Shown in pieces: positions 1-64,000 of a DNA stretch of 64,000 nucleotides (position 1 is the stretch's first letter; every line of letters starts with the position of its first letter). A program made the position numbers and the translations under genes. The notes under the pieces are model-generated. The model saw nothing but the letters and a program-made list of their open reading frames with translations. It made no database searches and was not told the DNA's origin. The stretch comes from Anaerolineales bacterium (GTDB lineage: Bacteria > Chloroflexota > Anaerolineae > Anaerolineales > UBA11579), in contig JAHBVC010000001.1 of the NCBI GenBank assembly GCA_019637755.1, forward strand, positions 1,330,480 through 1,394,479, given 5' to 3'.

Positions 1-1
1 C

Positions 2-1177
2 TACAGCCCCAACCCCGACCATCGCCGCGATGCCTACCAGGAGCTCTACCGCGTCTATGCCAACGATGCGCCCATCCTCGGCCAGATGTACCAAACGGTC
101 ACGCGTGACTGGAAGTCTGAGAATCTCGATCTGCGCAAATTCAATAGCGCCATCTCGGTGCGCAACCTCAGCAACGACATCTCCGATGAGGTCGTCGATA
201 CCCTGCTGGGCGTATCTGAAGAGAATACGCGTATCTTCCAGCGCTTCTTCAAAATGAAAGCCAAGCTGCTCGGCATGGAGAAGCTGCGCCGCTACGATAT
301 CTATGCCCCGGTGGCCGCTTCCACCAAGGAATTCTCCTACAACAAAGCCGTAGAGCTCACCCTGGAATCCTTCGGCAACTTTGACCCGCGGTTGGCTGAG
401 ATTTCGCGCCGTATCTTTGACGCAGGCCACGTGGATAGCGAAGTGCGCAAGGGCAAGCGCGGCGGGGCCTTCTGCTCCTCAGCTGACCCGGCCAACCTGC
501 CCTGGGTGCTGATCAACTACACCGGCGCCGCCCGCGATGTCTCCACCCTGGCGCACGAGTTCGGCCACGCCGTGCACGCCGTGCTGGCAGAGAAGCACAA
601 CGTGTTCAACTTCCATTCCTCGTTGCCGCTGGCCGAAACCGCCTCCACCTTCGGCGAGATGCTGCTCATCGAACGCCTGCTGGAGGAGGAGACTGACCCG
701 GCCGTGCGCCGAGACATCCTCTTCGGCCAGGTGGATGACGCCTACGCCACGATCATGCGCCAGGTGGGTTTTGCGCTCTTCGAGCGCCAGGCCCACGCCA
801 TGGTCAGCCAGGGCGCCAGTGTGGATGATCTCTCGGCCGCCTACATGGCCAATTTGAACAACCAGTTTGGCGATGCGCTGGAGATCGCCGACGAGTTCAA
901 GTACGAGTGGGTTTCCATCCCGCACATCTTCTATTATCCCTTCTACGTGTATGCCTATTCCTTCGGCCAACTGCTGGTGTTCTCGCTGTACCAGCAATAC
1001 AAGGCCGAGGGGGATGCGTTCAAGCCGCGCTACATCCAATTGCTGTCTGCGGGCGGCTCGGACTCGCCGGAGAACATCCTCAAGAACGCCGGCGTAGACA
1101 TCAAAGACCCAGCCTTCTGGCAGGGTGGCTACGATGTCGTTTCCAATATGGTCGATCAGCTCGAGAAACTGGCCTAA
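2..1177 (+). CDS. pepF: Oligoendopeptidase F family peptidase (M3), 5' truncated by window edge
   Basis: The frame is open from base 2, so the true start lies before the window. The visible part is the catalytic half of an M3 zinc metallopeptidase. HEFGH (bases 554-568) gives the two zinc histidines and the catalytic glutamate, and LAETASTFGEM downstream carries the third ligand. The family degrades short peptides in the cytoplasm, and no signal or membrane segment is visible here. The C-terminal region (FYYPFYVYAYSFGQLL) is typical of the PepF branch. The gene is followed at once by a strong intrinsic terminator. The family call is firm; the PepF subgroup is likely. Confidence 0.93.
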   Translation, partial: YSPNPDHRRDAYQELYRVYANDAPILGQMYQTVTRDWKSENLDLRKFNSAISVRNLSNDISDEVVDTLLGVSEENTRIFQRFFKMKAKLLGMEKLRRYDIYAPVAASTKEFSYNKAVELTLESFGNFDPRLAEISRRIFDAGHVDSEVRKGKRGGAFCSSADPANLPWVLINYTGAARDVSTLAHEFGHAVHAVLAEKHNVFNFHSSLPLAETASTFGEMLLIERLLEEETDPAVRRDILFGQVDDAYATIMRQVGFALFERQAHAMVSQGASVDDLSAAYMANLNNQFGDALEIADEFKYEWVSIPHIFYYPFYVYAYSFGQLLVFSLYQQYKAEGDAFKPRYIQLLSAGGSDSPENILKNAGVDIKDPAFWQGGYDVVSNMVDQLEKLA

Positions 1178-1200
1178 TCACAAGACTAAGCATTCAAAAA

Positions 1201-1231
1201 AAAGGCCGGTGCATTGCACCGGCCTTTTTTT
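1201..1231 (+). terminator. Intrinsic terminator after the M3 peptidase
   Basis: GGCCGGTGC pairs with GCACCGGCC, flanked by A-runs before and seven T after. It begins 24 bases past the stop codon. Confidence 0.9.
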
Positions 1232-1252
1232 ATGCAGAGCAGAAGAGTGTAG

Positions 1253-1521
1253 GGGGCGCAGCATGCTGCGCTCTTATAGTGCCAAGCCGTCATTCCGAGC
1301 GTAGCGAGGAATCCTTTAGGGCATAGCATGCTAAGCCTGTTTGTAATGCCCTAAAGGATTCCTCCTCGCGGCTACGCCGCTCGTTCGGAATGACAGCCTA
1401 CATGGAGTAGTCTAAAGCCTGTTTGCGCCTGCACTTGTGATTGCTTCGTTGTTCAGTGGCTGCGCCGCTTTACGGCCTCGCAATGACGGGCTGGGGTAGG
1501 GCGCAGCATGCTGCCCCCAGC
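1253..1521. repeat. Interspersed palindromic repeat cluster (GTCATTCCGAGCG type)
   Basis: The 350-base gap between the peptidase and the lipoprotein holds no gene. It contains GTCATTCCGAGCGTAGCGAG (from 1289) and, about 60 bases on, an inverted imperfect copy ending in CGTTCGGAATGAC (to 1394), so the RNA could fold into a long hairpin. Copies of GCGCAGCATGCTGC flank it near 1258 and 1501. Repeats of this GTCATTC/GTCATCCTGAGCG type are common between genes in several bacterial phyla. A related array lies at 37263-37815. Confidence 0.8.
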
Positions 1522-1524
1522 GCA

Positions 1525-2397
1525 CTAGTCAAGCCGCCAATACCACAAGTCGTCGATGCGATAGGTGTAGTCGCCCGGTGCGCCGCCGTTGGCATAAAGG
1601 CCAAAGCGGCCACCGCTAAAGTGCCCGTCTTGGATCTCGTCAATTTCAAACTGGTTGGCGTACAGCGTGATCACATCGCCGATCAAGCGGATGCCGAGGA
1701 TATTGGTCTCCTGGCTTCCGCGGCGGATGTGATCGCTTTCCGTCCACGCGATCAGCTCGGTCTTTACATAGGGTGATGTCGAATCCAACCGGTCCAAGCG
1801 GTAACTGCCGTCGCAGGCAAAGGCCACGATGTAGCCGTGCGCCCCAGTACCGCTGCCGGCCCGCGGCCCGCGCACGATCAACCCGTAGGCTTGCTTGCCG
1901 CTGCAATTATCGGTCTTCACGGTCATTTGCAGGAACAGATCATTGGGGGTGGGCGCAGTGAACCACCAGGTATCAAAGCCGGCTTGCTTACCGGTTACGC
2001 TGAGGTGACCGCCCCCCAGCGCCAGGCGCAGCAGGTTGTCATTGGGTAAGCCGTTGGAATCGGACCAATTGCGGTCATCGTCCATGCTGTCATATAGCGT
2101 GGGCGAATTGCCATACTCGCTGCGCGGGTCAAAGGGCAGCGGGGTCGGCGTCAGGGTCGGCGTGGGGGTATCCGAGGGCACCGGTGTTTCGCTGGGCGGC
2201 AAGGTGGGGGAGGGCTCAGGCGTATTGCTGGGCAATGGCGTCTGCGTGGCCGTTGGCGAAGGGGTAAAGGTGGCCGTGGGGTCGAGGGTAGCCGTTGCCG
2301 TCTGGGTGGGCGCGGGCGCGAACGGCAGCGCACAGGCGCTCAGCGCCAGGCATCCCAGGGTCAACGCCGCGGAAAGAGCGAAAGTTCGTTTCATCAA
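1525..2397 (-). CDS. Secreted lipoprotein with Pro/Thr linker and jelly-roll-like C-terminal domain
   Basis: A 290-residue protein. Residues 1-22 form a signal peptide ending in the lipobox LSAC, so the mature protein is probably lipid-anchored at Cys22. Residues about 30-90 are a low-complexity Thr/Pro/Ser linker (repeats such as TPTPTLTPTP), common in cell-surface proteins of Anaerolineae. The C-terminal 190 residues (YDSMDDDRNW, GLIVRG, RFGLYANG, IDDLWYW) look like a laminin G/concanavalin-type beta-sandwich of the kind that binds glycans. No catalytic motif is recognised. It stands alone, so its role is unknown; surface carbohydrate binding is a guess from the fold. Confidence 0.8.
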   Translation of the reverse strand: MMKRTFALSAALTLGCLALSACALPFAPAPTQTATATLDPTATFTPSPTATQTPLPSNTPEPSPTLPPSETPVPSDTPTPTLTPTPLPFDPRSEYGNSPTLYDSMDDDRNWSDSNGLPNDNLLRLALGGGHLSVTGKQAGFDTWWFTAPTPNDLFLQMTVKTDNCSGKQAYGLIVRGPRAGSGTGAHGYIVAFACDGSYRLDRLDSTSPYVKTELIAWTESDHIRRGSQETNILGIRLIGDVITLYANQFEIDEIQDGHFSGGRFGLYANGGAPGDYTYRIDDLWYWRLD

Positions 2398-2495
2398 AGC
2401 ATCCTTTGTATGCCCACACTATAGAGCAGGCCGTCTATTTTTGCAGTAGATCTATGCTTGGAGTTGCAGGTTTGTTGCCAGTTTTGGCCAATCGC

Positions 2496-2534
2496 TTGAT
2501 AAGCGTTCCTCAGGCTGGTATAAGAAATCAGCTA
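2496..2534 (+). promoter_or_regulatory. Sigma-70 type promoter, probably leaderless, for the deoxynucleoside kinase
   Basis: TTGATA (2496-2501), a 17-base spacer, then TATAAG (2519-2524). The expected transcription start, 7-10 bases downstream, falls on or next to the ATG at 2534, and no Shine-Dalgarno sequence precedes that ATG. Confidence 0.6.
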
Positions 2535-3169
2535 TGTATATTGCCATCGAAGGTGTCATCGGTGTGGGCAAAACCACACTGGCGCGCATGCTGCAGCAGC
2601 GCTTTGCGGCAGAACTGCGCCTCGAGGTCTTTGACGAAAATCCGTTCCTATCTGATTTCTACGGCGATCGGGCGCGCTATGCCTTTCAGACCCAGATCTT
2701 CTTTTTGCTCAGCCGCTACCACCAGCAAAACAGCTTTATGCCCGAGATTTTGACGCAAGGCAAGAACTTGATCACTGATTACACCTTCGCCAAGGATGCC
2801 TTGTTTGCGCGCATCAACCTGGTGGGGGACGAGCTGGACATGTATTACAAGGTGCACGATGCGCTGGCGGAGAAGATCCAACTGCCTGAGCTGATCGTTT
2901 ACCTACAAGCCTCCACGGATGTGTTGATGCAGCGCATCGCCCGGCGTGATCGTCCCTACGAGCGCCAAATGGAACGCGCCTATATCGACACCCTCAACAC
3001 AGAGTACGAGAGCTTTTTTGACGATTTTTTCAAGGGCGTGCCGGTGTTACGCATCCCAACGGATGCGCTGGATATTGTCAGCAGCCCTGCGGCGCAAGAC
3101 CATGTAGAACAGGCCATTCGCCAGGCGTTAGCCCAGGCTCCCCGCCAGACGCAGTTACCGCTCGACTAA
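2534..3169 (+). CDS. Deoxynucleoside kinase (deoxyadenosine/deoxyguanosine kinase family)
   Basis: This 211-residue protein phosphorylates deoxynucleosides to dNMPs for nucleotide salvage in the cytosol. A P-loop GVIGVGKTT lies at residues 7-15. LITDYTFAKDALFA matches the family's substrate-site segment, and RRDRPYERQME (about residues 136-146) matches the LID/arginine region. The length is normal for the family. Substrate preference (dA/dG versus dC) cannot be read safely from sequence. It is a single gene with its own promoter (2496-2524) and terminator (3168-3195). Confidence 0.92.
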   Translation: MYIAIEGVIGVGKTTLARMLQQRFAAELRLEVFDENPFLSDFYGDRARYAFQTQIFFLLSRYHQQNSFMPEILTQGKNLITDYTFAKDALFARINLVGDELDMYYKVHDALAEKIQLPELIVYLQASTDVLMQRIARRDRPYERQMERAYIDTLNTEYESFFDDFFKGVPVLRIPTDALDIVSSPAAQDHVEQAIRQALAQAPRQTQLPLD

Positions 3170-3195
3170 AAGAGCTGCGCTGGCGCAGCTCTTTT
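3168..3195 (+). terminator. Intrinsic terminator after deoxynucleoside kinase
   Basis: AAAAGAGCTGCG pairs with CGCAGCTCTTTT around a short loop. It overlaps the stop codon and could also serve the convergent gene ending at 3199. Confidence 0.85.
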
Positions 3196-3198
3196 GTG

Positions 3199-3930
3199 TC
3201 AATTTTCATATCGACTATTGTCTATTTGTTCATCTTCGTGGCTGCGGCGAGGCGCTGCGCCGCTGGGGGTATCCTGTGCCGCCCAGCGCGCCTCGGCTTC
3301 GGCCAGGGCCGCGGGGCTCGCCCGGCGCACCATCACCCATTTGCCACAGTGCGGGCAGCGGTCCAATTTCTTGGCGCCCATATTGAAGCTAAAGAACTTC
3401 AGCGGGAAGGGTAGCGCACAGTGCGGGCATATTGCGCCGCCAGAGAGGCCGTACTTGCCGCGCTCGGGCCGCTTGCGGATCAGCAAGGCCGGCACAACTG
3501 TGGTGAGCAGGATCAGGCCAAACACGATGCCGAGCAGCGGTCCGAGCAACTGCACTATCTTGCCGCGCGATTCTTCGGCGGAGAGAAAGGTGCGCGTGAT
3601 CTCGTTGGAATGCAGTGGCGCGCCGCTGGCAGGGTAGCCAATGGCGTAGATGCGGTGCTCGCCGGGCGCGTGATCCTTGGTGGTGAACTGGACGCGGAAC
3701 GGGGTCTCGTCATCCGTGGCGATCAGCGCTGCGTCAATGTAAAACTCCACGCGCTGTAAGTTGGCCGGCCCCTCGGCGATCAGGCTGAACAGCCCTTCGA
3801 TGTCATTGCCAAAACCAGCGTGACCAAAATCGCGGTTCATGCGCAGGCTAAGGCTTGTGTCTTGAGCATGCACGGGCGCCGCCACAAGAAACAAGGCCAG
3901 CACAAGAATAGATACAGCAAGCTTCTTCAT
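3199..3930 (-). CDS. Secreted/membrane protein with Ig-like ectodomain and cytoplasmic zinc ribbon
   Basis: I choose the ATG at 3930 because AAAGGACCTC precedes it; a longer form from 3954 has no such site. The 243-residue protein has a signal peptide (KKLAVSILVLALFLVAAPVHA), an extracytoplasmic domain of about 110 residues resembling a bacterial Ig-like fold, a membrane helix (LLGPLLGIVFGLILLTTVVPALLI), then a tail with CPHC and CPHCGKW, a four-cysteine zinc ribbon. The start lies 14 bases after the ABC permease stop, so it is probably the third gene of that operon. It may be an accessory subunit of the exporter. I know no named family. Confidence 0.72.
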   Translation of the reverse strand: MKKLAVSILVLALFLVAAPVHAQDTSLSLRMNRDFGHAGFGNDIEGLFSLIAEGPANLQRVEFYIDAALIATDDETPFRVQFTTKDHAPGEHRIYAIGYPASGAPLHSNEITRTFLSAEESRGKIVQLLGPLLGIVFGLILLTTVVPALLIRKRPERGKYGLSGGAICPHCALPFPLKFFSFNMGAKKLDRCPHCGKWVMVRRASPAALAEAEARWAAQDTPSGAAPRRSHEDEQIDNSRYEN

Positions 3931-3944
3931 TGAGGTCCTTTGGG

Positions 3945-4736
3945 TTACTTCCATCGCGTCAAAATCGTTTCACGCTGGAACAAGCGAATAGCAAAGTACA
4001 GCAACGCGAGATCTACAAACACCAATGCGCCCGCGATGGTGAGCAGGATCGATTGATCGAGCGCTACCACGCCTACCATCTGCCCAATGAATAGGGCCGT
4101 GACCGGCAGTACCAGCAAGCCCGCCAGTTGCTCAGCGGCCCGCGGATCGTTCACGCGCGAGGAGATCATGATCGCCAGGCTCACCCCGGTGAGCGAGAGC
4201 AGCGGGCCGACGACAAAGATGCCCACCAGCCATAGCGCCGAGAGCAGGCGGCCGGCCACTGCACTGCCCGCAATGACTGAGGTGCCAATTGCGAAGATGG
4301 CAAAACTTGCCAGGCTGGCCAGCAAAGCCGGCAGCGCCGCGGCGATGGCTTTCCCGGCCAGCAGTTGCCCGGTAGTGATCGGCGTGGCGAGCAGTGGCTC
4401 GAGGGTGCGCGTAGACTTCTCGCCCACAATGCTGTACGAGGCGATCGTGATCGGAATGATGGCAGGCATCATCAGGAACAGCACCAGGAACTGTTGCAAA
4501 AGCAAAAGCTGCGTGCATTCCAGCCCTTCCAAAGGGCCACATGCGGCCTTTAGCTGGCTGATCAATGGGCCGAACTCTGACTCAATCGTGCTTACCTCTG
4601 CGCCTGAAGAGGCATACAGGAGGCCCAAAGGGATGAGTGCAAACACCAGCGGCATGAATACCACGCTAAAGATCACCAGCTTATTGCGAAAGACTTCAGC
4701 CCATTCCTTGCCAACCAGGACGGCGATCTTTTTCAT
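3945..4736 (-). CDS. ABC-2 type transporter permease (NatB-like)
   Basis: A 263-residue membrane protein with about six hydrophobic segments. The cytoplasmic motif GEKSTRTLEPLLATPI after the second segment is diagnostic of ABC-2/NatB permeases, which work as partners of a single ATPase in export or membrane-stress systems. The start codon overlaps the stop of the upstream ATPase gene (ATGA, 4733-4736), implying translational coupling. Subunit pairing with the CPBP-ABC fusion is therefore very likely. The substrate is unknown. Confidence 0.9.
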   Translation of the reverse strand: MKKIAVLVGKEWAEVFRNKLVIFSVVFMPLVFALIPLGLLYASSGAEVSTIESEFGPLISQLKAACGPLEGLECTQLLLLQQFLVLFLMMPAIIPITIASYSIVGEKSTRTLEPLLATPITTGQLLAGKAIAAALPALLASLASFAIFAIGTSVIAGSAVAGRLLSALWLVGIFVVGPLLSLTGVSLAIMISSRVNDPRAAEQLAGLLVLPVTALFIGQMVGVVALDQSILLTIAGALVFVDLALLYFAIRLFQRETILTRWK

Positions 4737-6649
4737 GCCGCCCCCTCAGGCTGAGCCTGGCCGCCCAATAACTGAAAATACACATCTTCCAGGCTCTGGC
4801 GAATTTCGCCAACGAACTGCACATCGGCGCCCAGCCCAACCAGCTCGCGCAGTAGCTCGGGGTTGTGCGCTTCGGGGTCATCTAGCTTGACCACGATCTT
4901 GTCGCCGCGCAGAGTGGCTTCATGCACATAGGTTTTCTGACGCAGCGCGCTGACGAAGGCTTCCTTTGCCGCCGCCAGATGAAAGACCACCGAGCGGCCA
5001 AATAACTTGCGGCGCAGCGCATTGGGGGTATCCACCGCCAGCAGCTTGGATTTGAAAATAGCGATGCGATCGCATAACCGGTCTGCTTCGTCAAGATTAT
5101 GTGTGGTGATGATAATGGTGCGCCCCTCGCCGCGCAGCTGCTCGACAAATTCGCGCACCGTGCGCGCCGCTTCGGGGTCGAGGCCGCTGGTGGGCTCATC
5201 CAGGAAGATCACCTTGGGCTCGTGCAGCAAGGCGCGGGCAATGGCCAACTTCTGGCGCATCCCCTTAGAGAAGCCGCCCACGGCTTCGTGGCGCCGGCCC
5301 CATAAGCCGAGCATGCGCAGATAGCGCTCCACTTGCCCGGGGATATCCTGCACCTCGTACAGCTCAGCGAAGAAGCCCAAATTGCGCTCGGCGCTGAGTT
5401 GCTCATACATGCCCGGCGTTTCCGTCAGAATGCCGATGTCCTTGCGCAGCGCGGTGTCATCTGCGCCGAGACGATGGCCGGCCACCCAAGCCTCGCCTTC
5501 ACTCGGCGCGATCAGCGCTGCCAGCATGCGGATGCTGGTGGTCTTGCCGGCGCCGTTAGGCCCGAGCAGGCCAAAGACTTCGCCTACAGGAATTTTGAGA
5601 TCGAGATGATCCACCGCGTCCAGGCTACCGAAGCGTTTGCTCAGCCCGTAGGCTACGATTGCGTCGGCATTACTCGGTGCCGGCCCCTGCGGCTGTGTTT
5701 CACGTGAAACATCTTGGGTGGCTTCAGGCATCTCAGGGCCGCCCTTCCACAATAAATACAGGGCGAATACAACACTGGGAATACCGGCGATCACTCCGGT
5801 GGGATAAGGGCCCAACAAGGAGCTCAGCCCGCTGGCCTCCGGGTTGATCATCAAGGCCCCCAAGCCAGCGATGCCATTCAAGCCGGCGTGGGCGATCACC
5901 GCCGGCCACACGCTGCCGCCGCGCAGCACCAGCCAGCCCATGATCACTGCCCACGGAATGGTGAACCACACCATTGCCAGGATCCCGGCCCACGGTGCCC
6001 CAAAGTAATCAAAGCCATAGTTGTGCCCCATGGCAATGATCGGCGCGTGCCAGAACCCCCAAATGATGCCACCCAAGACCGTGGCTTTACGGAAGCCAAG
6101 CGGCATCAGTTTTTGTTGCAGATACCCACGCCAGCCAAACTCTTCACCAAAAGTGAAGATGCTGTTGATCAGCGGGGCCAGTAAAACCCCTTGCCCCACC
6201 TGGATGAGCAGCAGCGTCCATGCATCAAAAGGCAATGCTTGCCCCGCCACTTCCGTGATGGCGTCGATCTGTTGTTGCAACACGCTCAGCGCGCTATCAA
6301 AGTGCCCCGGGAACACGCCGAAGTACACCACCAAGCCGAGAATGGTCAGCACTGTGGGCAGCAGCCAGGCCAAGGCCCAACTAAACCATGAGCGGCCTAC
6401 ATTCGGTTGCAGCCACAGATCCTTCCAGCCTTCTTTGGTGATGGCGCGGGTGAGCAGGTGGGCGATGGCGGGTGACCACATGCAGCCCAAAGCCAGCAGC
6501 ACCACGGCCAGCGTAATGCCCGTGCCGGGGAACAATTCCGGGCTGTCTACCAGCCCGCCGGTGGCGTAAATCACGGCGGCAAACGCCCAGCACAGCCCAA
6601 AGGCCAATGCCAGGAAGATCCAAATGCGTCGGGTGTCGAGTGTCTTCAT
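4733..6649 (-). CDS. Fusion of CPBP intramembrane protease and ABC transporter ATPase
   Basis: I take the ATG at 6649 (AGGAGCAGG just upstream), giving 638 residues; the longer form from 6688 would read through a parS site. Residues 1-300 are polytopic and carry all CPBP (Abi/CAAX protease-like) motifs: EEFGWR near 169, FWHAP near 199 and HAGLNG near 254. After a short linker, residues about 325-638 are an ABC ATPase: Walker A GPNGAGKTT near 363, signature FSKGMRQKLAIARAL, Walker B VIFLDEPTSGLD, and a C-terminal extension typical of NatA/CcmA-type ATPases. It is coupled to the ABC-2 permease, so the complex joins a putative membrane protease or scaffold to an exporter. CPBP and ABC domains are usually separate genes; the fusion is unusual. 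Confidence 0.9.
   Translation of the reverse strand: MKTLDTRRIWIFLALAFGLCWAFAAVIYATGGLVDSPELFPGTGITLAVVLLALGCMWSPAIAHLLTRAITKEGWKDLWLQPNVGRSWFSWALAWLLPTVLTILGLVVYFGVFPGHFDSALSVLQQQIDAITEVAGQALPFDAWTLLLIQVGQGVLLAPLINSIFTFGEEFGWRGYLQQKLMPLGFRKATVLGGIIWGFWHAPIIAMGHNYGFDYFGAPWAGILAMVWFTIPWAVIMGWLVLRGGSVWPAVIAHAGLNGIAGLGALMINPEASGLSSLLGPYPTGVIAGIPSVVFALYLLWKGGPEMPEATQDVSRETQPQGPAPSNADAIVAYGLSKRFGSLDAVDHLDLKIPVGEVFGLLGPNGAGKTTSIRMLAALIAPSEGEAWVAGHRLGADDTALRKDIGILTETPGMYEQLSAERNLGFFAELYEVQDIPGQVERYLRMLGLWGRRHEAVGGFSKGMRQKLAIARALLHEPKVIFLDEPTSGLDPEAARTVREFVEQLRGEGRTIIITTHNLDEADRLCDRIAIFKSKLLAVDTPNALRRKLFGRSVVFHLAAAKEAFVSALRQKTYVHEATLRGDKIVVKLDDPEAHNPELLRELVGLGADVQFVGEIRQSLEDVYFQLLGGQAQPEGAA
5696..5711. 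promoter_or_regulatory. parS: parS-type ParB-binding site 1 (perfect palindrome)
   Basis: TGTTTCACGTGAAACA is a perfect 16-bp palindrome matching the conserved chromosomal parS consensus TGTTNCACGTGAAACA. It lies inside the fusion gene and encodes VSRET at the CPBP-ABC linker. Confidence 0.85.
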
Positions 6650-6661
6650 CCTGCTCCTGTG

Positions 6662-6677
6662 TGTTTCACGTGAAACA
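6662..6677. promoter_or_regulatory. parS: parS-type ParB-binding site 2 (perfect palindrome)
   Basis: A second exact copy of TGTTTCACGTGAAACA, 966 bp from the first, immediately upstream of the ribosome-binding site of the CPBP-ABC gene. No parA or parB gene is present in the window. Confidence 0.85.
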
Positions 6678-6727
6678 TGCTGCATCAACTAGAAAACGAT
6701 ACTACCAATAGTTAGTGCTGCGCAGAT

Positions 6728-6762
6728 AGAAAAGCCGCCAGGTTTGTCCTGGCGGCTTAGAA
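6728..6762 (-). terminator. Intrinsic terminator after the slipin gene
   Basis: On the minus strand AAGCCGCCAGG pairs with CCTGGCGGCTT, followed by a short T-rich run. It separates the GntR-slipin unit from the CPBP-ABC operon. Confidence 0.75.
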
Positions 6763-6766
6763 AGGT

Positions 6767-7690
6767 TTAGCTCTTGGGGGTGTTTTGCTGTGCTAGCGAG
6801 ACCATGCCGCTCATGCCACCTAAGTTCATGGTGTCCACGGCACTGCTGGGCACGATGACCATGGCGCCTTTTTCCTTGAGGCCCTCGAACAACATGTTCA
6901 TCGCCCGCAGATGCAGCGCGGTGGGATTGTCTTTGTACGCGCGCGAGGCTTCGGCGAACGAGTCGGCAATTTGCTTCTCCGATTCGCCCAGGATCACGCG
7001 GGCTTGGCGCTCACGCTCGGCCTGCGCCTGGCGCGACATGGCGTCTTCCAAATCCTGTGGGATGACCACATCGCGAATCTCCACCGATTGCACGGTGATG
7101 CCCCACGGCGTGGTGCGCTCATCGATGATCTTTTGCAGGTCGGCATCCATGCGGGCGCGGCCCACCAGGATGTCGGCCAGGTCGCTGGCGCCGATCACTT
7201 CGCGCAGCGCGGTTTGCGCTGCCCAGCTGATCGCGGCGCGATAGTCTTCCACTTCCAGGGCGGCCTTCTCGGCATCCCACACCAGCCAGAACATCACCGC
7301 GTCTACGTTGACCGGCACCGTGTCCTTGGTGAGCGTTTTCTCGGCGCTGAAGGGCGCCACGATCACACGTTGGTCGATCCACTGCGTCACCTGGTCGGCC
7401 ACCGGCACGATCCAGAACAAGCCCGGGCCGCGCTGCCCAATGAAGCGGCCGAAGCGCAAGACCACCGCCTTCTCCCATTGGTCCGCCAGCTTGAGGCCGA
7501 GCAGTACATACAGCCCGCCAATGAAGGCGAGCCCGCCGAGGATCACCGCGGCCCAGGCCGCGCCTTGCAATCCCAGCCACAAGGCCAGGCCGCCGCCGGC
7601 GAACCAAAGCACCATCATCAGCAAGGCAGCAATGCCCGGCACGTGCCCAGAGCGATTCTTGTGTGCTGTCGAAAATCCTGTAGTAAGCAT
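6767..7690 (-). CDS. Slipin: SPFH/stomatin/prohibitin-domain membrane protein
   Basis: A 307-residue protein. Two N-terminal hydrophobic helices (residues 18-45 and 46-70) are followed by the SPFH domain (EKAVVLRFGRF, GPGLFWIVPVADQV, QSVEIRDVVIPQDLEDAMSRQAQ cut short here) and a heptad-rich helix of the type that builds oligomeric rings at membranes. SPFH proteins organise membrane microdomains and modulate membrane proteases. AAAGGAGAC precedes the ATG. Its start lies 12 bases after the GntR gene, so the two form one unit. No NfeD-like partner is adjacent, which is unusual for bacterial slipins. Confidence 0.9.
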   Translation of the reverse strand: MLTTGFSTAHKNRSGHVPGIAALLMMVLWFAGGGLALWLGLQGAAWAAVILGGLAFIGGLYVLLGLKLADQWEKAVVLRFGRFIGQRGPGLFWIVPVADQVTQWIDQRVIVAPFSAEKTLTKDTVPVNVDAVMFWLVWDAEKAALEVEDYRAAISWAAQTALREVIGASDLADILVGRARMDADLQKIIDERTTPWGITVQSVEIRDVVIPQDLEDAMSRQAQAERERQARVILGESEKQIADSFAEASRAYKDNPTALHLRAMNMLFEGLKEKGAMVIVPSSAVDTMNLGGMSGMVSLAQQNTPKS

Positions 7691-7702
7691 GTTGTCTCCT
7701 TT

Positions 7703-8107
7703 TTAGTTTCTGTTCCGTTCCCACGAACGGATATGTTCTTCGATAAGGCTGCGCACTTCGTCTGGCTCAAAGCCCAACTTCTGCGCCTCTTCAACATAAT
7801 GCTCACTGAGCGAGCGTATCTGCTGTTGGCGCAGCCGCTGCAAATCACGGCCGGAGGGCGCATCGAGGATGAAGGTGCCGCGGCCGTGCTGGGTCGAGAT
7901 CACGCCTTCTTCGTCCAGCAGGCGGTAGGCGCGTGCCACCGTGTTGAAGTTGATGCGCAGGTCGGCGGCCAGTTGGCGCACGGTGGGCAGTTGATCGCCG
8001 GGCTTGAGTTCACCATTGGCGATGGCCTGCTTGATCCCGCTAATGATCTGCAGGTACGCCGGGGTGTGCACCGTCAGGTCTACGTGGAGTTTAGCTATCG
8101 GGCTCAA
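7703..8107 (-). CDS. GntR-family regulator, YtrA-like short subfamily
   Basis: This 134-residue protein has only the winged-helix DNA-binding part (residues about 10-78: PAYLQIISGIKQAIANGEL, LPTVRQLAADLRINFNTVARAYRLL, GRGTFI, each quoted in part) plus a short dimerising helix. That is the YtrA layout, without a large effector domain. The first usable start is TTG at 8107; upstream codons in frame soon meet TAA. YtrA-type regulators usually repress their own operon with adjacent membrane or ABC genes, matching the slipin next to it and perhaps the ABC operon beyond. The promoter and an unusual array of 8-bp repeats lie directly upstream. Confidence 0.88.
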   Translation of the reverse strand: MSPIAKLHVDLTVHTPAYLQIISGIKQAIANGELKPGDQLPTVRQLAADLRINFNTVARAYRLLDEEGVISTQHGRGTFILDAPSGRDLQRLRQQQIRSLSEHYVEEAQKLGFEPDEVRSLIEEHIRSWERNRN

Positions 8108-8155
8108 TGTATCACTGTACCTCTGTATGAATGTATATATGTATTATTGTACAAT
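8108..8155 (-). promoter_or_regulatory. Six phased 8-bp repeats, probable GntR operator
   Basis: Read on the plus strand, the 48 bases split exactly into TGTATCAC, TGTACCTC, TGTATGAA, TGTATATA, TGTATTAT and TGTACAAT. They cover the -10 element and the leader of the GntR gene. Confidence 0.65.
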
Positions 8156-8171
8156 TTATAGGAATTGTCAA
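8143..8171 (-). promoter_or_regulatory. Sigma-70 promoter of the GntR-slipin unit
   Basis: On the minus strand TTGACA (8171-8166), a 17-base spacer, then AATAAT (8148-8143). Both elements are close to consensus, and the -10 box sits inside the 8-bp repeat array. Confidence 0.7.
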
Positions 8172-8227
8172 GTGCGCGTCCCTTTTGGCTCAAAAAACCG
8201 ATAGGCTTTAGGAAGGGACTAATTGCA

Positions 8228-8758
8228 ATGACCAAAAGTGAAGTAGCCCTAATTCGGGCAGCCCAGGCAGATCCTGCCCAATTTGAGGGCTTGTACCGTG
8301 CCTATGCCGGGCGGGTCTTCGGTTACCTCTACAGCCGCGTCGGTTCGCGTAGCGAGGCCGAAGAACTCACCGCACAAACCTTCCTGGCTGCGCTGGAACG
8401 CCTGCCCCACTACACCCACAAAGGCTACTTCGCCGCCTGGCTGTTTGCCATCGCCCGGCACAAAGCCGCCGATAACTTCCGGCGCCCGCCCGCCGAGCCC
8501 CTGCAGGCCGCCGCGCAGCTTGGCGCCGAGCAGGATGTGCTGGCCGACTTTAGCGAGCGTGAGCTGCACGCCGCCTTGCGCCAGCACATCGCTGCGCTGC
8601 CGGCGCAGCACGCCGAGCTGCTGCGTTTGCGCTATGTGGCTGGCCTGAGCTTTGCTGAGATCGGCGCGCTGTTGGGGCGCAGCGAAGGCGCCGTCAAAAA
8701 ATCAATCTACCGCTGCCTCGATCGTTTGCAGCGCCAGTTAGAGGTCGAGCATGTCTAA
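8228..8758 (+). CDS. ECF-type RNA polymerase sigma factor
   Basis: A 176-residue protein starting at the ATG after AGGAAGGGA. Region 2 (residues about 14-75: YRAYAGRVFGYLYSRVGS, EAEELTAQTFLAALE, FAAWLFAIARHKAADNFR) recognises the -10 element. Region 4 (about 118-170: LPAQHAELLRLRYVAGLS, FAEIGALLGRSEGAVKKSIYR in part) is the helix-turn-helix for the -35. The stop overlaps the next start (ATGTCTAA, 8751-8758), so it is coupled to a membrane protein that probably acts as its anti-sigma or sensor. The regulon is unknown. Confidence 0.93.
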   Translation: MTKSEVALIRAAQADPAQFEGLYRAYAGRVFGYLYSRVGSRSEAEELTAQTFLAALERLPHYTHKGYFAAWLFAIARHKAADNFRRPPAEPLQAAAQLGAEQDVLADFSERELHAALRQHIAALPAQHAELLRLRYVAGLSFAEIGALLGRSEGAVKKSIYRCLDRLQRQLEVEHV

Positions 8759-11030
8759 TCCCGCCACCCACCCTTTGGAGCCCGCACTGCGCGCGGTTTT
8801 GCAAGCCCCGCCGTTGCGGCCTGAATTTTCCGCCGCATTGAGCCAGCGTTTACAGGCCGCGGCCCATGCCCGCGCCACCCACACCACCCCGGCGCCGCGT
8901 TGGCGGCCCGGCCGCCGCCTGGCGCTGGCCGGCCTGCTGCTGGCTGCGGTTCTGGCGCTCACCTTGGCACTCGGGCCACAGCGCGTGCTTGCCCAAGTGC
9001 TGGGCTGGTTTGGCTACGTGCCGGGCACTGGCTATGTGGAAACGGAGCAAGGCTTGCGCGTGCTCGCCAACCCGCACACCTTGGAACAAGACGGCATTCG
9101 TGTTTCGACGGTCGATGGCCTGGTAGACGATCAGCAAACCGTGCTGACGATCTTGTTCGAAGGTATCCGCCAGGAGCAAAAGCCAGCTTCCGAGGATGTG
9201 CTTGGTTGCTTCAAGAACCCGAGTATCCAATTGCCCAACGGAGACATCCTCAAAGTGCTGAGTGGTAGTGGCGGCGGTGGGCACAGCTGGATGCAATTGC
9301 AACTTAGCTACCCCGCCATCTCGGCGGATGTAACTGAGGCGATGCTGCTTGTACCCTGCGTGCCCGAAGTGTTGCCCGGTTTGGGGCCGGAGAATATGAA
9401 CATGCCGCTGTTGTTCGCTCCAGCTCCCGAAGGTTTCCAAACCTTACTAGTCCAGCCGCTTGCACAGCCTACCGAAACTGCGCCCGCGCCGCACGGCTTT
9501 GCCTTGGGTGTGGAAGATTATGTTGAGCTTGAAGATGGCTATCTGATCCGCGGCCAACTCTCCTGGCAAGACAGTGAATTCACCGCACCCGAATTCTGGT
9601 CGATCGGGCTGACTCTGCTGGATGCACAGGGCAAGCTCATCCCCACAGAATTTGAAGAGTTCCCCAACCCGCCGAGTGACCCAGGCCAGCGCTTCCTTAC
9701 CTGGACGCTGCGCACGGACACGAAGCACATCAGCAGCCCGGCGCGCATCGTGCTTGAGGATCTCTCGGTGCGCATTACCCAATCCATCGATAGCGCGGCT
9801 GAGATCACCATCGATCTCGGCCCTAGCCCCAGCCACGGCCAGCAGTGGCAGGTGGGCGCGCCGTTACCTCTGGGCGCCCAGAGCATCCAGGTGGAATCCA
9901 TGCAATTCGTCGCGCGCGCCGATGGCAGCTATGCGCTGGAAACTCGTATGCACTTCGACCCGGCGGCGATCACTTACATCACCCTGCTGGATAAGGACAA
10001 CCTCAGCCAAGGGATCGGGTTGTATGGAGGCTCCGTAGAACCCGGCATCTTGGATCAGGGTCTGATCTACGACTATCTACCCACGGGTACTCATCGTTTC
10101 TGGGTGGATAACTACTTTGTTCGTATGCAAGGGCCTTGGCAGGCCGAGTTGACCCTGCCAGCGCCGCGTGCGGCGGCCACTGCGGTGCCCACCGGTGCGG
10201 TGTGCCTGCGCGCCGAGGATGAACCCACCAGCGCGCCGCTGCCGCCAGAGTTCAGCGGGCGCGTGATCGTGCAAGATTTCTCCGCCGGCGGCATGCTGCC
10301 AGGCCTGTATCTGATCTCGTTGGATGGAGCAGATCGCCAATTCATCGACATCGGGAGTTCGCCGGCGCTATCGCCAGATGGCAATCAGGTCGCCTATGCT
10401 CACGATGGGCTGCGCCTCTATGACCTGCCCAGCGGAGAAATGCGCACCCTCATCCAGGAGGATAGCGCCTACTCGATGGCCTGGTCTCCTGATGGTGCGC
10501 AACTGGCCTTTGTGCACAGTGGGCAAGGCGTATTTCGTATCGGTGCGGATGGCAGCGGCCTACAAGCCATCCCTGGCAGTAGTAGTGATATGACCGCCAT
10601 CGCCGGCTGGCTGCCGGATGGTAAGCACATCGTAGTCAGCCGCGGCGTACCTGGCGGCGCGCAGGTGCAAACGCTCAACGTAATCACGGGTGAACTGAGT
10701 GACCAGGCCGAGATCAGTAATCGCAAAGGTGGCTTTGTTACCCTTTCGCCAGATGGCCGCCAGATCACTTTTGCCCAGACGGTTTTCGGTGGCTTTCAGT
10801 ACAGCGTGTTCGCTGCGCCGTTGGATGGCAGCCAGCCGCGCCTCGTGGCTGAATCGAGCACTGAGCGCATGTATGCTGCTGGTGCCTGGCTGGGCCAAGA
10901 CTGGCTGATCGTCAATGTGTTCGATCCGAATAGTGGGTACATGCCAGCGCTGCTGCTTAATTTGGCTACCTGTGAAAGTTTTGCGCTGCCCCTGCCTGCG
11001 GTGCAGGTGATGGCGGGGCGAGCGGACTAA
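8751..11030 (+). CDS. Membrane-anchored anti-sigma-like protein with extracytoplasmic beta-propeller
   Basis: A 759-residue protein translationally coupled to the sigma factor. Residues 1-55 are cytoplasmic and helical (the likely sigma contact, though no ZAS or HXXXCXXC motif is seen). Residues 56-75 form a single membrane helix. Residues about 80-480 hold two repeated beta-rich domains resembling DUF4179-type anti-sigma ectodomains. Residues about 500-750 carry TolB/WD40-like blades (SPALSPDGNQVAYA, SMAWSPDGAQLAFV, FVTLSPDGRQITFA). The layout suggests that an outside signal sensed by the propeller controls the sigma factor. The anti-sigma role is inferred from position, not shown. Confidence 0.78.
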   Translation: MSNPATHPLEPALRAVLQAPPLRPEFSAALSQRLQAAAHARATHTTPAPRWRPGRRLALAGLLLAAVLALTLALGPQRVLAQVLGWFGYVPGTGYVETEQGLRVLANPHTLEQDGIRVSTVDGLVDDQQTVLTILFEGIRQEQKPASEDVLGCFKNPSIQLPNGDILKVLSGSGGGGHSWMQLQLSYPAISADVTEAMLLVPCVPEVLPGLGPENMNMPLLFAPAPEGFQTLLVQPLAQPTETAPAPHGFALGVEDYVELEDGYLIRGQLSWQDSEFTAPEFWSIGLTLLDAQGKLIPTEFEEFPNPPSDPGQRFLTWTLRTDTKHISSPARIVLEDLSVRITQSIDSAAEITIDLGPSPSHGQQWQVGAPLPLGAQSIQVESMQFVARADGSYALETRMHFDPAAITYITLLDKDNLSQGIGLYGGSVEPGILDQGLIYDYLPTGTHRFWVDNYFVRMQGPWQAELTLPAPRAAATAVPTGAVCLRAEDEPTSAPLPPEFSGRVIVQDFSAGGMLPGLYLISLDGADRQFIDIGSSPALSPDGNQVAYAHDGLRLYDLPSGEMRTLIQEDSAYSMAWSPDGAQLAFVHSGQGVFRIGADGSGLQAIPGSSSDMTAIAGWLPDGKHIVVSRGVPGGAQVQTLNVITGELSDQAEISNRKGGFVTLSPDGRQITFAQTVFGGFQYSVFAAPLDGSQPRLVAESSTERMYAAGAWLGQDWLIVNVFDPNSGYMPALLLNLATCESFALPLPAVQVMAGRAD

Positions 11031-11066
11031 GGCGCTTCGTTATAATGCCATCCACAAGAGGTGCGC

Positions 11067-11102
11067 ATGCGTAACGTGATCTTTGCGATCAACATCTCAT
11101 GA
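11067..11102 (+). CDS. 11-codon leader ORF, possible remnant of a RibD/DHFR-like gene
   Basis: ATG at 11067 after AAGAGG encodes MRNVIFAINIS and stops with TGA overlapping the next gene's ATG (ATGA, 11099-11102). The following GNAT gene has no good ribosome site of its own, so this mini-ORF may feed ribosomes to it. The peptide resembles the N-terminus of RibD C-terminal/dihydrofolate reductase-like proteins, so it may be what is left of a deleted gene. Confidence 0.5.
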   Translation: MRNVIFAINIS

Positions 11103-11650
11103 AATTTCGCGAAGTAGACCAAACGAACTGGGATGATTTCGTAAGCCTCTTCGAGGGCAAAGGCTGCCCATCCTATTGCTGGTGCATGGCCTGGCGCCCC
11201 TTGCCGGGCAACCGCCAGCAGGCCAGCAATGCAGATCGCAAAAAGGCCATCGGCTCACTGGTCAAACAAGCTATTCCCATCGGCATTCTCGCCTACGATG
11301 GCGAGACACCAGTAGCCTGGTGCTCGATCGCACCGCGCGCCAGCCACACGCCACTGGGCGGCGCGCCGTACGAGGGCGTAGCCGAAGAGAAGGTGTGGTC
11401 GCTGACCTGCTTCTTTGTGCCGCGCGCCCGCCGTGGCGAGGGCATTGGCAAGCAACTGTTGGCCGCCGCGATCAAAACCGCGCGCAAGCATGGGGCCAAG
11501 ATCGTGGAGGCTTATCCAGTGGATCCGGATTCGCCCAGCTATCGTTTTATGGGTTTCGTTTCCAACTTTGAACAAGCCGGTTTTACCGAGACCGGGCGTG
11601 CCGGTAAACGCCGTCATGTGATGCACTTGCGTCTGGATGGTAAACAGTAA
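11099..11650 (+). CDS. GNAT-family N-acetyltransferase
   Basis: A 183-residue acetyl-CoA-dependent acetyltransferase. The CoA-binding motif A is clear: VWSLTCFFVPRARRGEGIGKQLL in part (about residues 99-121), with the R/Q-x-x-G-x-G/A pattern as RRGEGIG. Motif B (YRFMGFVSNFEQAGFTETGR in part) follows. The N-terminal CPSYCWCMAW is typical of a small GNAT subgroup often annotated only as acetyltransferase. The start is coupled to the 11-codon ORF. The substrate is unknown. Confidence 0.88.
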   Translation: MKFREVDQTNWDDFVSLFEGKGCPSYCWCMAWRPLPGNRQQASNADRKKAIGSLVKQAIPIGILAYDGETPVAWCSIAPRASHTPLGGAPYEGVAEEKVWSLTCFFVPRARRGEGIGKQLLAAAIKTARKHGAKIVEAYPVDPDSPSYRFMGFVSNFEQAGFTETGRAGKRRHVMHLRLDGKQ

Positions 11651-11815
11651 GACGCTGGAGCTCGATGCGTGGCCGCGCATCGATACGGCTGAGCGCAAGC
11701 CAGGTATCGATGGGGTGCAAGCATCTCATTGAAACTTTTACCACTAAGGTCTGCGCCCCAAGCAATTGTTTGCAATGTGCGCTTTGTGCCACTTGATCAA
11801 TGCTGTGCAAACATA

Positions 11816-11848
11816 AAAAAGCCCCGGCAAACGCCGGGGCTTTTTAGT
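11816..11848 (-). terminator. Intrinsic terminator of the SpoIIAA-like gene
   Basis: AAAGCCCCGGC pairs with GCCGGGGCTTTT; T-runs lie on both sides. It overlaps the minus-strand stop at 11844. Confidence 0.85.
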
Positions 11849-12233
11849 TTAGCCGGGCGCTCACCCAGGCGCGCGCATCGTCTACATCCGTGAACATTTC
11901 AAACGGAAAGCCATACATCGTACTGGCCACTTTCTTTACCAAGGGGCCATAGAACGCCAGCATGGCGCTGGTGGGCACTACCGAAGCCATCCCTACGCAC
12001 AGGCGCTGCAGAGCGGGCTTCTTGTCCTTGACCCATTGGGTGAGCACGGCGTTGGCGCCCCGCTCGCGATCCTTGCCGTCACCGCCGTCGTTCACGATCA
12101 CCAGGGCAAAGGGTTGGCCCTGGGCGATCAGCTCATCCCCCGCACCCGTAATGGCGAACATATCTGCCTTCATGATCGGTTCATACGTGTGCATCACGAT
12201 CAATGGGCTTTCCGAGGCATCTATCTTGTGCAT
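11844..12233 (-). CDS. Small alpha/beta protein, possibly SpoIIAA/STAS-like
   Basis: 129 residues, soluble, no signal. The pattern of alternating strands and helices and the ending FPFEMFTDVDDARAWV resemble the SpoIIAA-like (STAS fold) family, in which a C-terminal F-x-x-x-ARAWL helix is common. No catalytic or phosphorylation serine is evident. Single gene with its own terminator. Family assignment is tentative; function unknown. Confidence 0.6.
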   Translation of the reverse strand: MHKIDASESPLIVMHTYEPIMKADMFAITGAGDELIAQGQPFALVIVNDGGDGKDRERGANAVLTQWVKDKKPALQRLCVGMASVVPTSAMLAFYGPLVKKVASTMYGFPFEMFTDVDDARAWVSARLN

Positions 12234-12344
12234 GCAACAAATCCTTTCATGCGCAGTATAGAGAGCCGGGAGCCCACAATCTAGCCTAGCGGGCGAAGCT
12301 GGGGTTATATGCGTTTGAGCCGCTTTTTCACCCTATGGTGAAAG

Positions 12345-12989
12345 TTAGCCTGCCAGCGCCTTGGCATGGCGATAGGCCTGGGCATACAAATGCAGCATGA
12401 TCGCCATGCCTATCGGGTTGGTGAAGAAAATACCAACACACAGCAAGATGTAGCCGGCGAACAAAGCAGCATAGGAGGCAATGTAGCCCAATAGCGCCGC
12501 GGCTAGAAATTGCTTCCCGTTGGCCCGCAACAAGGTGAGCAGCCAGGGCAGCTCAAATGTCTGGCGCAGCGAATAGGTCTCGGCATAACGCGCCGATACG
12601 ATGCCCATCAGGATCAGCAGCGCCACGCTGGCCAGCACCCCCACTAGCTGGAATATCGTCATCAGCAGCACCCGTGTGGCTTGATCTTTGCTGGCAAAAA
12701 AGAACACCAGCAAATACAGCAGCGACAAAGGCAAAATGACAATCATCCAGGCCAGCATGAATTTGAATCCGTGCAGGCTGTACTCACCCAGCGCATCCCA
12801 TTCCGGCAGGCTGCTTTTGCCAGTCTGGATCAGGCGGCGCTGCATTTCCAGCAGCCAGCCCTGCACGGGAATAGCGCCAACCAGCGTCAGCGAAAGCAGC
12901 CCGGCGATCACAAACTTGCGCAGCCACTGCGGGTCTTGGAAGATAAACAGAAAGGCTTGATTGATATCCAGCGAACGTAGTTTAGGCAT
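12345..12989 (-). CDS. DUF4013-like multipass membrane protein
   Basis: I choose the ATG at 12989 because GGAGGG precedes it; the open frame continues upstream only as the antisense of pdxS. The 214-residue protein begins with a short soluble stretch (FLFIFQDPQWLRKFVIAGLL, LVGAIPVQGWLLEMQR) and has about five membrane helices, with the YAETYSLRQTFEL segment typical of DUF4013 proteins. Function is unknown. It is divergent from pdxS. Confidence 0.75.
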   Translation of the reverse strand: MPKLRSLDINQAFLFIFQDPQWLRKFVIAGLLSLTLVGAIPVQGWLLEMQRRLIQTGKSSLPEWDALGEYSLHGFKFMLAWMIVILPLSLLYLLVFFFASKDQATRVLLMTIFQLVGVLASVALLILMGIVSARYAETYSLRQTFELPWLLTLLRANGKQFLAAALLGYIASYAALFAGYILLCVGIFFTNPIGMAIMLHLYAQAYRHAKALAG

Positions 12990-13104
12990 ATCCCTCCACA
13001 GAGTACATTGTATTGCAACGCGCGTAGAAGCTGCCCGCCCAAAGGCAGATTTTGTGGATGGTAGAATCCAAACTGTAAACCAAGTAGACCTTAGGAGCTG
13101 CTGA

Positions 13105-13992
13105 ATGGAAAAGCAAGTCGCTACATTTGAAGTCAAGAAGGGCCTGGCCCAGATGCTCAAGGGTGGCGTGATCATGGATGTGGTCACGGCCGAACATGCC
13201 CGCATTGCTGAAAATGCCGGCGCAGCAGCCGTGATGGCGTTGGAGCGCGTGCCCGCCGATATTCGTGCCCATGGGGGCGTGGCGCGCATGAGTGACCCTG
13301 GCCTGATCGAAGAGATCATGAACACGGTCAGCATTCCGGTGATGGCCAAGGTGCGCATCGGCCATTTCGTCGAAGCGCAGATCCTCGAATCCCTCGGGGT
13401 TGACTATGTCGATGAATCCGAAGTGCTCACCCCGGCTGACGAAGTCAATCACATCAATAAGCACGATTTCAAGATCCCCTTCGTGTGCGGTTGCCGTAAC
13501 CTGGGCGAAGCCCTGCGCCGCGTCGGCGAAGGGGCTGCCATGATCCGCACCAAGGGCGAAGCCGGCACGGGTGATGTTGTGGAAGCTGTGCGCCATGCTC
13601 GCACCGTGCTTGGCACCGTGCGCAAACTGCAGACCATGCCTGACGAAGAAGTGATGGCGCTAGCCAAAGAGCTCGGCGCGCCGTATGAGCTGGTGAAAGA
13701 AACTAAGGAGCTCGGCCGCCTGCCCGTGGTCAACTTTGCCGCCGGCGGTATTGCCACCCCGGCAGATGCCGCGCTGATGATGCAACTGGGTGTGGATGGT
13801 GTTTTCGTAGGCTCGGGTATCTTCAAATCGGGTGACCCTGCCCGCCGGGCTGAAGCGATCGTCAAAGCCACCACGCACTACAACAACGCCAAGATCCTCG
13901 CTGAAGTCAGCCGCAATCTCGGTGAGCCGATGGTGGGCCGCCAGGTGACTGACATCCCCGAAGCGGATCTGATCGCTAAGCGCGGATGGTAG
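13105..13992 (+). CDS. pdxS: Pyridoxal 5'-phosphate synthase, PdxS (Pdx1) subunit
   Basis: 295 residues, the normal length. PdxS builds PLP from ribose 5-phosphate, glyceraldehyde 3-phosphate and ammonia on a TIM barrel. MKGGVIMDV-type N-terminus, [19 protein letters not shown], the Schiff-base lysines in [14 protein letters not shown] and RTKGEAGTG, and the phosphate-binding [11 protein letters not shown] are all present. AGGAG precedes the ATG. The glutaminase pdxT follows after a heptad-repeat spacer, so both halves of the DXP-independent vitamin B6 synthase are encoded together. Confidence 0.98.
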
Positions 13993-13993
13993 G

Positions 13994-14112
13994 AAGGCCA
14001 GTGAGTAGGAGTAGTGAGTAGTGAGTAGTGAGCGGTGATCAGGAGAAGCCCAAATCTGTCACTAATCACTAATTACTAATTACTAATTACTAATTACTAA
14101 TTACTAATTACT
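13994..14112 (+). repeat. Heptad repeat element 1 (pdxS-pdxT spacer)
   Basis: The left arm has GTGAGTA-type heptads (14001-14040). The right arm has seven heptads (ACTAATC then six ACTAATT, 14061-14109) ending three bases before the pdxT ATG. The arms are partly complementary (TAGTGA against TCACTA). Confidence 0.8.
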
Positions 14113-14694
14113 ATGCTTGTAGGCGTCCTCGCACTCCAGGGTGATTTCGCAGAACATGCCAGCATGCTGGCTCGTCTCGGCGCACAGGTGCGCGAGGTGC
14201 GCCTGCCCGCCGATCTCGACGGGCTCGATGGCTTGGTGCTGCCCGGCGGCGAATCCACCACCATCGGCAAACTGGCTACTGATTATGGCTTGATCGAGCC
14301 GCTGCGCCAATTCGGCCAGGCACATGCCATCTATGGCACTTGCGCCGGAGCGATCTTCCTTTCCAAAGATGCCGAACGCCAACAGCCCTTGCTGGGCATT
14401 ATGGATATCACCGTTGAGCGCAACGCGTATGGCCGCCAGGTCGAGAGCTTCGATGTATCTGTAGATGTGCCTGCTTTGCACGGCCTGGCCCCCGGCGATC
14501 CGCCCGTGCGTGCCGTCTTCATCCGCGCCCCGCTGATCAAATCCGTCAGCGGCGAGGCCCGGGCGCTGGCTAGCCTGCCTGATGGGCGCATCATTGCTGC
14601 CCAGCAGGGCAAGCTGCTGGCCACTGCCTTCCACCCCGAAATTTCGGGCGACGATCGCTTTCACCGCTATTTCCTGCAGCTTGCAGGAAATTAA
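14113..14694 (+). CDS. pdxT: Pyridoxal 5'-phosphate synthase glutaminase PdxT (Pdx2)
   Basis: A 193-residue class I glutamine amidotransferase that feeds ammonia to PdxS. GVLALQGDFAEH opens the protein. PGGESTTIGKL is the oxyanion/ligand loop, GTCAGAIFL holds the nucleophile cysteine, and AFHPEISGDDRFHRYF gives the catalytic His-x-Glu pair. Directly after pdxS, but the bases before the ATG are pure heptad repeat with no Shine-Dalgarno sequence, so initiation must be SD-independent or depend on a different mRNA end. Confidence 0.97.
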   Translation: MLVGVLALQGDFAEHASMLARLGAQVREVRLPADLDGLDGLVLPGGESTTIGKLATDYGLIEPLRQFGQAHAIYGTCAGAIFLSKDAERQQPLLGIMDITVERNAYGRQVESFDVSVDVPALHGLAPGDPPVRAVFIRAPLIKSVSGEARALASLPDGRIIAAQQGKLLATAFHPEISGDDRFHRYFLQLAGN

Positions 14695-14739
14695 TACAAC
14701 CTTGATGCAAGCGAAAGGGCGCTGTTGTAGAATAGCAGC

Positions 14740-15678
14740 GTGTCACAAGACGTTACCATTGCTGATCTTGGGGCGCTACTATCGGCTCATCCACAAGCGC
14801 TCTTTCTCCACAATCAATCCGTATTGACGCGCGGCGCCGCGGCGCTGCTGCGCCGGGCCTGGCTGGCTCCTTTTGCAGGCTATAGCGGGGTGCACCTAGC
14901 CCAAGCGGGTGGCGAAACCAAGCTATTTGGGCAGGTGCAACGCTATGCGGGCAGCCCGCTGGCCGCACTGGTGTACCTGGCGCCCCAGGCTGCCATTCAA
15001 CCCGGGCGGCTCACCCTGATCGTGGAGCATTTCCTCAAAACGCTAGGCGCCTACGGCGTACAGGGCTTGTTTGCTGAAGTGGATGAACACAGCGCGGCCA
15101 GTGCCGCCCTGCAGCAAGCTGGGCTGAGTGTACAGGCCCACCAACGCGTCTGGAAGCTCAGCCGTGCCCCAGGGGTGCCGCTGGATGCGCTCGGCTGGCA
15201 ACCTTACCTCAGCCGGCATGCCTTGGCCGTGCGCCTGCTGCACACTGCGCTCGTGCCGGCGCAGGTGCAGCACCTTAGTTGTGGCTCCACTCAGCGCCAG
15301 GATAGCTATGTGTGCTTCCAGCAGGGCCAACTGGCCGCCTTTGCCGATGTGCAGCGTGGGCCGCGCGGCACCTGGCTACAGGTGCTGGCCGCGCCCACGC
15401 CCGCCATGCCCGACTGGTTGACCGAGCTGGTGCTACGTTTGCGCCCGCGCCGCAACCGCCCGCTCTACATTGCTGTGCGCTCCTATCAGGATTGGCTGGA
15501 GCCGGTATTGGAAGGATTGGATGCCGACCCGGGCCCACGCCAGGCGGTGTTATTGCGCCGCATGCTGCAGCCCGTAAAAGTGAAAGAGGTGCAAAAGATG
15601 GCGCAAGCCGCCAGTATGGAAGCCAGCAGTAGCATTCGCTACCCGGCGCGCACACAGGCACCTATGGACGAACGATGA
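14740..15678 (+). CDS. GNAT-like protein of unknown function
   Basis: A 312-residue soluble protein starting with GTG; a TAGAAT box ends seven bases before it, so the message may be leaderless. The middle (LFAEVDEHSAASAALQQAGL in part, then VWKL) resembles the end of a GNAT acetyltransferase domain, and the second half may be a degenerate second copy. No CoA-binding loop is clear. The stop overlaps the ATG of the R3H ATPase gene (ATGA, 15675-15678), so the two are coupled and probably linked in function. I cannot name it. Confidence 0.62.
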   Translation: MSQDVTIADLGALLSAHPQALFLHNQSVLTRGAAALLRRAWLAPFAGYSGVHLAQAGGETKLFGQVQRYAGSPLAALVYLAPQAAIQPGRLTLIVEHFLKTLGAYGVQGLFAEVDEHSAASAALQQAGLSVQAHQRVWKLSRAPGVPLDALGWQPYLSRHALAVRLLHTALVPAQVQHLSCGSTQRQDSYVCFQQGQLAAFADVQRGPRGTWLQVLAAPTPAMPDWLTELVLRLRPRRNRPLYIAVRSYQDWLEPVLEGLDADPGPRQAVLLRRMLQPVKVKEVQKMAQAASMEASSSIRYPARTQAPMDER

Positions 15679-17351
15679 CAAAACGCCAAATTACCGATGA
15701 TCTTGATGCGCTGTTGGGCGTGCTGCCCGAAGATGTGCAAAACGCGGTGCGCCAACACAACCACAGCAGCGACCTGTTAGAAATCATTCTCGATCTCGGC
15801 CGCGTGCCCACCACGCGCCTGATCGATGAAGAAGTTGTTTTGCTTGAACGCGAGATCGATAAAGATGACCTTGACTATGTGGTGGGCCGCCTGCGCGAGT
15901 TTGACGAAGACAATCGCGCCGGCATTGAGCGCAGCCTGCACCGCATCTCCGCCATCCGCAACCGCCGCGGCGATGTGGTCGGCCTGACCCTGCGCGTGGG
16001 CCGGGCCGTCTATGGCACGATCGATATCATCCAAGATCTGATCCAGGATGGCAAGAGCCTGCTGATCCTGGGGCGCCCGGGTGTGGGCAAAACCACCCTG
16101 CTGCGCGAAGCTGCCCGTATTCTGGCAGAAAAGAATCGCGTGGTCATCGTCGATACCTCTAACGAGATCGGCGGTGATGGCGATGTACCCCACCCCGCCG
16201 TGGGCCGCGCCCGCCGCATGCAGGTGGCTACGCCCTCAATGCAACACGAAGTGATGATCGAAGCGGTGGAGAATCACAACCCGCAGGTCATCGTAATCGA
16301 TGAGATCGGCCGTGAGCTGGAAGCCAAGGCGGCCCGCACCATCGCCGAGCGCGGCGTGCAACTGATCGGCACGGCGCACGGCAACTCGCTGGAGAATTTG
16401 CTACTCAACCCCACGCTGTCGGATTTGGTGGGCGGCATCGAATCGGTCACCTTGTCTGACGAAGAAGCACGCCGCCGCGGCACGCAAAAGACCGTGCTCG
16501 AGCGCCGTTCGCCGCCCACCTTTGACGTACTGGTAGAGATCCAAGACCGCCATCGTTTCGCCATCCATCGTGATGTGGCTGCCGCGGTAGATGCGTTGCT
16601 GCGCGGCTACCCGATGGAGCCTGAGCTGCGCACCCGCGATGAGCATGGCGAGGTCAAGATCACCCAGGCCCCGCCCCCGCCGCGCCCGGCCAGTGGCGGA
16701 CGGCGTAACGAAGCCCCCGTCCGCGGCACTACCCGCCTGGGGGCCCAGGTGGCCAGCCCTCCGGCGAGCAGTGGCACGCGCTCGCGCCCAGCCGCGCCGG
16801 CTGAACCTGGCGCCTATGCGCGCACAACCGCGGCAGCCGCGGCGCCTATGGCGGAAAGTGCCACGCTGCGCAGCCCGTCTAGCTTGCAGCCGGTGCGCGT
16901 GTATCCGTTTGGCGTGGCGCGCAACCGGCTGATGAACGCCGCCAAGCATGTGGGCGTGCCGGTCATCCCGGTAAAGGAGCCTGGTGAAGCCGATGTGCTC
17001 GTCACCTTGCGCACCTATTACCGCAAACGCCAGCGCCCGATTGTGGATGCCGAGCAGCGCGGTATGCCGGTGTATGTGTTGCGCGCCAACACGGTGGCAC
17101 AGATGGAGCGCTTTCTTTCGGGCATCTTTGATCTGCCCGGCGAAGCGGACGAAAGCGGCGATATGGACGAGCAGCTCGGCCAAACCCGCCAGGCAATCGA
17201 TGCGGTGCTCAATGGGGAGCGCTGGGTCGAGTTGCCGCCGGCTTCGTCTTACGTGCGCCGCTTGCAGCACCAAATGGTGGAAGAATCCAAGCTGGTTTCG
17301 CATTCGTATGGTAAAGAGCCGAATCGCAGGGTGCGCATTTTTAGGGAATAG
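15675..17351 (+). CDS. R3H-domain AAA ATPase, Ycf45/SpoIIIAA-like
   Basis: A 558-residue protein. Residues about 1-110 are an N-terminal helical and strand region. Residues about 110-290 form the SpoIIIAA-like ATPase: Walker A GRPGVGKTTLLRE, VDTSNEIGGDGDVPH, Walker B VIVIDEIGRELEA, and sensor-type GTAHGNSLENL. A long Ala/Pro/Arg linker (about 340-410) precedes a C-terminal region with an R3H-like single-stranded nucleic acid binding domain (RRLQHQMVEESKLVSHSYGK in part). Homologues occur in cyanobacteria, plastids and Chloroflexota and are proposed to act on nucleic acids. Function here is unknown. Confidence 0.88.
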   Translation: MTKRQITDDLDALLGVLPEDVQNAVRQHNHSSDLLEIILDLGRVPTTRLIDEEVVLLEREIDKDDLDYVVGRLREFDEDNRAGIERSLHRISAIRNRRGDVVGLTLRVGRAVYGTIDIIQDLIQDGKSLLILGRPGVGKTTLLREAARILAEKNRVVIVDTSNEIGGDGDVPHPAVGRARRMQVATPSMQHEVMIEAVENHNPQVIVIDEIGRELEAKAARTIAERGVQLIGTAHGNSLENLLLNPTLSDLVGGIESVTLSDEEARRRGTQKTVLERRSPPTFDVLVEIQDRHRFAIHRDVAAAVDALLRGYPMEPELRTRDEHGEVKITQAPPPPRPASGGRRNEAPVRGTTRLGAQVASPPASSGTRSRPAAPAEPGAYARTTAAAAAPMAESATLRSPSSLQPVRVYPFGVARNRLMNAAKHVGVPVIPVKEPGEADVLVTLRTYYRKRQRPIVDAEQRGMPVYVLRANTVAQMERFLSGIFDLPGEADESGDMDEQLGQTRQAIDAVLNGERWVELPPASSYVRRLQHQMVEESKLVSHSYGKEPNRRVRIFRE

Positions 17352-17505
17352 TTAGTGAGCAGTGATTGGTGAACAGTGAACAGGAAACTGTTTGTTGGTT
17401 CTGAGACTTTACTAGTCAACAGGTTCGTGAACGGGAGTACACTGGTTACTGGTTCTGACCATACCTGCTCACTATTCACTGATACCTGCTCACTGATTCT
17501 CTCCC
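17348..17505 (+). repeat. Heptad repeat element 2
   Basis: Degenerate GTGAGCA/GTGAACA units after the R3H gene face ACCTGCTCACT and CACTGATACC units before the racemase start. Same family as 13994-14112. Confidence 0.65.
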
Positions 17506-17506
17506 C

Positions 17507-18196
17507 ATGACAAAACATATCGGCATCGTTGGCGTTTCATATGAAGGTGCAGCCTTGTGCTACCGCACCATCATTCAAGAGGGCAAAGATTTCTTCGGCC
17601 CGTTTGTAAATCCCGAAGTCACGCTGCACAACTTCAGCATGGCGGCCTATCACTTCCCCTCAGAGGCCGGCGAGTGGCCCGCGGTCAGCGAAACCTTGCT
17701 GGAATCGGCACACAAGCTGGCAAAGATCGGCGCCGAGGTGTTGGTATGCCCGGATAACACTGTGCATGTCGCCATCGACCCGATCCTCGAACGCGCTCCA
17801 CTGCCCTGGCTGCACATTGCCGAAGAAGTGGGCCGCGAGGCACAGGCGCGCGGCTATCGCCGCGTCGGCTTGCTGGGCACTCAACCGCTGATGGAAGGCC
17901 CGGTCTACCCGCGCAAATTTGAGCCGCTGGGTATTGAGCTGGTTACCCCCAGCCTCGAGCAGCGCCAGCAAGTGCACAAATACATTGTGGATGAGCTGAT
18001 CTATGGCACCCTGCGCCCCGAGACGCGCGGCTACTTTCAGGGGCTGATCGAACAATTTGCCCAGCAAGGCTGTGATGCCGTGGGCTTGTGCTGCACCGAG
18101 ATCCCGCTGCTGATCGAGCCGCAAGATTCGGTGCTGCCTACGCTGGATTCGACGCGCTTGTTGGCGCGTGCCGCCTTGCGCTACGCTGCCAGCTAA
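17507..18196 (+). CDS. Aspartate/glutamate racemase family protein with an unusual first active-site residue
   Basis: 229 residues, normal for the family, which inverts the alpha-carbon of Asp or Glu using two cysteines. The second cysteine is present (GLCCTEIPLL, Cys196). At the first site the motif reads CPDNTVH with Asp at position 83, where most members have Cys, Ala or Thr before NT. A one-cysteine chemistry or a different substrate is likely. IGIVGVSYEGAALCYR is the usual N-terminus of this group. No start-site motif is clear because repeats fill the upstream gap. Confidence 0.85.
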   Translation: MTKHIGIVGVSYEGAALCYRTIIQEGKDFFGPFVNPEVTLHNFSMAAYHFPSEAGEWPAVSETLLESAHKLAKIGAEVLVCPDNTVHVAIDPILERAPLPWLHIAEEVGREAQARGYRRVGLLGTQPLMEGPVYPRKFEPLGIELVTPSLEQRQQVHKYIVDELIYGTLRPETRGYFQGLIEQFAQQGCDAVGLCCTEIPLLIEPQDSVLPTLDSTRLLARAALRYAAS

Positions 18197-18204
18197 ACCC
18201 GCCA

Positions 18205-18238
18205 AACAAAAAACGCAGCCTATGGCTGCGTTTTTTTA
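18205..18238. terminator. Bidirectional intrinsic terminator
   Basis: AAAACGCAGCC, loop TAT, GGCTGCGTTTT with seven T. It lies between the convergent racemase and GNAT genes and overlaps the minus-strand stop. Confidence 0.9.
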
Positions 18239-19255
18239 GTTTCGCCGCAGGGTCAGCTTCTTGACGAAGCGGTTGACCGCACCGAAGCGATATTTGTACT
18301 CCTCATCGCCGCGCATGAAATCAAACACCTGGCGCCCGTGCTCAATGCTCCATTGCATCATTTCGGACATCATCACCCACCCGGGGGAAAGCTCGGCGTG
18401 GGCGTTGCTAAACCCGGCGTTGTACCCCCAGATACGTTTGTCGTAATCAAAATTCAGATGGGCAGCCACGCGTTGCCGGCCCACTTTCAAAAACATCAAT
18501 TGCAGCCAGCCACCCGCAAAGGCCGCCTGGGCAATCGCTTCCATCTGGGCACGCATCGCCGGCGTCAGGAAGCGCAGCTTGTCTTCTTCTTGCGTCATCA
18601 GACCGAAGAAATCATCCAGGGCTTGCGGCAGATCGCTGGCGGCGCTGATCAACTCCGTAGTCACTGGTAGCACATTGCGGCCAGCTTTACGCAGCTTGCG
18701 GCGCAGCTCGTGCGCTTGCTTGCTATCCAGGCTGGCAATGTAGTCGTCAAAACTGGCGGGCAAGGGGATATAGGGGCAAGACTGCAAGGTTTCTTCACTA
18801 GCCACCCAGCCGGCCTGTGTGGCTGCGGCTTGCAGCGCGGGCAGGCTGGCCGATTCATCCAGCAGGTTGTAGCAAACCAGCAGGTCCCAGTCCGGCTGCG
18901 CGTGCAAATGGGTTAGCAGCGCTTCGATAAATGCGCTCAGGTCCTCAGCACGGCAGATGAAATCCAGATAATCGGCAATTTCATGGCTGCCGATCAGCAT
19001 CAGTTGGGTTTGCCCGGCGGCGTCTGTGTTGCGGAACAAGGGGGCAATGCCTACCAGGTGCCCATCCTCGGCGCGCCCGGTGAGGATGTACAGTTCAGCC
19101 TGCGGCCATTCCCCGCCGCCCAGGTGCTGCCACCAGGCGCGCTGGAACGCATAGGTGAGAAAGGGTAGATTGAGATGGCTGGCGTGCAAAAGAAGATCCC
19201 ACTCCGGGGCCAGCGCCTCCCAGGAGTCGGTGGTGCGAATAACGTCTATTTTCAT
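18236..19255 (-). CDS. BcsL/CelD-type (FemAB-like) GNAT acyltransferase
   Basis: I choose MKIDVIRTT at 19255; the frame stays open further upstream but only as antisense of the neighbouring gene. The 339-residue protein has the two-domain GNAT layout of the CelD/BcsL group: YAFQRAWWQHLG near the N-terminus, LRRKLRKAGRN in the middle, VAAHLNFDYDKRIWGYNAGF and a C-terminal FDFMRGDEEYKYRFG. Such proteins are found in polysaccharide and cell-envelope loci. Substrate unknown. No strong ribosome-binding site is seen. Confidence 0.82.
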   Translation of the reverse strand: MKIDVIRTTDSWEALAPEWDLLLHASHLNLPFLTYAFQRAWWQHLGGGEWPQAELYILTGRAEDGHLVGIAPLFRNTDAAGQTQLMLIGSHEIADYLDFICRAEDLSAFIEALLTHLHAQPDWDLLVCYNLLDESASLPALQAAATQAGWVASEETLQSCPYIPLPASFDDYIASLDSKQAHELRRKLRKAGRNVLPVTTELISAASDLPQALDDFFGLMTQEEDKLRFLTPAMRAQMEAIAQAAFAGGWLQLMFLKVGRQRVAAHLNFDYDKRIWGYNAGFSNAHAELSPGWVMMSEMMQWSIEHGRQVFDFMRGDEEYKYRFGAVNRFVKKLTLRRN

Positions 19256-19396
19256 GTAAGTGTTTCGTGGGGGTGAGTGAGTAGGGTTCGTTCGGATTTT
19301 ACCAGCATCCCTTTGTGCGGGTGAACACCCAACGGGTGAGCGGCCAGCGCGCATGCACTCCGCGGGGTTTGTGCGTACAATAGCAGCCCAACGTGT

Positions 19397-21655
19397 ATGG
19401 CAAACGCGCTCGATCTTTTTGTAGTTCCTCTGCATAGACGCAACGGACAAGACCAAGCTTACCTGCAGGGTCTGCACTTGTTGGCGGCGCCGCGCCGCGC
19501 CGCCCGCGGGCGCAATGACGAACGCCTGGTGCTGCAGCTCAGCTTGCCGCCGGAGATCACCCTCAGCGCTGACCAGCAGCACGCGCTGCTGAGCGATCTG
19601 GCGGAGGGGTATTTTCGCACGGCTGGCTCCGTCACCGCCGCACTGCGCGAGCAATTTGAGCGTCTCAATAGTTACTTTTTGCAATTGAACCAGCGCCTTT
19701 CCGGCGCCACTCCGCAGGCCGCCCGCCTGGCGGCGCTATCGATGCGCGAGGAGCGCGTCACCCTGGCGCATGCCGGCCCGCAGCACGCGTTCCGCCTCAA
19801 CCAAACCATTCAGCATTTTTATGACGCACCGGCTGCCGGCCGCGGCCTGGGCCTCAGCAGCCAAACTGAGATCCGCTTCTTTCAAACCGAGCTCGCTGCC
19901 GCGGATTGCTTCTTGCTGGTTTCTGAAATCCCTGGCGGCTGGAATGAAAAGACCCTAATGGGCGCCAGCGGCCAGAAGCTATCCACCTTGCGCCGTCGCT
20001 TTCTAAGCGAGGCTGGCCAGGAGCTACGCGCGGTGATGTTGCTGGCCCAGCCTGGCAGCGGGCGCCTCAGCCTGATGACCAGTTTTGAGGACAGCGCCGC
20101 CGCCGCTCCCCCCGCCGCGCCCAGCGCCACACGGCGGGAGCCGGCAGAGGCGGCCAGCCCGAGTTGGCAGGTGCTGACCCCTGCGCCGGCTGAGCCCGGG
20201 CATGCGCCTGCAGAGCTTGAGGATACGGCCGCCTGGCACCCTGCGTCCACGGCCAGTGATAGCCTGTTGCCTGGTCCCCCTGAGGAAAGCACCGGCCCAG
20301 CGCAGGCAGAATGGCCGCCGCGCTACGAAACACAAGCCGAACCCAGCGCCATCCTTACGCTTTGGCACGAAATTTCTGGCCGCGCCACCCATTTTTGGCG
20401 CAAGGCCAGCCCGCCGCTGCGCAGTTTCTTCATGCGCCTATTGCCTGATGAGCCGGTATTCAATCTGCCTCGCCAAACGCTCACCCTGATCGCGGTGGCG
20501 GTTCCTTTGGCGGTAGTGATCCTCGTCTCCGTGGTGTATCTGCAATTTGGGCGCGGCCAGTTGTATCAAAACTACTTAAGCCAGGCGCAGAGCGCGGCGG
20601 CCTTAGCCGCGGCGCGCCAAGACCCTGGCGAGGTGCGCCAGGCATGGCTGGCCGCGGTGCATTTCGCGCAGCGTGCCAGCGCTTATGAGCAAGATGCTGA
20701 GGCGGCGCAGCAGCTGCTGGCTGAGGCCCAATTACAGTTGGATGGGCTCGATCTCATCGAGCGCATGGATTTTCAGCCGGCGCTTTTCACCAACTTGCCG
20801 CGCAACACCAAGATCACTCGCATGGTGGCCGATAACACGGATCTGTACATGCTGGATGAGACCACCGGGAAAATTCTGCACGCCTTCCTCACCGGCGGCG
20901 GCTACAAGCTCGACGAATCGTTTTCGTGCGAACCCGCTCCGTACGGCGGCGCGATCGTTAGCCAACTGATCGATCTGGCGCTGCTGCCGCCGCGCTCGCA
21001 CCCGCTGGGTGCCTCGGTGGCCGCCATCGACGCCAATGGCAACATCATCTATTGCATCAAGAATGAAGCGCCCGCTGCCAGCGCGCTGGGCGAGCCGGAT
21101 AGCCGTTGGGGCAAGCCCAACGCGATCGCCGTCGAAGAGGATACGCTCTACGTTTTGGATCCAGTAACCAATGCCGTGTGGATGTACGCCGCCGAGAACG
21201 GTTCGTTTGTTGGGGCGCCGCGCTTCTTTTTTGGCGCCCAGGTTCCTAGCATGCAACACATGCTGGATATTGCACTGGATGGCAGCACGCTTTACCTATT
21301 GGATCAAGATGGCCATGTGGCTCAGTGTGTTTTCAACGAAGAAGGCGAAGACAGCACTCCCTGTACCGATCCCTTGGAGTTCGTCGATACCCGCCCAGGC
21401 CAACGCAACGGATCCGTGGTATCCGGCGCCAACTTCTCCCAGTTTGTGATCACTGACCCGCCAGGGCCTTCGATCTTCTTTTTAGATCCGATCGTGCCGG
21501 CCGTGTATCAATTCAGCCCGCGCCTCAGCATTGTGCGCCAACTGCGCGCCGCCAATGAGCTGCCCGCTGAATTGGTCAGCGCGTTTACCATCACGCCCAA
21601 TCGCGCCATCTTCCTGGCGTTTGAAAACGAAGTCTATATCGGCTTTATGCCCTGA
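19397..21655 (+). CDS. Membrane protein with PPM-like N-domain and extracytoplasmic propeller
   Basis: A 752-residue protein. Residues 1-230 resemble a degenerate PPM/SpoIIE-type phosphatase fold (EERVTLAHAGPQHAFRL, DCFLLVSEIPGG) but lack the metal-binding aspartates. Residues 230-355 are an Ala/Pro/Glu-rich linker. Residues 361-384 form the only membrane helix. The remainder (about 400-752) is a six-bladed propeller-like region (TRMVADNTDLYMLDETTGKI in part, AIDANGNIIYCI, LYVLDPVTNAVW, LDGSTLYLLDQDGHVAQC in part). It may relay an outside state to an inside partner. Family of unknown function; it is followed by priA six bases later. Confidence 0.7.
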   Translation: MANALDLFVVPLHRRNGQDQAYLQGLHLLAAPRRAARGRNDERLVLQLSLPPEITLSADQQHALLSDLAEGYFRTAGSVTAALREQFERLNSYFLQLNQRLSGATPQAARLAALSMREERVTLAHAGPQHAFRLNQTIQHFYDAPAAGRGLGLSSQTEIRFFQTELAAADCFLLVSEIPGGWNEKTLMGASGQKLSTLRRRFLSEAGQELRAVMLLAQPGSGRLSLMTSFEDSAAAAPPAAPSATRREPAEAASPSWQVLTPAPAEPGHAPAELEDTAAWHPASTASDSLLPGPPEESTGPAQAEWPPRYETQAEPSAILTLWHEISGRATHFWRKASPPLRSFFMRLLPDEPVFNLPRQTLTLIAVAVPLAVVILVSVVYLQFGRGQLYQNYLSQAQSAAALAAARQDPGEVRQAWLAAVHFAQRASAYEQDAEAAQQLLAEAQLQLDGLDLIERMDFQPALFTNLPRNTKITRMVADNTDLYMLDETTGKILHAFLTGGGYKLDESFSCEPAPYGGAIVSQLIDLALLPPRSHPLGASVAAIDANGNIIYCIKNEAPAASALGEPDSRWGKPNAIAVEEDTLYVLDPVTNAVWMYAAENGSFVGAPRFFFGAQVPSMQHMLDIALDGSTLYLLDQDGHVAQCVFNEEGEDSTPCTDPLEFVDTRPGQRNGSVVSGANFSQFVITDPPGPSIFFLDPIVPAVYQFSPRLSIVRQLRAANELPAELVSAFTITPNRAIFLAFENEVYIGFMP

Positions 21656-21661
21656 GCCCCT

Positions 21662-24106
21662 ATGCCAGAATATGTTGAGCTGGCGGTAAACGTCCCTAAG
21701 GTTTCGGGCGTCTTTCACTATCATGTGCCCGCGGAGTTGCGCGGCCGCTTGCACCCTGGCCACTTGGTGCTAGCGCCTTTTGGCGCCCAGGTGGTGCAGG
21801 GTGTCGTGCTGCGCGCCGTTGAGCAGCCAGAGGTAACCGAAACCAAAGCGATCGATAGCTTGCTGGATGATGAGCCGGTGCTCACGCCGCAGCAGATTGA
21901 GCTAGCGCGCCAACTGAGCCATAGCACCCTGGCGCCGTTGGCTGCCTGCGTAGCGCTGATGCTGCCGCCCGGCATCGGCCAACTGGCCGATGTACGCTAC
22001 CGCCGCACGCAGATTCCCGCGCCAGAACTCTCCGCCGCGCAAGCGCTGCTACTGCACACCCTGGAAGCGCGCGGCCCGCTGCGCGCCCGCCAGTTGGATA
22101 AGGCCTTGCCGCGGCGCAATTGGCGCGCCGCCCTGCGTGCCTTGCAAGGCCATGGCCTGATTGCGACTGAGCCGGTGCTACCTATGCCGCGTCAAAAGGC
22201 CAAGCTGGTGCGCACCGCCCGTTTGCTTGCCTTGCCCCCTGCCGGTGCGCAGTTGGGCAAAACCGCCGCGGTGCACGCCCGCCGTGCCGCCTTGCTGGAT
22301 GCGCTACAGCGTGAAAGCGGCCATATGCCCACGGAATGGCTGTTTGCTGAAAGCGGCGCCGCCTTGCCGGATCTGGCCTACCTTGAAAAGCAAGGCTATG
22401 TAGAGCTCGGCCAGGCAGAGCACCTGCGTGACCCGCTGGAAGGTTTGCAGACCGTGATGGATGTGCCCCACACGCTGACTGCGGCGCAGGAGCGCGCCTG
22501 GCAAGCAGTGCAATCTTCGCTGAATGCAAAGAACGCCAAGCCTATTTTGTTGCACGGTGTCACCAGCTCCGGCAAGACGGAGATCTACCTACGTGCCGTG
22601 GCTCAGGCACTGCAAGCCGGCCGCACCGCACTGGTGTTGGTGCCGGAGATTGCGCTGACCCCGCAAACGGTGCAGCGTTTCTTCGCCCGCTTTGGCGATA
22701 CGGTTGGCCTGCTGCACTCTGAGCTCTCGGATGGGGAGCGCTATGACACCTGGCGGCGTGTGCGCCGCGGCGATCTGAGCGTGGTGGTTGGCCCGCGCAG
22801 TGCCCTCTTTGCCCCGTTACAAAACATTGGCCTCATCGTGCTGGATGAAGAGCACGATGATAGTTATTACGAAGCCAATCAGGATGTGCACTACCACGCC
22901 CGACGCGCCGCATTGGATTACGCCAAGACTCATCAGGCGTTAGTGCTGCTGGGATCGGCTACACCGGACGTGGGCTCGTACACGCAGGCGCGGGCCGGCC
23001 ACTGGCAGCTGCTTGAGCTGCCCGAGCGCGTGCAGGCCCACCGCGGCCACGGCGCTGCTGACATAGCGCCTGAGCTGCCGCCCGTAGAAATTGTGGACAT
23101 GCGCCGCGAGCTGAAAGCAGGCAACCGCTCCATCTTCAGCCGTACTCTCCGAAATCAACTGGAGCAAGTTGTCCAGCGTGGGCAGCAGGCTATCTTGTTT
23201 CTCAACCGCCGCGGCAGTGCCACGTATGTGTTCTGCCGAGACTGTGGCTATGTGCTGCGCTGCCCTAATTGCGAGACGCCACTCACGCAACACGCCCGCG
23301 GCGAGCTCACCCATGACCTGGTGTGCCACCAATGTGGCTATCATCGCGCCTCGCCGAAGCAGTGCCCACAATGTGAGAGCAGCCAGATTCGGCACTATGG
23401 CATGGGCACCGAGAGCGTAGTGGCCGAGGTATCACGGCTGCTGCCAGAGGCGCGCGTTCTACGCTGGGACCGGGACAGCACGCGCAGCAAAGGCAGCCAC
23501 CAGCGCATCCTCGCCCAGTTTGCTGATGGCCACGCCGATGTTCTGGTAGGCACCCAGATGCTCACCAAGGGATTGGATTTGCCTAAGGTGACATTGGTAG
23601 GTGTGGTGCTTGCGGATGTTGGTTTGCAGATGCCGGATTACCGTGCGCCTGAGCGCGTCTTCCAGTTGCTGACTCAGGTGGCCGGGCGCGCTGGGCGCAG
23701 CGCCCTGGGTGGCAACGTCATCTTCCAAACCTTCCAGCCAGAGCACTACGCCATCCAGGCAGCCGCGGCGCATGATTACGCTACCTTCTACGAAACTGAA
23801 AGCGCCTACCGCCGCCAGTTGCGCTACCCGCCGTACGCAGAGCTTGTGCGGCTGGAGTATCGCCATCTGGACGAGCGCAAGGCCGGGCACGAAGCCAGTG
23901 CGCTGGCCGCAGAGCTGCACGCCCAGATTACGCGGCAAGGGCGCGGCGCCACAGACGTCATTGGCCCGGCGCCCAGCTTCTATGCGCGCGTCAATAAGGA
24001 ATACCGTTGGCAACTCATGCTACGCGGTATACAGCCCGTGGAACTGTTGCGCGGCCTGCGTTTGCCGGGCTGGCGCATTGAAGTGAACCCGCCAGCGCCA
24101 CTATAA
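21662..24106 (+). CDS. priA: Primosomal replication restart helicase PriA
   Basis: 814 residues. PriA loads the replisome at stalled forks. An N-terminal DNA-binding region (about 1-250) is followed by a superfamily 2 helicase: Walker A GVTSSGKTE near residue 297, DEEH box near 394, and LVGTQMLTKGLDLPKVTLVG motif (in part) and QVAGRAGR motif VI. Two zinc sites (CRDCGYVLRCPNC and CHQCGY plus CPQC, about 525-565) sit between. All key motifs are intact. A sigma-70 type promoter for the next gene lies within its 3' end. Confidence 0.97.
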   Translation: MPEYVELAVNVPKVSGVFHYHVPAELRGRLHPGHLVLAPFGAQVVQGVVLRAVEQPEVTETKAIDSLLDDEPVLTPQQIELARQLSHSTLAPLAACVALMLPPGIGQLADVRYRRTQIPAPELSAAQALLLHTLEARGPLRARQLDKALPRRNWRAALRALQGHGLIATEPVLPMPRQKAKLVRTARLLALPPAGAQLGKTAAVHARRAALLDALQRESGHMPTEWLFAESGAALPDLAYLEKQGYVELGQAEHLRDPLEGLQTVMDVPHTLTAAQERAWQAVQSSLNAKNAKPILLHGVTSSGKTEIYLRAVAQALQAGRTALVLVPEIALTPQTVQRFFARFGDTVGLLHSELSDGERYDTWRRVRRGDLSVVVGPRSALFAPLQNIGLIVLDEEHDDSYYEANQDVHYHARRAALDYAKTHQALVLLGSATPDVGSYTQARAGHWQLLELPERVQAHRGHGAADIAPELPPVEIVDMRRELKAGNRSIFSRTLRNQLEQVVQRGQQAILFLNRRGSATYVFCRDCGYVLRCPNCETPLTQHARGELTHDLVCHQCGYHRASPKQCPQCESSQIRHYGMGTESVVAEVSRLLPEARVLRWDRDSTRSKGSHQRILAQFADGHADVLVGTQMLTKGLDLPKVTLVGVVLADVGLQMPDYRAPERVFQLLTQVAGRAGRSALGGNVIFQTFQPEHYAIQAAAAHDYATFYETESAYRRQLRYPPYAELVRLEYRHLDERKAGHEASALAAELHAQITRQGRGATDVIGPAPSFYARVNKEYRWQLMLRGIQPVELLRGLRLPGWRIEVNPPAPL

Positions 24107-24107
24107 T
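24078..24107 (+). promoter_or_regulatory. Promoter for the phosphoribosyltransferase gene, inside the priA end
   Basis: TTGAAG (24078-24083), an 18-base spacer, TATAAT (24102-24107), followed by AGGAGA (24113-24118) and the GTG start at 24125. Confidence 0.6.
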
Positions 24108-24124
24108 CATCGCAGGAGACAGTC

Positions 24125-24619
24125 GTGCGCAGAGAATTGGTCAGTTGGGAAGAAGTGCAGCACCTCATCAATTTGCTCATGCAGCAGTTTGAGCATGACT
24201 TTGAGGCGATGCTGATGGTAACGCGCGGCGGCATTGTGCCCGGCGGCATGCTGGCGGAGCGCATGGGCTTGGCCGAGATCCTTACCGCCGCAGTAGACTT
24301 CCCTGCCCAGATGGAAATTGCGCGCCAGAAAATGCTGGTCTTCCCCAAGTTTGTGCAATTCCCCGATGATGAACTGCTGCGTGGCCGCCGTATTTTGGTG
24401 GTGGACGATGTGTGGGGCTCTGGCCGCACGAGTACGGCTGTAAAGAACCGTGTCTCGGCTGCAGGCGGCATGCCCTTCACCAGTGTGTTGCATTTCAACC
24501 CCCACCGAAATCTCTTTGATAACACCCGCCCGGATTACTTTGCTGCCAGCACGGATGCGTTCATCGTCTATCCCTGGGAGCATGAGCCCACTGCGGGTTG
24601 GGCGATGCGGGATTACTAA
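24125..24619 (+). CDS. Purine-type phosphoribosyltransferase
   Basis: 164 residues with a GTG start after AGGAGA. The PRPP loop is RILVVDDVWGSGRTS (about residues 88-102); MVTRGGIVPGGMLAERMG is the pyrophosphate loop. It resembles xanthine/guanine or hypoxanthine phosphoribosyltransferases (purine salvage) more than orotate enzymes, but the hood region that sets base choice is not conclusive. The C-terminal WEHEP pattern is typical of bacterial members of this group. Confidence 0.87.
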   Translation: MRRELVSWEEVQHLINLLMQQFEHDFEAMLMVTRGGIVPGGMLAERMGLAEILTAAVDFPAQMEIARQKMLVFPKFVQFPDDELLRGRRILVVDDVWGSGRTSTAVKNRVSAAGGMPFTSVLHFNPHRNLFDNTRPDYFAASTDAFIVYPWEHEPTAGWAMRDY

Positions 24620-24620
24620 A

Positions 24621-24735
24621 GCTAGTGATGAGTGAAGGGTAATCAGTAATCGGGGCGGTGATTGCGCTAGTGTTGATTTGAATTAGCATCACTGCTCACT
24701 GCTCACTGCTCACTGCTCACTGCTCACTGCTCACC
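24621..24735 (+). repeat. Heptad repeat element 3
   Basis: Six perfect TGCTCAC heptads at 24693-24734. A facing left arm of TGATGAGTGA and AGTAATC-type units lies near 24626-24655. No gene present. Confidence 0.85.
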
Positions 24736-24752
24736 AAATTCAGCTATGAACT

Positions 24753-24786
24753 ACAAAGGGCGGGTCTAAGACCCGCCCTTTGTTTT
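24753..24786. terminator. Bidirectional intrinsic terminator
   Basis: CAAAGGGCGGGTC, loop TAA, GACCCGCCCTTTG then TTTT. Serves the convergent phosphoribosyltransferase and msrA genes. Confidence 0.9.
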
Positions 24787-25321
24787 ACTCTGCAACTAGC
24801 TCTGCGTACTTGCTGCGCAGCTTACTGATTTTTGACGGGATGACCGCCATGCAATAGCCCGAGAACGGATTGCGCTCAAAGTAATTGTGGTGATATTCCT
24901 CGGCGACGAAGAAATCGCCCAGGGGCTCAAGCTGCGTGACGATGGGCTGGGCGTATTCGCCCGCGTGCTCACGGATAAAGGCTTCCGCCTCGGCACGCTG
25001 CGTTTCGTCGGCATACAGGATGGTGGAGCGATACTGCGTGCCGATGTCGTTGCCCTGGCGATTCAGCGTCGTTGGGTCGTGTGTGGCGAAGAAGGCCGCC
25101 AGCAAGTCGCCGTAGTTCAACACAGCCGGGTCATACTCCACGCGCACCACCTCGGCGAAGCCTGTGCGCCCGGTGCACACTAGCTCATAGCTGGGTGCGG
25201 CTGCACCCGCAGGCCCGCCGGCATAGCCGGGCTCAATGCGCACCACGCCCTTCAGGATCTTGAGCGCGGCTTCTGTGCACCAGAAGCACCCACCCCCGAA
25301 GACGGCAATCTCAGTATTCAT
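24785..25321 (-). CDS. msrA: Peptide methionine sulfoxide reductase MsrA
   Basis: 178 residues. MsrA reduces methionine-S-sulfoxide in oxidised proteins. GGGCFWC at residues 9-15 holds the catalytic Cys12, and EPGYAGG, EVVRVEYDP, FFATHDPTT and GTQYRSTILY are the usual substrate-pocket motifs. No MsrB domain is fused or adjacent. No typical second pair of recycling cysteines is seen near the C-terminus except GYCMAV, so Cys near residue 160 is the likely partner. Confidence 0.96.
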   Translation of the reverse strand: MNTEIAVFGGGCFWCTEAALKILKGVVRIEPGYAGGPAGAAAPSYELVCTGRTGFAEVVRVEYDPAVLNYGDLLAAFFATHDPTTLNRQGNDIGTQYRSTILYADETQRAEAEAFIREHAGEYAQPIVTQLEPLGDFFVAEEYHHNYFERNPFSGYCMAVIPSKISKLRSKYAELVAE

Positions 25322-25339
25322 AATCCCATCCTACAGCAA

Positions 25340-25420
25340 AGTGATGAGTGAGGAGTGAATGGTGAGCAGGAAACCCTCTGTTGAGACTCCTGTTACACAT
25401 CACTCCTCACTGCTCACAAA
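25340..25420 (+). repeat. Heptad repeat element 4
   Basis: AGTGATGAGTGAGGAGTGAA (25341-25360) faces ACATCACTCCTCACTGCTCA (25397-25416), a partly complementary pair that could form a hairpin. It lies between msrA and the Rossmann gene. Confidence 0.75.
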
Positions 25421-25422
25421 AA

Positions 25423-27111
25423 TTACTGTTTACCTCTGCGGCCCTTATCCTCATTGATGGCGACCCAGCCAGCCATCTCGCCGATTTCGAAGCGGTCATC
25501 ATCCGCCCATTCGCGCACCGAAGAATACGAGCGGTCGTGCTGCGAGGAGCTGCCGCCGCCCAGCTCGGCCTTGACCATGGCGCGGATGCCCTCCAGGCGT
25601 TGCTGCCATTGGGCCATATTCTCCGGTGTGAGGTCTACCCAGCCGCGGTAGGCGTTTTCTGATTTCACCAGCGGCCCACGCAGAATGCGCTGGCCATCGG
25701 AGAGCAGGATGGGCAGGCCCACTGAGATAATCTCCTGGCGCAGCTTGGCGTCGCTGCTGATGCGTGCTTCCAGCTTGGCGGCCATCTGCTGCGGTGTGTC
25801 GGCCAGGGCGTTGGCCATCTTATTGGCGTATTCCTGCTTGAGCAAGTAGGCCTCGAACATGAGCTTGGACATGCGCGGCGGGCCGAGGATCTCGAAGGCG
25901 ACTGATTCGCCGTGCTCGGCGCTCAGCTCGCGCAGGCGGCGCAGCGCCGAATCGCGGAGCGTGCCGGCGCGGAAGCTGGGGCCCATCACGGCGCTATCCA
26001 GCGCGGCCACAATGTCGCGCCCGGTATTGCCACCCATGATCTCACGCACTACGTTGAAGGCAATCTCTTCTGGCGTTACGAATTCCATCTGACCGTAGGA
26101 GGTGATAGCGGCAAAATCGCCGGCGGCAAACAGGCCGTTCTCGCCGGTGTTGATGTACACCGCTTCCATGGCTTTGCCGGTGGCGGCGCCAAATTCACCG
26201 CTGGGCGCCAAGTTGGCTTCGTTGAGCGGCAAGGCTTGCTCTGGCGGGCAGTCGTAGAGCATGAAGTCTTTGCCGCCGCGGCTGATCTTGCCGTAGCCGA
26301 TCTCCTTCCAGGCGATGAGCGCGGTGGGCTTGAACTCCTTGACCACCGTGGGGCCGCCCGGGGTGCGCGCCATCAGGAAGGTAAGCAGCGATTGCGCACC
26401 GGCCAGGGCGGCTTTGGACATGAGCACGCGCGAGGGCTTCTCTTCGCCGTGCGTATAGGGAATATTGAGGCCCATGCCGCCGGTGCCGCTGGTGCCTACT
26501 TTGACGTAGGCTTGTGTGCCGGCTTGCAGCATGCTCTCGTGCATGATCTGGATGTGGCGCACCAACTGCGGAATGTAGAGCGCCGCCAGCAGTTGCTCGA
26601 TCTCGTCTTCCCAACTGGTTTCAGGGCTGCCCTTGGCGATCTCACTTTGCAGCTTGCGCGCCGCGGCAAAGATGTTCTGGTAGGCCACACCAGTGGAGGT
26701 GTTGATGGCATCCACCACGATGTGGGCCGGTTGGCCATCCAACCCCTCGGCGGTGCCCATGATGATGCGGTGTAGTAGTGAGGCGCTGAGGACCTCTTCG
26801 CTCAGCTCATCTACGATGTCGTTGATGAGCACCTTGCGCCGGGCAGGGTCAGCCAGAATGGCGCCGCGCGGCGGAGTTTCTTCGCTTTGCCATTCGGCGC
26901 GGACGAAGATATCGCCCCAGGCTGAGAGGAATTTGGTCTTGCTGTTCGGGAAAGCTGCTTTGAGTTCTGCGATTGCTTGATCAGATTCAGATTTTTTGAG
27001 CGAGGCAACCACCAGCCGAGCCGGCTCGTGCGCCAACAGCTCTCGGCAGACGGCGCTGCCGACCAAGCCAAAACCACCCAGGACAAGGGCATTCTTTCCG
27101 CGAATATCCAT
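25423..27111 (-). CDS. Large NAD(P)-binding Rossmann protein of unknown function
   Basis: A 562-residue soluble protein. The dinucleotide-binding loop GGFGLVG at residues 12-18 opens a short-chain dehydrogenase/epimerase-like fold. After about residue 130 the match to known families weakens. GTSGTGGMGLNIPYTHGEE (about 207-225) is glycine-rich and may be a second ligand loop. The C-terminal third is helical and ends in a basic tail GRRGKQ. There is no Tyr-x-x-x-Lys catalytic pair that I can place with confidence. A role in lipid or polyketide-like reduction is possible but unsupported. Confidence 0.7.
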   Translation of the reverse strand: MDIRGKNALVLGGFGLVGSAVCRELLAHEPARLVVASLKKSESDQAIAELKAAFPNSKTKFLSAWGDIFVRAEWQSEETPPRGAILADPARRKVLINDIVDELSEEVLSASLLHRIIMGTAEGLDGQPAHIVVDAINTSTGVAYQNIFAAARKLQSEIAKGSPETSWEDEIEQLLAALYIPQLVRHIQIMHESMLQAGTQAYVKVGTSGTGGMGLNIPYTHGEEKPSRVLMSKAALAGAQSLLTFLMARTPGGPTVVKEFKPTALIAWKEIGYGKISRGGKDFMLYDCPPEQALPLNEANLAPSGEFGAATGKAMEAVYINTGENGLFAAGDFAAITSYGQMEFVTPEEIAFNVVREIMGGNTGRDIVAALDSAVMGPSFRAGTLRDSALRRLRELSAEHGESVAFEILGPPRMSKLMFEAYLLKQEYANKMANALADTPQQMAAKLEARISSDAKLRQEIISVGLPILLSDGQRILRGPLVKSENAYRGWVDLTPENMAQWQQRLEGIRAMVKAELGGGSSSQHDRSYSSVREWADDDRFEIGEMAGWVAINEDKGRRGKQ

Positions 27112-27196
27112 TCACACACTCCATAGAGAATTTTGCCGCCAGACAAGGCGTTGAACCCAAAGGATACTACGCTTTGCGGTGATGCAAAATGAGACG

Positions 27197-27228
27197 CAAA
27201 AGCCCCCAGCACAGGCTGGGGGCTTTGG
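27197..27228 (-). terminator. Intrinsic terminator of the PadR-HAAS operon
   Basis: On the minus strand AAAGCCCCCAGC and GCTGGGGGCTTT flank a four-base loop, then TTTTGC. It is 14 bases beyond the last stop. Confidence 0.85.
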
Positions 27229-27241
27229 ATGCAGGGTGGGT

Positions 27242-28195
27242 TTATGGCGCCTCCTGGCTTCGTTTGCGGCTGAGGAGCAGCCGCCGCAACTGATTGGCGG
27301 CGACCCCAAGCATGAAGATGATGACCACCAACATGGTGAGGGCGATGCTGGTGAAGACCCTGTCGTCCCAGGGGCCGGGTTGCAAGATGCGGATCATTTG
27401 GCCGGTGACGTAGCCCAGCAGGCCGACGGCGGCCAGGCTGTGCAGGGCGGTGGCCCAGCGAGTGATCTGGGTCCAGCGGCCCTGGAGCAGCTTGATACCG
27501 TTGATGAGCACATCCACTGCGCCGAGGGCGATGAAGGCGGGCAGCAAGCCGGTGAGCATGCTGAGCACGCCGTGTACCAGCTGCCAGCTGGAGCCATCCG
27601 GTAGGCGGATATCCCACGGCAGGCTGGCGAAGACGCCCAGCGCGGCGATCTGGATGATGAACTCGGCGACGGTCTCGGCATAGTCGAGCCGGTCCATCTC
27701 GGGCAGCAGGGCTGGCAAGGTGTTGGGCTCCCACTCGGGCAGCTCGACTTTGAGGTCTAGTAGGTTGCGGTCGATCACGCTGAAGACGATGGTGATGGCG
27801 CCGAAGCTCATCAGCAATACTTTTACGTAGTTGCCGATGACATCACCTACACTGAAGTCAAGCCCGGTGTTGGCGATCACCAGCACCAAGCCGACCAGAT
27901 GCAGCAGGGTGATGAGGCCGCCGCTGATGGTGAGCACCTGGCGATAGGCGGGCATGACCTGTGGGTGGATGAGCGCGCCGCTTTGGCCGTAGCTGGCCGC
28001 CAGCGCCTCAGGACGGCCGTATTCTTTTAAGAGGGCAGTGATGCCGGCCTCGTCGGTCTGCGGGTTGAGGCCGCGTTCCTCGGCGGCGTCGTGCAAGGCG
28101 GTGCGCAGCTCCAGCTGCACATCGGCACGCGTGCGTGCGGGCAAGTGGCGGCCGACGGCCTGGATGTAACGTTCGATGAGTTGGTTGTTCTTCAT
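27242..28195 (-). CDS. HAAS-domain membrane protein (second copy)
   Basis: 317 residues. The N-terminal HAAS helical domain (about 1-75: LIERYIQAVGRHLPARTRAD in part, LKEYGRPEALAASY) is followed by about six membrane helices. HAAS modules sit in operons with PadR regulators and are thought to link membrane sensing to transcription. It starts one base after the stop of the previous HAAS gene and is clearly a paralogue of it. Function unknown. Confidence 0.82.
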   Translation of the reverse strand: MKNNQLIERYIQAVGRHLPARTRADVQLELRTALHDAAEERGLNPQTDEAGITALLKEYGRPEALAASYGQSGALIHPQVMPAYRQVLTISGGLITLLHLVGLVLVIANTGLDFSVGDVIGNYVKVLLMSFGAITIVFSVIDRNLLDLKVELPEWEPNTLPALLPEMDRLDYAETVAEFIIQIAALGVFASLPWDIRLPDGSSWQLVHGVLSMLTGLLPAFIALGAVDVLINGIKLLQGRWTQITRWATALHSLAAVGLLGYVTGQMIRILQPGPWDDRVFTSIALTMLVVIIFMLGVAANQLRRLLLSRKRSQEAP

Positions 28196-28196
28196 G

Positions 28197-29126
28197 TTAG
28201 TTCTCTTTACGAGTCAAAAGTTTGTAGGCCTTGTAGACCGTCTCAATGGCGGTGACGACCATGGCGATGGACAGCGTGATCTGGATGATGCTGTTGACGA
28301 TGTCCATGTCGCTGAACATGGCGTTGCGCACCAAGGTGTAGAGTAAGCCTACCGCGGCGAGATTGAGCGCCACCTGCACCCAGCGCAGGGCTTTGGTCCA
28401 GCGCTGGCTGCGGTAGACGGCGGCCTTGAGAGCCAGCTCGCCCAGCCACAGTGCGCTCATCAGGGGGACGAAGCGCAGGAAGCTGTTGGTGAGCACGGGG
28501 ATGAGCTCAAAGCGCCCGTCTTGCCAGCCACCGATGCCAATCCATTGCGGGGCGAAGTTGAAGACGAGCAGCGCCAGCAAGGTGAAGAGCATACCGACCA
28601 GCACCTCGGTACGGTTGACGCGGTTGGGGTCTTGCACTTGCGGCAACTTGGCTGGGTCCCACGTGGTTGCGGCGGGCGGCTGCTGGCCGACGCCGAAGGC
28701 TTGCAGGCCCACGAACACGGCGACCACGACGCCGAGGTTGAAGATGAGGGCCTGGGCCAGCTCAAGCACGAACTTGAGCAGCTCGGCGGCACTGAAGCCA
28801 GCCTGGGTGACTTGCAGGGCGAAGCCGATGGCAAAGACGATGCCGACCACAATGGCGGCGATGGTGTAGCTGAGGCGGAAGGCCGGGTACAGCCAGTGGC
28901 CGATGAGGCTCTTTTCTTTTTGGTAGCTGGCGGCCAGCACTTCAGGATGGCCGTATTCACGCAGCAGGGCGCTGATGGCCTGGCTGTCTGTCTCGCTCAG
29001 GCCGCGTTCGGCGGCGGCGTCCTGCAGCAGGCTGCGCAGCTCTTGCTGCACATCGTGGCGGGTCTTGGCGGGCAAGTGCGCGCCGACCTCGTGTACGTAA
29101 CGTTCGATAAGGTTGCTGTCTTTCAT
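28197..29126 (-). CDS. HAAS-domain membrane protein (first copy)
   Basis: I choose ATG 29126, which overlaps the PadR stop (TAATG); a longer open frame upstream is antisense of padR. The 309-residue protein has the HAAS domain (LIERYVHEVGAHLPAKTRHD in part, LREYGHPEVLAASY) and about six membrane helices. The next gene follows after a one-base gap. The pair probably arose by tandem duplication and acts downstream of the PadR regulator. Confidence 0.84.
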   Translation of the reverse strand: MKDSNLIERYVHEVGAHLPAKTRHDVQQELRSLLQDAAAERGLSETDSQAISALLREYGHPEVLAASYQKEKSLIGHWLYPAFRLSYTIAAIVVGIVFAIGFALQVTQAGFSAAELLKFVLELAQALIFNLGVVVAVFVGLQAFGVGQQPPAATTWDPAKLPQVQDPNRVNRTEVLVGMLFTLLALLVFNFAPQWIGIGGWQDGRFELIPVLTNSFLRFVPLMSALWLGELALKAAVYRSQRWTKALRWVQVALNLAAVGLLYTLVRNAMFSDMDIVNSIIQITLSIAMVVTAIETVYKAYKLLTRKEN

Positions 29127-29479
29127 TACTTGTCTCCGTGTAAGAGGCCGTTCAGCGCCTGGCTGATGGCCTGCCATTCGTGGGTGAGATCGGCCAGGGC
29201 TTGTTGGCCCTGGGCGCTGATGCGGTAGTAGCGGCGCGGCCGCGCCTCGTCTACTACGCGCCATTCGCTCTCGAGCAGGCCTTGCGCCTCCAGCCGGCGG
29301 AGGAGCGGGTACAGCGTGCCCTCGGGGATATCCATGCCTTGGGCGGCGAGCTGCTGTTTGAGCGAGTAGCCGTATTGGGGCTGGCCGAGTTGGCTGAGTA
29401 CAGCCAGGCTGAGTGCGCCACGGCGCAGCTCGCCCACCAGCCCTTCCAACAATGCGGGGTACTCTTCTTTGGTTACCAT
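29126..29479 (-). CDS. PadR-family transcriptional regulator
   Basis: 117 residues, the short PadR class. The winged helix is plain: LRRGALSLAVLSQLGQPQYG in part, YSLKQQLAAQGMDIPEGTLY in part, PLLRRLEAQGLLES, then RRYYRISAQGQQAL. PadR proteins usually repress their own operon in response to a small ligand or membrane stress. A near-perfect inverted repeat sits between the -35 and -10 boxes, supporting self-repression. The ATG lies at the expected transcription start, so the message is probably leaderless. Confidence 0.92.
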   Translation of the reverse strand: MVTKEEYPALLEGLVGELRRGALSLAVLSQLGQPQYGYSLKQQLAAQGMDIPEGTLYPLLRRLEAQGLLESEWRVVDEARPRRYYRISAQGQQALADLTHEWQAISQALNGLLHGDK

Positions 29480-29486
29480 GTGGGGA

Positions 29487-29516
29487 ATTGTACTGTGTAT
29501 AACATAGTAATGTCAA
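29487..29516 (-). promoter_or_regulatory. padR promoter
   Basis: On the minus strand TTGACA (29516-29511), 18-base spacer, TACAAT (29492-29487). The predicted start at about 29480 meets the ATG at 29479. Confidence 0.7.
29491..29509. promoter_or_regulatory. Probable PadR operator
   Basis: TACTGTGTATAACATAGTA is a 19-bp inverted repeat with one mismatch per 8-base arm, filling the promoter spacer. TACT and AGTA ends with this spacing fit the known PadR-family operator style. Confidence 0.62.
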
Positions 29517-29574
29517 CGACAAATATAAAGAAAAGTAAAGTCCCAAAAAAGCTAAGTACCTGCTAAGAAGAAAA

Positions 29575-29599
29575 AGAGAGCGTCACTGTGACGCTCTCT
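29575..29599 (-). terminator. Intrinsic terminator of the AIPR gene
   Basis: AGAGAGCGTCAC and GTGACGCTCTCT around one base, followed on the minus strand by TTTTTC. Confidence 0.82.
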
Positions 29600-29624
29600 A
29601 GTGGTGTGCTCCGCATTAATTAAG

Positions 29625-30809
29625 TTAGGCTTGCAGGTAGGCTAATTGGGCGTTTTGATAACAGCTTTGCCAAACCAAGGCCGTTTTTCCAACTTTGGTC
29701 GGGTTTTGTGCCTGATGAGCAAAGGTGCCAATTGTGTTGGCCAGCTTTGTGCCCAAATCACCCTTGAGCAACGTGACTGGATCTAGACCCTTTCCCCATT
29801 TGTAGACTCCCTTGTGCTCCTCAAGCAATGCCCGAAAAGCAGCAAGGACCGGATAGGTAAAGCCATCCGGCACTCCATACTTAGTTGTCTTGTTCAAGAA
29901 ATACAACTTTCCTGAACGCTGTCCGGTATAGTAGGTCACACCTGTCAAACGTCCAAAGCGACCACCAGAAACATTTGCTTCCTGGGCTCTTGCTTTGTTG
30001 TAGAGATCAGGCAGCTCTAGTTTCACCCAATCGTACAACTCAAGAATTTCTTCCGCCAAGGGAAAGATTTTTTCATATTCCTTTGGGTTTGCGGAAAAAT
30101 GCTCCAAAGCTTTGGACTTCGCGTTGTACGAAATTACTGGGTGCTGGGAGTCGCCAAAGCTCTTTTTATCGAAAAGAGTGAGTATTGCAACTACATCCCT
30201 CACTCCAATGGGTTTGAGATCTCCAGCCCCGTCAACTTCGTACTCCGAGTAGGAGATTTGGTCTCTAAACGCAGAAGAACTCAACGCGTTTTTTAAACCA
30301 ACAAACTTGTTGGCGAGATTCATCAAGCTTTGCTCTCGTACCGGCTTTGAGGTGTTACGCGCATCTACAACATCCACGATCCCTTCTGAATCAAGCCCTT
30401 CAAGGAGCTCAATCCGAATGTACTGTGGGACAGTGAGGCTTTCTGTTTCTTCCTTGACAATACTATAGGTGTGTCCACCATCTAAAAGCCCATGAAGATT
30501 TCGGTCTTCAAGAACAATCGTGAGAGTGGAATTTCGGTTATCCAGCTGTGCTTTCGCGACAGAGAGTACTAGGCCGCGATTCATGAACAAAAACATTTCA
30601 GGATTTGCTTGAAATGTTTTTCGAATCGCGTCCGGAACCTCACCGGTTAATTTTGCATCGCGGACGTTTATGTCCTTCCAGTCAGAAAGGTCTGGAAGGT
30701 TTGCCGTCTCAACTACAGCAAAATACTCGTGGATACCCTTATGTTGGAATGGTGTATCAAGGTGACGAAAAGAAACTACTGGAAATGTAAACGTTGCTGT
30801 CTTGGACAT
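29625..30809 (-). CDS. AIPR-family (abortive phage resistance type) protein
   Basis: I choose MSKTATFTF at 30809, preceded by AAAGGAT; an upstream ATG at 30845 lacks such a site. The 394-residue protein resembles AIPR proteins (abortive infection, phage resistance): FLFMNRGLVLSVAKA, LHGLLDGGHTYSIV, and VDVVDARNTSKPVREQSLMN in part, matching the family's N-R-G and D-G-x-H-T / N-T-S-x-x-V signatures. Its G+C is visibly lower than its neighbours, it is alone, and it is bounded by a gene-free stretch, all signs of recent transfer. A nuclease or restriction partner is not seen. The role in phage defence is inferred from the family. Confidence 0.78.
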   Translation of the reverse strand: MSKTATFTFPVVSFRHLDTPFQHKGIHEYFAVVETANLPDLSDWKDINVRDAKLTGEVPDAIRKTFQANPEMFLFMNRGLVLSVAKAQLDNRNSTLTIVLEDRNLHGLLDGGHTYSIVKEETESLTVPQYIRIELLEGLDSEGIVDVVDARNTSKPVREQSLMNLANKFVGLKNALSSSAFRDQISYSEYEVDGAGDLKPIGVRDVVAILTLFDKKSFGDSQHPVISYNAKSKALEHFSANPKEYEKIFPLAEEILELYDWVKLELPDLYNKARAQEANVSGGRFGRLTGVTYYTGQRSGKLYFLNKTTKYGVPDGFTYPVLAAFRALLEEHKGVYKWGKGLDPVTLLKGDLGTKLANTIGTFAHQAQNPTKVGKTALVWQSCYQNAQLAYLQA

Positions 30810-31150
30810 AAAATCCTTTCCGACAAGGGGTTCACCCTTAGTCATCCCAATGAGATTTCTCTACATCAGGCAGTAGGCTGCGGAGCACTACTAGACGTAG
30901 TGTACCGCAGATATTTACTGATTGTGTGGCAGCCTCTGTTCCACAACAAATGTTCTAGCGTTCCAGTCTCAAACGCCCCATGCTTCTATCCCTGTATTAA
31001 CACTGCTTGCCAATAGCGCCCATTCGCCACTCCCCCATGGCATAAACAGACGCATGCCCCATCAGCCTTCCGGACCTTTAAGTCATCGATAGTCAGCTCA
31101 AGTCCCTAACCCTCCTCTATTGACACGAATCCAACATTTCTCTTACGCGT
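30810..31150. other. Gene-free stretch upstream of the AIPR gene
   Basis: About 340 bases of lower G+C without a credible coding region. It holds one imperfect inverted repeat at 30878-30910 (CTGCGG, CACTAC / GTAGTG, CCGCAG). This may be the junction of an inserted defence gene. I see no terminal repeats, integrase or tRNA nearby. Confidence 0.6.
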
Positions 31151-31154
31151 TTCT

Positions 31155-31184
31155 ACGACAGCCGTCAGCCTGCCCCTATATAAT
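31155..31184 (+). promoter_or_regulatory. Candidate promoter for clpC
   Basis: ACGACA (31155-31160), 18-base spacer, TATAAT (31179-31184). The -35 is weak. No CIRCE inverted repeat is visible between here and the ATG. Confidence 0.45.
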
Positions 31185-31263
31185 CTTCCCATCCCCGCGA
31201 CGGGCGATTTATGACTTTCAATAAGATTGCTGCCCACGGGCGGCGGTTAGGTAGGAACCCACA

Positions 31264-33744
31264 ATGATGCGATTTGACCGATTTACCGAACGAGCCCAGG
31301 AAGCTGCTCAGCGGGCTGCTGAAATCATCCAGCGCTACGGGCACAACCAGATCGATACTGAACACATACTGCTGGCGCTGATTGAGCAGCCGGAAGGCGT
31401 CATCGGGCAGCTGTTGGAGATTCTCAAAGTAGACCCGGCCTCCCTGAAGGAGCGCCTGGACTACGTGTTGCGCACCAGCCCCAAGGCCAACATCTTTGGC
31501 GGCGGCGCCGGGCAGATTTTTATCACGCCGCGCGTCAAGCGCATCGTAGACATCGCCAATGAGGAGGCCAACCGCCTCAAGGATGAGTACATCTCCACTG
31601 AGCACATCTTCCTGGCCATCCTCAACGAGCGCAGCACCCCGGCCGCCCGCCTGCTCGAAGGTGCCGGCATCACGCGCGAGCGCGTGTTTGACGCGGTGCA
31701 GCAGCTGCGCGGCGGACAACGCGTTACGGACCCGCAGGCCGAGACGCGCTATCGCACGCTGGAGAAGTACTCGCGTGACCTGACCCAGGCGGCCCGCGAG
31801 GGCAAGCTGGACCCGGTGATTGGGCGTGACAGCGAGATTTTGCGCGTGATTCAAATTCTTTCGCGCCGCAGCAAAAACAACCCGGTCCTCATCGGTGAGG
31901 CCGGCGTGGGCAAGACAGCCATCGTCGAGGGTCTGGCGCAGAAAATCGCTACCAACGACGTGCCCGAGATTCTTTCGGGCAAGAAGGTGCTCTCGCTGGA
32001 CCTGGGCGCCATGATCGCCGGCTCGCGCTTCCGCGGCGAGTTCGAGGAGCGCCTCAAGGCTACGCTGGAGGAAATCCAGCGCGCTGAAGGCGAGATTATC
32101 TTGTTCATTGACGAGCTGCACACCGTCGTTGGCGCCGGCGCCGCTCAAGGCGCCATGGACGCCAGCAACATGCTCAAGCCGGCGCTGGCGCGCGGCGAGC
32201 TGCACGCGGTGGGCGCTACTACGCTGGATGAGTATCACAAGCACATCGAGAAGGACGCCGCGCTCGAGCGCCGCTTTGCGCCCGTGTATGTGGAAGAGCC
32301 TTCGATGGAAGACAGCATTCAGATGCTGATGGGCCTGCGTGACCGTTACGAGGCGCACCACAACGTGCGCTTTGCCGACGATGCGCTGGTGGAAGCCGTC
32401 AAGCTCTCTGCCCGCTACGTGCCCGACCGCCGCCTGCCCGACAAAGCTATCGACCTGATGGACGAGGCGGCCGCCAAGCTGCGCGTGGCGCTGTACTCGC
32501 TGCCGGATGAGCTCAAGGTAATGAAGACGGAAATCGAGCGTCTGCAAGCCGAAGAAGAGCAAGCCGGCGTGGAACGCAACTACGAGCGCGCCGCCGAGAA
32601 GAAATCCGAGCGTCTGCGCATCGAAGGCGAGTTCAAGGCCAAACGCGAGACCTGGGAGAGCGAACACCAGCTCGACGAAGTCGTTGACATCAACGACATC
32701 GCGGAGGTGATCGCGCAGTGGACCGGTATCCCTGTGAGCCAGATGATGGAGACGGAGGCTGAGAAGCTGCTCAACATGGAAGCGCGCCTACACGAGCGCA
32801 TTGTGGGCCAGGGTGACGCCATCAGCGCCATCTCTGACGCCATTCGCCGTGCCCGCTCGGGCCTCAAGGACCCCAAGCGCCCGATTGGCTCGTTCATCTT
32901 CATTGGCCCCTCTGGCGTCGGCAAGACCGAGCTGGCCAAGGCGCTGGCCGAGTTCATGTTCGATGATGAAGATGCGCTGGTGCGTATCGACATGTCTGAG
33001 TACCGCGAGCAGCACACCACGGCGCGCCTGTTCGGCGCCCCTCCGGGATATATCGGCTACGAGGAAGGCGGCCAGCTGACGGAAGCCGTGCGCCGCCGCC
33101 CCTACCGCGTGATCCTTTTCGATGAGATCGAAAAGGCGCACCCGGATGTATGGAACGCCCTGCTGCAAATCCTGGACGACGGTCGCCTGACCGACGGCCA
33201 GGGCCGCACAGTCGACTTCCGCAATACGGTGTTGATTATGACCAGCAACCTGGGCACCGAGTTTGTGCGCAAAGCTGGCTCGCTGGGCTTCCTGCAGAAC
33301 AGCGGTGATGACGAAGAGCGTGCTTCCAGCCAGAAGATCCAGAAGGCGCTGCGTGACACCTTCCGCCCCGAGTTCATCAACCGTATCGACGAGATCATCA
33401 CCTTCTCGCCGCTCTCGGTGGAGGACATGAAGCAGATCGTGGACCTGCAGATGAAGGAAGTGCAGGAACGCCTGTCTGAGAAGGGTATCCAGGTGCTGCT
33501 GACCGAGAACGCGCGTGAGTGGCTGGCCACGCAAGGCTACGATACGGCCTTCGGTGCCCGCCCGCTCAACCGTGCGCTGCAGAAGTTCGTGGAGAGCCCG
33601 CTCTCCAAGGAGCTGCTGGCCGGCAAGTTCAAGCCCGGCACCACCATCGAGGTGGATGTGGATGAGAAACGCGAGGGCACGGTCTTCAAAGAAGGCAAGC
33701 CCATCCGCGTGGACAAGCAGCCGGAAGACGTATCCGCTGCGTAA
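31264..33744 (+). CDS. clpC: ATP-dependent unfoldase ClpC (first copy)
   Basis: 826 residues. This Hsp100 ring ATPase unfolds proteins, usually for ClpP. Two N-terminal Clp repeats (residues about 5-140) precede AAA-1 (Walker [10 protein letters not shown] near 215; Walker [11 protein letters not shown]), a short coiled middle domain (about 415-475, ClpC-length rather than the long ClpB propeller), and AAA-2 (GPSGVGKTE near 548; [13 protein letters not shown]). The ClpP loop motif is not obvious by eye. A second clpC lies at 53629-56166. Confidence 0.93.
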
Positions 33745-33751
33745 GCAAAAC

Positions 33752-33785
33752 AAAAAAGAGCCGCCCGAAGGGGCGGCTCTTTTTG
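33752..33785. terminator. Bidirectional intrinsic terminator between clpC and sdhB
   Basis: AAAAAAGAGCCGCCC, loop GAAG, GGGCGGCTCTTTTT. Confidence 0.9.
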
Positions 33786-33802
33786 TTTAAGCCGAGGGCG
33801 GC

Positions 33803-34513
33803 TTAGTGCTCTACGCCACCGCTGGTGATGGCTTGCTTGACTTCAGCGATGGCCTGGGTGACATGGATCTCACGCGGGCAGGCCTCAGTGCAGTTGAAGG
33901 CGGTGCGGCAGCGGAAGGCGCCGCCGTGGTCGGCCAGGATCTCGAGGCGCTTATTGGCGGCCTGGTCACGGCTGTCAAAAATGAAGCGGTGGGCATTGAC
34001 CATGGCGGCCGGGCCGACGTACTGGTCATCGGCCCAGAAGACCGGGCAGGAGGTGGTGCAGGCGGCGCACAGGATGCACTTGGTGGTGTCATCGAAGCGC
34101 TCGCGCTGCTCTGGCGATTGCAGACGTTCCTTGCCATCAGCGGGCACGTCTTCATTGACCAGGAAAGGCATGATCGATTTGTAGCTATCGAAGAACGGCT
34201 CCATATCGACGATCATGTCTTTGAGCACCGGCAAGCCGAGGATCGGCTCGATGGTGATCTCGGTGCCAACATCTTTCACTAGCGCTTTGCAGGCCAGCAT
34301 GTTGCGGCCATTGATGCGCATGGCGTCAGAGCCACACACGCCGTGGGCGCAAGAGCGGCGGAAGGACACCGTGCCATCGATGTTGCCCTTGATCTCTTCG
34401 AGCAGGTCGAGCACGCGGTCGGTAGGCTCGGCCTCAATGTTGTAGGTGTCAAAGCTGGGTACGTTGCGGCCCGCTTCGGGGTTGTAGCGATAGATCTTCA
34501 AATAGACAAACAT
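33803..34513 (-). CDS. sdhB: Succinate dehydrogenase iron-sulfur subunit SdhB
   Basis: 236 residues. SdhB passes electrons from FAD to quinone through three clusters. The 2Fe-2S ligands lie in FRRSCAHGVCGSDAM and MLACKAL, the 4Fe-4S in CILCAACTTSCP, and the 3Fe-4S region in CRTAFNCTEACP, all complete. It is the last gene of sdhCDAB on the minus strand and shares a terminator with clpC. Confidence 0.97.
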   Translation of the reverse strand: MFVYLKIYRYNPEAGRNVPSFDTYNIEAEPTDRVLDLLEEIKGNIDGTVSFRRSCAHGVCGSDAMRINGRNMLACKALVKDVGTEITIEPILGLPVLKDMIVDMEPFFDSYKSIMPFLVNEDVPADGKERLQSPEQRERFDDTTKCILCAACTTSCPVFWADDQYVGPAAMVNAHRFIFDSRDQAANKRLEILADHGGAFRCRTAFNCTEACPREIHVTQAIAEVKQAITSGGVEH

Positions 34514-34525
34514 AGCGCTCCCGTT

Positions 34526-36319
34526 CTAGTAGACGCGTTCTTTCGGCTCGTATTTGGTGATGGTGACCGGCTTGTACTCCAGGCGCACCTGGTCGCCATC
34601 CATCCAGGCCATGGTGTGCTTCAGCCATTCGGCGTCATTGCGTTTGGGGAAATCTTCGCGGGCATGGGCGCCACGACTTTCGGGGCGGGCATGGGCGGAG
34701 ACGGCGGTGGCCAGGGCTACGTCCAGTAGGCAACCCAGTTCCCAGGCGTTGAGTAGATCCGTATTGAAGCGCTTGCCGTGATCGTCGATGCTGATGTGCT
34801 TGTAACGCTCACGCAGCTCACGCATCTTTTCGATGGCGCTGGCCATGCCGTCAGCGGTGCGGAACACGCCGACATCATCCATCATTTTGGTCTTCATTTC
34901 TTCGCCAACGTGCACGATCTTTTCGCTGCCACTGTTGCTCAGAATGCGATCGAGCTGGGCGCGGGTGAAATCGGTGGGGTTGGCTTCCAGGGGCTTGTAG
35001 TCTGCGCCCTTGGCGTACTCGGCGGCCTTCTTGCCGGCTTCCTTACCGAAGACGACGAGGTCGAGCAGGGAGTTGGTGCCGAGGCGGTTGGCGCCGTGCA
35101 CGGAGACGCAGGCCACTTCGCCGGCGGCGAAGAGGCCGGGCACGATGGTGCCCTTGGTGTCGCTGAGCGCCTGGGCGTGCACATTGGTGGGGATGCCGCC
35201 CATGGCGTAGTGCGCCGTGGGCTGGATGGGCATGGGCTCTTTGATCGGGTCAATGCCCAGGTAGGTGCGGCAGAAATCGACAATATCCGGCACCTTGGAG
35301 AGCAATTGTTCACCGGTGACACGGTAGGGCGTGCCATCGGGCAGCTTGCGGCCATCGAGCTCGGCGTATTTATTGACGGTCTCGGGGCGCATATCCAGAT
35401 GAACGTAGCGATCGCCGTTGATGCCCTTGCCGTCGCGAATTTCCAGATAGATCGAACGGCTAACAACATCTCGCGAGGCAAGGTCTTTCACCGTGGGGGC
35501 ATAGCGCTCCATGAAGCGTTCGCCGCTGCCGTTGACCAGTACGCCACCCTCGCCGCGCACACCCTCGGTGATGAGGATGCCGAGCTTGAGGATGCCGGTG
35601 GGATGGAACTGGAAGAATTCCAGGTCCTGGGCGGGCAGGCCGCGGCGCAGGGTGATGGCTACACCGTCACCGGTGTAGGCGTAAGCGTTGGAGGTGAGCT
35701 CCCAGATGCGTCCGTGGCCGCCGGTAGCGAAGACGATCGATTTGGCGTGGAAGACGTGCAGCTCGCCAGTGGCCAGTTCAACGGCGACGACGCCGTTGGC
35801 TACGCCATCCTTCATGAGGAGGTCGAGCACATGGTACTCATCGTAGAAGTGCACCTTGTTCTTGATGCAGTTCTGGTACAGCGTTTGCAAGATCATATGG
35901 CCGGTGCGGTCGGCGGCGTAGCACGAGCGCAGCACAGGCTGCTTGGTTTCGTTGTTGGTGTGGCCACCGAAGCGGCGCTGGGCAATTTTGCCGTCTGGCG
36001 TGCGCGAGAAGGGCAAGCCCATGTGCTCCAGCTCGTAGACAACTTCAGGCGCCTGGGCGCACATATAGTCAATCGCATCCTGGTCACCCAGGTAGTCACT
36101 GCCTTTGACGGTATCGAAGCTGTGCCACTCCACCTTGTCAGGCTCGAGGTTGCCGAGGGCGGCGCCAATGCCGCCTTGGGCGGCGCCGGTGTGCGAGCGG
36201 GTGGGATAGAGCTTGCTCAGCACAGCGGTATCGACGCTGCGTGAGGCGTAGAGCGCGGCCATCAGGCCGGCGCCGCCAGCGCCTACGATAATGACTTCAT
36301 GTTGGTGAGTTTGCGTCAT
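34526..36319 (-). CDS. sdhA: Succinate dehydrogenase flavoprotein subunit SdhA
   Basis: 597 residues. SdhA oxidises succinate to fumarate at a covalently bound [14 protein letters not shown] is the dinucleotide loop; [15 protein letters not shown] holds the FAD-linking histidine; HPTG, GEGG and the substrate-binding [18 protein letters not shown] block (in part) are intact. The length matches the family. It sits 12 bases before sdhB and 3 bases after sdhD. Confidence 0.98.
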
Positions 36320-36322
36320 AAC

Positions 36323-36694
36323 TTATTGAACCAATTCCGGGCGGGCGCCCATTGCCAATGCGGTGGCACCGATCACAGTGACCACCAGCCAGAAGAGGAG
36401 CATCAGAATGCTGAGCACGCGGCGGGTGCTGTCTTTATGCACCAGATCGAACATCACCTGGCGCAAGCCGTACATGCCGTGGGCGAAGGCAAAGCCCAGC
36501 AGCAGGAAGTTGTAGGTGACCCAGCCGGCATCGGCCAGGCGCACGGCCACATAATCGATATCGATGGCGTGCACGCCGACGATGACATCCTGGAGGTAGA
36601 CGTGGAACCAGGCCAGCGGGATGAGCAGAATGCCGCTGTAGCGCATGAAGCGCCAGGCTTTGGTTTCGAAGGTGGTTTTGACTTTGCTTGCCAT
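36323..36694 (-). CDS. sdhD: Succinate dehydrogenase membrane anchor subunit SdhD
   Basis: A 123-residue membrane protein with three helices. FHVYLQDVIVG follows helix 1, and FAFAHGMYGLRQVMFD includes a candidate haem-ligand histidine. It lies between sdhC and sdhA with spacings of 2 and 3 bases. The assignment as SdhD rather than a second SdhC copy rests on order and length. Confidence 0.88.
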   Translation of the reverse strand: MASKVKTTFETKAWRFMRYSGILLIPLAWFHVYLQDVIVGVHAIDIDYVAVRLADAGWVTYNFLLLGFAFAHGMYGLRQVMFDLVHKDSTRRVLSILMLLFWLVVTVIGATALAMGARPELVQ

Positions 36695-36696
36695 GG

Positions 36697-37149
36697 CTAC
36701 TTTCCGATCGGCAGCATTGCCAGCAGGTCAATGCCGAAGTTGTGGTGCAGCAGGTTGTAGAACATTACGGTGGCACCGGGCAGCCACAGCAGGATGGCGA
36801 CGATCAGGGTGAGGCGCACCGCTTTGCGCTGCTTCTCGATGGCCCAGCGCTTGGGCATCCACATGTCGGTGACGGCAATGCGCAGGCCATTGACGCCGTG
36901 ATAGATGATGGCGAAGAGCAGGCCGATCTCACCCAGCATGAAGGGCGTGGCGCGGTAGAGCTCGATGGCGTGTTGGTAGAGCGAGGGGAAGAAGTAAACG
37001 GTAGCGGTATCCAGGATGTGGATGGTAAGGAAGAGCAGGACGCCCAACCCGGTGAGACGGTGCAGGAGGAATGCATAGTGTCCCTCACGCCCCATGTAGG
37101 TTGCGTATCCTTTTACGGTGTTTTTTAGCGGTGTGCTAGGGGCAGCCAC
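36697..37149 (-). CDS. sdhC: Succinate dehydrogenase cytochrome b subunit SdhC
   Basis: I choose GTG at 37149 because AAAGGAG ends six bases upstream of it; the TTG at 37155 would touch that site. The 150-residue protein has three helices and the SdhC motif FLLHRLTGLGVLLFLTIHIL with the haem-binding histidine region, plus YHGVNGLRIAVTD. First gene of the sdh operon; a TATAAT box lies at 37198-37193 on the minus strand. Confidence 0.92.
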   Translation of the reverse strand: MAAPSTPLKNTVKGYATYMGREGHYAFLLHRLTGLGVLLFLTIHILDTATVYFFPSLYQHAIELYRATPFMLGEIGLLFAIIYHGVNGLRIAVTDMWMPKRWAIEKQRKAVRLTLIVAILLWLPGATVMFYNLLHHNFGIDLLAMLPIGK

Positions 37150-37262
37150 GTACAACTCCTTTGAAAATCAATCTCCGCGGATGTTAAAAGGCATTATAGC
37201 ACTGGCTTGGGTCTGTGCTGTTTTGCACGAATGCGGTTGTGTTTATTCATCTGATGAAAAGT

Positions 37263-37815
37263 GCGTGTGGCGCGGGCCAGATTGAAAATTTGCGCAGCGT
37301 GGAAGATGTGGCTGCGAGGATCCTTCGCTGGTGCGGGTTCGGCGGTCGGGTGTAGGTGTATGCACCCGCTCAGGATGACACGGGTGCGTGGGCGCGGTTT
37401 GTGCGCGTGGGGTGTGGGCGCGGCGAAGATCTTGAAATTTACGCAGCATGGAAGATAGGGCTGTAAGGATCCTTCGCTGTGTGGGCTCGGCGGTCGGGTG
37501 TAGGTGTATGCACCCGCTTAGGATGACACGAGGCGCGTTGCTTGGGTTTGTGCGCGTGGATGAGCGCGGGCGAGATTGAAAATGAGCGCAGCGTGGAAGA
37601 AAGGGCTGCGATGATCCTTCGCTGGTGTGGGTTCGGCGGACAGGTGTAGGTAGATGTACCCGCTCAGGATGACACGAGGGGATGGGTTAGGCGGTTAGGT
37701 GTAAGTGGTGCCCCGCTCAGGATGACACGGGGCGCGGGCTCGGTGTTGGGTGCGGGTATATGTACCCGCTCAGGATGACACGTGAGGTGCGCGCTGTTGC
37801 TCAGGATGATACGCG
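37263..37815 (-). repeat. Tandem degenerate repeat array of the GTCATCCTGAGCG family
   Basis: Three units of about 147 bases (37263-37381 partial, 37382-37529, 37530-37677), then three shortened units to 37815. Each carries GATCCTTCGCTG followed by GGTGTAGGT and ends in CGCTCAGGATGACAC. On the minus strand this reads GTGTCATCCTGAGCG and CAGCGAAGGATC, related to the elements at 1253-1521. Decay increases towards the icd side. Confidence 0.8.
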
Positions 37816-37832
37816 ACGGTGTAGATTTAAAA

Positions 37833-37866
37833 AAAAAGAACGGGCGAATTTTCGCCCGTTCTTTTT
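37833..37866 (-). terminator. Intrinsic terminator of icd
   Basis: AAAAAGAACGGGCGAA, two-base loop, TTCGCCCGTTCTTTTT. Confidence 0.92.
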
Positions 37867-37878
37867 AGGTGCTACTGA

Positions 37879-39177
<1,299 letters not shown>

Positions 39178-39236
39178 GCACGCGCTCCGTAGAAGTTAAG
39201 GGATTTTTGAGGATTATACATTGGCCCTCTGGAGGC

Positions 39237-39265
39237 TTTGCAGCGAAAACAAGAATCGCTATAAT
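39237..39265 (+). promoter_or_regulatory. Promoter of the P-type ATPase gene
   Basis: TTTGCA (39237-39242), 17-base spacer, TATAAT (39260-39265). Confidence 0.6.
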
Positions 39266-39280
39266 ACAAATTCATTGCAG

Positions 39281-39325
39281 TTGGCCCGCGACCTGTTTCG
39301 GGTCGCCGTTTTCCCCGCCGGGTAT
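39281..39325 (+). promoter_or_regulatory. Structured 5' leader of the P-type ATPase mRNA
   Basis: Two hairpins in the 120-base leader: GCGACC/GGTCGC (39286-39304), followed by TTTT, and CCGGG-TATG-CCCGG (39318-39331). This could be an attenuator or metal sensor. No known riboswitch motif is matched. Confidence 0.4.
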
Positions 39326-39394
39326 GCCCGGACCAAAAGCCTGCTTACGAAGTTTATTTAGTTACCGCAAGTGTTCCTAAAGGAGGAAGCGCTA

Positions 39395-42217
39395 GTGGCA
39401 CCTACGTCTGTTCCTGTTAACCGCCAGCAACAAATTGAGGAACCTTGGCACCAACTCGGCCACACGCAAGTGGCTGAGCGCCTGGGTACCTCGCGCGAGC
39501 AAGGCCTCAGCTCGGCCGAAGCCAAGGCTCGTTTAGAGAAGTACGGCCCGAACCGGCTGGAAGAAGCACCCCCCAAGAAATTCATCACGCTCTTGTGGGA
39601 GCAATTGAATAATTTTGTCGTCTATCTGCTATTTGCCGCGGTGATCATCTCGGCAGTATTGGGTGAATGGGTGGAAGCCGCGGCGGTGATGGCGATCGTG
39701 GTGCTCAATGCTGGCTTCGGCATTGTGCAGGAGCGCCGCGCCGAGCAGGCACTGGCGGCGCTGCGCCAATTGGCTTCGCCAGAGGCGCATGTGCTGCGCG
39801 ATGGACGCCGCATCGACATCCCTTCGTATGAAGTGGTGCCAGGAGACGTAGTGTTCCTGGAGGCGGGCAACTACATTCCGGCGGATGTGCGCCTGGTGGA
39901 AGCGATCAACCTGCGCGTTGAGGAAGCGGCGCTCACTGGTGAATCGGTGCCGGTGGAGAAGACCGCTGGCCGTCTGGAAAAGACCGACGTGGGTCTGGGT
40001 GACCGCATCAACACCACTTTTTTGGGCACGCTGGTGTCTTACGGCCGCGGCAGCGGTATCGTAGTGAACACCGGTATGCGCACCCAGGTGGGCCTGATCG
40101 CCGAAATGCTGCAATCGGTGCAGCATGAGCAGACCCCGCTGCAGCGCCGTTTGGAAGAACTGGGCCGCTGGCTGGGTTGGGCGGCGCTGATCATCTGTGG
40201 TGTGGTCTTCGTGGTGGGCTTGTTGCGCGGCCAGGAAGCGCTGCATATGTTTGAAGTGGCGGTGACGCTGGCGATTGCTGCGGTGCCGGAAGGTTTGCCG
40301 GCGGTGGTAACCATTAGCCTGGCGCTGGGCATGCGCGAGATGATCAAGCGTAATGCGCTCATTCGCCGCCTGTCTTCGGTGGAGACGCTGGGTTCGGCTA
40401 CCGTGATCGGCTCGGACAAGACCGGCACGCTGACCCAGAACGCGATGACCGTGACCAGCGTGTGGGTAGACGGCCGCCGCGTCGAAGTATCCGGCACCGG
40501 CTACCAGCCTCAAGGCGAATTCACGCTGGACGGCACCTCATTTGATCTAAGCAAGAACCATGGCGTGTTCAGCGCCTTATGGCTGGGCGCGTTGAATAAC
40601 GATGCCATCCTGGAATCTGGCGAAGGCGGCACCCGCGTAGTGGGTGACCCGACCGAGGCGGCGATGCTGGTGGCGGCGGCTAAGGCCGACGCAGCCTATG
40701 GCGAGCTGGCCACGAGCTATCCGCGCGTGCAGGAAATTCCGTTTGATTCGGACCGCAAGCGTATGACCACGATTCACCAGGTGGCTGACCCGCTGTCTGC
40801 GGACCTTTCGCCCTTCCATGAGGGCCATGAGCATAAGGGCTGGCATGTGGTGGCGGTCAAAGGCGCGCCGGATGTGGTGCTGGAGCTGTGCAAGCAATAC
40901 CAGACGATTGACGACGCGGTAGCGCCGCTGAATGACAGCATGCGCACACGTATTCTTGAGGCCAATGACCAAATGGCGCAAGATGCGCTGCGCGTGATCG
41001 CGGTGGCCTACCGGATCAGCAAGGATGTGCCTACCACGCTGACCGCGGAGCATGTGGAGCAAGACCTGGTGTTTGTGGGCTTGCTGGGCATGATCGACCC
41101 ACCGCGCCCGGAAGTGAAGGACGCGCTGGCCAAAGCGCGCAGCGCCGGTATTCGCACGGTGATGATCACCGGCGATTACCCGCAAACGGCACGTGCCATC
41201 GCCATGCAGATTGGCCTGGTGGGCGAAAGCAACAATCAGGTGATTGCTGGCGCTGAGCTCAATGAAATGAGCGACGAGCAGTTGCAAGAGGCGATCAAGA
41301 CGACGAGCGTCTTTGCTCGCGTATCACCGGAGCACAAAGTGCGTATCGTGCGTGCGCTGCGCGCCAATGGCAACATCGTGGCGATGACTGGTGACGGCGT
41401 GAACGATGCGCCGGCACTCAAGCAGGCCGATATTGGTGTGGCGATGGGCATCACCGGCACGGATGTGGCTAAGGAAACCGCCGACATGGTGCTGACCGAT
41501 GACAACTACTCCAGCATTGTGTCTGCCGTGGAGCAAGGCCGCGTGATCTACAGCAACATCCGCAAGTTTGTGTTCTTCCTGCTGTCGTGCAACACGGCGG
41601 AGATCATGATCATCTTCATGGCGATCATGATGGGCTTGCCTTCGCCGCTGGCGCCGATCCAGCTACTGTGGCTGAACCTGCTGACTGACGGCGCCCCGGC
41701 GCTGGCGCTGGGCACCGAAAAGGGTGACCCGGACATCATGAAGCTGCCGCCGCGCCGCAAGGATGAGCCCATCATTGATGGCGAGATGCGCCTGGGGATC
41801 GGTATTCAGACCGTGGTCAAGACCGCGGTCACGCTGACGGCCTATATCCTCGGCCTGCAAATGTTCCCGGTTGCCGGGGGCGGCGAGAATCTCACCGCCT
41901 CGACGATGGCGTTCATGACACTGGGCTTGTGTGAGCTGGTGCGTGCTTATACGGCGCGTTCTGAGCACTACTCCATGTTTTATGGGGGCTTGTTCTCCAA
42001 CAAAAACATGAATGTAGCTGTGCTCATCTCCACCGTGCTGCTGCTGATCGTGGTGTTCTTCCCGCCCCTGCAGGGTGTGTTCGACACCACATCGCTGACC
42101 TGGCTGCAGTGGGAGATTGTGCTGCCACTGGCCCTGCTGCCGGCAGTAGCGGCTGAGATCACCAAGTGGTTCATCCGCCGTGGGCTGGAGCGCAAGACGG
42201 CTGCTGCGGCTGCTTAA
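39395..42217 (+). CDS. Cation-transporting P-type ATPase, Ca2+ (PIIA) type
   Basis: I choose GTG at 39395, eight bases after AAAGGAGG; the GTG at 39371 has no such site. The 940-residue pump has the actuator motif LTGESVPVEK, the transport-site PEGLP in helix 4, the phosphorylation motif DKTGTLTQNAM, the nucleotide-binding KGAPDVVLE and the hinge TGDGVNDAPALKQADIGVAMG in part. The helix 5/6 region (NTAEIMIIFMAI, LLWLNLLTDGAPALALG) has the N..TD pattern of Ca2+ pumps. It probably exports Ca2+ (or Mn2+). Confidence 0.93.
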   Translation: MAPTSVPVNRQQQIEEPWHQLGHTQVAERLGTSREQGLSSAEAKARLEKYGPNRLEEAPPKKFITLLWEQLNNFVVYLLFAAVIISAVLGEWVEAAAVMAIVVLNAGFGIVQERRAEQALAALRQLASPEAHVLRDGRRIDIPSYEVVPGDVVFLEAGNYIPADVRLVEAINLRVEEAALTGESVPVEKTAGRLEKTDVGLGDRINTTFLGTLVSYGRGSGIVVNTGMRTQVGLIAEMLQSVQHEQTPLQRRLEELGRWLGWAALIICGVVFVVGLLRGQEALHMFEVAVTLAIAAVPEGLPAVVTISLALGMREMIKRNALIRRLSSVETLGSATVIGSDKTGTLTQNAMTVTSVWVDGRRVEVSGTGYQPQGEFTLDGTSFDLSKNHGVFSALWLGALNNDAILESGEGGTRVVGDPTEAAMLVAAAKADAAYGELATSYPRVQEIPFDSDRKRMTTIHQVADPLSADLSPFHEGHEHKGWHVVAVKGAPDVVLELCKQYQTIDDAVAPLNDSMRTRILEANDQMAQDALRVIAVAYRISKDVPTTLTAEHVEQDLVFVGLLGMIDPPRPEVKDALAKARSAGIRTVMITGDYPQTARAIAMQIGLVGESNNQVIAGAELNEMSDEQLQEAIKTTSVFARVSPEHKVRIVRALRANGNIVAMTGDGVNDAPALKQADIGVAMGITGTDVAKETADMVLTDDNYSSIVSAVEQGRVIYSNIRKFVFFLLSCNTAEIMIIFMAIMMGLPSPLAPIQLLWLNLLTDGAPALALGTEKGDPDIMKLPPRRKDEPIIDGEMRLGIGIQTVVKTAVTLTAYILGLQMFPVAGGGENLTASTMAFMTLGLCELVRAYTARSEHYSMFYGGLFSNKNMNVAVLISTVLLLIVVFFPPLQGVFDTTSLTWLQWEIVLPLALLPAVAAEITKWFIRRGLERKTAAAAA

Positions 42218-42218
42218 T

Positions 42219-42244
42219 CTAATACTCTAGAGCTAGAGTATTAG
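42219..42244. repeat. 26-bp near-perfect palindrome after the P-type ATPase
   Basis: Two 12-base arms (CTAATACTCTAG and CTAGAGTATTAG) around AG. No T-run follows, so it is not itself a terminator. It lies just before the intrinsic terminator. Confidence 0.7.
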
Positions 42245-42262
42245 AAGAGTTGCTAGCTATAC

Positions 42263-42293
42263 AAAAAGCCCGCCATTTTGGCGGGCTTTTTTA
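42263..42293. terminator. Bidirectional intrinsic terminator
   Basis: AAAAAGCCCGCC, loop ATTTT, GGCGGGCTTTTTT. Confidence 0.9.
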
Positions 42294-42307
42294 TTGAGTG
42301 AGCGGAG

Positions 42308-42661
42308 TTAGCTGCCTTGAGCGGCGCGCTTGGCGAGGGACTGCCCCAGGAACATCACACCGATGCCGAAGATCGGGTGCAGCGCCTTGGCGATGGCTGG
42401 CAGGCTGTCCGAGCGGATGTAGCCCTGGGCGGCCAGCATGACCAGCGCCAGCACGGTGAGCCCAATAACACGGCCACCCAGTTTGCCCAGCAGGGCCAGG
42501 ATCAGCATGGCCGCCAGCATCAGCGTCATCAGGTAGCCGCTGTAGGCGTGCAATTTACTCGGGATGGCGCCGAAATAGGCCGCGCCGATGAGGATGATCT
42601 GCACGAAACCCCAGTAGAAAACCCCTTTGCCTAGACCAATAAATACTTTGCGTAGATCCAT
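42308..42661 (-). CDS. Small membrane protein, DUF6220-like
   Basis: 117 residues with four membrane helices and HAYSGYLMTLMLAAMLILAL (a histidine at the start of helix 2), and HPIFGIGVMFLGQSLAKRA in part. Paired histidines in helices suggest a haem- or quinone-associated fold, as in the DUF6220 group, but this is not proven. AAGGAGA precedes the ATG. Confidence 0.68.
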   Translation of the reverse strand: MDLRKVFIGLGKGVFYWGFVQIILIGAAYFGAIPSKLHAYSGYLMTLMLAAMLILALLGKLGGRVIGLTVLALVMLAAQGYIRSDSLPAIAKALHPIFGIGVMFLGQSLAKRAAQGS

Positions 42662-42682
42662 TCTGTCTCCTTCAAAAGAACG

Positions 42683-43654
42683 TTAGGTAGCCGCCGCCAT
42701 TGCTGGTTGCAGAGCCAACTCATCGAGCAACGTCATGAAATCCACGGCGTGGTGGCTATTGAGCAGCCTCGCGCGTTGCGCTTCGCTCAGCCCGTAGGGG
42801 CTGATGTAGCGGGCGGCGTGCTTGCGAAACAAGACCAAGCCTAGCTCGGCCCCGTAGAAGCTTTGCATCGCTTGCATGTGGGCCAGCACCATGTGGCGCA
42901 CCTGGGCGGCGGAGACCTCTGCACGGTCGAGCCCGGCAAAGATCCATGGGTTGCCGATGGCGCCGCGGCCGATCATTACCGCATCGCAGCCGGTGTGCTC
43001 GCGCATGCGGCCGATATCGGCCACCTGGCGCACATCGCCGTTGCCGAAGACTGGGATGCTGACGGCGGCCTTCACCTCGGCGATGGCGTCCCAATTGGCG
43101 TTGCCGCGGTAGGCCTGCGCTTTGGTGCGGCCGTGCACGGCGATGGCGGCACCGCCGTTATCTTCGATGATCTTGGCAATCTCGGTATGGTTCAGGCTGT
43201 CTTCGTCCCAGCCGATGCGGATCTTGCCGGTGATGGGAATCTGCAGCGCGCGGCTCAATGAACGGAAAATGTGAGCGATCTTGGCGGGCTGGCGCAGCAG
43301 GCCGGCGCCGGCGCCGCGGCCGGAGACGCAGCGCACGGAACAGCCCATGTTGATGTCGATGGTGTCCGGGGAATAGGCCTGCAGCTGGATGGCGGCTTGC
43401 AGCAAGCGCTCGGGCTCGTCGTCGAAGAGCTGGAAGGCGACCGGGCGCTCGGCTTCAAGGAAGGCGAGGCGTTGGTGCAAATGCGGATGGCCGTTGAGCA
43501 CATCCTGGGCGTTGACGAATTCTGTGTAGCTAATTGCCGAGCCGAGCTGGCGCGCCAGCGAGCGGAACGGCTGGTCGGAGAAGCCGTCCATCGGCGAGAG
43601 GATCACGCGGCCGTAGATCGGGATCAGGCCGATGTGAAAGGCGGGCTCAGACAT
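42683..43654 (-). CDS. dus: tRNA-dihydrouridine synthase
   Basis: 323 residues, an FMN TIM-barrel enzyme that reduces uridines in tRNA D-loops. LSPMDGFSDQPFR starts the barrel; DINMGCSVRCVSGRGAGAGLL (in part) holds the catalytic cysteine region; KIRIGWDED, VHGRTKAQAY, GNGDV and MIGRGAIGNPWIF complete the flavin and substrate site. The motif has Ser where most members have Pro after the GC pair. A DusB-type assignment is likely. Confidence 0.94.
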   Translation of the reverse strand: MSEPAFHIGLIPIYGRVILSPMDGFSDQPFRSLARQLGSAISYTEFVNAQDVLNGHPHLHQRLAFLEAERPVAFQLFDDEPERLLQAAIQLQAYSPDTIDINMGCSVRCVSGRGAGAGLLRQPAKIAHIFRSLSRALQIPITGKIRIGWDEDSLNHTEIAKIIEDNGGAAIAVHGRTKAQAYRGNANWDAIAEVKAAVSIPVFGNGDVRQVADIGRMREHTGCDAVMIGRGAIGNPWIFAGLDRAEVSAAQVRHMVLAHMQAMQSFYGAELGLVLFRKHAARYISPYGLSEAQRARLLNSHHAVDFMTLLDELALQPAMAAAT

Positions 43655-43675
43655 GGAATTATTCTAGCCTATGAG

Positions 43676-43836
43676 GAGAAATCATCCACAGATGAACACA
43701 GATGCCAGAAGCGATACACCTGATAAAGACAAATCACCACATAGCTACCCACACCACAGATGAAATACAGTTGCCTAATTCAACCGCAGATAAACGCGGA
43801 TGAACACAGATGAAAGTCAAAAAAACTGTGTTCATC
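43676..43836. repeat. CACAGATGAA-type degenerate repeat cluster
   Basis: Several copies of CACAGATGAACACAGATG and variants (about 43684, 43755, 43785, 43801) with one inverted copy: GATGAACACAG (43799-43809) pairs with CTGTGTTCATC (43826-43836). The 230-base gap between dus and the aminopeptidase has no gene. Confidence 0.7.
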
Positions 43837-43887
43837 TGTGGACTACTCCTCTTCGCTTATACTTTTCAGTAGCAAAGGAAACTGACA

Positions 43888-45150
43888 ATGACCAAGAGCT
43901 TTGATCAAAAATTAGCCGATTACGCTGATCTGATCATGCACGTGGGCCTGAACTTACAAAAGGGTCAGCGCCTGGCGATCAGTGGCAAGAACTTGTTCCG
44001 CGGCGCGCCGCTCTCCAGTGCGCCCTTAGTGCGCAAGATCGTGGAAAGCGCCTACAAGGCCGGGGCGCGCTTTGTTGATATCTTCTGGGATGATGACCAG
44101 AGCCAGTTGGTGCGCTTTGCGCATGCCCCGCGCGATAGCTTCGAGGAGTTCCCCACTTGGCGTACGCGTGCCTTGCATGAATACGCCGCCAATGGCGATG
44201 CGATCGTTTCGATCTATGGCGAAGACCCCAACCTGTTCAACGGGCAAGATGCGCAGTTGGTGACCCAGGCGCAGCGCACGATGGAACGCCACATGCAATC
44301 CCAAATGGAATTGCTGATGAAGAACGCGTACAACTGGCTGCTGGTCAGTGTGCCGCACCCCAATTGGGCGGCTAAAGTCTTCCCTGAGTTGCCGGAAGAG
44401 CAGCGCATGGCGGCGATGTGGGAGCAGATCTTTGCCTTGTGCCGCATCGACCGCGAGGATCCGGTAGCTGCCTGGCAGGCGCACATCACGCAACTGCAGG
44501 CCGCGGCCAAGTACCTGAATGACAAGCAATACGATGCACTGCATTACTCCGCCCCGGGCACTGATTTCACCGCCGGGCTGCCCGCTGGCCACTTGTGGAA
44601 CAGCGCCCAATCACAGACGCTGGGTGGCATCACCTTCACGCCCAACCTGCCCACCGAGGAGATCTTTACCCTGGGGGACCGCAACCGTGCCGAGGGCACG
44701 CTAAAGGCGGCCATGCCACTGAGCTATGGCGGGCGGCTGATCGAAGATTTCCACATGGTCTTCAAAGATGGGCGCGTGGTGGAAGCCAAGGCGGCCAGCA
44801 ACGATGCCGCCTTGCAAGACATGCTCAATTCGGATGATGGCGCCCGCCGCGTGGGCGAGATCGCGCTGGTGCCGCACAGCTCGCCGATTGCCCAGTCAGG
44901 CCGCCTGTTCTACAACACCTTGTATGACGAAAACGCCGCCAGCCACATTGCGGTGGGGCGCGCCTATCGCTTCACGCTGAAGGGTGGTGAAACGATGAGC
45001 GAGGAAGACTTTGCCGCGGCCGGTGGCAACAATAGCAGCGTGCACGTCGATTTCATGATCGGCTCGGCCGAGATGGACATTGACGGCATTCACAAAGACG
45101 GCACGCGTGAGCCGTTGATGCGTAAAGGCGAGTGGGCCTACAAGAACTAG
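43888..45150 (+). CDS. Aminopeptidase, M29 family (thermophilic type)
   Basis: 420 residues, the normal length. M29 enzymes remove N-terminal residues using two metal ions. The conserved Glu-rich and His/Asp segments are present: LPTEEIFTLGDRNRAEG, GGRLIEDFHMVFKDGRVVEA in part, HVDFMIGSAEMDIDG. AAAGGAAACTG precedes the ATG. Stand-alone cytoplasmic enzyme. Confidence 0.94.
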   Translation: MTKSFDQKLADYADLIMHVGLNLQKGQRLAISGKNLFRGAPLSSAPLVRKIVESAYKAGARFVDIFWDDDQSQLVRFAHAPRDSFEEFPTWRTRALHEYAANGDAIVSIYGEDPNLFNGQDAQLVTQAQRTMERHMQSQMELLMKNAYNWLLVSVPHPNWAAKVFPELPEEQRMAAMWEQIFALCRIDREDPVAAWQAHITQLQAAAKYLNDKQYDALHYSAPGTDFTAGLPAGHLWNSAQSQTLGGITFTPNLPTEEIFTLGDRNRAEGTLKAAMPLSYGGRLIEDFHMVFKDGRVVEAKAASNDAALQDMLNSDDGARRVGEIALVPHSSPIAQSGRLFYNTLYDENAASHIAVGRAYRFTLKGGETMSEEDFAAAGGNNSSVHVDFMIGSAEMDIDGIHKDGTREPLMRKGEWAYKN

Positions 45151-45156
45151 CCTCGT

Positions 45157-45191
45157 AAAAGGCCCGCACCTCATGGTGCGGGCCTTTTTTT
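45157..45191 (+). terminator. Intrinsic terminator of the M29 aminopeptidase
   Basis: AAAAGGCCCGCACC, loop TCAT, GGTGCGGGCCTTTTTTT. Confidence 0.9.
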
Positions 45192-45277
45192 ATTGGCAGG
45201 CTTGACAACCTGCGTGGCCGTGCCCCGCCGGGTTATGCTTGGCTGGGAACACAACCCGTGAGCGGCAGGAGGATGCG

Positions 45278-45918
45278 ATGCAAGCTTTCACAGTGATGGG
45301 GAGCTGCAGTATGGCTGCCTGGCCTTGCCGACCGGTGGCCGCGGCCCTGGCCTGTTGTTGCTGCACGCCTGGTGGGGACTGACGGACCTATTCAAGCGGA
45401 TGGCGGATGAGTTGGCCGCGGCGGGCTTCGTGGTGTTTGCCCCCGATTTCTTCGGCGGGGCTCAAACCGACCAGATCGCCGTGGCCGAGCAGCAGGTGCA
45501 GGCGGCTGAAGCGGACTTGGTCGCAAGGCAGGCGCTGGCCAGCGCCGCACTCGCCTATTTGCAGGCACACCCGGCGCGCCGCGCCGGCAAGCTGGCCGCG
45601 CTGGGCTTTTCGTTCGGGGCGGCCTATGCACTCGTGCTGGATGAAGCGCACCCCGATGCGTTTGACAAGGTGGTGCTGTATTACGGCATGGCCGGGGCCG
45701 AGCTAGGCCAGAGCCAGGCGCGCTACTTAGCCCATTTTGCCGAAAATGACCCCTACGAATCCACACAAGCCGCCCGCGCTATGCAGGCGCCCAACCTGAC
45801 CGTACATATCTACCCGGGCAGCGGCCATTGGTTTGCCGAGGCCAACCGGCCGGATGCGTATGTGCCCGCGGCGGCCGAGCTGGCCTGGCAGCGCACCCTG
45901 GCGTTTTTGCAGGGTTAA
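45278..45918 (+). CDS. Dienelactone hydrolase-family protein, frameshifted near its start
   Basis: The ATG at 45278 has an ideal AGGAGG site six bases away, but its frame runs MQAFTVMGSCSM and into a stop at about 45379. The downstream frame reads ELQYGCLALPTGG and is a typical alpha/beta hydrolase: LLLLHAWWGLTD, nucleophile elbow GFSFGAAYAL (Ser in place of the usual Cys), acid in FAENDPY, histidine in GSGHWFAEANRPDAY. Adding one G to the GGGG run at 45298-45301 restores MQAFTVMGELQYG. So this is a broken gene or a sequencing error; a start from TTG at 45325 would drop part of the first strand. Confidence 0.78.
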
Positions 45919-45980
45919 TACATACAGCCGGGCAGCCTGGGCTGCCTTCTGCTAAGATTGAGCCTTGAGGAGAAGAACCG

Positions 45981-46571
45981 ATGCAACAAGTGCTTTCTGA
46001 ACGATTACTGCCGCGCAGCCGCTCGACCTGGCTGGCGGAAGCATTGCTGATCATGCTGGCGGCGTTGTTCATTGCCGCCTTGGCCCAGTTGCGTATTCCG
46101 CTGCAGCCAGTGCCGATCACCGGCCAGACCCTGGCGGTGTTGCTGGTAGGCATGGCGCTTGGGGCGCGCCGCGGCGCACTGGCCGTGGTGGCCTACTTGG
46201 CCATGAGCGTGGCGGGGCTTCCGTTCTTCACCGGAGCGCAAAGCGGCCTGGCGTACATGAGCGGGAGCACCGGTGGCTACCTGGTGGGTTTTGTGCCGGC
46301 CGCGGCGCTGGTGGGCTGGTTGGCGGAGCACGGCTGGGACCGCACGCTGGGCAAGACCTTGCTGGCGATGTTGCTGGGCAACCTGGTGATCTACGCCTTG
46401 GGCGTTAGCTGGCTGGCTGTCTTGCTGGGCGGCTTTTTGGGCCCCAAAGGTTCGCTGGCTTTGGGCTTGGTGCCCTTCCTGTTGGGCGATGTACTCAAGG
46501 CGCTGGTGGCCGCGTTGCTGTTGCCCACCGCCTGGATGCTGATCAACGAACAACACGCCCTCAGGCGCTAA
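45981..46571 (+). CDS. bioY: Biotin transporter BioY
   Basis: A 196-residue S-component (ECF transporter) with six helices. The biotin-binding region IPLQPVPITGQTLAVLLVGMALGARRG (in part) is diagnostic, as are GLPFFTGAQSG and GSTGGYLVGF. No bio biosynthesis genes, BirA site or ECF energising genes are adjacent, so it may act alone or share a global EcfAA'T module elsewhere. GGAGAAG precedes the ATG. Confidence 0.95.
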   Translation: MQQVLSERLLPRSRSTWLAEALLIMLAALFIAALAQLRIPLQPVPITGQTLAVLLVGMALGARRGALAVVAYLAMSVAGLPFFTGAQSGLAYMSGSTGGYLVGFVPAAALVGWLAEHGWDRTLGKTLLAMLLGNLVIYALGVSWLAVLLGGFLGPKGSLALGLVPFLLGDVLKALVAALLLPTAWMLINEQHALRR

Positions 46572-46585
46572 GCATAAACAAAATA

Positions 46586-46619
46586 AAAAACGCCTCCGCA
46601 ATTTGCGGAGGCGTTTTTG
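46586..46619. terminator. Bidirectional intrinsic terminator
   Basis: AAAAACGCCTCCGCAA, short loop, TTGCGGAGGCGTTTTT. Serves bioY and the convergent desaturase. Confidence 0.92.
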
Positions 46620-46634
46620 TTTCACCTCAAGCCA

Positions 46635-47666
46635 CTAGGCCATGCCAGCGGCACGTTGTTTTTGTTGGCGGTGATACTCGGTCCAACTGATCAGCTTGTG
46701 GGTTTGCTCATCCCACAGGTGCAGAAAAATGGTTTTGAAGCTGCTCCAAAAAGTGATCGTAACCACCTGATGGAAGATCTCATTTTCGTAATGAGCGCGT
46801 TCGAGGTTGTAGTTCGGGATCTTGGGGGAAAGATGGTGTACGTGATGGAAGCCGATGTTGCCGCTGAACCACTGGGCCACCTTATTCATTTTGAAGAATG
46901 AGGCACCGCGTAGCGCCGCCTCGGTGTAATCCCACTGTTCGTGCCAGCGCCAGTAGGTATCTTCGAACTGGTGCTGCACATAGAACAGGAACACCCCGAT
47001 CGAAGAGCCAAACACCATAATAGGTAGCCAGATCAGGACAGTTTCCTTGAAGCCGATCCAAGCACTTAGGCCGGCCAGGATCAGGGCCAGGGCGATGTTG
47101 GTGTAGCGCACGCTGCGCCGCTCGCGCAGATCGGCATCTTTGCTGAGCACGAAGCGGTGCAACACCACGAAGAGCAAGGTGGGGCCAACGATGAACTTCA
47201 CCAGTGGGTTGCGGTAGATGCGATAGGTCAGCTTGCGGTGCCAGGGCAGCGCGGCGTATTCGTCTACAGTCATCGTGTAGATATCGCCGATACCGCGAAA
47301 ATCCAGATCGCCTGAGGTGGCGTGGTGCTTGGCATGCGTGCGGCGCCAGTGATGGTAGGGCGTCATCGAGATCAAACCCAGCATGCCGCCCACCAGATCG
47401 TTGAGTTTGGTGGATTTGAAGAACGAGTTGTGCCCGCAATCGTGCTGGATGATGAACAAGCGCATCATGAACAGCGCGTTGAGGAAGGCTAGTGCCAGCG
47501 TGAGAAGATAATTGACGCGCAGGCTGTAATACATCAGCACCCAGATCACCAGATAAGGCACCAGGCTATTGATCAACTGCCAAACGCTCTTTTTGTGATC
47601 AGGCACCTGATAGGGCTTGATCGCATCGATCCAGGCAGGTTTGGTTTTTGGTTTTGTAGTCTGCAT
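46635..47666 (-). CDS. Membrane fatty acid desaturase
   Basis: I choose ATG 47666 after CAGGAGTT. The 343-residue di-iron enzyme inserts a double bond in acyl chains of membrane lipids. Three histidine boxes: HDCGH near residue 75, HAKHH near 111 and FHHVHH near 280. Four helices are visible. It resembles delta-12/delta-15 type acyl-lipid desaturases. It requires O2, indicating a facultative or aerobic lifestyle. Confidence 0.92.
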   Translation of the reverse strand: MQTTKPKTKPAWIDAIKPYQVPDHKKSVWQLINSLVPYLVIWVLMYYSLRVNYLLTLALAFLNALFMMRLFIIQHDCGHNSFFKSTKLNDLVGGMLGLISMTPYHHWRRTHAKHHATSGDLDFRGIGDIYTMTVDEYAALPWHRKLTYRIYRNPLVKFIVGPTLLFVVLHRFVLSKDADLRERRSVRYTNIALALILAGLSAWIGFKETVLIWLPIMVFGSSIGVFLFYVQHQFEDTYWRWHEQWDYTEAALRGASFFKMNKVAQWFSGNIGFHHVHHLSPKIPNYNLERAHYENEIFHQVVTITFWSSFKTIFLHLWDEQTHKLISWTEYHRQQKQRAAGMA

Positions 47667-47721
47667 ACAACTCCTGTCAGTGATGGTGTTTGCCACGGCG
47701 ATGGGCTCGCTGTGGCACTAC

Positions 47722-48099
47722 TTAACGTGTATCGACCGGCATGCTCAGCAAGGCGAGCAGTGTCGCCAGGCCGGCGGGATAGTAGAACAAGCCGATGCTC
47801 ATGCTGGCCAGGATGGTGAGCACAATCGCGGTCGCGGCACTCAACACCGCTGCGCCGCGCCACCCGCGGCGATACAGCACTGCAGGCGCAGCGTAGAGGC
47901 CGGCGAAGATAAGCAGGATGGCGATGCCCCACCAGCCTTGCGTCTCAAACCAGCTTGGCTGGCGCACACTGAGCACACCGTCTTGCACGCTGACCTGCGT
48001 GCCCGTGGCAGTGAACAAGATGGCCAGGCTGGCTAGAGCTGCCAGGCCTGCGGCCAGCGCCAGCAAGCCGCGCGGCGCACGTGCGAGCAGTGATGACAT
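47722..48099 (-). CDS. Small membrane protein of unknown function
   Basis: 125 residues with four hydrophobic helices (about 8-30, 55-75, 80-97, 103-120) and a short outside segment GTQVSVQDGVLSVRQPSW. No motif recognised. It precedes the desaturase on the same strand, with a 55-base gap. Confidence 0.55.
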   Translation of the reverse strand: MSSLLARAPRGLLALAAGLAALASLAILFTATGTQVSVQDGVLSVRQPSWFETQGWWGIAILLIFAGLYAAPAVLYRRGWRGAAVLSAATAIVLTILASMSIGLFYYPAGLATLLALLSMPVDTR

Positions 48100-48161
48100 G
48101 CTGCCATTCTACAACATGCCAGCATAAGTAATACCAGGATGGCGCGCAGCGTCAAACCTGT

Positions 48162-49010
48162 ATGCACAATCCACGTAGTGTCCGTGAAATCATTGCGCCG
48201 ACGATGGTGATCGAGGGCGCCGGGGTGCGCTTGCGCCGTTCATTTGCGCCGGCGCGCCAAAATCGCTTCGATCCCTTCCTGCTCTTTGACCACTTTGCCT
48301 TCAATGACCCGGTAGAAGGACCAATTGTAGGTTTCCCCCAGCACCCGCACCGCGGCATTGAAACTGTTACCTACATGCTGGCGGGCAATGTGCGCCATCG
48401 TGACAGTATTGGCAACGTGGGCGTGATCGGCCCGGGCGATCTGCAATGGATGACCAGTGGCCGTGGCATCTTGCACGAGGAGCTGCCAACGCGCAGCGCC
48501 AATGGTGAGGTGAACGGCTTTCAACTGTGGGTGAACTTGCCCGCGGCGCAGAAAATGGCCGCCCCGCGCTATCAGGAAGTAAGTAGTGCGCAGGTGCCGA
48601 TCGTTGAGCAGGCCGGCGCCAAGGTGCGCCTGATGGCGGGCGAATTTGCTGGGCAGCGCGGCCCGATTGGTGATATTGCTATCCAGCCCTTGTACCTGGA
48701 TATTACTTTGGCGCCTGATGCGCTGATCGAGGTGCCGGTCTCGGCTGGCTTGGCGGCGTATGCCTACCTATTTGAGGGCGCTGGCCAAGTGAAAGCTGAG
48801 CCTGTTTCAGCGTTGAGTATGCTCGTGCTCAGCGATGGGGATGGGCTGCGTGTGCAGGCCGCAGCCGATGGACTGCGCTTCCTGCTGATGGCCGGCCAGC
48901 CGATCGCTGAGCCGGTGGTGCCCTATGGGCCGTTTGTAATGAACACGGAGGCGGAGATTCGCCAGGTGTTCGAGGATATCCGTAGCGGAAACTTTGCCCA
49001 GCCCTGGTGA
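48162..49010 (+). CDS. Pirin family bicupin protein
   Basis: 282 residues. The metal-binding signature HPHRGIETVTYML (residues 61-73) plus MTSGRGILHEE (Fe(II) ligands His61, His63, a later His and Glu) is intact. Bacterial pirins range from quercetinases to regulators; the activity here cannot be chosen. No ribosome-binding site is clear. Confidence 0.93.
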   Translation: MHNPRSVREIIAPTMVIEGAGVRLRRSFAPARQNRFDPFLLFDHFAFNDPVEGPIVGFPQHPHRGIETVTYMLAGNVRHRDSIGNVGVIGPGDLQWMTSGRGILHEELPTRSANGEVNGFQLWVNLPAAQKMAAPRYQEVSSAQVPIVEQAGAKVRLMAGEFAGQRGPIGDIAIQPLYLDITLAPDALIEVPVSAGLAAYAYLFEGAGQVKAEPVSALSMLVLSDGDGLRVQAAADGLRFLLMAGQPIAEPVVPYGPFVMNTEAEIRQVFEDIRSGNFAQPW

Positions 49011-49011
49011 G

Positions 49012-49350
49012 CTAGGCTAAGGCCAGATAGGCGAGCAAAAGAAAGCCAGCCGTGAGCAGCAGCCGGCGGGCCTGCGCTGGCCATACACTGGCCTGTGGAT
49101 GGTTGCGGCGCTGGTTCATAGCGGTTAGAACGTGCATGCTGAGCAGGCCCGCGGCTAGCACGGCCAAGGCCCAGGGCGAGCGTGACCAGACCAGGTAACT
49201 GGCCACCAGTAGGATCAGCCCAGCCAACATCAGCGCGTTGGCCGCCGCGGTGGAGAGTTTCTGGCGCCGCCATTGCTGCGGGCCAGCTAACAAGGCCAGT
49301 AGCCCGTACAGGGCGATGAACGGGGCTACGATGAAGCGCACAAGGTCCAT
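49012..49350 (-). CDS. Small membrane protein of unknown function
   Basis: 112 residues, four hydrophobic helices. It ends in LLLAYLALA and has AMNQRRNHPQ between helices 3 and 4. Convergent with the pirin gene, with one base between stops. No family recognised. Confidence 0.55.
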   Translation of the reverse strand: MDLVRFIVAPFIALYGLLALLAGPQQWRRQKLSTAAANALMLAGLILLVASYLVWSRSPWALAVLAAGLLSMHVLTAMNQRRNHPQASVWPAQARRLLLTAGFLLLAYLALA

Positions 49351-49441
49351 AGTGAGGATTTTACGGTACTTTTTGCGTGCAACACCCGCGGCACTTTGTC
49401 GTTAGTTAACACACTACTCTCGTAATTACAGGAGGTTTGAT

Positions 49442-49588
49442 ATGAAGGTTACGAACAGACTCGGTTTCTTGCTTTTGGGTATTTGGCTGATCTTGACCGG
49501 CTTGGCGGCCTTTGGCGTTGCCTTGCCTGCCATGGTGGGTAGCGTGCTGGCCTTGGTTGCCGGCATTCTGATCTTGCTCGGGCGCTAG
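49442..49588 (+). CDS. 48-residue double-helix membrane peptide
   Basis: An ATG after AGGAGGTTTGAT encodes 48 residues that are almost wholly hydrophobic: helix 1 LGFLLLGIWLILTGLAAFGV, a short turn LPAMVG, helix 2 SVLALVAGILILLG. The perfect ribosome site and the strong terminator that follows argue that it is a real gene. Similar mini-proteins ending in ILLGR occur often in bacteria, but no function is known. Confidence 0.78.
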   Translation: MKVTNRLGFLLLGIWLILTGLAAFGVALPAMVGSVLALVAGILILLGR

Positions 49589-49603
49589 GCGTCCACTCCT
49601 CTC

Positions 49604-49641
49604 TCCGGCCGCCCACTTTCTGTGGGCGGCCTTTTTTTTTT
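49604..49641 (+). terminator. Intrinsic terminator after the 48-residue gene
   Basis: GGCCGCCCAC, loop TTTCT, GTGGGCGGCC and ten T. Confidence 0.9.
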
Positions 49642-51040
49642 ACCCAGCCGCCTTTTTCACGAGCGCCATATCCAATGCTTCGCGTAAGCTACGCGCTTCA
49701 TGCACCTCGATGCCTGCGGGGAGCGGCTCACTTTTGCGTAAGCGGCGTGGGATCACTGCAGACTTAAAGCCTAACGCGGCGGCTTCTTTGAGGCGCGCCG
49801 GGCTGTGCGGCACCGTGCGCAGCTCGCCGCTCAGGCCCACCTCGCCGATCAGCACGGCATCGGCGCGCAGCGGCTTATCCCAAGCCGAGCTGGCGATGGC
49901 CGCCGCCAGAGCCAGATCGGCGGCCGGCTCACCGATGCGCAGGCCACCGACGACATTGACGAAGACGTCTTGCTCGGCCAAGGGCAGGCCGAGGCGCCGG
50001 GTGAGTACCGCGGTGATGAGCAATAAGCGATTGCTGTCTACGCCGTTGCCCGAGCGCCGCGGGTTGCCAAAGGCGCTGGGGCTGGTGAGGCCTTGCACCT
50101 CGACGAGCAGCGGGCGGGTGCCCTCCATGGTGACGGCGATGGCTGAGCCGGCGGCGTTGACCACGCGTTCAGCCAGAAAGGCTTCCGAAGGATTGGGCAC
50201 TTCTTGCATGCCATGGCCCACCATTTCAAACACGCCGACTTCGGCCGTGGCGCCGAAACGATTCTTGACCGCGCGTAGCAGGCGGAAGGATTGAAAGCGA
50301 TCGCCTTCTAGATATAGCACGGTGTCTACCATGTGCTCGAGCAAGCGCGGCCCGGCGATCACCCCTTCTTTTGTGACGTGGCCGATGAGGAAGACCGCCA
50401 GGCCGCTACTTTTGGCCAACTGGCGAAAACGGTCGCTACATTCGCGTAGTTGTGTGACCGAGCCGGCAGAAGAATCAATTTGCGGGTCATACACGGTTTG
50501 GATCGAATCGATGATCAGCAAGCGCGGTTTGATCTGCTCTACATGGTGGAGAATGGCGTCAAGGTTGGTTTCGGTGACCAGAAATAGAGAATCGATTAAT
50601 CGATTAATCGATTGGTCAGCGAATAATCGATCCGCCCTCATTTTGATCTGCGATGGCGACTCTTCGCCGGAGACATACAGCACACGATCGTGGGCCGCCA
50701 TCTGCATGGCAGTTTGCAGCAGCAAGGTGGATTTGCCAATGCCCGGATCGCCACCGATGAGTACCAGCGAGCCGGGCACAATGCCGCCGCCGAGCACGCG
50801 GGCAAACTCGCCGATCGAGAGCGGCATGCGTTCGCTCTCGGCGCCGCCCTCAATTTGCGCCAGGGGCTTGGGGGCGGCTACTGTGGCGCCATTGCTGCTG
50901 GCGGCGCGGCGGGCCGGCTCGTCGGCCACTAGCTCTTCGACGTAGGTGTTCCATTCCCCGCATTGCGGGCAGCGACCGAGCGCTTTGGCGGCGGCGCGGC
51001 CGCAGCTTTGGCAGACGAAGCGAGTGTGGATTTTAGCCAT
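49640..51040 (-). CDS. radA: DNA repair protein RadA/Sms
   Basis: 466 residues. RadA drives branch migration in recombination. N-terminal zinc finger CQSC...CPQC (residues 10-27), RecA-like core with Walker A GGDPGIGKST (97-106), the RadA motif KNRFG, and a Lon-protease-like C-domain without the catalytic serine. One oddity: residues 143-152 (QSINRLIDSL) look like an insertion created by three AATCGATT units in the DNA (50590-50613). The gene overlaps the DinB-like fragment upstream by 8 bases. Confidence 0.95.
   Translation of the reverse strand: MAKIHTRFVCQSCGRAAAKALGRCPQCGEWNTYVEELVADEPARRAASSNGATVAAPKPLAQIEGGAESERMPLSIGEFARVLGGGIVPGSLVLIGGDPGIGKSTLLLQTAMQMAAHDRVLYVSGEESPSQIKMRADRLFADQSINRLIDSLFLVTETNLDAILHHVEQIKPRLLIIDSIQTVYDPQIDSSAGSVTQLRECSDRFRQLAKSSGLAVFLIGHVTKEGVIAGPRLLEHMVDTVLYLEGDRFQSFRLLRAVKNRFGATAEVGVFEMVGHGMQEVPNPSEAFLAERVVNAAGSAIAVTMEGTRPLLVEVQGLTSPSAFGNPRRSGNGVDSNRLLLITAVLTRRLGLPLAEQDVFVNVVGGLRIGEPAADLALAAAIASSAWDKPLRADAVLIGEVGLSGELRTVPHSPARLKEAAALGFKSAVIPRRLRKSEPLPAGIEVHEARSLREALDMALVKKAAG
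50590..50613 (-). repeat. Triple AATCGATT repeat inside radA
   Basis: Three exact copies of a palindromic octamer, 24 bases in total, so the frame is kept. Confidence 0.9.
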
Positions 51041-51185
51041 GCGTAAGCATCTCCCAGCCCTTCAGGTCGCCCCAGCCGGCGTCAAATTCGCGGTCAAGCT
51101 CGGCCTCGTTGAGGGGTAAGCAAGGCTCGAGCAGCTCACGGGCAGCGGCCTCGTCGTGCCCGAGCAAACGTTCAAAAGGGGTCAT
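51033..51185 (-). pseudogene. DinB-like N-terminal fragment (50 residues)
   Basis: The reading frame ATG 51185 to TAA 51033 encodes a 50-residue peptide overlapping the radA start (ATGGCTAA). FERLLGHDEAAARELLEPC, then LDREFDAGWGDL, match the first helix pair of DinB/YfiT-type proteins, whose normal length is about 150-170. No metal-binding histidines remain beyond the first. Either a truncated gene left by deletion or a small gene now used to couple radA translation. Confidence 0.55.
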
Positions 51186-51231
51186 GGGGTTAAGTCTACT
51201 ACAATTAGAACATTTGCACTAAAAACGAGTA

Positions 51232-51260
51232 TTGACAAACGTAGTTAATTAGTGTATTTA
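51232..51260 (+). promoter_or_regulatory. Promoter of the ArsR-SRPBCC operon
   Basis: TTGACA (51232-51237), 17-base spacer, weak TATTTA (51255-51260), overlapped by the palindrome at 51258-51273. Confidence 0.5.
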
Positions 51261-51273
51261 ACATATATGTTAA
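51258..51273. promoter_or_regulatory. Probable ArsR operator
   Basis: TTAACATATATGTTAA is a perfect 16-bp palindrome over the -10 region, with further TTAATTA copies at 51245-51251 and 51270-51291. Confidence 0.6.
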
Positions 51274-51291
51274 TTAATATAGGTGTTAATT

Positions 51292-51645
51292 ATGACTGAT
51301 GCACTAAGCCTCACCTTCTCAGCGTTGGCGGACCCGACCCGCCGGGCTATTTTGGACCGCCTCTCGGAAGGGCGGGCCAGCGTTTCTGAGCTGGCGGCCC
51401 CGTTCAAGATCAGCCTGCCGGCGGTGTCTCGCCATCTCAAGGTGCTGGAGCGAGCCGGCTTGATCGCCCGCGGACGGGACGCGCAGTGGCGCCCGGCCCA
51501 GCTGCAGGCCGAGCCGCTCAAGGATGTCTCCGTGTGGCTGGAGCGCTACCGCCACAACTGGGAAGAAAGCTACGAGCGCCTGGACGAGTATCTAAGCGAG
51601 GTGCAGAAAAAGAATGCACAAAACAAGGAGAGAGACAATGACTGA
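51292..51645 (+). CDS. ArsR-family transcriptional regulator
   Basis: 117 residues from ATG 51292. Winged helix: LTFSALADPTRRAILDRLSE in part, SVSELAAPFKISLPAVSRHL in part, KVLERAGLI. It lacks the metal-binding cysteines of metal sensors and belongs to the group that pairs with an SRPBCC (AHSA1) partner. Its stop overlaps that gene by 8 bases. A palindrome over the promoter suggests self-repression. Confidence 0.9.
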   Translation: MTDALSLTFSALADPTRRAILDRLSEGRASVSELAAPFKISLPAVSRHLKVLERAGLIARGRDAQWRPAQLQAEPLKDVSVWLERYRHNWEESYERLDEYLSEVQKKNAQNKERDND

Positions 51646-52402
51646 GCAACGCAAGTTTAAGATCAGCTTCCCCACCGAATTGGAATTGGTGATGGAGCGC
51701 GAGTTTGATGCGCCGCGCGAGCTGGTGTTCAATGCCCACCTGGACGCGGAGATCATTCCGCTGTGGTGGGGGCCGCGCCAATACAAGACGCGGGTAGAAG
51801 CGCTGGACGCCCGCCCAGGCGGCAAATGGCGCTTTATTCAGCAGGGCGAAGACGGCAACGAGATCGCCTTCTTTGGCGAATACCGCCTGATTTCGCCGCC
51901 CGACAAGTTCATCAACACCTTCGGTTTCGACGGCATGCCGGGCGAGCAGGGCGAAGAGGAGTACAACTTCATCGACCTCGGCAATGGGCGCACACTGCTG
52001 CGCACCTACTCCAAGTTCAAGAGCAAGGAAGAGTTGGAGGCGGTGCTGGCCAGCGGCATGGAATTGGGCGCCAACGAAACCTATGACCGGTTGGATGAGT
52101 ATCTGGCTGCCAAGAAAGCCCAACAAAAAAGGAGAGCCAACTTGGCTCTCCTTTTTTTGTTTTCAGCTCTGCGCCTTCAACAACAACGCAGCGAGATCGT
52201 GCGCCTGTGCCCGGATCTCAGGCATAGCCGTGCTTTCCCACAGCACACCTTTGAGGGCGGTGCCCAGCGTGTAGAGACGCGGCCCCAGGGTGCCATCCGG
52301 TGCGACCTCAAGACCCTGGGCCAATGCATCCGTCTGGATGCATTGGCGGGCGAGCAGGTTTTGCACCAGCCGGCTGGGCAGACGCGTGTAGTTGCTCTCT
52401 GA
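51638..52402 (+). CDS. SRPBCC (AHSA1-type) protein with lost stop codon
   Basis: ATG 51638 follows AAGGAGAGAG. Residues 1-155 are an AHSA1/START-like ligand-binding fold (LVMEREFDAPRELVFNAHLD in part, WWGPRQYKT, RPGGKWRFIQ, RTLLRTYSKF, ETYDRLDEYLAAKKAQQ). The family normally ends here, but the frame runs on for about 95 residues, straight through an intrinsic terminator (52125-52157) and into antisense of the next gene. A C-to-T change in CAA at the expected end would restore TAA. The extension is probably a recent stop loss, with little of it translated because transcription ends at the hairpin. Confidence 0.83.
   Translation: MTEQRKFKISFPTELELVMEREFDAPRELVFNAHLDAEIIPLWWGPRQYKTRVEALDARPGGKWRFIQQGEDGNEIAFFGEYRLISPPDKFINTFGFDGMPGEQGEEEYNFIDLGNGRTLLRTYSKFKSKEELEAVLASGMELGANETYDRLDEYLAAKKAQQKRRANLALLFLFSALRLQQQRSEIVRLCPDLRHSRAFPQHTFEGGAQRVETRPQGAIRCDLKTLGQCIRLDALAGEQVLHQPAGQTRVVAL
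52125..52157. terminator. Bidirectional intrinsic terminator inside the SRPBCC reading frame
   Basis: AAAAAAGGAGAGCCAA, one-base loop, TTGGCTCTCCTTTTTTT. It also ends the convergent flavoprotein gene. Confidence 0.9.
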
Positions 52403-53566
52403 ACCCATGCAATTAATGATGGCGTCCACTTGCAGGTTGTGTGCCTGGCCGCGGCTGCGGTACGAAACGCTGAGTTCGCTGCCAGCCATGTCAATGGCAG
52501 TGACGCGGCCGTGCAGACTGTGCAGCTGGCCGCTAGCGTGCATAGCGTCGAGCGCGGCGGCGCATTCTGGCGGCATGCGATGGCGAGAAACATCCCACAA
52601 GCGCCGCAAATGACGCATGAAACGCTGTTTTTCGGCGAGGGGCAACTGTTGCCATAAGGATTGGGTGCTGGGGCGCAGCGCATCGATCACCGCACGCCAA
52701 TTGCTGCCCTGGGCTTCTGCCTGGCGCAGGTGCTGGCGCACTACGCGCAGCATCTCGGCCACGCGAGCCTTACCAGCCAGCTCGGCACTGAAATCAGGAT
52801 AGCTGGCGCTGGCGGCGTGCGCGGCCGGCCACCAGCCGTGGGTGGAGATGGCGTAAAGCGCGCCTTGATGCTGTTGGGCGTGCAGGCTGAGCAGCGTATC
52901 CACTGCGGTGAGCCCCATGCCCAGCACCAGCACACGGTCCGTGGGCTTTAGATGACTGGCAAGGTCTGCCTGCCAGGGGTTGGCGAAGTATCCGGGGGCC
53001 GCGGCCGCTGCGGCGCTCAGGAAGCGTGGTTGCGGTGGCAACGCGTTGCCGAAGGCGAGTACAACGGCGTCGCTGGCGAGGACACGGCCAGAGGCCAGGG
53101 TGACAAATGCTTTGTGGGGGATTGCCTCGTGCGCAGGCAAGCCTGCGCCTCGCAAAGACGGAGCCTGCTGTGTAGCCGCCTTAACTTGCTCAACTTCGAT
53201 ATCGATGGCTTCGTCGTGAATAAGCTCAATAGCCTCGGCGTGCGCGGCGATGGCCTCATCCAACTGGGCGCGCAAATACTCAGCATAGATCTTGCGCGGT
53301 ACAAAATCACCAGGCAGGTAGGCAAAGCCGTTGTGTTGTAGCCATTCGTAGAAGTGGCCGGGCTGCTCAGGATAGGCGCCCATTTTGTTGGCGGGCACGT
53401 TCAGGCGATGGGCCGCGCTGAGGGTGCCATAAGCAACCCCGCGGCCCATGGTGCCATTTTGCTCAACCAGATGGATGTGGACACGCTGGGTAGCCTGGCG
53501 CAGGAGCTGGGTTGCCAGCAGGGTGCCACTGGCGCCGCCGCCGATGATAGTGAAGGTATGCGTCAT
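52163..53566 (-). CDS. FAD/NAD(P)-binding oxidoreductase (NAD_binding_9 type)
   Basis: I choose ATG 53566; a TTG further up (53584) overlaps a terminator hairpin. The 467-residue protein begins FTIIGGGASGTLLA, a Rossmann FAD loop, followed by GRGVAYGTLSAAHRLNVPA and a second nucleotide site (RVLVLGMGLTAVDTLLSL). It resembles YdhS/HdrA-like flavoproteins of the NAD_binding_9 group, often annotated only as FAD/NAD(P)-binding. Substrate unknown. Confidence 0.83.
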   Translation of the reverse strand: MTHTFTIIGGGASGTLLATQLLRQATQRVHIHLVEQNGTMGRGVAYGTLSAAHRLNVPANKMGAYPEQPGHFYEWLQHNGFAYLPGDFVPRKIYAEYLRAQLDEAIAAHAEAIELIHDEAIDIEVEQVKAATQQAPSLRGAGLPAHEAIPHKAFVTLASGRVLASDAVVLAFGNALPPQPRFLSAAAAAAPGYFANPWQADLASHLKPTDRVLVLGMGLTAVDTLLSLHAQQHQGALYAISTHGWWPAAHAASASYPDFSAELAGKARVAEMLRVVRQHLRQAEAQGSNWRAVIDALRPSTQSLWQQLPLAEKQRFMRHLRRLWDVSRHRMPPECAAALDAMHASGQLHSLHGRVTAIDMAGSELSVSYRSRGQAHNLQVDAIINCMGSESNYTRLPSRLVQNLLARQCIQTDALAQGLEVAPDGTLGPRLYTLGTALKGVLWESTAMPEIRAQAHDLAALLLKAQS

Positions 53567-53576
53567 GGGCTTAAAT

Positions 53577-53609
53577 AAAAACAAGAGATATGAAATTATC
53601 TCTTGTTTT
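53577..53609 (-). terminator. Intrinsic terminator of the second clpC
   Basis: On the minus strand AAAACAAGAGATA pairs with TATCTCTTGTTTT; a T-run follows. Confidence 0.85.
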
Positions 53610-53628
53610 GTACTTTGCTTCGAGCCAG

Positions 53629-56166
53629 TTAGTTGGCGGCTAGCGCTTCAGCCGGTGGCGCAGGCGGCAGGGTTTTCTTTTTGCGTGTTGCCTTTGGCTT
53701 GGCTTTCTTCAAGACGATCTCAGGCTGCTCTTCGCCAACTTCCACATCGATCAGGATGGCATCGCCTTCCTTGAAGTCGCCGGCCAGCAGGGCATCCGAG
53801 AGCGGGTCTTCGATCTTGCTTTGCAAGACACGCTTGAGTGGGCGCGCACCGTACTCGCGGTCGTAGCCCAGGTCAGCGAACAGCTCCAGAGCGGCCTCGC
53901 TGGGCTGCAGGGTGAGCTGATTTTCCTTGAGGCGTTCGGCGATCTTCTCGATCTCCAGGGTGACGATGGAGCGCAGGTTCTCTTTGTTGAGCGCACGGAA
54001 GATGATCACCGAATCGACGCGGTTGATGAACTCCGGGCGGAAGACGCGCTTGAGCGCATCGGTAAGCTTCTTGCGCATATCCTTATAGGCCAGCTTCTCT
54101 TCCAACTCGTCATTGGTGCGCAGGTTGAAACCGATCTCGCCCTTGTGCATGATCATATCGGCGCCCACGTTGGAGGTCATGATGATCAGCGCATTGCGGA
54201 AATCGACTTTGTGGCCGCGGGCATCGGTCAGGTGGCCTTCTTCCATGATCTGCAGCAGCATGTTGTGCGCTTCGGGGTGGGCCTTCTCGATCTCGTCGAA
54301 CACCACGATGGAGTACGGGCGGCGGCGGATGGCCTCGGTGAGCTGGCCGGCATCTTCATAGCCGACGTAGCCCGGAGGGGCACCGACCAGGCGCGCCACC
54401 GAGTGACGCTCCATAAACTCAGACATGTCGAGCTGGATCAGTGCTTCTTCGCTGCCAAAAAGCAGTTTGGCCAGCGCCTTGGTCAGCTCGGTCTTGCCGA
54501 CGCCGGTGGGGCCGAGGAAAATGAAGGAGCCGATGGGGCGATCCGGGTCTTTCAAGCCGGCGCGTGAGCGGCGCACGGCTTTAGAGATGGCGTCGATCGC
54601 CTCCTCCTGGCCCACGATGGCTTTGTGCAGGTCTTCTTCCATATGCAGCAGGCGCGCCGATTCTTCTTCGGCGATCTGCATGACCGGAATACCAGTCCAC
54701 ATGGCGATCAATTCAGCAATATCGTCTACGGAGACGATCGGGCTGGTGTCACGATCCCAGGTGGTGCGGAAGGCTTCCAGCTTGGCTTCCAGCTCGGTTT
54801 CCTGCTGCTGCAAGGTTTCGCCCTCTTCCTGGTTGCCCTGTTCTTCGGCTTCCAGGCGCTTGCGGCGCAGGCCCTTAAGTTGGTCAGTGACGGCTTTGGC
54901 TTCCTTGGCGGCCGGGCTCTTGTACATGCGCACGCGCGAGGCCGACTCATCGATCAGATCGATGGCCTTGTCGGGCAGGAAGCGTTCGGTGACATAGCGT
55001 GAAGACAGGCGTGCGGCGGCATCCAGCGCTTCGTCAGAGATGCGCAGGCGGTGATGCTCCTCGTAGGCTGGGCGCACGCCGCGCAGGATGTCGATGGTTT
55101 CTTCGACGGAAGGCTCGTCGACGATCACGGGTTGGAAACGGCGCTCAAGGGCGGAGTCGCTCTCAATGTGCTTGCGGTACTCATCGAGCGTAGTGGCGCC
55201 GATCACCTGCAGCTCGCCACGCGAAAGGGCGGGCTTGAGGATGTTGGCGGCGTCTACCGAGGAGCCTGCCGCGCCGGCGCCCACGAGCATGTGGGCTTCG
55301 TCAATGAACAGGATCGCTTCAGAGGCCTTGAGCTCGTCGATTACCTTCTTGAGGCGCTCTTCAAACTGGCCGCGATACATGGTACCGGCCACCAGAGAAC
55401 CGACATCCAGTTGCAACACGCGCTTGCCCAGCAATGGGGCAGGCACATCGCCATCAATGATACGTTGGGCCAGGCCCTCAACGATGGCGGTCTTGCCGAC
55501 ACCGGGTTCACCGATGAGGGCCGGGTTGTTCTTGTTGCGGCGTGCCAGGATCTGGATCACGCGCTCAATTTCCTGTTGGCGCCCGATGACGGGGTCAAGC
55601 TTCTCTTCTTCGGCCTGGGTGGTAAGGTCCACCGCCAACTGATCGATCATCGGGGTCTTGGCGCTGCGCGGCTCGCGGCGCGGGCGGCGCTCGCCCTGGG
55701 GAGGGGTGGCCGGGCGGCGCGGGGCGCTGCTCTCTTGCAGCACGCGGCGCGTCTGGCGGCGAATCTGCTCCGGGGTGACGCCTAGCTTGCGCAGCACGTT
55801 GAGGGCGATGCCCTCGCCATAGCGCACCAGGCCGAGCAGCAAGTGCTCGGTGCTGACGTAGTGGTTGCCCAGGCGGCGGGCTTCTTCGAAGGCATACTCC
55901 AGCACTTGTTGGGTGCCGGGGGAGAGGTCAATCTTTTCGCCTTCGTGTTGGCCGGCGCCGGTCATGCGCTCTACGATCTCTTCCACGCGGGGCGCTTCGA
56001 GGCCGAGATCACGCAGCACGCGGGCGGCCACGCCACCTTCTTCCTTGATCAGCCCCAGGAGCAGGTGCTCTGTGCCGATGTAATTGTGGCGCATGCGCTC
56101 TGCTTCCTGGTGAGCCAGGCTCAGTACGCGGCGCGCACGTTGGGTAAGGCGTTCCATTCCTGCCAC
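53629..56166 (-). CDS. clpC: ATP-dependent unfoldase ClpC (second copy)
   Basis: I choose GTG 56166, six bases after AAGGAAG; ATG 56157 is the alternative, and a longer open frame is non-coding upstream. 845 residues: Clp N repeats ([20 protein letters not shown] in part; [17 protein letters not shown]), AAA-1 (GEPGVGKTA), a short coiled middle domain with [20 protein letters not shown]-2 ([22 protein letters not shown]) and a basic tail (KPKATRKKK). The N-repeats and tail differ clearly from the first copy, so the two are old paralogues, not a recent duplication. Confidence 0.93.
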
Positions 56167-56281
56167 GATAGTCTTCCTTTGATTGCGGCTAAAATGCCGC
56201 AACTTTGGGGATTCTACCAAATTCAACTTTGGATAGTGCCGGTGCAGGAATGTTGAGACAAAGTTAATACATGCCGCCCGG

Positions 56282-57787
56282 TTATGTGTGCTGGCGATGC
56301 AAGGCGTAAATTGGCTCGCCGAGTTTGGCGCCGAAGGCCGCCAGGGTTTTGATGTCGCCGCCGCTGAAGCCGCGGCCCTGCTTGCGTTTACCCAGGCGCA
56401 GCACACCCAGCAGCTCTGGCCCCTTGCGGCGGCCAAGGTAGATGGGCACGGTGAGCACAAAGGGTTTGCCGTTCTCGGTGAGGATGCCTTTTTTGTGCTC
56501 CAGCAGCTCTTGCTCGGCTTTGCTGGGCACAAAGTTCTTCAATTCGCTCTTTTTTAGGCCGCGTAGCGCCACGGGCTTGTAGCTTTGGCCAGCCAATAGA
56601 TAGATGGCGGATTGCTCGTGCCCGTAGATGGCTTCCAAATGCTCCAGGGTGGATGCGAGCACTTTGGGCAGCTTGACCCAGCTCCACAGATTGGCATCCA
56701 GCTCGATCAGACCCTGCGAAAGATCGATGTTTTCGGGGAACAAGCGGCGGTTGATGGCACCCTCGACGCGGGTGCGCAAGGGGGTGAACAGGCTGGCGAC
56801 GACAATCGCCGCCACCGCCGCGGCTGCCTGCTGCATATCTTCGCCGAAAGCGGCTTTGGCCAACTGCGAGAGCAGCGCGGCCGTGCCAGCGAACAAGGCG
56901 GCCAGCAGCGTGGTAAGGGCACCATAGACCAGTGAGCGGTTGATGACAACATCTACATCCCACAGGCGGTAGCGCAAGATGGCGATGCCGATGGAGAGTG
57001 GGATGGCAAGGATGGAAGCGATGAATAAGAAACCTGAGACTGTGGTTTCGGAATAGTTTTGGAAAATAAAGGTAGGAATATAGACCAGCAGGAAGAATGC
57101 GCCCGCAATGAACAGCCAGCGCATCTGGGCGCGTTCCGTCGCCTGCGAATCACGATAGCGCACAAAGACAGATACCACTGAGGCCAACGCCGGGGTGATC
57201 AGGAACAGGCCCATTAAGGCAATGAATATGCCGGTGGCTTCAATGGGTAAAAAACCGATGGGGTTGCTTACGGTGATGCTGCTGGTCTGGTCTTCAAAGA
57301 AGGTTGAAAAGGTGGCGGCGAACAAGAATACCAGGAAGCCGATGCCGAGCGAGATCAGCCCCCAACGCCACTTCTTGGAGATCAGCCGCCCAGTGGGGAA
57401 CAGGAAGAAGATCAAAATGATCGAGCCGATCAAGATCCACCAAGACCAGCTGTTGAACCACAGGTAAAAATACACGGCAAAGTTGACTTGGCCGGCTTGC
57501 ACCGCGGGCTTGATGAAGAAGTTGAGGATGCTGGAGATGGTGAGCATGATCGGCATCAGCATCAGCAGCCACCCGATAGTATGGCGGCGGTTGTTGCTGA
57601 TGATCAGGGCGCTGACGATGGCGAACACCGTGCCCACCGAGGTCCAGCCCAGCTCTGAGATGAACTGGCTTGTGCCCGCGAACGAATCCTTCTGCAGCAC
57701 CACAATGGCATAGTTGTGGATCGTGGCCAGGAGGATGAAGACCCATACAAGTACGGGCCAGTGGGATTTTTTGTGCTTCTTTTCCAT
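56282..57787 (-). CDS. Sensor-kinase-like membrane protein lacking kinase domains
   Basis: 501 residues. About nine helices in the first 300 residues, then the linker YRLWDVDVVINRSLVYG, which is typical of a group of bacterial sensor histidine kinases, a further pair of helices, and a GAF-like domain (about 360-490: LASTLEHLEAIYGHEQSAIY in part, PIYLGRRKGPELLGVLRLGK in part). The protein stops where the dimerisation and ATP-binding domains should start. So it may be a stand-alone sensor or decoy subunit. GGGAG precedes the ATG. Confidence 0.75.
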   Translation of the reverse strand: MEKKHKKSHWPVLVWVFILLATIHNYAIVVLQKDSFAGTSQFISELGWTSVGTVFAIVSALIISNNRRHTIGWLLMLMPIMLTISSILNFFIKPAVQAGQVNFAVYFYLWFNSWSWWILIGSIILIFFLFPTGRLISKKWRWGLISLGIGFLVFLFAATFSTFFEDQTSSITVSNPIGFLPIEATGIFIALMGLFLITPALASVVSVFVRYRDSQATERAQMRWLFIAGAFFLLVYIPTFIFQNYSETTVSGFLFIASILAIPLSIGIAILRYRLWDVDVVINRSLVYGALTTLLAALFAGTAALLSQLAKAAFGEDMQQAAAAVAAIVVASLFTPLRTRVEGAINRRLFPENIDLSQGLIELDANLWSWVKLPKVLASTLEHLEAIYGHEQSAIYLLAGQSYKPVALRGLKKSELKNFVPSKAEQELLEHKKGILTENGKPFVLTVPIYLGRRKGPELLGVLRLGKRKQGRGFSGGDIKTLAAFGAKLGEPIYALHRQHT

Positions 57788-57815
57788 CGATTACTCCCTG
57801 ATACAGCAAGGTATA

Positions 57816-57846
57816 AAAAAAGAGCGTGCAAACACACGCTCTTTTT
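57816..57846 (-). terminator. Intrinsic terminator of the S1 gene
   Basis: AAAAAGAGCGTG, loop CAAACA, CACGCTCTTTTT. Confidence 0.9.
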
Positions 57847-57865
57847 GAAAATCAAGTTTGCTGCT

Positions 57866-59071
57866 CTACTCGTCGCTCTCGTCAAGCTCGGCCATCGCCG
57901 CGGCATAGTCCATATCACTGAACTGGGCCGAGTCGACCTTGCTGAGCGAGAGACCGATGCGGCGTTTGTCGGGCTCGATCTTGATGATGCGCACCACCAG
58001 CTTGTCGCCTTCGTGCACGGCTTCTTTGGGGTGCTCCACATGGCCTTCGCCAAGCTCGGAGATGTGGATCAGGCCTTCTACGTGCTCATCCAAGCGGGCA
58101 AAGGCGCCGAACTTGACCAGGCGCGTGACGGTACCTTCGACCAACTGGCCGACGTGGTACTTGGTGATCTGCTCTTCCCACGGATCGCGCTGCAACTGGC
58201 GCATGGAGAGGCCGATACGCTTGCGATCCTGGTCAATGCTGATGACCTTGACCTCAACTTCGTCGCCCACTTTGAGCAACTTGCTGGGGTGGTCTACGCG
58301 CTCCCAAGAGAGCTCGGAGAGGTGCACGAGGCCATCGGCGCCGTTGATGTTGACGAAGGCACCGAAATCCGCCAGGCTGGTGACGTGGCCCTTGCGGGTC
58401 TCGCCAATGGCAATCTCGCCCAGCAGGCGTTCTTTCATGGCTTCGCGGGTTTCCTGGTTGGCGGCGCGCTCGCTCAGGATCAGGCGGCGGCGCTCACGGT
58501 CCACTTCGATCACGCGGGCACTCAGCGGCTCGCCCTTCATTTCTTCCCAGCGCAGCTCGGGCGTATCACCCTTGTAGCGCAGGCGGCGTGACTGGCTGAT
58601 CTGCGAAGCGGGCACGAAGCCGCGTAGGCGGCCGACGCGCACGATCAGGCCACCCTTGTTGAAGCCGTCAATGGCGCCGGTATAGGTTTCCTTGGATTTC
58701 ATCAACTCTTCGGCCATGCCCCAATCATCATCTTCTTTGGAGCGCGTGTAGGAGAGCTGCATCATGCCGCCAGTCATATCCGTGTTGACGACGTAGACCT
58801 GGATCTCCTGGCCGACCTGAATTTGTTCTCGCTCTTCGGGAGTCATCGCTTCGACTTCGCGAGACGAGATAATGCCTTCAGACTTGGCGCCAATGCTCAC
58901 CAGAATTTCGTTGTTGGCTGTGCTGGCTACGATCCCGGCGCGCATTTCGCCCGGGCGAGGCAGCTCCAGATTCAATTCACTCTGATTGAGCAGTTCTTCC
59001 ATGGTCAAGCCGGTAGGCTGCGCCTCAGCGCCGGCTTGCTCCCCCGAATGGGAGAGTTCGTTTTGATTCAT
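57866..59071 (-). CDS. rpsA: Ribosomal protein S1-like RNA-binding protein
   Basis: 401 residues, four S1 domains (about 40-108, 125-200, 217-286, 303-375). The last two are closest to consensus (GHVTSLADFGAFVNINGADG in part; GTVTRLVKFGAFARLDEHVE in part). S1 helps 30S subunits capture mRNAs that lack strong Shine-Dalgarno sequences, which is relevant here because several starts in this window look leaderless or SD-less. The first two domains are more divergent, as is usual. A C-terminal acidic tail (AELDESDE) ends the protein. Confidence 0.93.
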   Translation of the reverse strand: MNQNELSHSGEQAGAEAQPTGLTMEELLNQSELNLELPRPGEMRAGIVASTANNEILVSIGAKSEGIISSREVEAMTPEEREQIQVGQEIQVYVVNTDMTGGMMQLSYTRSKEDDDWGMAEELMKSKETYTGAIDGFNKGGLIVRVGRLRGFVPASQISQSRRLRYKGDTPELRWEEMKGEPLSARVIEVDRERRRLILSERAANQETREAMKERLLGEIAIGETRKGHVTSLADFGAFVNINGADGLVHLSELSWERVDHPSKLLKVGDEVEVKVISIDQDRKRIGLSMRQLQRDPWEEQITKYHVGQLVEGTVTRLVKFGAFARLDEHVEGLIHISELGEGHVEHPKEAVHEGDKLVVRIIKIEPDKRRIGLSLSKVDSAQFSDMDYAAAMAELDESDE

Positions 59072-59218
59072 ATACGTGTGGTTACTCCAGAGGTTAAGGT
59101 GCCCTCATTATAACGCCAAAAATCAGCCGTATTCATTAGGGCTCTGCAAGGTGCGCTGCGAAAAAAGCCCTTGTGATAGACTAGCCGCTCACCTCGATCT
59201 CAAAGGATTTTTCTGCCC

Positions 59219-60328
59219 ATGCCCCGCGCTGCCTTCCCTTTTACTGCCATCGTCGGCCAAGAGCGCATGAAACGCGCCCTCATTTTGAACGCCGTGGATC
59301 AACGCATCGGCGGGGTGCTGATCCGCGGCGAGCGTGGCACGGCCAAATCTACCGCCTCGCGGGCGATGGCGGCGCTGCTGCCGGAGATCGAAGTATTTGC
59401 CGAATCGCCGTTCAATGATGACCCACAGGCCCCGGACACCTGGTCAGACTGGGTGCGTGAGCGCCAAGCCGCCGGCCAACCGCTGACGGTGACGCGCCGC
59501 AAGGTAGGGTTTGTGGATCTGCCGGTCAGCGCCACCGAAGACCGCGTGGTAGGCACGCTGGATATTGAAAAGGCGATCCAAAAAGGCGAGCGCCATTTTG
59601 AGCCGGGCGTGCTGGCCGCCGCCAACCGCGGCCTACTGTACATCGATGAAGTTAACTTGCTCGACGATCATGTCGTCGATCTGCTGCTCGACTCGGCTGC
59701 GATGGGCGTCAACATCGTCGAGCGCGAAGGGATTTCGTTTTCGCACCCGGCACGTTTTATCTTGATCGGCACGATGAACCCTGAGGAAGGCGACCTGCGC
59801 CCGCAACTGCTCGATCGCTTTGCCTTCTCGGTAGATATTGGCAGCATTCGTGAGGCACGCCAGCGCGTACAAATCATGGAACGCAATCTCAAATTCGAGC
59901 TCGACTCCGAGGCGTTCGCCCGCGAATGGGCACCCAAAGAACAAGAGCTGGCCGAGCAGATCCTGGCGGCACGCCAGTTGGTCGATTCGGTGGCCTATAC
60001 TTCGCGTGACCTCGTGTCGATTGCGTCGCTGACCGCTTCGCTGCAGGTGGACGGCCATCGCGCCGATCTGGTGATCCTGAAGGCAGCGCGTGCCCAGGCC
60101 GCCTTTGATGCGCGCCGCGCCGTGACCCCGCTGGATATTGCCATTGCCGCTGAGCTGGCGCTGCCGCACCGCATCAAGCACGGGCCCTTCCACCAATCTG
60201 AGATCACGGTGACTGAGCTGCAAGAGAAGATCAATGAGATGCAGCAATCGGGCGAAGCGGATGGCGAAGGCGAAACCCAAGACGAACCCGCGGATAGCCA
60301 AAAAGACCCCGTAAAAAAAAAGAGCTAG
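59219..60328 (+). CDS. chlI: Chelatase AAA+ I subunit (ChlI/BchI-like; zero-frame product)
   Basis: 369 residues in the zero frame. AAA+ motor of magnesium or cobalt chelatase: FTAIVGQERMKRALILNAVD in part, Walker A GERGTAKST, the ChlI insert GFVDLPVSATEDRVVGTLDI in part, Walker B LLYIDEVNLLDD, sensor 1 GTMNPEEGDLRPQLLDRFAF in part. The C-terminal tail (about 335-369) is an acidic, Glu/Gln-rich linker ending in KKKS, unlike a normal compact ChlI end. The stop TAG at 60326 comes directly after an A9G run. The D-domain continues in the -1 frame without a start codon, so this is probably also the N-terminal half of a fusion. Confidence 0.9.
   Translation: MPRAAFPFTAIVGQERMKRALILNAVDQRIGGVLIRGERGTAKSTASRAMAALLPEIEVFAESPFNDDPQAPDTWSDWVRERQAAGQPLTVTRRKVGFVDLPVSATEDRVVGTLDIEKAIQKGERHFEPGVLAAANRGLLYIDEVNLLDDHVVDLLLDSAAMGVNIVEREGISFSHPARFILIGTMNPEEGDLRPQLLDRFAFSVDIGSIREARQRVQIMERNLKFELDSEAFAREWAPKEQELAEQILAARQLVDSVAYTSRDLVSIASLTASLQVDGHRADLVILKAARAQAAFDARRAVTPLDIAIAAELALPHRIKHGPFHQSEITVTELQEKINEMQQSGEADGEGETQDEPADSQKDPVKKKS
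60313..60322 (+). promoter_or_regulatory. Candidate -1 ribosomal frameshift site (A AAA AAG)
   Basis: Nine A then G. In the zero frame the heptamer 60316-60322 is A AAA AAG, the slippery sequence used in dnaX. The zero-frame stop TAG comes one codon after the heptamer. Confidence 0.7.
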
Positions 60329-61281
60329 ATAACAACCAGCAACCCAGCGAAGCGGAGCCGCAGAACCCCAGCGCCGAGCCAGGCGCCCAGGACATCTTCA
60401 ACTCAGGCGATGCGCGTTGGTGGGATGGCGGCCAGAAGGTAAAGCCCACCCAGGAGACCTTCGCCCCGCGTAAACTGGCCAACCCGCTGGATAAGATCAC
60501 GCGGCGCCGCAGTGGCCGCCGCTCGCGCACGCGCACCGAGCGCAAACGCGGCCGCTATATTCAGGCGCGCCCTGCCGGCGATGACCTCAGCGATATTGCT
60601 TTTGACGCCACGCTGCGCGCCGCCGCACCCCACCAGAAAACGCGCACCGAACAACGCCAGCACATGGCGTTTGCCATCCAGAAGCAGGATCTGCAACGCA
60701 AGGTGCGCGTCAAGCGCACTGCGAATTTAGTCTTGTTCGTTGTCGACGCCTCCTGGTCGATGGCAGTGGCCGAGCGCATGGCCGCCACCAAAGGCGCCAT
60801 CCTTTCGCTGCTGACGGATGCTTACCAGCGGCGTGACCGCGTGGGCCTGGTGGTCTTCCAGAAGGATCGCGCCAACCTGGTGCTGCCGCCGACCAACTCC
60901 GTGCAATTGGCCCAACGTGCCCTGGCGGATATTCCCGTAGGCGGCAAGACGCCGCTCTCCGCCGGCCTGTTTCTGGCGCACGAGGTCATTACGCGTGAGA
61001 AGCGCTTGCACCCGGATGTGTTGCCGCTGATGATCTTGCTGACCGATGGCGCTGGCAACGTCACCCTGGGTGATGGAGCCCCGCAGCCGGAGGCGCACAA
61101 ACTGGCCGACCAGATTGCCGAAGAGGACATTCGTAGCGTAGTGATCAATATGGAGCACGCCGCCTTTGACCAAGGGTTGGCGGATGCGTTGGCCGAGCAC
61201 CTGAACGCGCCCTGCTACACGCTGAGTGAATTGCGCGCCGAGAATTTGTATCAGGCAGTGAAAGCCGAGCTGAATTCCTGA
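60322..61281 (+). CDS. chlD: Chelatase D (VWA) subunit, read by -1 frameshift from chlI
   Basis: The -1 frame is open from 60298 to 61281 but offers no ATG, GTG or TTG before the ATG at 60664, which is already inside conserved sequence. Upstream codons clearly encode protein: LDKITRRRSGRRSRTRTERK in part, then IAFDATLRAAAPHQ, the typical basic linker of ChlD. The VWA domain has the MIDAS motif DASWS, then GGKTPLSAGL and LLTDGAGN. With the frameshift the product is about 687 residues, the size of an I-D chelatase medium subunit. The partner H/CobN subunit is not in the window. Confidence 0.82.
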   Translation, partial: ELDNNQQPSEAEPQNPSAEPGAQDIFNSGDARWWDGGQKVKPTQETFAPRKLANPLDKITRRRSGRRSRTRTERKRGRYIQARPAGDDLSDIAFDATLRAAAPHQKTRTEQRQHMAFAIQKQDLQRKVRVKRTANLVLFVVDASWSMAVAERMAATKGAILSLLTDAYQRRDRVGLVVFQKDRANLVLPPTNSVQLAQRALADIPVGGKTPLSAGLFLAHEVITREKRLHPDVLPLMILLTDGAGNVTLGDGAPQPEAHKLADQIAEEDIRSVVINMEHAAFDQGLADALAEHLNAPCYTLSELRAENLYQAVKAELNS

Positions 61282-61284
61282 CGG

Positions 61285-63276
61285 CTATTCGCCGCCACGC
61301 AAGTACGCCTCGACCGCAAAGATCTGCACCGAATCGCCAATGATGCCAATGCGGTCGCCGGCCTGAAACTTGGTGGACGATTTAGGATTGGCGTTGAGCT
61401 TTTGCTCGCGCACCATCGCCACAACCGAAGCCCCGGTCTTGCCGCGCAGATCAGATTCTGCCAGCGTGTGCCCTACCAGCGGCGAATCGGCCGGCACTTC
61501 CACCCAGGTGATCTCGATCTCACCGATGGCGCGCAAGATATTGCGCACCAGTGGCTGAGCGGCGCTGTATTCGTTCATCGCTTCGTAGCGCTTGAGGCGC
61601 ACTTGCTCGGCGTACTCGTCCACCTCGCGGCGCGGCAGGCCCAGCTCCAACAGGGTGTGGCGCACCATCTCCAGCCCGCCTTCTAACTCCGGATGCACCA
61701 CAAAGCTGGCGCCTAATTCGCTAAGGCGCTGAATGCCTTCCTCGCTGGCGGCGCGGGCGATGATCGGCAGGCTCGGATTGATCTCGTGAGCGGCGCTGAC
61801 GATCATCTCGGCGGCGGCCTCCTCGGGTACAGAGACCACCAAGGCTTTGGCGTGCTCCAGGTGCGCGTGCGTCAACACTTCGGAATTGGCCGCATCGCCA
61901 TACAGCACCGGCACCTTTTCCTGATTGAGCAGCTCCACGCGCTCCACATCCGCTTCGATGACCTTGATGGCGATATCCATTGAGCGCAATACGGAGAGCA
62001 GGTGGCCTCCCACCCGGCCGTAGCCCACCAACACCACCGGCTTGCCGGCTGGCTCTTCGGAGGGCGGCGGCGCGGTGTGGCGATCGAGGCGCTTCCACAG
62101 CCCCGGGATACTCTTGAGCCACTGCTCGGCCTTGGGGATCAAGCGGAACATCCATGGGTTGACCGTGATCGAGAGTAGTGCTGCGGCCAGGATCAACGAA
62201 TACTGGTTGCGATCCAGCAGGCCGAGCATCAGGCCGGCCTGGCCGACGATAAACGTAAACTCACCAATTTGGCTCAAGCCCGCGGCGACCACCATGAAGG
62301 TTTTGGCCTGGCCCGGGATCACAAAGCCGATCAATAAGTTGATCAGTACCTTGCCTAGTACCACCACCAAGGTCAGCACGAATACCTGGCCCAGGTTTTG
62401 AACCAGGAACACCGGGTTGACCAACATGCCTACCGAGACGAAGAACAACACCGCGAAGGCCTCGCGGAAGGGCAGCACGTCAGCGCCCACCTGGTGGCTA
62501 AGCGGCGACTCGCTGACGATGGCACCGGCGACAAAGGCGCCCAGCGCCAGCGACACCGAGAAGATCTCGGAGGCGCCCAGCGCGGTGGCCAGCGTGATCA
62601 CCAGAATGGCCAAAATGAATAACTCACGGGAGCGCGTGTGGGCGATGCGATCGAGCAACCAGGGGATGAAGCGCTTGCCCACCAGGAACATCAGCACCAC
62701 AAACGCGCCGGCCTTCACCAGGGTCAGCCCTAGCGTACTGACAGCGAAGCCGCCGCTTTGCGGCGCCAAGGCAGGCATCAGGATCAGGATCAGCACGGTG
62801 GCCAGGTCTTCAAGCACCAGCCAGCCCACCGCCACGCGGCCATGCGGCGTATTGAGCAAGTTGTTGTCCATCAGCCCGCGCAGCAATACCACGGTGCTGG
62901 CAATCGAAATGCCCAAGCCCATGGTGATGCCGGCGGCCCAGCTCCAGCCCCATAATTGGCTAAGCGCATAGCCGGCCAGGGTGCCCAGGGCCATTTGAAA
63001 GATCGCCCCGGGTACGGCGATCTTGCGTACTTTCCATAGATCAGCAAAAGAAAAATGAAGGCCCACCCCGAACATGAGGAAGATCACCCCCAGTTCAGCC
63101 AACTGGCTGATCGTATCGGTATCGCCTACGAAGCCGGGGGTAAAGGGCCCAATGGCGATCCCCGCCAGCAAATAGCCGACGATGGCGGGCAATTTCACGC
63201 GGCGAGCCAGGATTCCGCCCACAAACGCGGCAGCCAAGGCAATCGAGATATTGATTAACAGGGGCAGGTGATGCAT
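61285..63276 (-). CDS. Kef/CPA2-type K+/H+ antiporter with RCK domains
   Basis: 663 residues. About twelve helices (residues 1-385; motif LAELGVIFLMFGVGLHF; conserved acid in GWLVLEDLATV) are followed by a TrkA-N/RCK_N domain (VVLVGYGRVGGHLL near 410) and a TrkA-C domain (about 575-655). CPA2 proteins exchange K+ or Na+ for H+ and are gated through the RCK domains by NAD(H) or nucleotides. It is convergent with the chelatase gene with three bases between stops. Confidence 0.93.
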   Translation of the reverse strand: MHHLPLLINISIALAAAFVGGILARRVKLPAIVGYLLAGIAIGPFTPGFVGDTDTISQLAELGVIFLMFGVGLHFSFADLWKVRKIAVPGAIFQMALGTLAGYALSQLWGWSWAAGITMGLGISIASTVVLLRGLMDNNLLNTPHGRVAVGWLVLEDLATVLILILMPALAPQSGGFAVSTLGLTLVKAGAFVVLMFLVGKRFIPWLLDRIAHTRSRELFILAILVITLATALGASEIFSVSLALGAFVAGAIVSESPLSHQVGADVLPFREAFAVLFFVSVGMLVNPVFLVQNLGQVFVLTLVVVLGKVLINLLIGFVIPGQAKTFMVVAAGLSQIGEFTFIVGQAGLMLGLLDRNQYSLILAAALLSITVNPWMFRLIPKAEQWLKSIPGLWKRLDRHTAPPPSEEPAGKPVVLVGYGRVGGHLLSVLRSMDIAIKVIEADVERVELLNQEKVPVLYGDAANSEVLTHAHLEHAKALVVSVPEEAAAEMIVSAAHEINPSLPIIARAASEEGIQRLSELGASFVVHPELEGGLEMVRHTLLELGLPRREVDEYAEQVRLKRYEAMNEYSAAQPLVRNILRAIGEIEITWVEVPADSPLVGHTLAESDLRGKTGASVVAMVREQKLNANPKSSTKFQAGDRIGIIGDSVQIFAVEAYLRGGE

Positions 63277-63379
63277 GCAGCTTCTTTCTCTGGCGCCAGG
63301 CGCTTGGCCGGGCTATGCAGGCGGAAGTTTCATCTAAATGTATCAGACACAAGCATGAAAAGCGTAGTCTAATCTGGGC

Positions 63380-64000
63380 ATGCCAGCCTTGATGCCAGCC
63401 GTATTGATCACCGGAGCCTCAACCGGTATTGGAGAGGCTTGCGCGCTGCATTTGGCCAGCCAAGGATGGCAGGTGTTTGCCGGGGTGCGCCGGGCGCGCG
63501 ATGCGCGCCGCCTGGCTGCCGCCCACGCCAACATTACTGCGCTTCTACTAGACGTGACGAAGGCGGCGCACATTACCCGCGCGCTTAAAACCATCCAGGC
63601 GGCGCGGGGCCAGCGAGGGCTGCAGGCCTTGGTCAATAATGCTGGAGTGGCCGTTGCCGGGCCACTGGAATTTTTGCCCATCAACGAATTGCGCCAGCAG
63701 ATGGAGGTCAACTTCATTGCGCCGGTAGCGCTGACCCAAGGCTGTTTGCCACTATTGCGCTCGGGGCGCGGCCGGGTGGTCAACGTCAGCTCGATCAGCG
63801 GCAAGGTAGCCGCGCCCTTGCTGGTGCCATACTCTGCATCCAAATTTGCCATCGAAGCCTTTAGCGATGGTTTGCGCCGCGAATTGCGCCCGTGGGGGCT
63901 GCCGGTGGTTTCGATCGTGGCCGGCAGCATCGCTACGCCGATATGGAAGAAGACCGTGGGCAGCGCTGATGCAATGCGCCAGCGCCTGCCGCGCCGGGCG
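63380..64000 (+). CDS. Short-chain dehydrogenase/reductase, 3' truncated by window edge
   Basis: The frame opens at ATG 63380 and runs past the window end (207 codons visible). Classical SDR: TGASTGIG (residues 11-18) binds NAD(P), NNAG follows near residue 91, and the catalytic triad is Ser in VVNVSSISG, then YSASK with Tyr and Lys. AGSIATPIWKK fits the substrate-binding loop. An arginine after the second strand (GVRRARDARR) suggests NADP. A second in-frame ATG at 63392 is possible. Confidence 0.9.
   Translation, partial: MPALMPAVLITGASTGIGEACALHLASQGWQVFAGVRRARDARRLAAAHANITALLLDVTKAAHITRALKTIQAARGQRGLQALVNNAGVAVAGPLEFLPINELRQQMEVNFIAPVALTQGCLPLLRSGRGRVVNVSSISGKVAAPLLVPYSASKFAIEAFSDGLRRELRPWGLPVVSIVAGSIATPIWKKTVGSADAMRQRLPRRA

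Follow-up and report, generated by a model that had tools for sequence, protein, structure and literature searches.

Six 8-bp units lying head to tail at 8108–8155 on the reverse strand of the window (the whole 64,000-nucleotide stretch of DNA from an Anaerolineae bacterium analysed here) probably form the operator of the adjacent gene, which encodes a YtrA-type GntR autorepressor. Judging by comparison of sequences, dimers of this regulator would bind the tandem half-sites cooperatively and block RNA polymerase, and the ancestral operator was probably a palindrome. The window array and its relatives seem to be a naturally occurring example of an operator with changed symmetry. How an operator can trade mirror symmetry for direct repeats and still have a working repressor can seldom be observed. 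In this case living relatives to each side of a single branch preserve the two states, sharing half-site, operon and promoter position; the branch also carries a Pro/Tyr-to-Phe substitution in the recognition helix, and the question of operator symmetry becomes approachable with small proteins and short DNA.

The array and its promoter

In the forward letters the units at 8108–8155 read TGTATCAC TGTACCTC TGTATGAA TGTATATA TGTATTAT TGTACAAT, and in the sense of the gene GTACAATA ATACATAT ATACATTC ATACAGAG GTACAGTG ATACATTG, in a frame that begins one base 5′ of TACA. An earlier note on this DNA had described six TGTA(T/C) units separated by three quarters of a helical turn, and both points are borne out by the sequence and the phase count: TGTA occurs six times in exact 8-bp phase, and the arithmetic is correct (0.76 turn at 10.5 bp per turn). 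No other phased 4-mer run of period 8 in the window is as long, the next best reaching 3, and the array is the sole occurrence of the four-unit pattern in the 2.26-Mb genome, in which the reversed control pattern gave 0 matches. Dinucleotide shuffles of the 75-bp region produced at most 4 phased units in 5000 trials (periods 5 to 12), and base shuffles at most 4 in 100,000 at period 8; these shuffles, together with conservation in relatives, rule out a chance origin. The array is missing from the Tandem Repeats Finder list owing to variation at the remaining four positions of its units. A palindrome concealed within the array is likewise ruled out, inverse half-sites being almost absent: arrays hold 3.1–3.3 TACAA per promoter vs 0.13–0.14 of the inverse TTGTA.

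The promoter search placed a −35 box TTGACA at 8166–8171, the same box found before nearly every array, and a −10 box AATAAT at 8143–8148 (both on the reverse strand), giving 11 of 12 consensus matches with a 17-bp spacer. The array therefore extends, as the earlier note proposed, over the −10 box and the leader, with the −10 box straddling units 1 and 2 (numbered from the −35 side) and the other units in the leader. Within the array the sequence AGAGG (8120–8124, reverse strand) is a possible ribosome-binding site, conserved in the genus, at a long spacing of 12 nt from the start codon; that codon, TTG (8107–8105), abuts the last unit, and relatives have GTG or ATG there. In 58 of the 60 array promoters outside the window's genus the −10 box is unit 1 itself and reads TACAAT, while most palindrome promoters have TATAAT. 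In the window's genus the array has moved 3 bp relative to the −35 box without losing its register, and the −10 box there reads AATAAT; such a shift speaks against the array being promoter sequence alone.

The regulator and its operon

The YtrA subfamily is defined by its C-terminal domain, and a palindromic operator is typical of it while lying outside the definition. The window regulator (7703–8107, reverse strand; 134 aa) matches Pfam GntR (PF00392, E 5.7e-18), and its AlphaFold model (pLDDT 84) shows a winged HTH, starting near residue 17, and two C-terminal helices predicted at residues 87–110 and 115–133, with Sulfolobus YtrA as the best PDB fold match (6sbs, E 1.9e-8). The features of the subfamily are present, namely an N-terminal GntR winged HTH, a C-terminal domain reduced to two alpha helices (about 50 aa) and ABC transporter genes in the operon (an ABC ATPase fusion and an ABC-2 permease on the same strand); the long, usually single palindromic operator is not, this clade having a direct array.

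The presumed operon continues on the reverse strand with an SPFH/Band 7 membrane protein as second gene (6767–7690; Pfam Band_7, E 2.6e-35), followed by two genes assigned by domain search, an Rce1-like CAAX protease fused to an ABC transporter ATPase (4733–6688) and an ABC-2 type permease (3945–4736). The protease and ATPase domains of the fusion share a single 651-aa frame. On the other side of the array, a divergent pair at 8228–11030 encodes an ECF sigma factor and a protein of 759 aa that has a TolB-like propeller and may be the anti-sigma factor of the former. Other genera have a different gene in the divergent position, which ties the array to gntR and not to the sigma gene. As a guess from the SPFH, CAAX protease, SdpI and ABC neighbours, the inducing signal may be envelope stress.

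Direct arrays in nearer orthologues

Orthologue promoters came from three sources, namely the family, named genome contigs and 396 genomes of the class; this sampling is uneven and MAG-based, and some of the labels for operator type were assigned by eye. The nearer set, from class Anaerolineae (n = 66), comprises 24 rows of an 8-bp group and 42 rows of an 8/9-bp group. Head-to-tail TACA units (ATACAAtN in gene sense) lie directly behind the −35 box in all 66. The earlier note had called for a search for repeat-number variation among relatives, and such variation was found, with mostly four to six units in steps of 8 or 8/9 bp and only two recognisable units at one locus (L105). One array reads ATACAATG ATACAAAG ATACAATC ATACAAAG GCACACTC ATACAATC (L010), and that of family f2 TACAATTAT GACAATGA TACAATTAG TACAAT. 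Across 112 units from 8-bp arrays the consensus is ATACAATN, the A and C of tACa being invariant and the last base of the unit almost free.

The promoter-plus-array pattern occurs once each in 18 of 24 family genomes, always at gntR, with 0 matches to the control pattern across the same 24; a wider regulon is ruled out in the family, the pattern being found at gntR alone. In 49 of 59 array loci the gene directly after gntR is that for SPFH. Eight loci of the window's genus and family (L006–L009, L022–L025) have no SPFH right after gntR and keep the array. A scan for bare TACAN4 ×4 in 395 class genomes was rejected as evidence on distribution, as it returned mostly unrelated octamer repeats such as TACACAGG; genomes of family f2 (e.g. 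G165, G232) hold many genome-wide octamer arrays of TACACAGG/TACACACG, apparently unrelated to the operator. Among the open papers searched, none was found on such an array in Chloroflexota.

Palindromes in distant orthologues

Where nearer orthologues have the array, those of distant families have the palindrome TTGTACTAgttNNATTAGTACAA, and TATAATTGTACTAGTTNNATTAGTACAATT in these promoters is a perfect or near-perfect 23-bp inverted repeat of the array half-site TAGTACAA. Because the next gene is again SPFH (next to gntR in 14 of 17 palindrome loci tested), the palindrome regulators are orthologues and not chance paralogues, and in the one pair compared the SPFH protein beside a palindrome-type regulator is 71% identical to its array-side partner. 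An automatic rule for arrays (a minimum of 3 chained units, with up to 2 imperfect) recovered 59/66 nearer promoters vs 0/36 in the distant clade; palindrome scores of 14 or above occurred in 0/66 vs 17/36, respectively. The sequence TTAGTACAA is present in 21/42 8/9-type arrays and in 7/19 palindromes. The earlier note had set the array apart from the single palindrome usual for GntR regulators, and the distant orthologues hold just that palindrome, built from the same half-site. It had also named relatives with the same regulator and no repeats as an observation that would refute its reading; none was found inside the clade (66/66 with an array), and such relatives occur outside it only, often with the palindrome instead.

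On the regulator tree (102 sequences over 126 columns, which are few) the direct or palindrome label needs a single change, on a branch with support of 99/97, the 17 distant-clade rows with neither form clear being excluded from this count. The direction of change, from palindrome to array, is suggested by what is common among YtrA proteins, namely palindromes and NPNT motifs, and the root was placed on that basis and not by an outgroup; the promoters from outside the class (L174–L176) hold no clear array or palindrome and do not root the change. On the palindrome side, the L117 operator TTGTACTAGTTCAATTAATACAA contains a palindrome plus two direct units 9 bp apart; by an alignment made by eye, it and the L041 array TACAATTAGTTCAATTGTACAA are interconvertible by a 5-bp difference beside the −10 box. 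A takeover of the −10 hexamer as half-site is thus a plausible path from palindrome to array.

Two further arrangements were seen in individual promoters. L130, L131 and L135 have, besides the palindrome at −10, another one (AATTGTACTATTnAAATTAGTAGAAT) upstream of the −35 box, and in family f14 (L149, L150, L152, L154) the regulator leader has TTAGTTCAATG head to tail, about 16 bp apart, possibly a further operator form.

In the AlphaFold model the recognition helix comprises residues 54–66. Its first residue is Phe in 65 of the 66 array regulators and in 0 of the 36 others, which mostly have Pro or Tyr, and Arg62 is found in 65 of the 66 array regulators. On the tree the operator change coincides with that from Pro/Tyr54 to Phe; L120 has direct units with Pro54. 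As the operator switched once, Phe54 and Arg62 are inseparable from shared ancestry. Phe54 is a marker of the array clade, and we put forward as a hypothesis that it has a causal role in the switch.

Comparison with characterised GntR regulators

The closest experimentally tested precedent is E. coli NanR, a GntR regulator of the FadR subfamily, of which three dimers bind three GGTATA repeats with a Hill coefficient of about 2; at least two repeats in close succession are required, a single repeat being poorly bound and longer spacers harmful (PMC8012715). In the K-12 sequence the repeats of the nanA operator, GGTATAacaGGTATAaaGGTATA, follow one another in 9- and 8-bp steps, as in the arrays of the window's relatives. 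The window system shares with NanR the GntR winged HTH and the head-to-tail half-sites in 8–9-bp steps at the promoter, and by analogy multimeric repression would be expected for the window array too. The proteins and operators differ in other respects. NanR is a 263-aa FadR-type protein with an N-terminal extension, whereas the window protein is a 134-aa YtrA-type protein with two C-terminal helices, lacking both the FadR-type helical domain and the extension of 32 residues. In contrast to the (GGTATA)3 operator of NanR, the window clade mostly has 4–6 units of another half-site sequence, with unit 1 as the −10 box. Cooperativity in NanR depends on the 32-residue N-terminal extension (PMC8012715), which is absent here, and the contact between dimers must therefore differ. 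Rows of dimers have been described as setting NanR apart from other GntR regulators (PMC8012715), and the present array suggests that NanR-like rows arose separately in another GntR subfamily.

As in B. subtilis YtrA and the YtrA-like proteins of C. glutamicum, the window regulator is small, has two C-terminal helices and is encoded beside genes for ABC transporters and membrane proteins. According to a comparative study, the motifs of YtrA regulators are long palindromes that mostly occur singly (PMC4494728); such a long palindrome is present in the distant orthologues, and the window clade has direct arrays instead. In Sulfolobus YtrASa, the best fold match, the core palindrome is accompanied by outside direct-repeat half-sites that strengthen binding (PMC6746942). 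Its core site lies over the transcription start with these extra direct half-sites; unlike YtrASa, with its 14-bp central palindrome, the window array has no palindrome. Direct-repeat motifs are also listed for FarR (TGTATTAWTT), NagQ (TGGTATT) and NanR (PMC4494728); the HutC-subfamily proteins FarR and NagQ resemble the window regulator in being GntR proteins with direct-repeat motifs of similar sequence, a comparison made by listed motif and across subfamilies. The array therefore combines a NanR-like geometry with a YtrA protein, and an ancestral-looking palindromic state is visible in its relatives.

A putative mode of action and its alternatives

The earlier note had taken the units to be operator-like and had suggested several cooperating dimers. 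Comparison backs the former through the array in 66/66 nearer orthologues and the distant palindrome of the same half-site, and the latter through, among others, the NanR precedent with its 9/8-bp steps. Nothing in the comparison points to the DNA wrapping that the note had named as another possibility. We infer that the regulator represses its own operon, encoding the SPFH protein, the CAAX protease/ABC ATPase and the permease. Each unit, ATACAAtN in gene sense, would be one half-site, and repressor dimers would load head to tail on adjacent units, aiding each other as NanR does on GGTATA. A row of dimers over the −10 box and transcription start would shut out RNA polymerase and its release would induce the operon, with unit number and 8/9-bp spacing tuning affinity and steepness.

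The main alternative to one dimer per unit retains the array as operator and has one dimer gripping units i and i+2 (16–17 bp) with one of its DNA-binding domains turned, so that two to three dimers interleave. We consider this rather unlikely, even though the spacing lends itself to it: the TTGTA and TACAA half-sites of the palindrome start 18 bp apart, units 1/3 and 2/4 of 9-8-9 arrays start 17 bp apart, and L041/L044 keep the centre AGTTCAATT and the right half-site, the left half-site alone differing in orientation. MocR proteins, with a related domain, do bind direct repeats (PMC5320631). Such a grip is, however, not required by 4-unit 8-bp arrays or by the one-dimer-per-repeat stoichiometry of NanR, and there is no structural evidence for YtrA dimers turning one domain.

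It is considerably less probable that the units are a string of −10-like hexamers, unstructured leader RNA for another factor, or the operator of another protein. The units do look like −10 hexamers (TACAAT), and some four of the window's units fall within the transcribed leader, but the first unit alone stands at 16–18 bp from the −35 box, in orthologues this half-site is arranged as a textbook palindrome of the GntR type, and in the family the promoter-linked array is never found away from gntR. A functionless microsatellite born of replication slippage is scarcely credible, for although the array is tandem and the window has other tandem repeats (7-bp units), its units differ at half their bases yet keep TACA and register, TACA is conserved across families whose regulators are about 50% identical, and the position behind the −35 box is fixed, a conservation that refutes simple slippage.

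Returning to head-to-tail loading of dimers on adjacent units, the ancestral operator would have been an ordinary YtrA palindrome built from this half-site. The clade's ancestor would have lost the inverted left half-site, and its −10 box would have changed from TATAAT to TACAAT to become the first direct half-site, accompanied by Phe54 and Arg62 in the recognition helix. The full history may be stated as a proposition on which we are evenly divided: one orthologous regulator-SPFH operon underwent a single switch from inverted to head-to-tail arrangement of the same half-site, its −10 hexamer became unit one, the row grew to four to six, the repressor adapted via Phe54/Arg62, and a minimal YtrA protein forms a cooperative row without the extension of NanR.

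Other repeats in the window

Tandem arrays of 7-bp units lie at 14000–14113 and 24689–24734. These comprise an AGTGAGT repeat and ACTAATT ×7.6 between pdxS-like and pdxT-like genes, and TCACTGC ×6.6 in a seemingly intergenic stretch. Longer tandem repeats, of about 148 bp and 53 bp with the motif CCCGCTCAGGATGACACG, occupy 37270–37782.

Follow-up and report, generated by a model that had tools for sequence, protein, structure and literature searches.

The 64,000-nt stretch of DNA analysed here (the window) includes a short AIPR gene (29625..30809, complementary strand) that makes up a single-gene insertion at a variable site of a Chloroflexota genome, encodes a protein with a predicted ParB/sulfiredoxin (Srx)-like core, and belongs to a clade in which bulged hairpins precede the gene throughout. 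The favoured reading, given a probability of roughly 0.45, is that of a horizontally mobile one-gene cassette for abortive infection, the short AIPR protein being an effector that has no fixed partner protein and would be restrained by RNA.

The AIPR open reading frame (ORF) reaches 30845. The start codon is probably codon 13, the ATG at 30809, as relatives begin there and the ribosome-binding-site-like sequence GGAAAGGA (30814..30821, complementary strand; read by eye) is located upstream; the product from this start has 394 aa. The ORF matches Pfam AIPR (PF10592) over residues 60–377 with an E value of 1.2e-22 and 81.5 bits (cut-off 25), and is the only AIPR gene in the 2.26-Mb genome. Its G+C content is 0.46 versus near 0.60 in the flanks, with 0.45–0.46 in 1-kb intervals across 29501–31000 and 0.55–0.66 in most others. 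An intrinsic-terminator-like hairpin (29575..29599, complementary strand) of 11 perfect base pairs followed by the T-rich TTTTCTTCTT lies about 25 bases 3' of the stop codon. Thus, the AIPR signatures, the lower G+C content than in both flanks and the gene's own terminator reported in a preliminary description of this DNA were all confirmed. The terminator scan found 2 terminator-like sites compared with 2.5 in shuffled sequences, and the number alone is not significant.

The gene is flanked by a padR-type regulator gene (29126..29479, complementary strand) on the left and a Clp ATPase gene (31264..33744, forward strand) on the right. In comparison with congeners, the common left flank ends at about 29516–29531, varying by congener, and the common right flank restarts near 30997, which places the insert at approximately 29532..30996 and leaves only the AIPR gene, its terminator and its leader within it. 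Of the 10 other congeners, 8 have both flanks, and the DNA between padR and clp differs from that of the window in all eight. A gene-free border of similar composition had also been described. This border is indeed low in G+C but is not a single piece, as DNA shared with congeners begins at about 30997 and a hairpin leader occupies 30821–30893.

The AIPR gene is present in 4 of 61 genomes of relatives, the window genome counted, so that conservation across all relatives at an equally low G+C content was rejected. Within the genus it was found only in the window genome (G000) and in one of the 10 other congeners (G008), at different sites. The G008 AIPR protein is 63% identical to that of the window, and its gene has a G+C content of 0.41 in DNA of 0.63. 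At the G008 site, the 95% identical congener G007 has 39 bases where G008 has 1,370 bases, and the 1.37-kb insert comprises the AIPR gene, a leader, and a hairpin with a T tail after the stop codon (hairpin identified by eye). As the inserts of G008 and the window contain just the AIPR gene with its leader and terminator, each is a one-gene cassette. These sequence comparisons support a recent horizontal arrival of the window gene on its own. A search for target-site repeats around the insert revealed only one 14-nt pair (93% identity), one copy of which is within the AIPR gene. A dispersed repeat, represented by a stretch of about 55 bases (query positions 1287–1344 of locus L055), occurs at many places in several congeners.

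The gap between padR and clp (29480–31263 in the window; loci L045–L053 in the congeners) holds differing genes across the genus, often of low G+C content. Clear matches to candidate defence families were found in the gap in 3 of 8 congeners, namely a DUF3644/PDC-S64 gene in G001 (PADLOC E 1.1e-28), an OLD/AriA-like ATPase gene in G009 (PADLOC E 4.4e-23) and a GmrSD_N/HEC-05 gene in G010 (Pfam E 5.5e-24). A PIN match in G002 and a HEPN match in G006 are both under the curated cut-off, and the one gene scanned in the G004 gap had no family match. The scans took in only the AAA_25 gene in G007 (Pfam and PHROGs), and the G008 gap was outside them. A HEPN_Swt1/PDC-M34B gene (PADLOC E 2.2e-31) occurs in G003, which is without the padR flank, and a clp match was not found in G005. 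A high-G+C gene for an AAA_25 ATPase is located in the gap of several congeners and is absent from the window (L046:7797–9206 and L050:8779–10092; L051 has a similar ORF), and the copy in L050 has matches to helicase-primase families of phages.

Relatives of the AIPR protein were collected by a scan with one genome per species, from which 80 of 106 relatives were kept as loci. Scans of viral sequences yielded none at first, then five and three loci. A plasmid search gave 11 records with short AIPR relatives, and tblastn with a clade member recovered the same plasmid records along with more distant ones, and three phage records. Scans of 301, 400, 400 and 396 Chloroflexota genomes, which were overlapping draws, added one new clade member. 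Broken, partial, over-long or duplicate sequences (L036, L042, L080, L129, L136, L137 and L145) were excluded before the tree was built, and L043 and L044 were never entered. The AIPR reading frames of L036, L042 and L136, all outside the window clade, are split, perhaps a sign of sequencing errors or of a toxic gene being lost.

In the tree, the window protein falls in a clade of 17 sequences with support of 100/99. The hosts of this clade include Chloroflexota, Acidobacteriota, Pseudomonadota, Sumerlaeota, Saccharimonadota and other groups, together with one viral contig. The tree contains 87 short AIPRs, of which 57 adjoin a helix-turn-helix (HTH) gene detected by profile search, all 57 being among the 70 outside the window clade; 3 of the 13 non-clade AIPRs lacking an HTH gene have 302 bases or fewer upstream. 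An HTH regulator is likewise annotated beside AIPR in 7 of the 9 plasmid regions inspected. The profile search found no HTH gene in any of the 17 clade members, the result being less sure for L065 with only 303 bases upstream. Three of the profile seeds (L142, L144 and L145) are not HTH genes, and matches from these were ignored. The neighbour-HTH profile was also run over the 1.1 kb upstream of the AIPR gene of the window and found no overlooked HTH gene. The earlier statement that no partner is seen has to be modified in view of the HTH genes beside other short AIPRs and of the hairpins that precede the gene in the window's own clade.

Within 5 kb of the AIPR gene, no other gene recurs in three or more loci (the 16 of the clade and the window), barring ORFs in other frames of the AIPR gene. 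The only candidates for a neighbour common to the clade, two unrelated-looking gene pairs found in two loci each (L061/L074 and L064/L073), were rejected. A Pfam scan of neighbours covered 5 of the 16 clade loci (L064, L069, L070, L071 and L075). In L075 the AIPR gene adjoins genes for a D12-class methylase and an AlwI-type endonuclease (L075:2971–6665), and in L069 it adjoins a gene for a type IIG-like enzyme (L069:3192–6695), in both cases divergently. Given these restriction-modification genes, a partner may exist in some hosts. A co-directional ORF of at least 100 aa within 100 nt occurs in 10 of 54 HTH loci and in 3 of 16 clade loci, the latter being an ORF in L061, a DUF5131 gene in L064 and an ORF without a Pfam match in L071.

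The suggestion that the gene works without a partner holds for proteins only. Neither of the findings named earlier as speaking against it, presence in every relative at equally low G+C content or a partner in the same operon at homologous loci, was made for the window's own clade, but L069 and L075 have the neighbouring restriction-modification genes, of two different types. Further from the window clade, a short AIPR gene of Terribacillus is followed by a Z1 gene that is a possible operon partner. A gene of about 730–750 aa lies closely 3' of HTH-associated AIPR genes in L083 (8205–10400), L091 (8146–10401) and L099 (5905–8109), and is possibly an operon partner there; the copies scanned, those of L083 and L099, had no Pfam match. 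None of five large genes scanned on the 3' side of distant short AIPR genes had a Pfam match.

The leader of the window gene includes three hairpins on the complementary strand. Hairpin A (30871..30893) was identified in its bulged form, and the minimum free energy fold favours a longer hairpin at this position. Hairpin B (30846..30870; CCUGAUG-U-AGA-GAAA-UCU-CAUUGGG) has U as the bulge and GAAA as the loop, and fits the consensus Y-AG..CU described below. Hairpin C (30821..30844) has a one-base 5' bulge. The whole leaders of the clade are too divergent for a MAFFT alignment to be read. The tandem hairpins share one architecture with differing sequences, and were counted with a general rule (a lower stem of at least 4 pairs, one unpaired 5' base, an upper stem of 3–6 pairs and a loop of 3–5).

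In the 17 clade leaders, each of 220 nt, 39 bulged hairpins were found versus 8.0 expected from 200 dinucleotide-preserving shuffles (sd 2.6, maximum 15). Control hairpins that were unbulged or had a 5' bulge of 2 nt, a 3' bulge of 1 nt or a 3' bulge of 2 nt numbered 10, 10, 4 and 6, respectively, compared with 6.7–8.1 expected. The bulged base is a pyrimidine in 32 of the 39, the next pair is A-U in 18 and the second pair is G-C in 18, all three features being combined in 15. Hairpins of this stricter form (Y-AG..CU), counted with slightly looser stem and loop limits than in the general rule, numbered 25 versus 1.9 in shuffles (maximum 6 of 100), and each of the 17 leaders has at least one. 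By the general rule, the hairpin count is individually significant (P≤0.05) in 7 of the 17 leaders and not in the other 10.

No such excess was observed in 60 leaders of the HTH group, which contain 3 Y-AG..CU hairpins versus 5.2 expected and 26 versus 35.3 by the general rule; this control takes in L080, L136 and L137 and uses gene starts from the ORF caller. Upstream of 93 other genes at the same loci there are 5 Y-AG..CU hairpins versus 7.1 expected, and the general rule gives a slight excess of 52 versus 42.6 (sd 5.4). The motif was discovered and counted in the same 17 sequences. A later member that was held out, L190, from another family of the same order, has three hairpins at −84, −60 and −32 (P 0.004 by the general rule; P 0.099, not significant, for the strict motif alone).

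A further count was confined to the last 100 nt upstream of the gene in the 11 rows of the window's subgroup and in L190. These 12 leaders contain 30 bulged hairpins versus 5.1 expected, with at least three in 7 of the 12, which never occurred in 200 shuffles, and at least two in 11 of the 12 (0.5 expected). Of five alternative bulge types, three were also raised in this set, at 11–12 versus about 5. The L067 leader has one hairpin under a relaxed rule. Overall, these counts indicate that the hairpin leader of the clade is very probably a real conserved RNA.

A promoter-like match is present in 9 of 18 leaders versus 3.8 expected in shuffles, and in six of them (L062, L064, L068, L069, L070 and L190) the promoter-like site ends 4–8 nt 5' of the first hairpin. 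In the window, no promoter-like match was found in the 300 nt upstream, and there is no terminator between the hairpin array and the AIPR gene. A terminator-like site separates the array from the gene in 3 of the 18 leaders (L070, L074 and L075).

The combination of a repeated hairpin near the start of the mRNA, the want of a fixed protein partner and the HTH gene of the sister groups suggests that RNA restrains AIPR. The hairpins would be placed at the 5' end of the mRNA, and they are probably bound by the AIPR protein. Binding would then neutralise AIPR in the manner of the RNA antitoxins of ToxIN and AbiF, a role given a little less than even odds. Because the last hairpin borders directly on the ribosome binding site, binding may also lower AIPR translation. 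Phage infection, by changing host transcription or RNA turnover, would lead to loss of the labile leader RNA, and the freed AIPR could act on a nucleotide or nucleic-acid substrate so that the infection is aborted. In the sister groups, the HTH protein would take the place of the RNA.

The strongest competitor of this reading, though a rather unlikely one, is that the hairpin array is a translational operator only. AIPR itself or an RNA-binding protein of the host would bind the array and restrain AIPR synthesis without neutralisation, and AIPR would be an effector kept off by low dosage or a missing ligand. The last hairpin does end at the ribosome binding site in most of the window's subgroup, where no terminator lies between the array and the gene. 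However, the hairpins of L070, L074 and L075 are located about 90–170 nt upstream of the gene and past the terminator-like site, as in type III toxin-antitoxin systems, and this arrangement fits a free RNA better than an operator.

Alternatively, the gene could have no antiviral role and be a selfish gene or a mobile addiction module, which is considered unlikely. This would accord with single-gene insertions at differing sites, with the patchy spread of the gene and with the occurrence of short AIPRs on small plasmids, which include ones of about 5.6 kb. Against it, several congeners have candidate defence genes at the window site and two clade members adjoin restriction-modification genes.

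The folded leaders of the clade show small hairpins in a row, with z scores from −3.4 to +0.9; the L061 leader folds no better than its own shuffles (z 0.89), and that of the window has z −3.0. A structured leader directly before the ribosome binding site could respond to a ligand or to the state of translation, as a riboswitch, attenuator or RNA thermometer does, with no binding by AIPR. This is distinctly improbable, as a small bulged hairpin that occurs two or three times resembles a set of repeated protein sites rather than one aptamer, and the lower-stem sequences vary freely. In alignments of equal-sized hairpins, both sides vary at all 7 pairs (12 hairpins) and at all 8 pairs (7 hairpins), where only the variety of pairs is informative because the helices were picked for pairing and are 100% paired by construction. 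A known RNA was rejected for the window leader, which has no Rfam match (30600–31300, up to E 5). At six further loci, Rfam gave nothing at the leaders, and a tRNA and two sub-threshold matches elsewhere.

The window protein has only the AIPR domain in Pfam, with no AIPR_N, Mrr_cat or HEPN domain. Its AlphaFold2 model (pLDDT 94.1, pTM 0.89) had no Foldseek match in the PDB at E≤0.001, and searching the PDB sequences with profile A2 gave no match. Structural realignment of the 1000 best Foldseek chains gave 16 PDB entries with Z≥2 (best Z 7.4). Thirteen of these are ParB, Noc, Spo0J, KorB, PadC or sulfiredoxin, two are SspE and one is uncharacterised; 94–125 residues are aligned, mostly residues 28–179 of the model. 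As all Z scores are below 8, the support for the ParB/sulfiredoxin superfamily is at the level of the fold only. Among viral structure models, only an AIPR protein (rank 1, E 2e-7) and an unnamed protein (rank 2) matched at E≤0.001, followed by a DNA-sulfur-modification protein (rank 3, E 0.0016) and a GmrSD N-terminal model (rank 4, E 0.0020). In profile comparisons, the DGGHT motif of the window protein is aligned on NGGQT of long AIPRs (E 2.1e-10, probability 96.8%, 137 columns) and on DGQHR of DndB (E 8.5e-4, probability 23.7%). The core of the window protein is thus predicted to be ParB/sulfiredoxin-like with a conserved DGGHT motif.

The nuclease core for which structure prediction had been suggested as a check is not supported, the core being ParB/sulfiredoxin-like in the model and no nuclease-type domain being found by Pfam, and this candidate was rejected on the lack of an Mrr_cat, AIPR_N or HEPN match. 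A stand-alone defence gene of nuclease type with incidental hairpins, which a single-gene insertion at a site with candidate defence genes in congeners would suit, is very improbable given this domain content and a strict hairpin motif that is specific to the clade with no excess in the controls.

In the text available from the sources consulted, AIPR is long listed among abortive-infection genes and is mostly described as an accessory of restriction systems. Makarova et al. 2012 (PMC3506569), in the portion available, connect DndB to AbiU1/AIPR and report an N-terminal HEPN domain in AIPR proteins, which is not seen in the window protein. Long AIPR/AbiU1 proteins (PF10592 with AIPR_N, PF22879, or Mrr_cat), including MzaE of the MZA system, belong to the same Pfam family. 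The window protein differs from them in having no recognised N-terminal domain and in having DGGHT in place of NGGQT. An AIPR_N or Mrr_cat-like domain was found in 3 of 4 long AIPRs scanned, one Mrr_cat match of 20.8 bits being just under the cut-off of 21. PADLOC, NCBIfam (up to E 1) and PHROGs gave no match for the window protein, and MzaE is among the families it does not match in PADLOC and NCBIfam. The G008 protein matches both MzaE (12.7 bits, E 0.0083) and an abortive-infection PHROG (E 2.1e-4), though only weakly.

Short AIPRs with an HTH gene, mostly on plasmids and chromosomes of Bacillota, e.g. Enterococcus plasmid PML21, are similar in length to the window protein and 26–34% identical to it. 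In these the HTH gene adjoins the AIPR gene, usually divergently, and, unlike in the window clade, the hairpin motif is not in excess. DndB and the GmrSD N-terminal domain (DUF262) resemble the window protein in combining a DGQHR/DGQQR-type motif with a ParB/Srx-like fold, according to the part of the source available (PMC4619093). In the window protein the motif is DGGHT and Pfam gives AIPR only, and its genome has no DndB match.

The nearest precedents for the proposed RNA appear, by analogy and from partial texts of the two reports, to be ToxIN-type systems (PMC8860590) and AbiF with its RNA RCd22 (PMC12373285). In the text available from the latter, the abortive-infection toxin gene is preceded by a repeated stem-loop non-coding RNA with a promoter upstream. 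AbiF (an Abi_2 HEPN toxin with the abiF RNA RF03085) is like the window in having hairpin RNA ahead of the gene, but AbiF has the HEPN fold, as opposed to the predicted ParB/Srx-like fold of AIPR, and the window leader has no RF03085 match. As given in the accessible text of the former, type III toxin-antitoxin systems are recognised by a promoter, an array of RNA repeats, a terminator and one protein gene. L070 has these elements in this order, as in ToxIN, CptIN and TenpIN. The repeats of the window clade, however, are alike in structure rather than in sequence, and the best fold matches of the window protein among the entries listed are ParB/Srx proteins, a list that may omit the ToxN/AbiQ-type endoribonuclease fold. 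As the window has no terminator between array and gene and no recognised promoter, and neutralisation is a proposal, it is not assigned to type III.

The ParB/Srx-fold AIPR with an RNA of two to three bulged hairpins, distributed over several phyla, mobile as a one-gene cassette and with RNA and HTH protein interchangeable, is tentatively proposed as a new protein-RNA class of toxin-antitoxin/abortive-infection systems. Among the papers listed by a literature search, which did not extend to preprints, supplements or most subscription journals, none describes an RNA antitoxin or RNA leader for AIPR. If the leader is an antitoxin or an operator, a single protein plus about 75 nt of RNA would be the smallest system in which to test the AIPR core, and RNA-restrained immunity would reach the ParB/sulfiredoxin fold. 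The swap of RNA for an HTH protein could then serve as a natural experiment to learn how cells silence a dangerous effector. The hairpin consensus could be used to search for more solitary defence genes.

Hairpins with a GGAU or GGAC loop, often two per leader, were observed at five HTH-less AIPR genes outside the clade (L104, L108, L110, L119 and L138). These are possibly a second type of RNA, and in this second HTH-less group they would mean co-evolution of protein and RNA.
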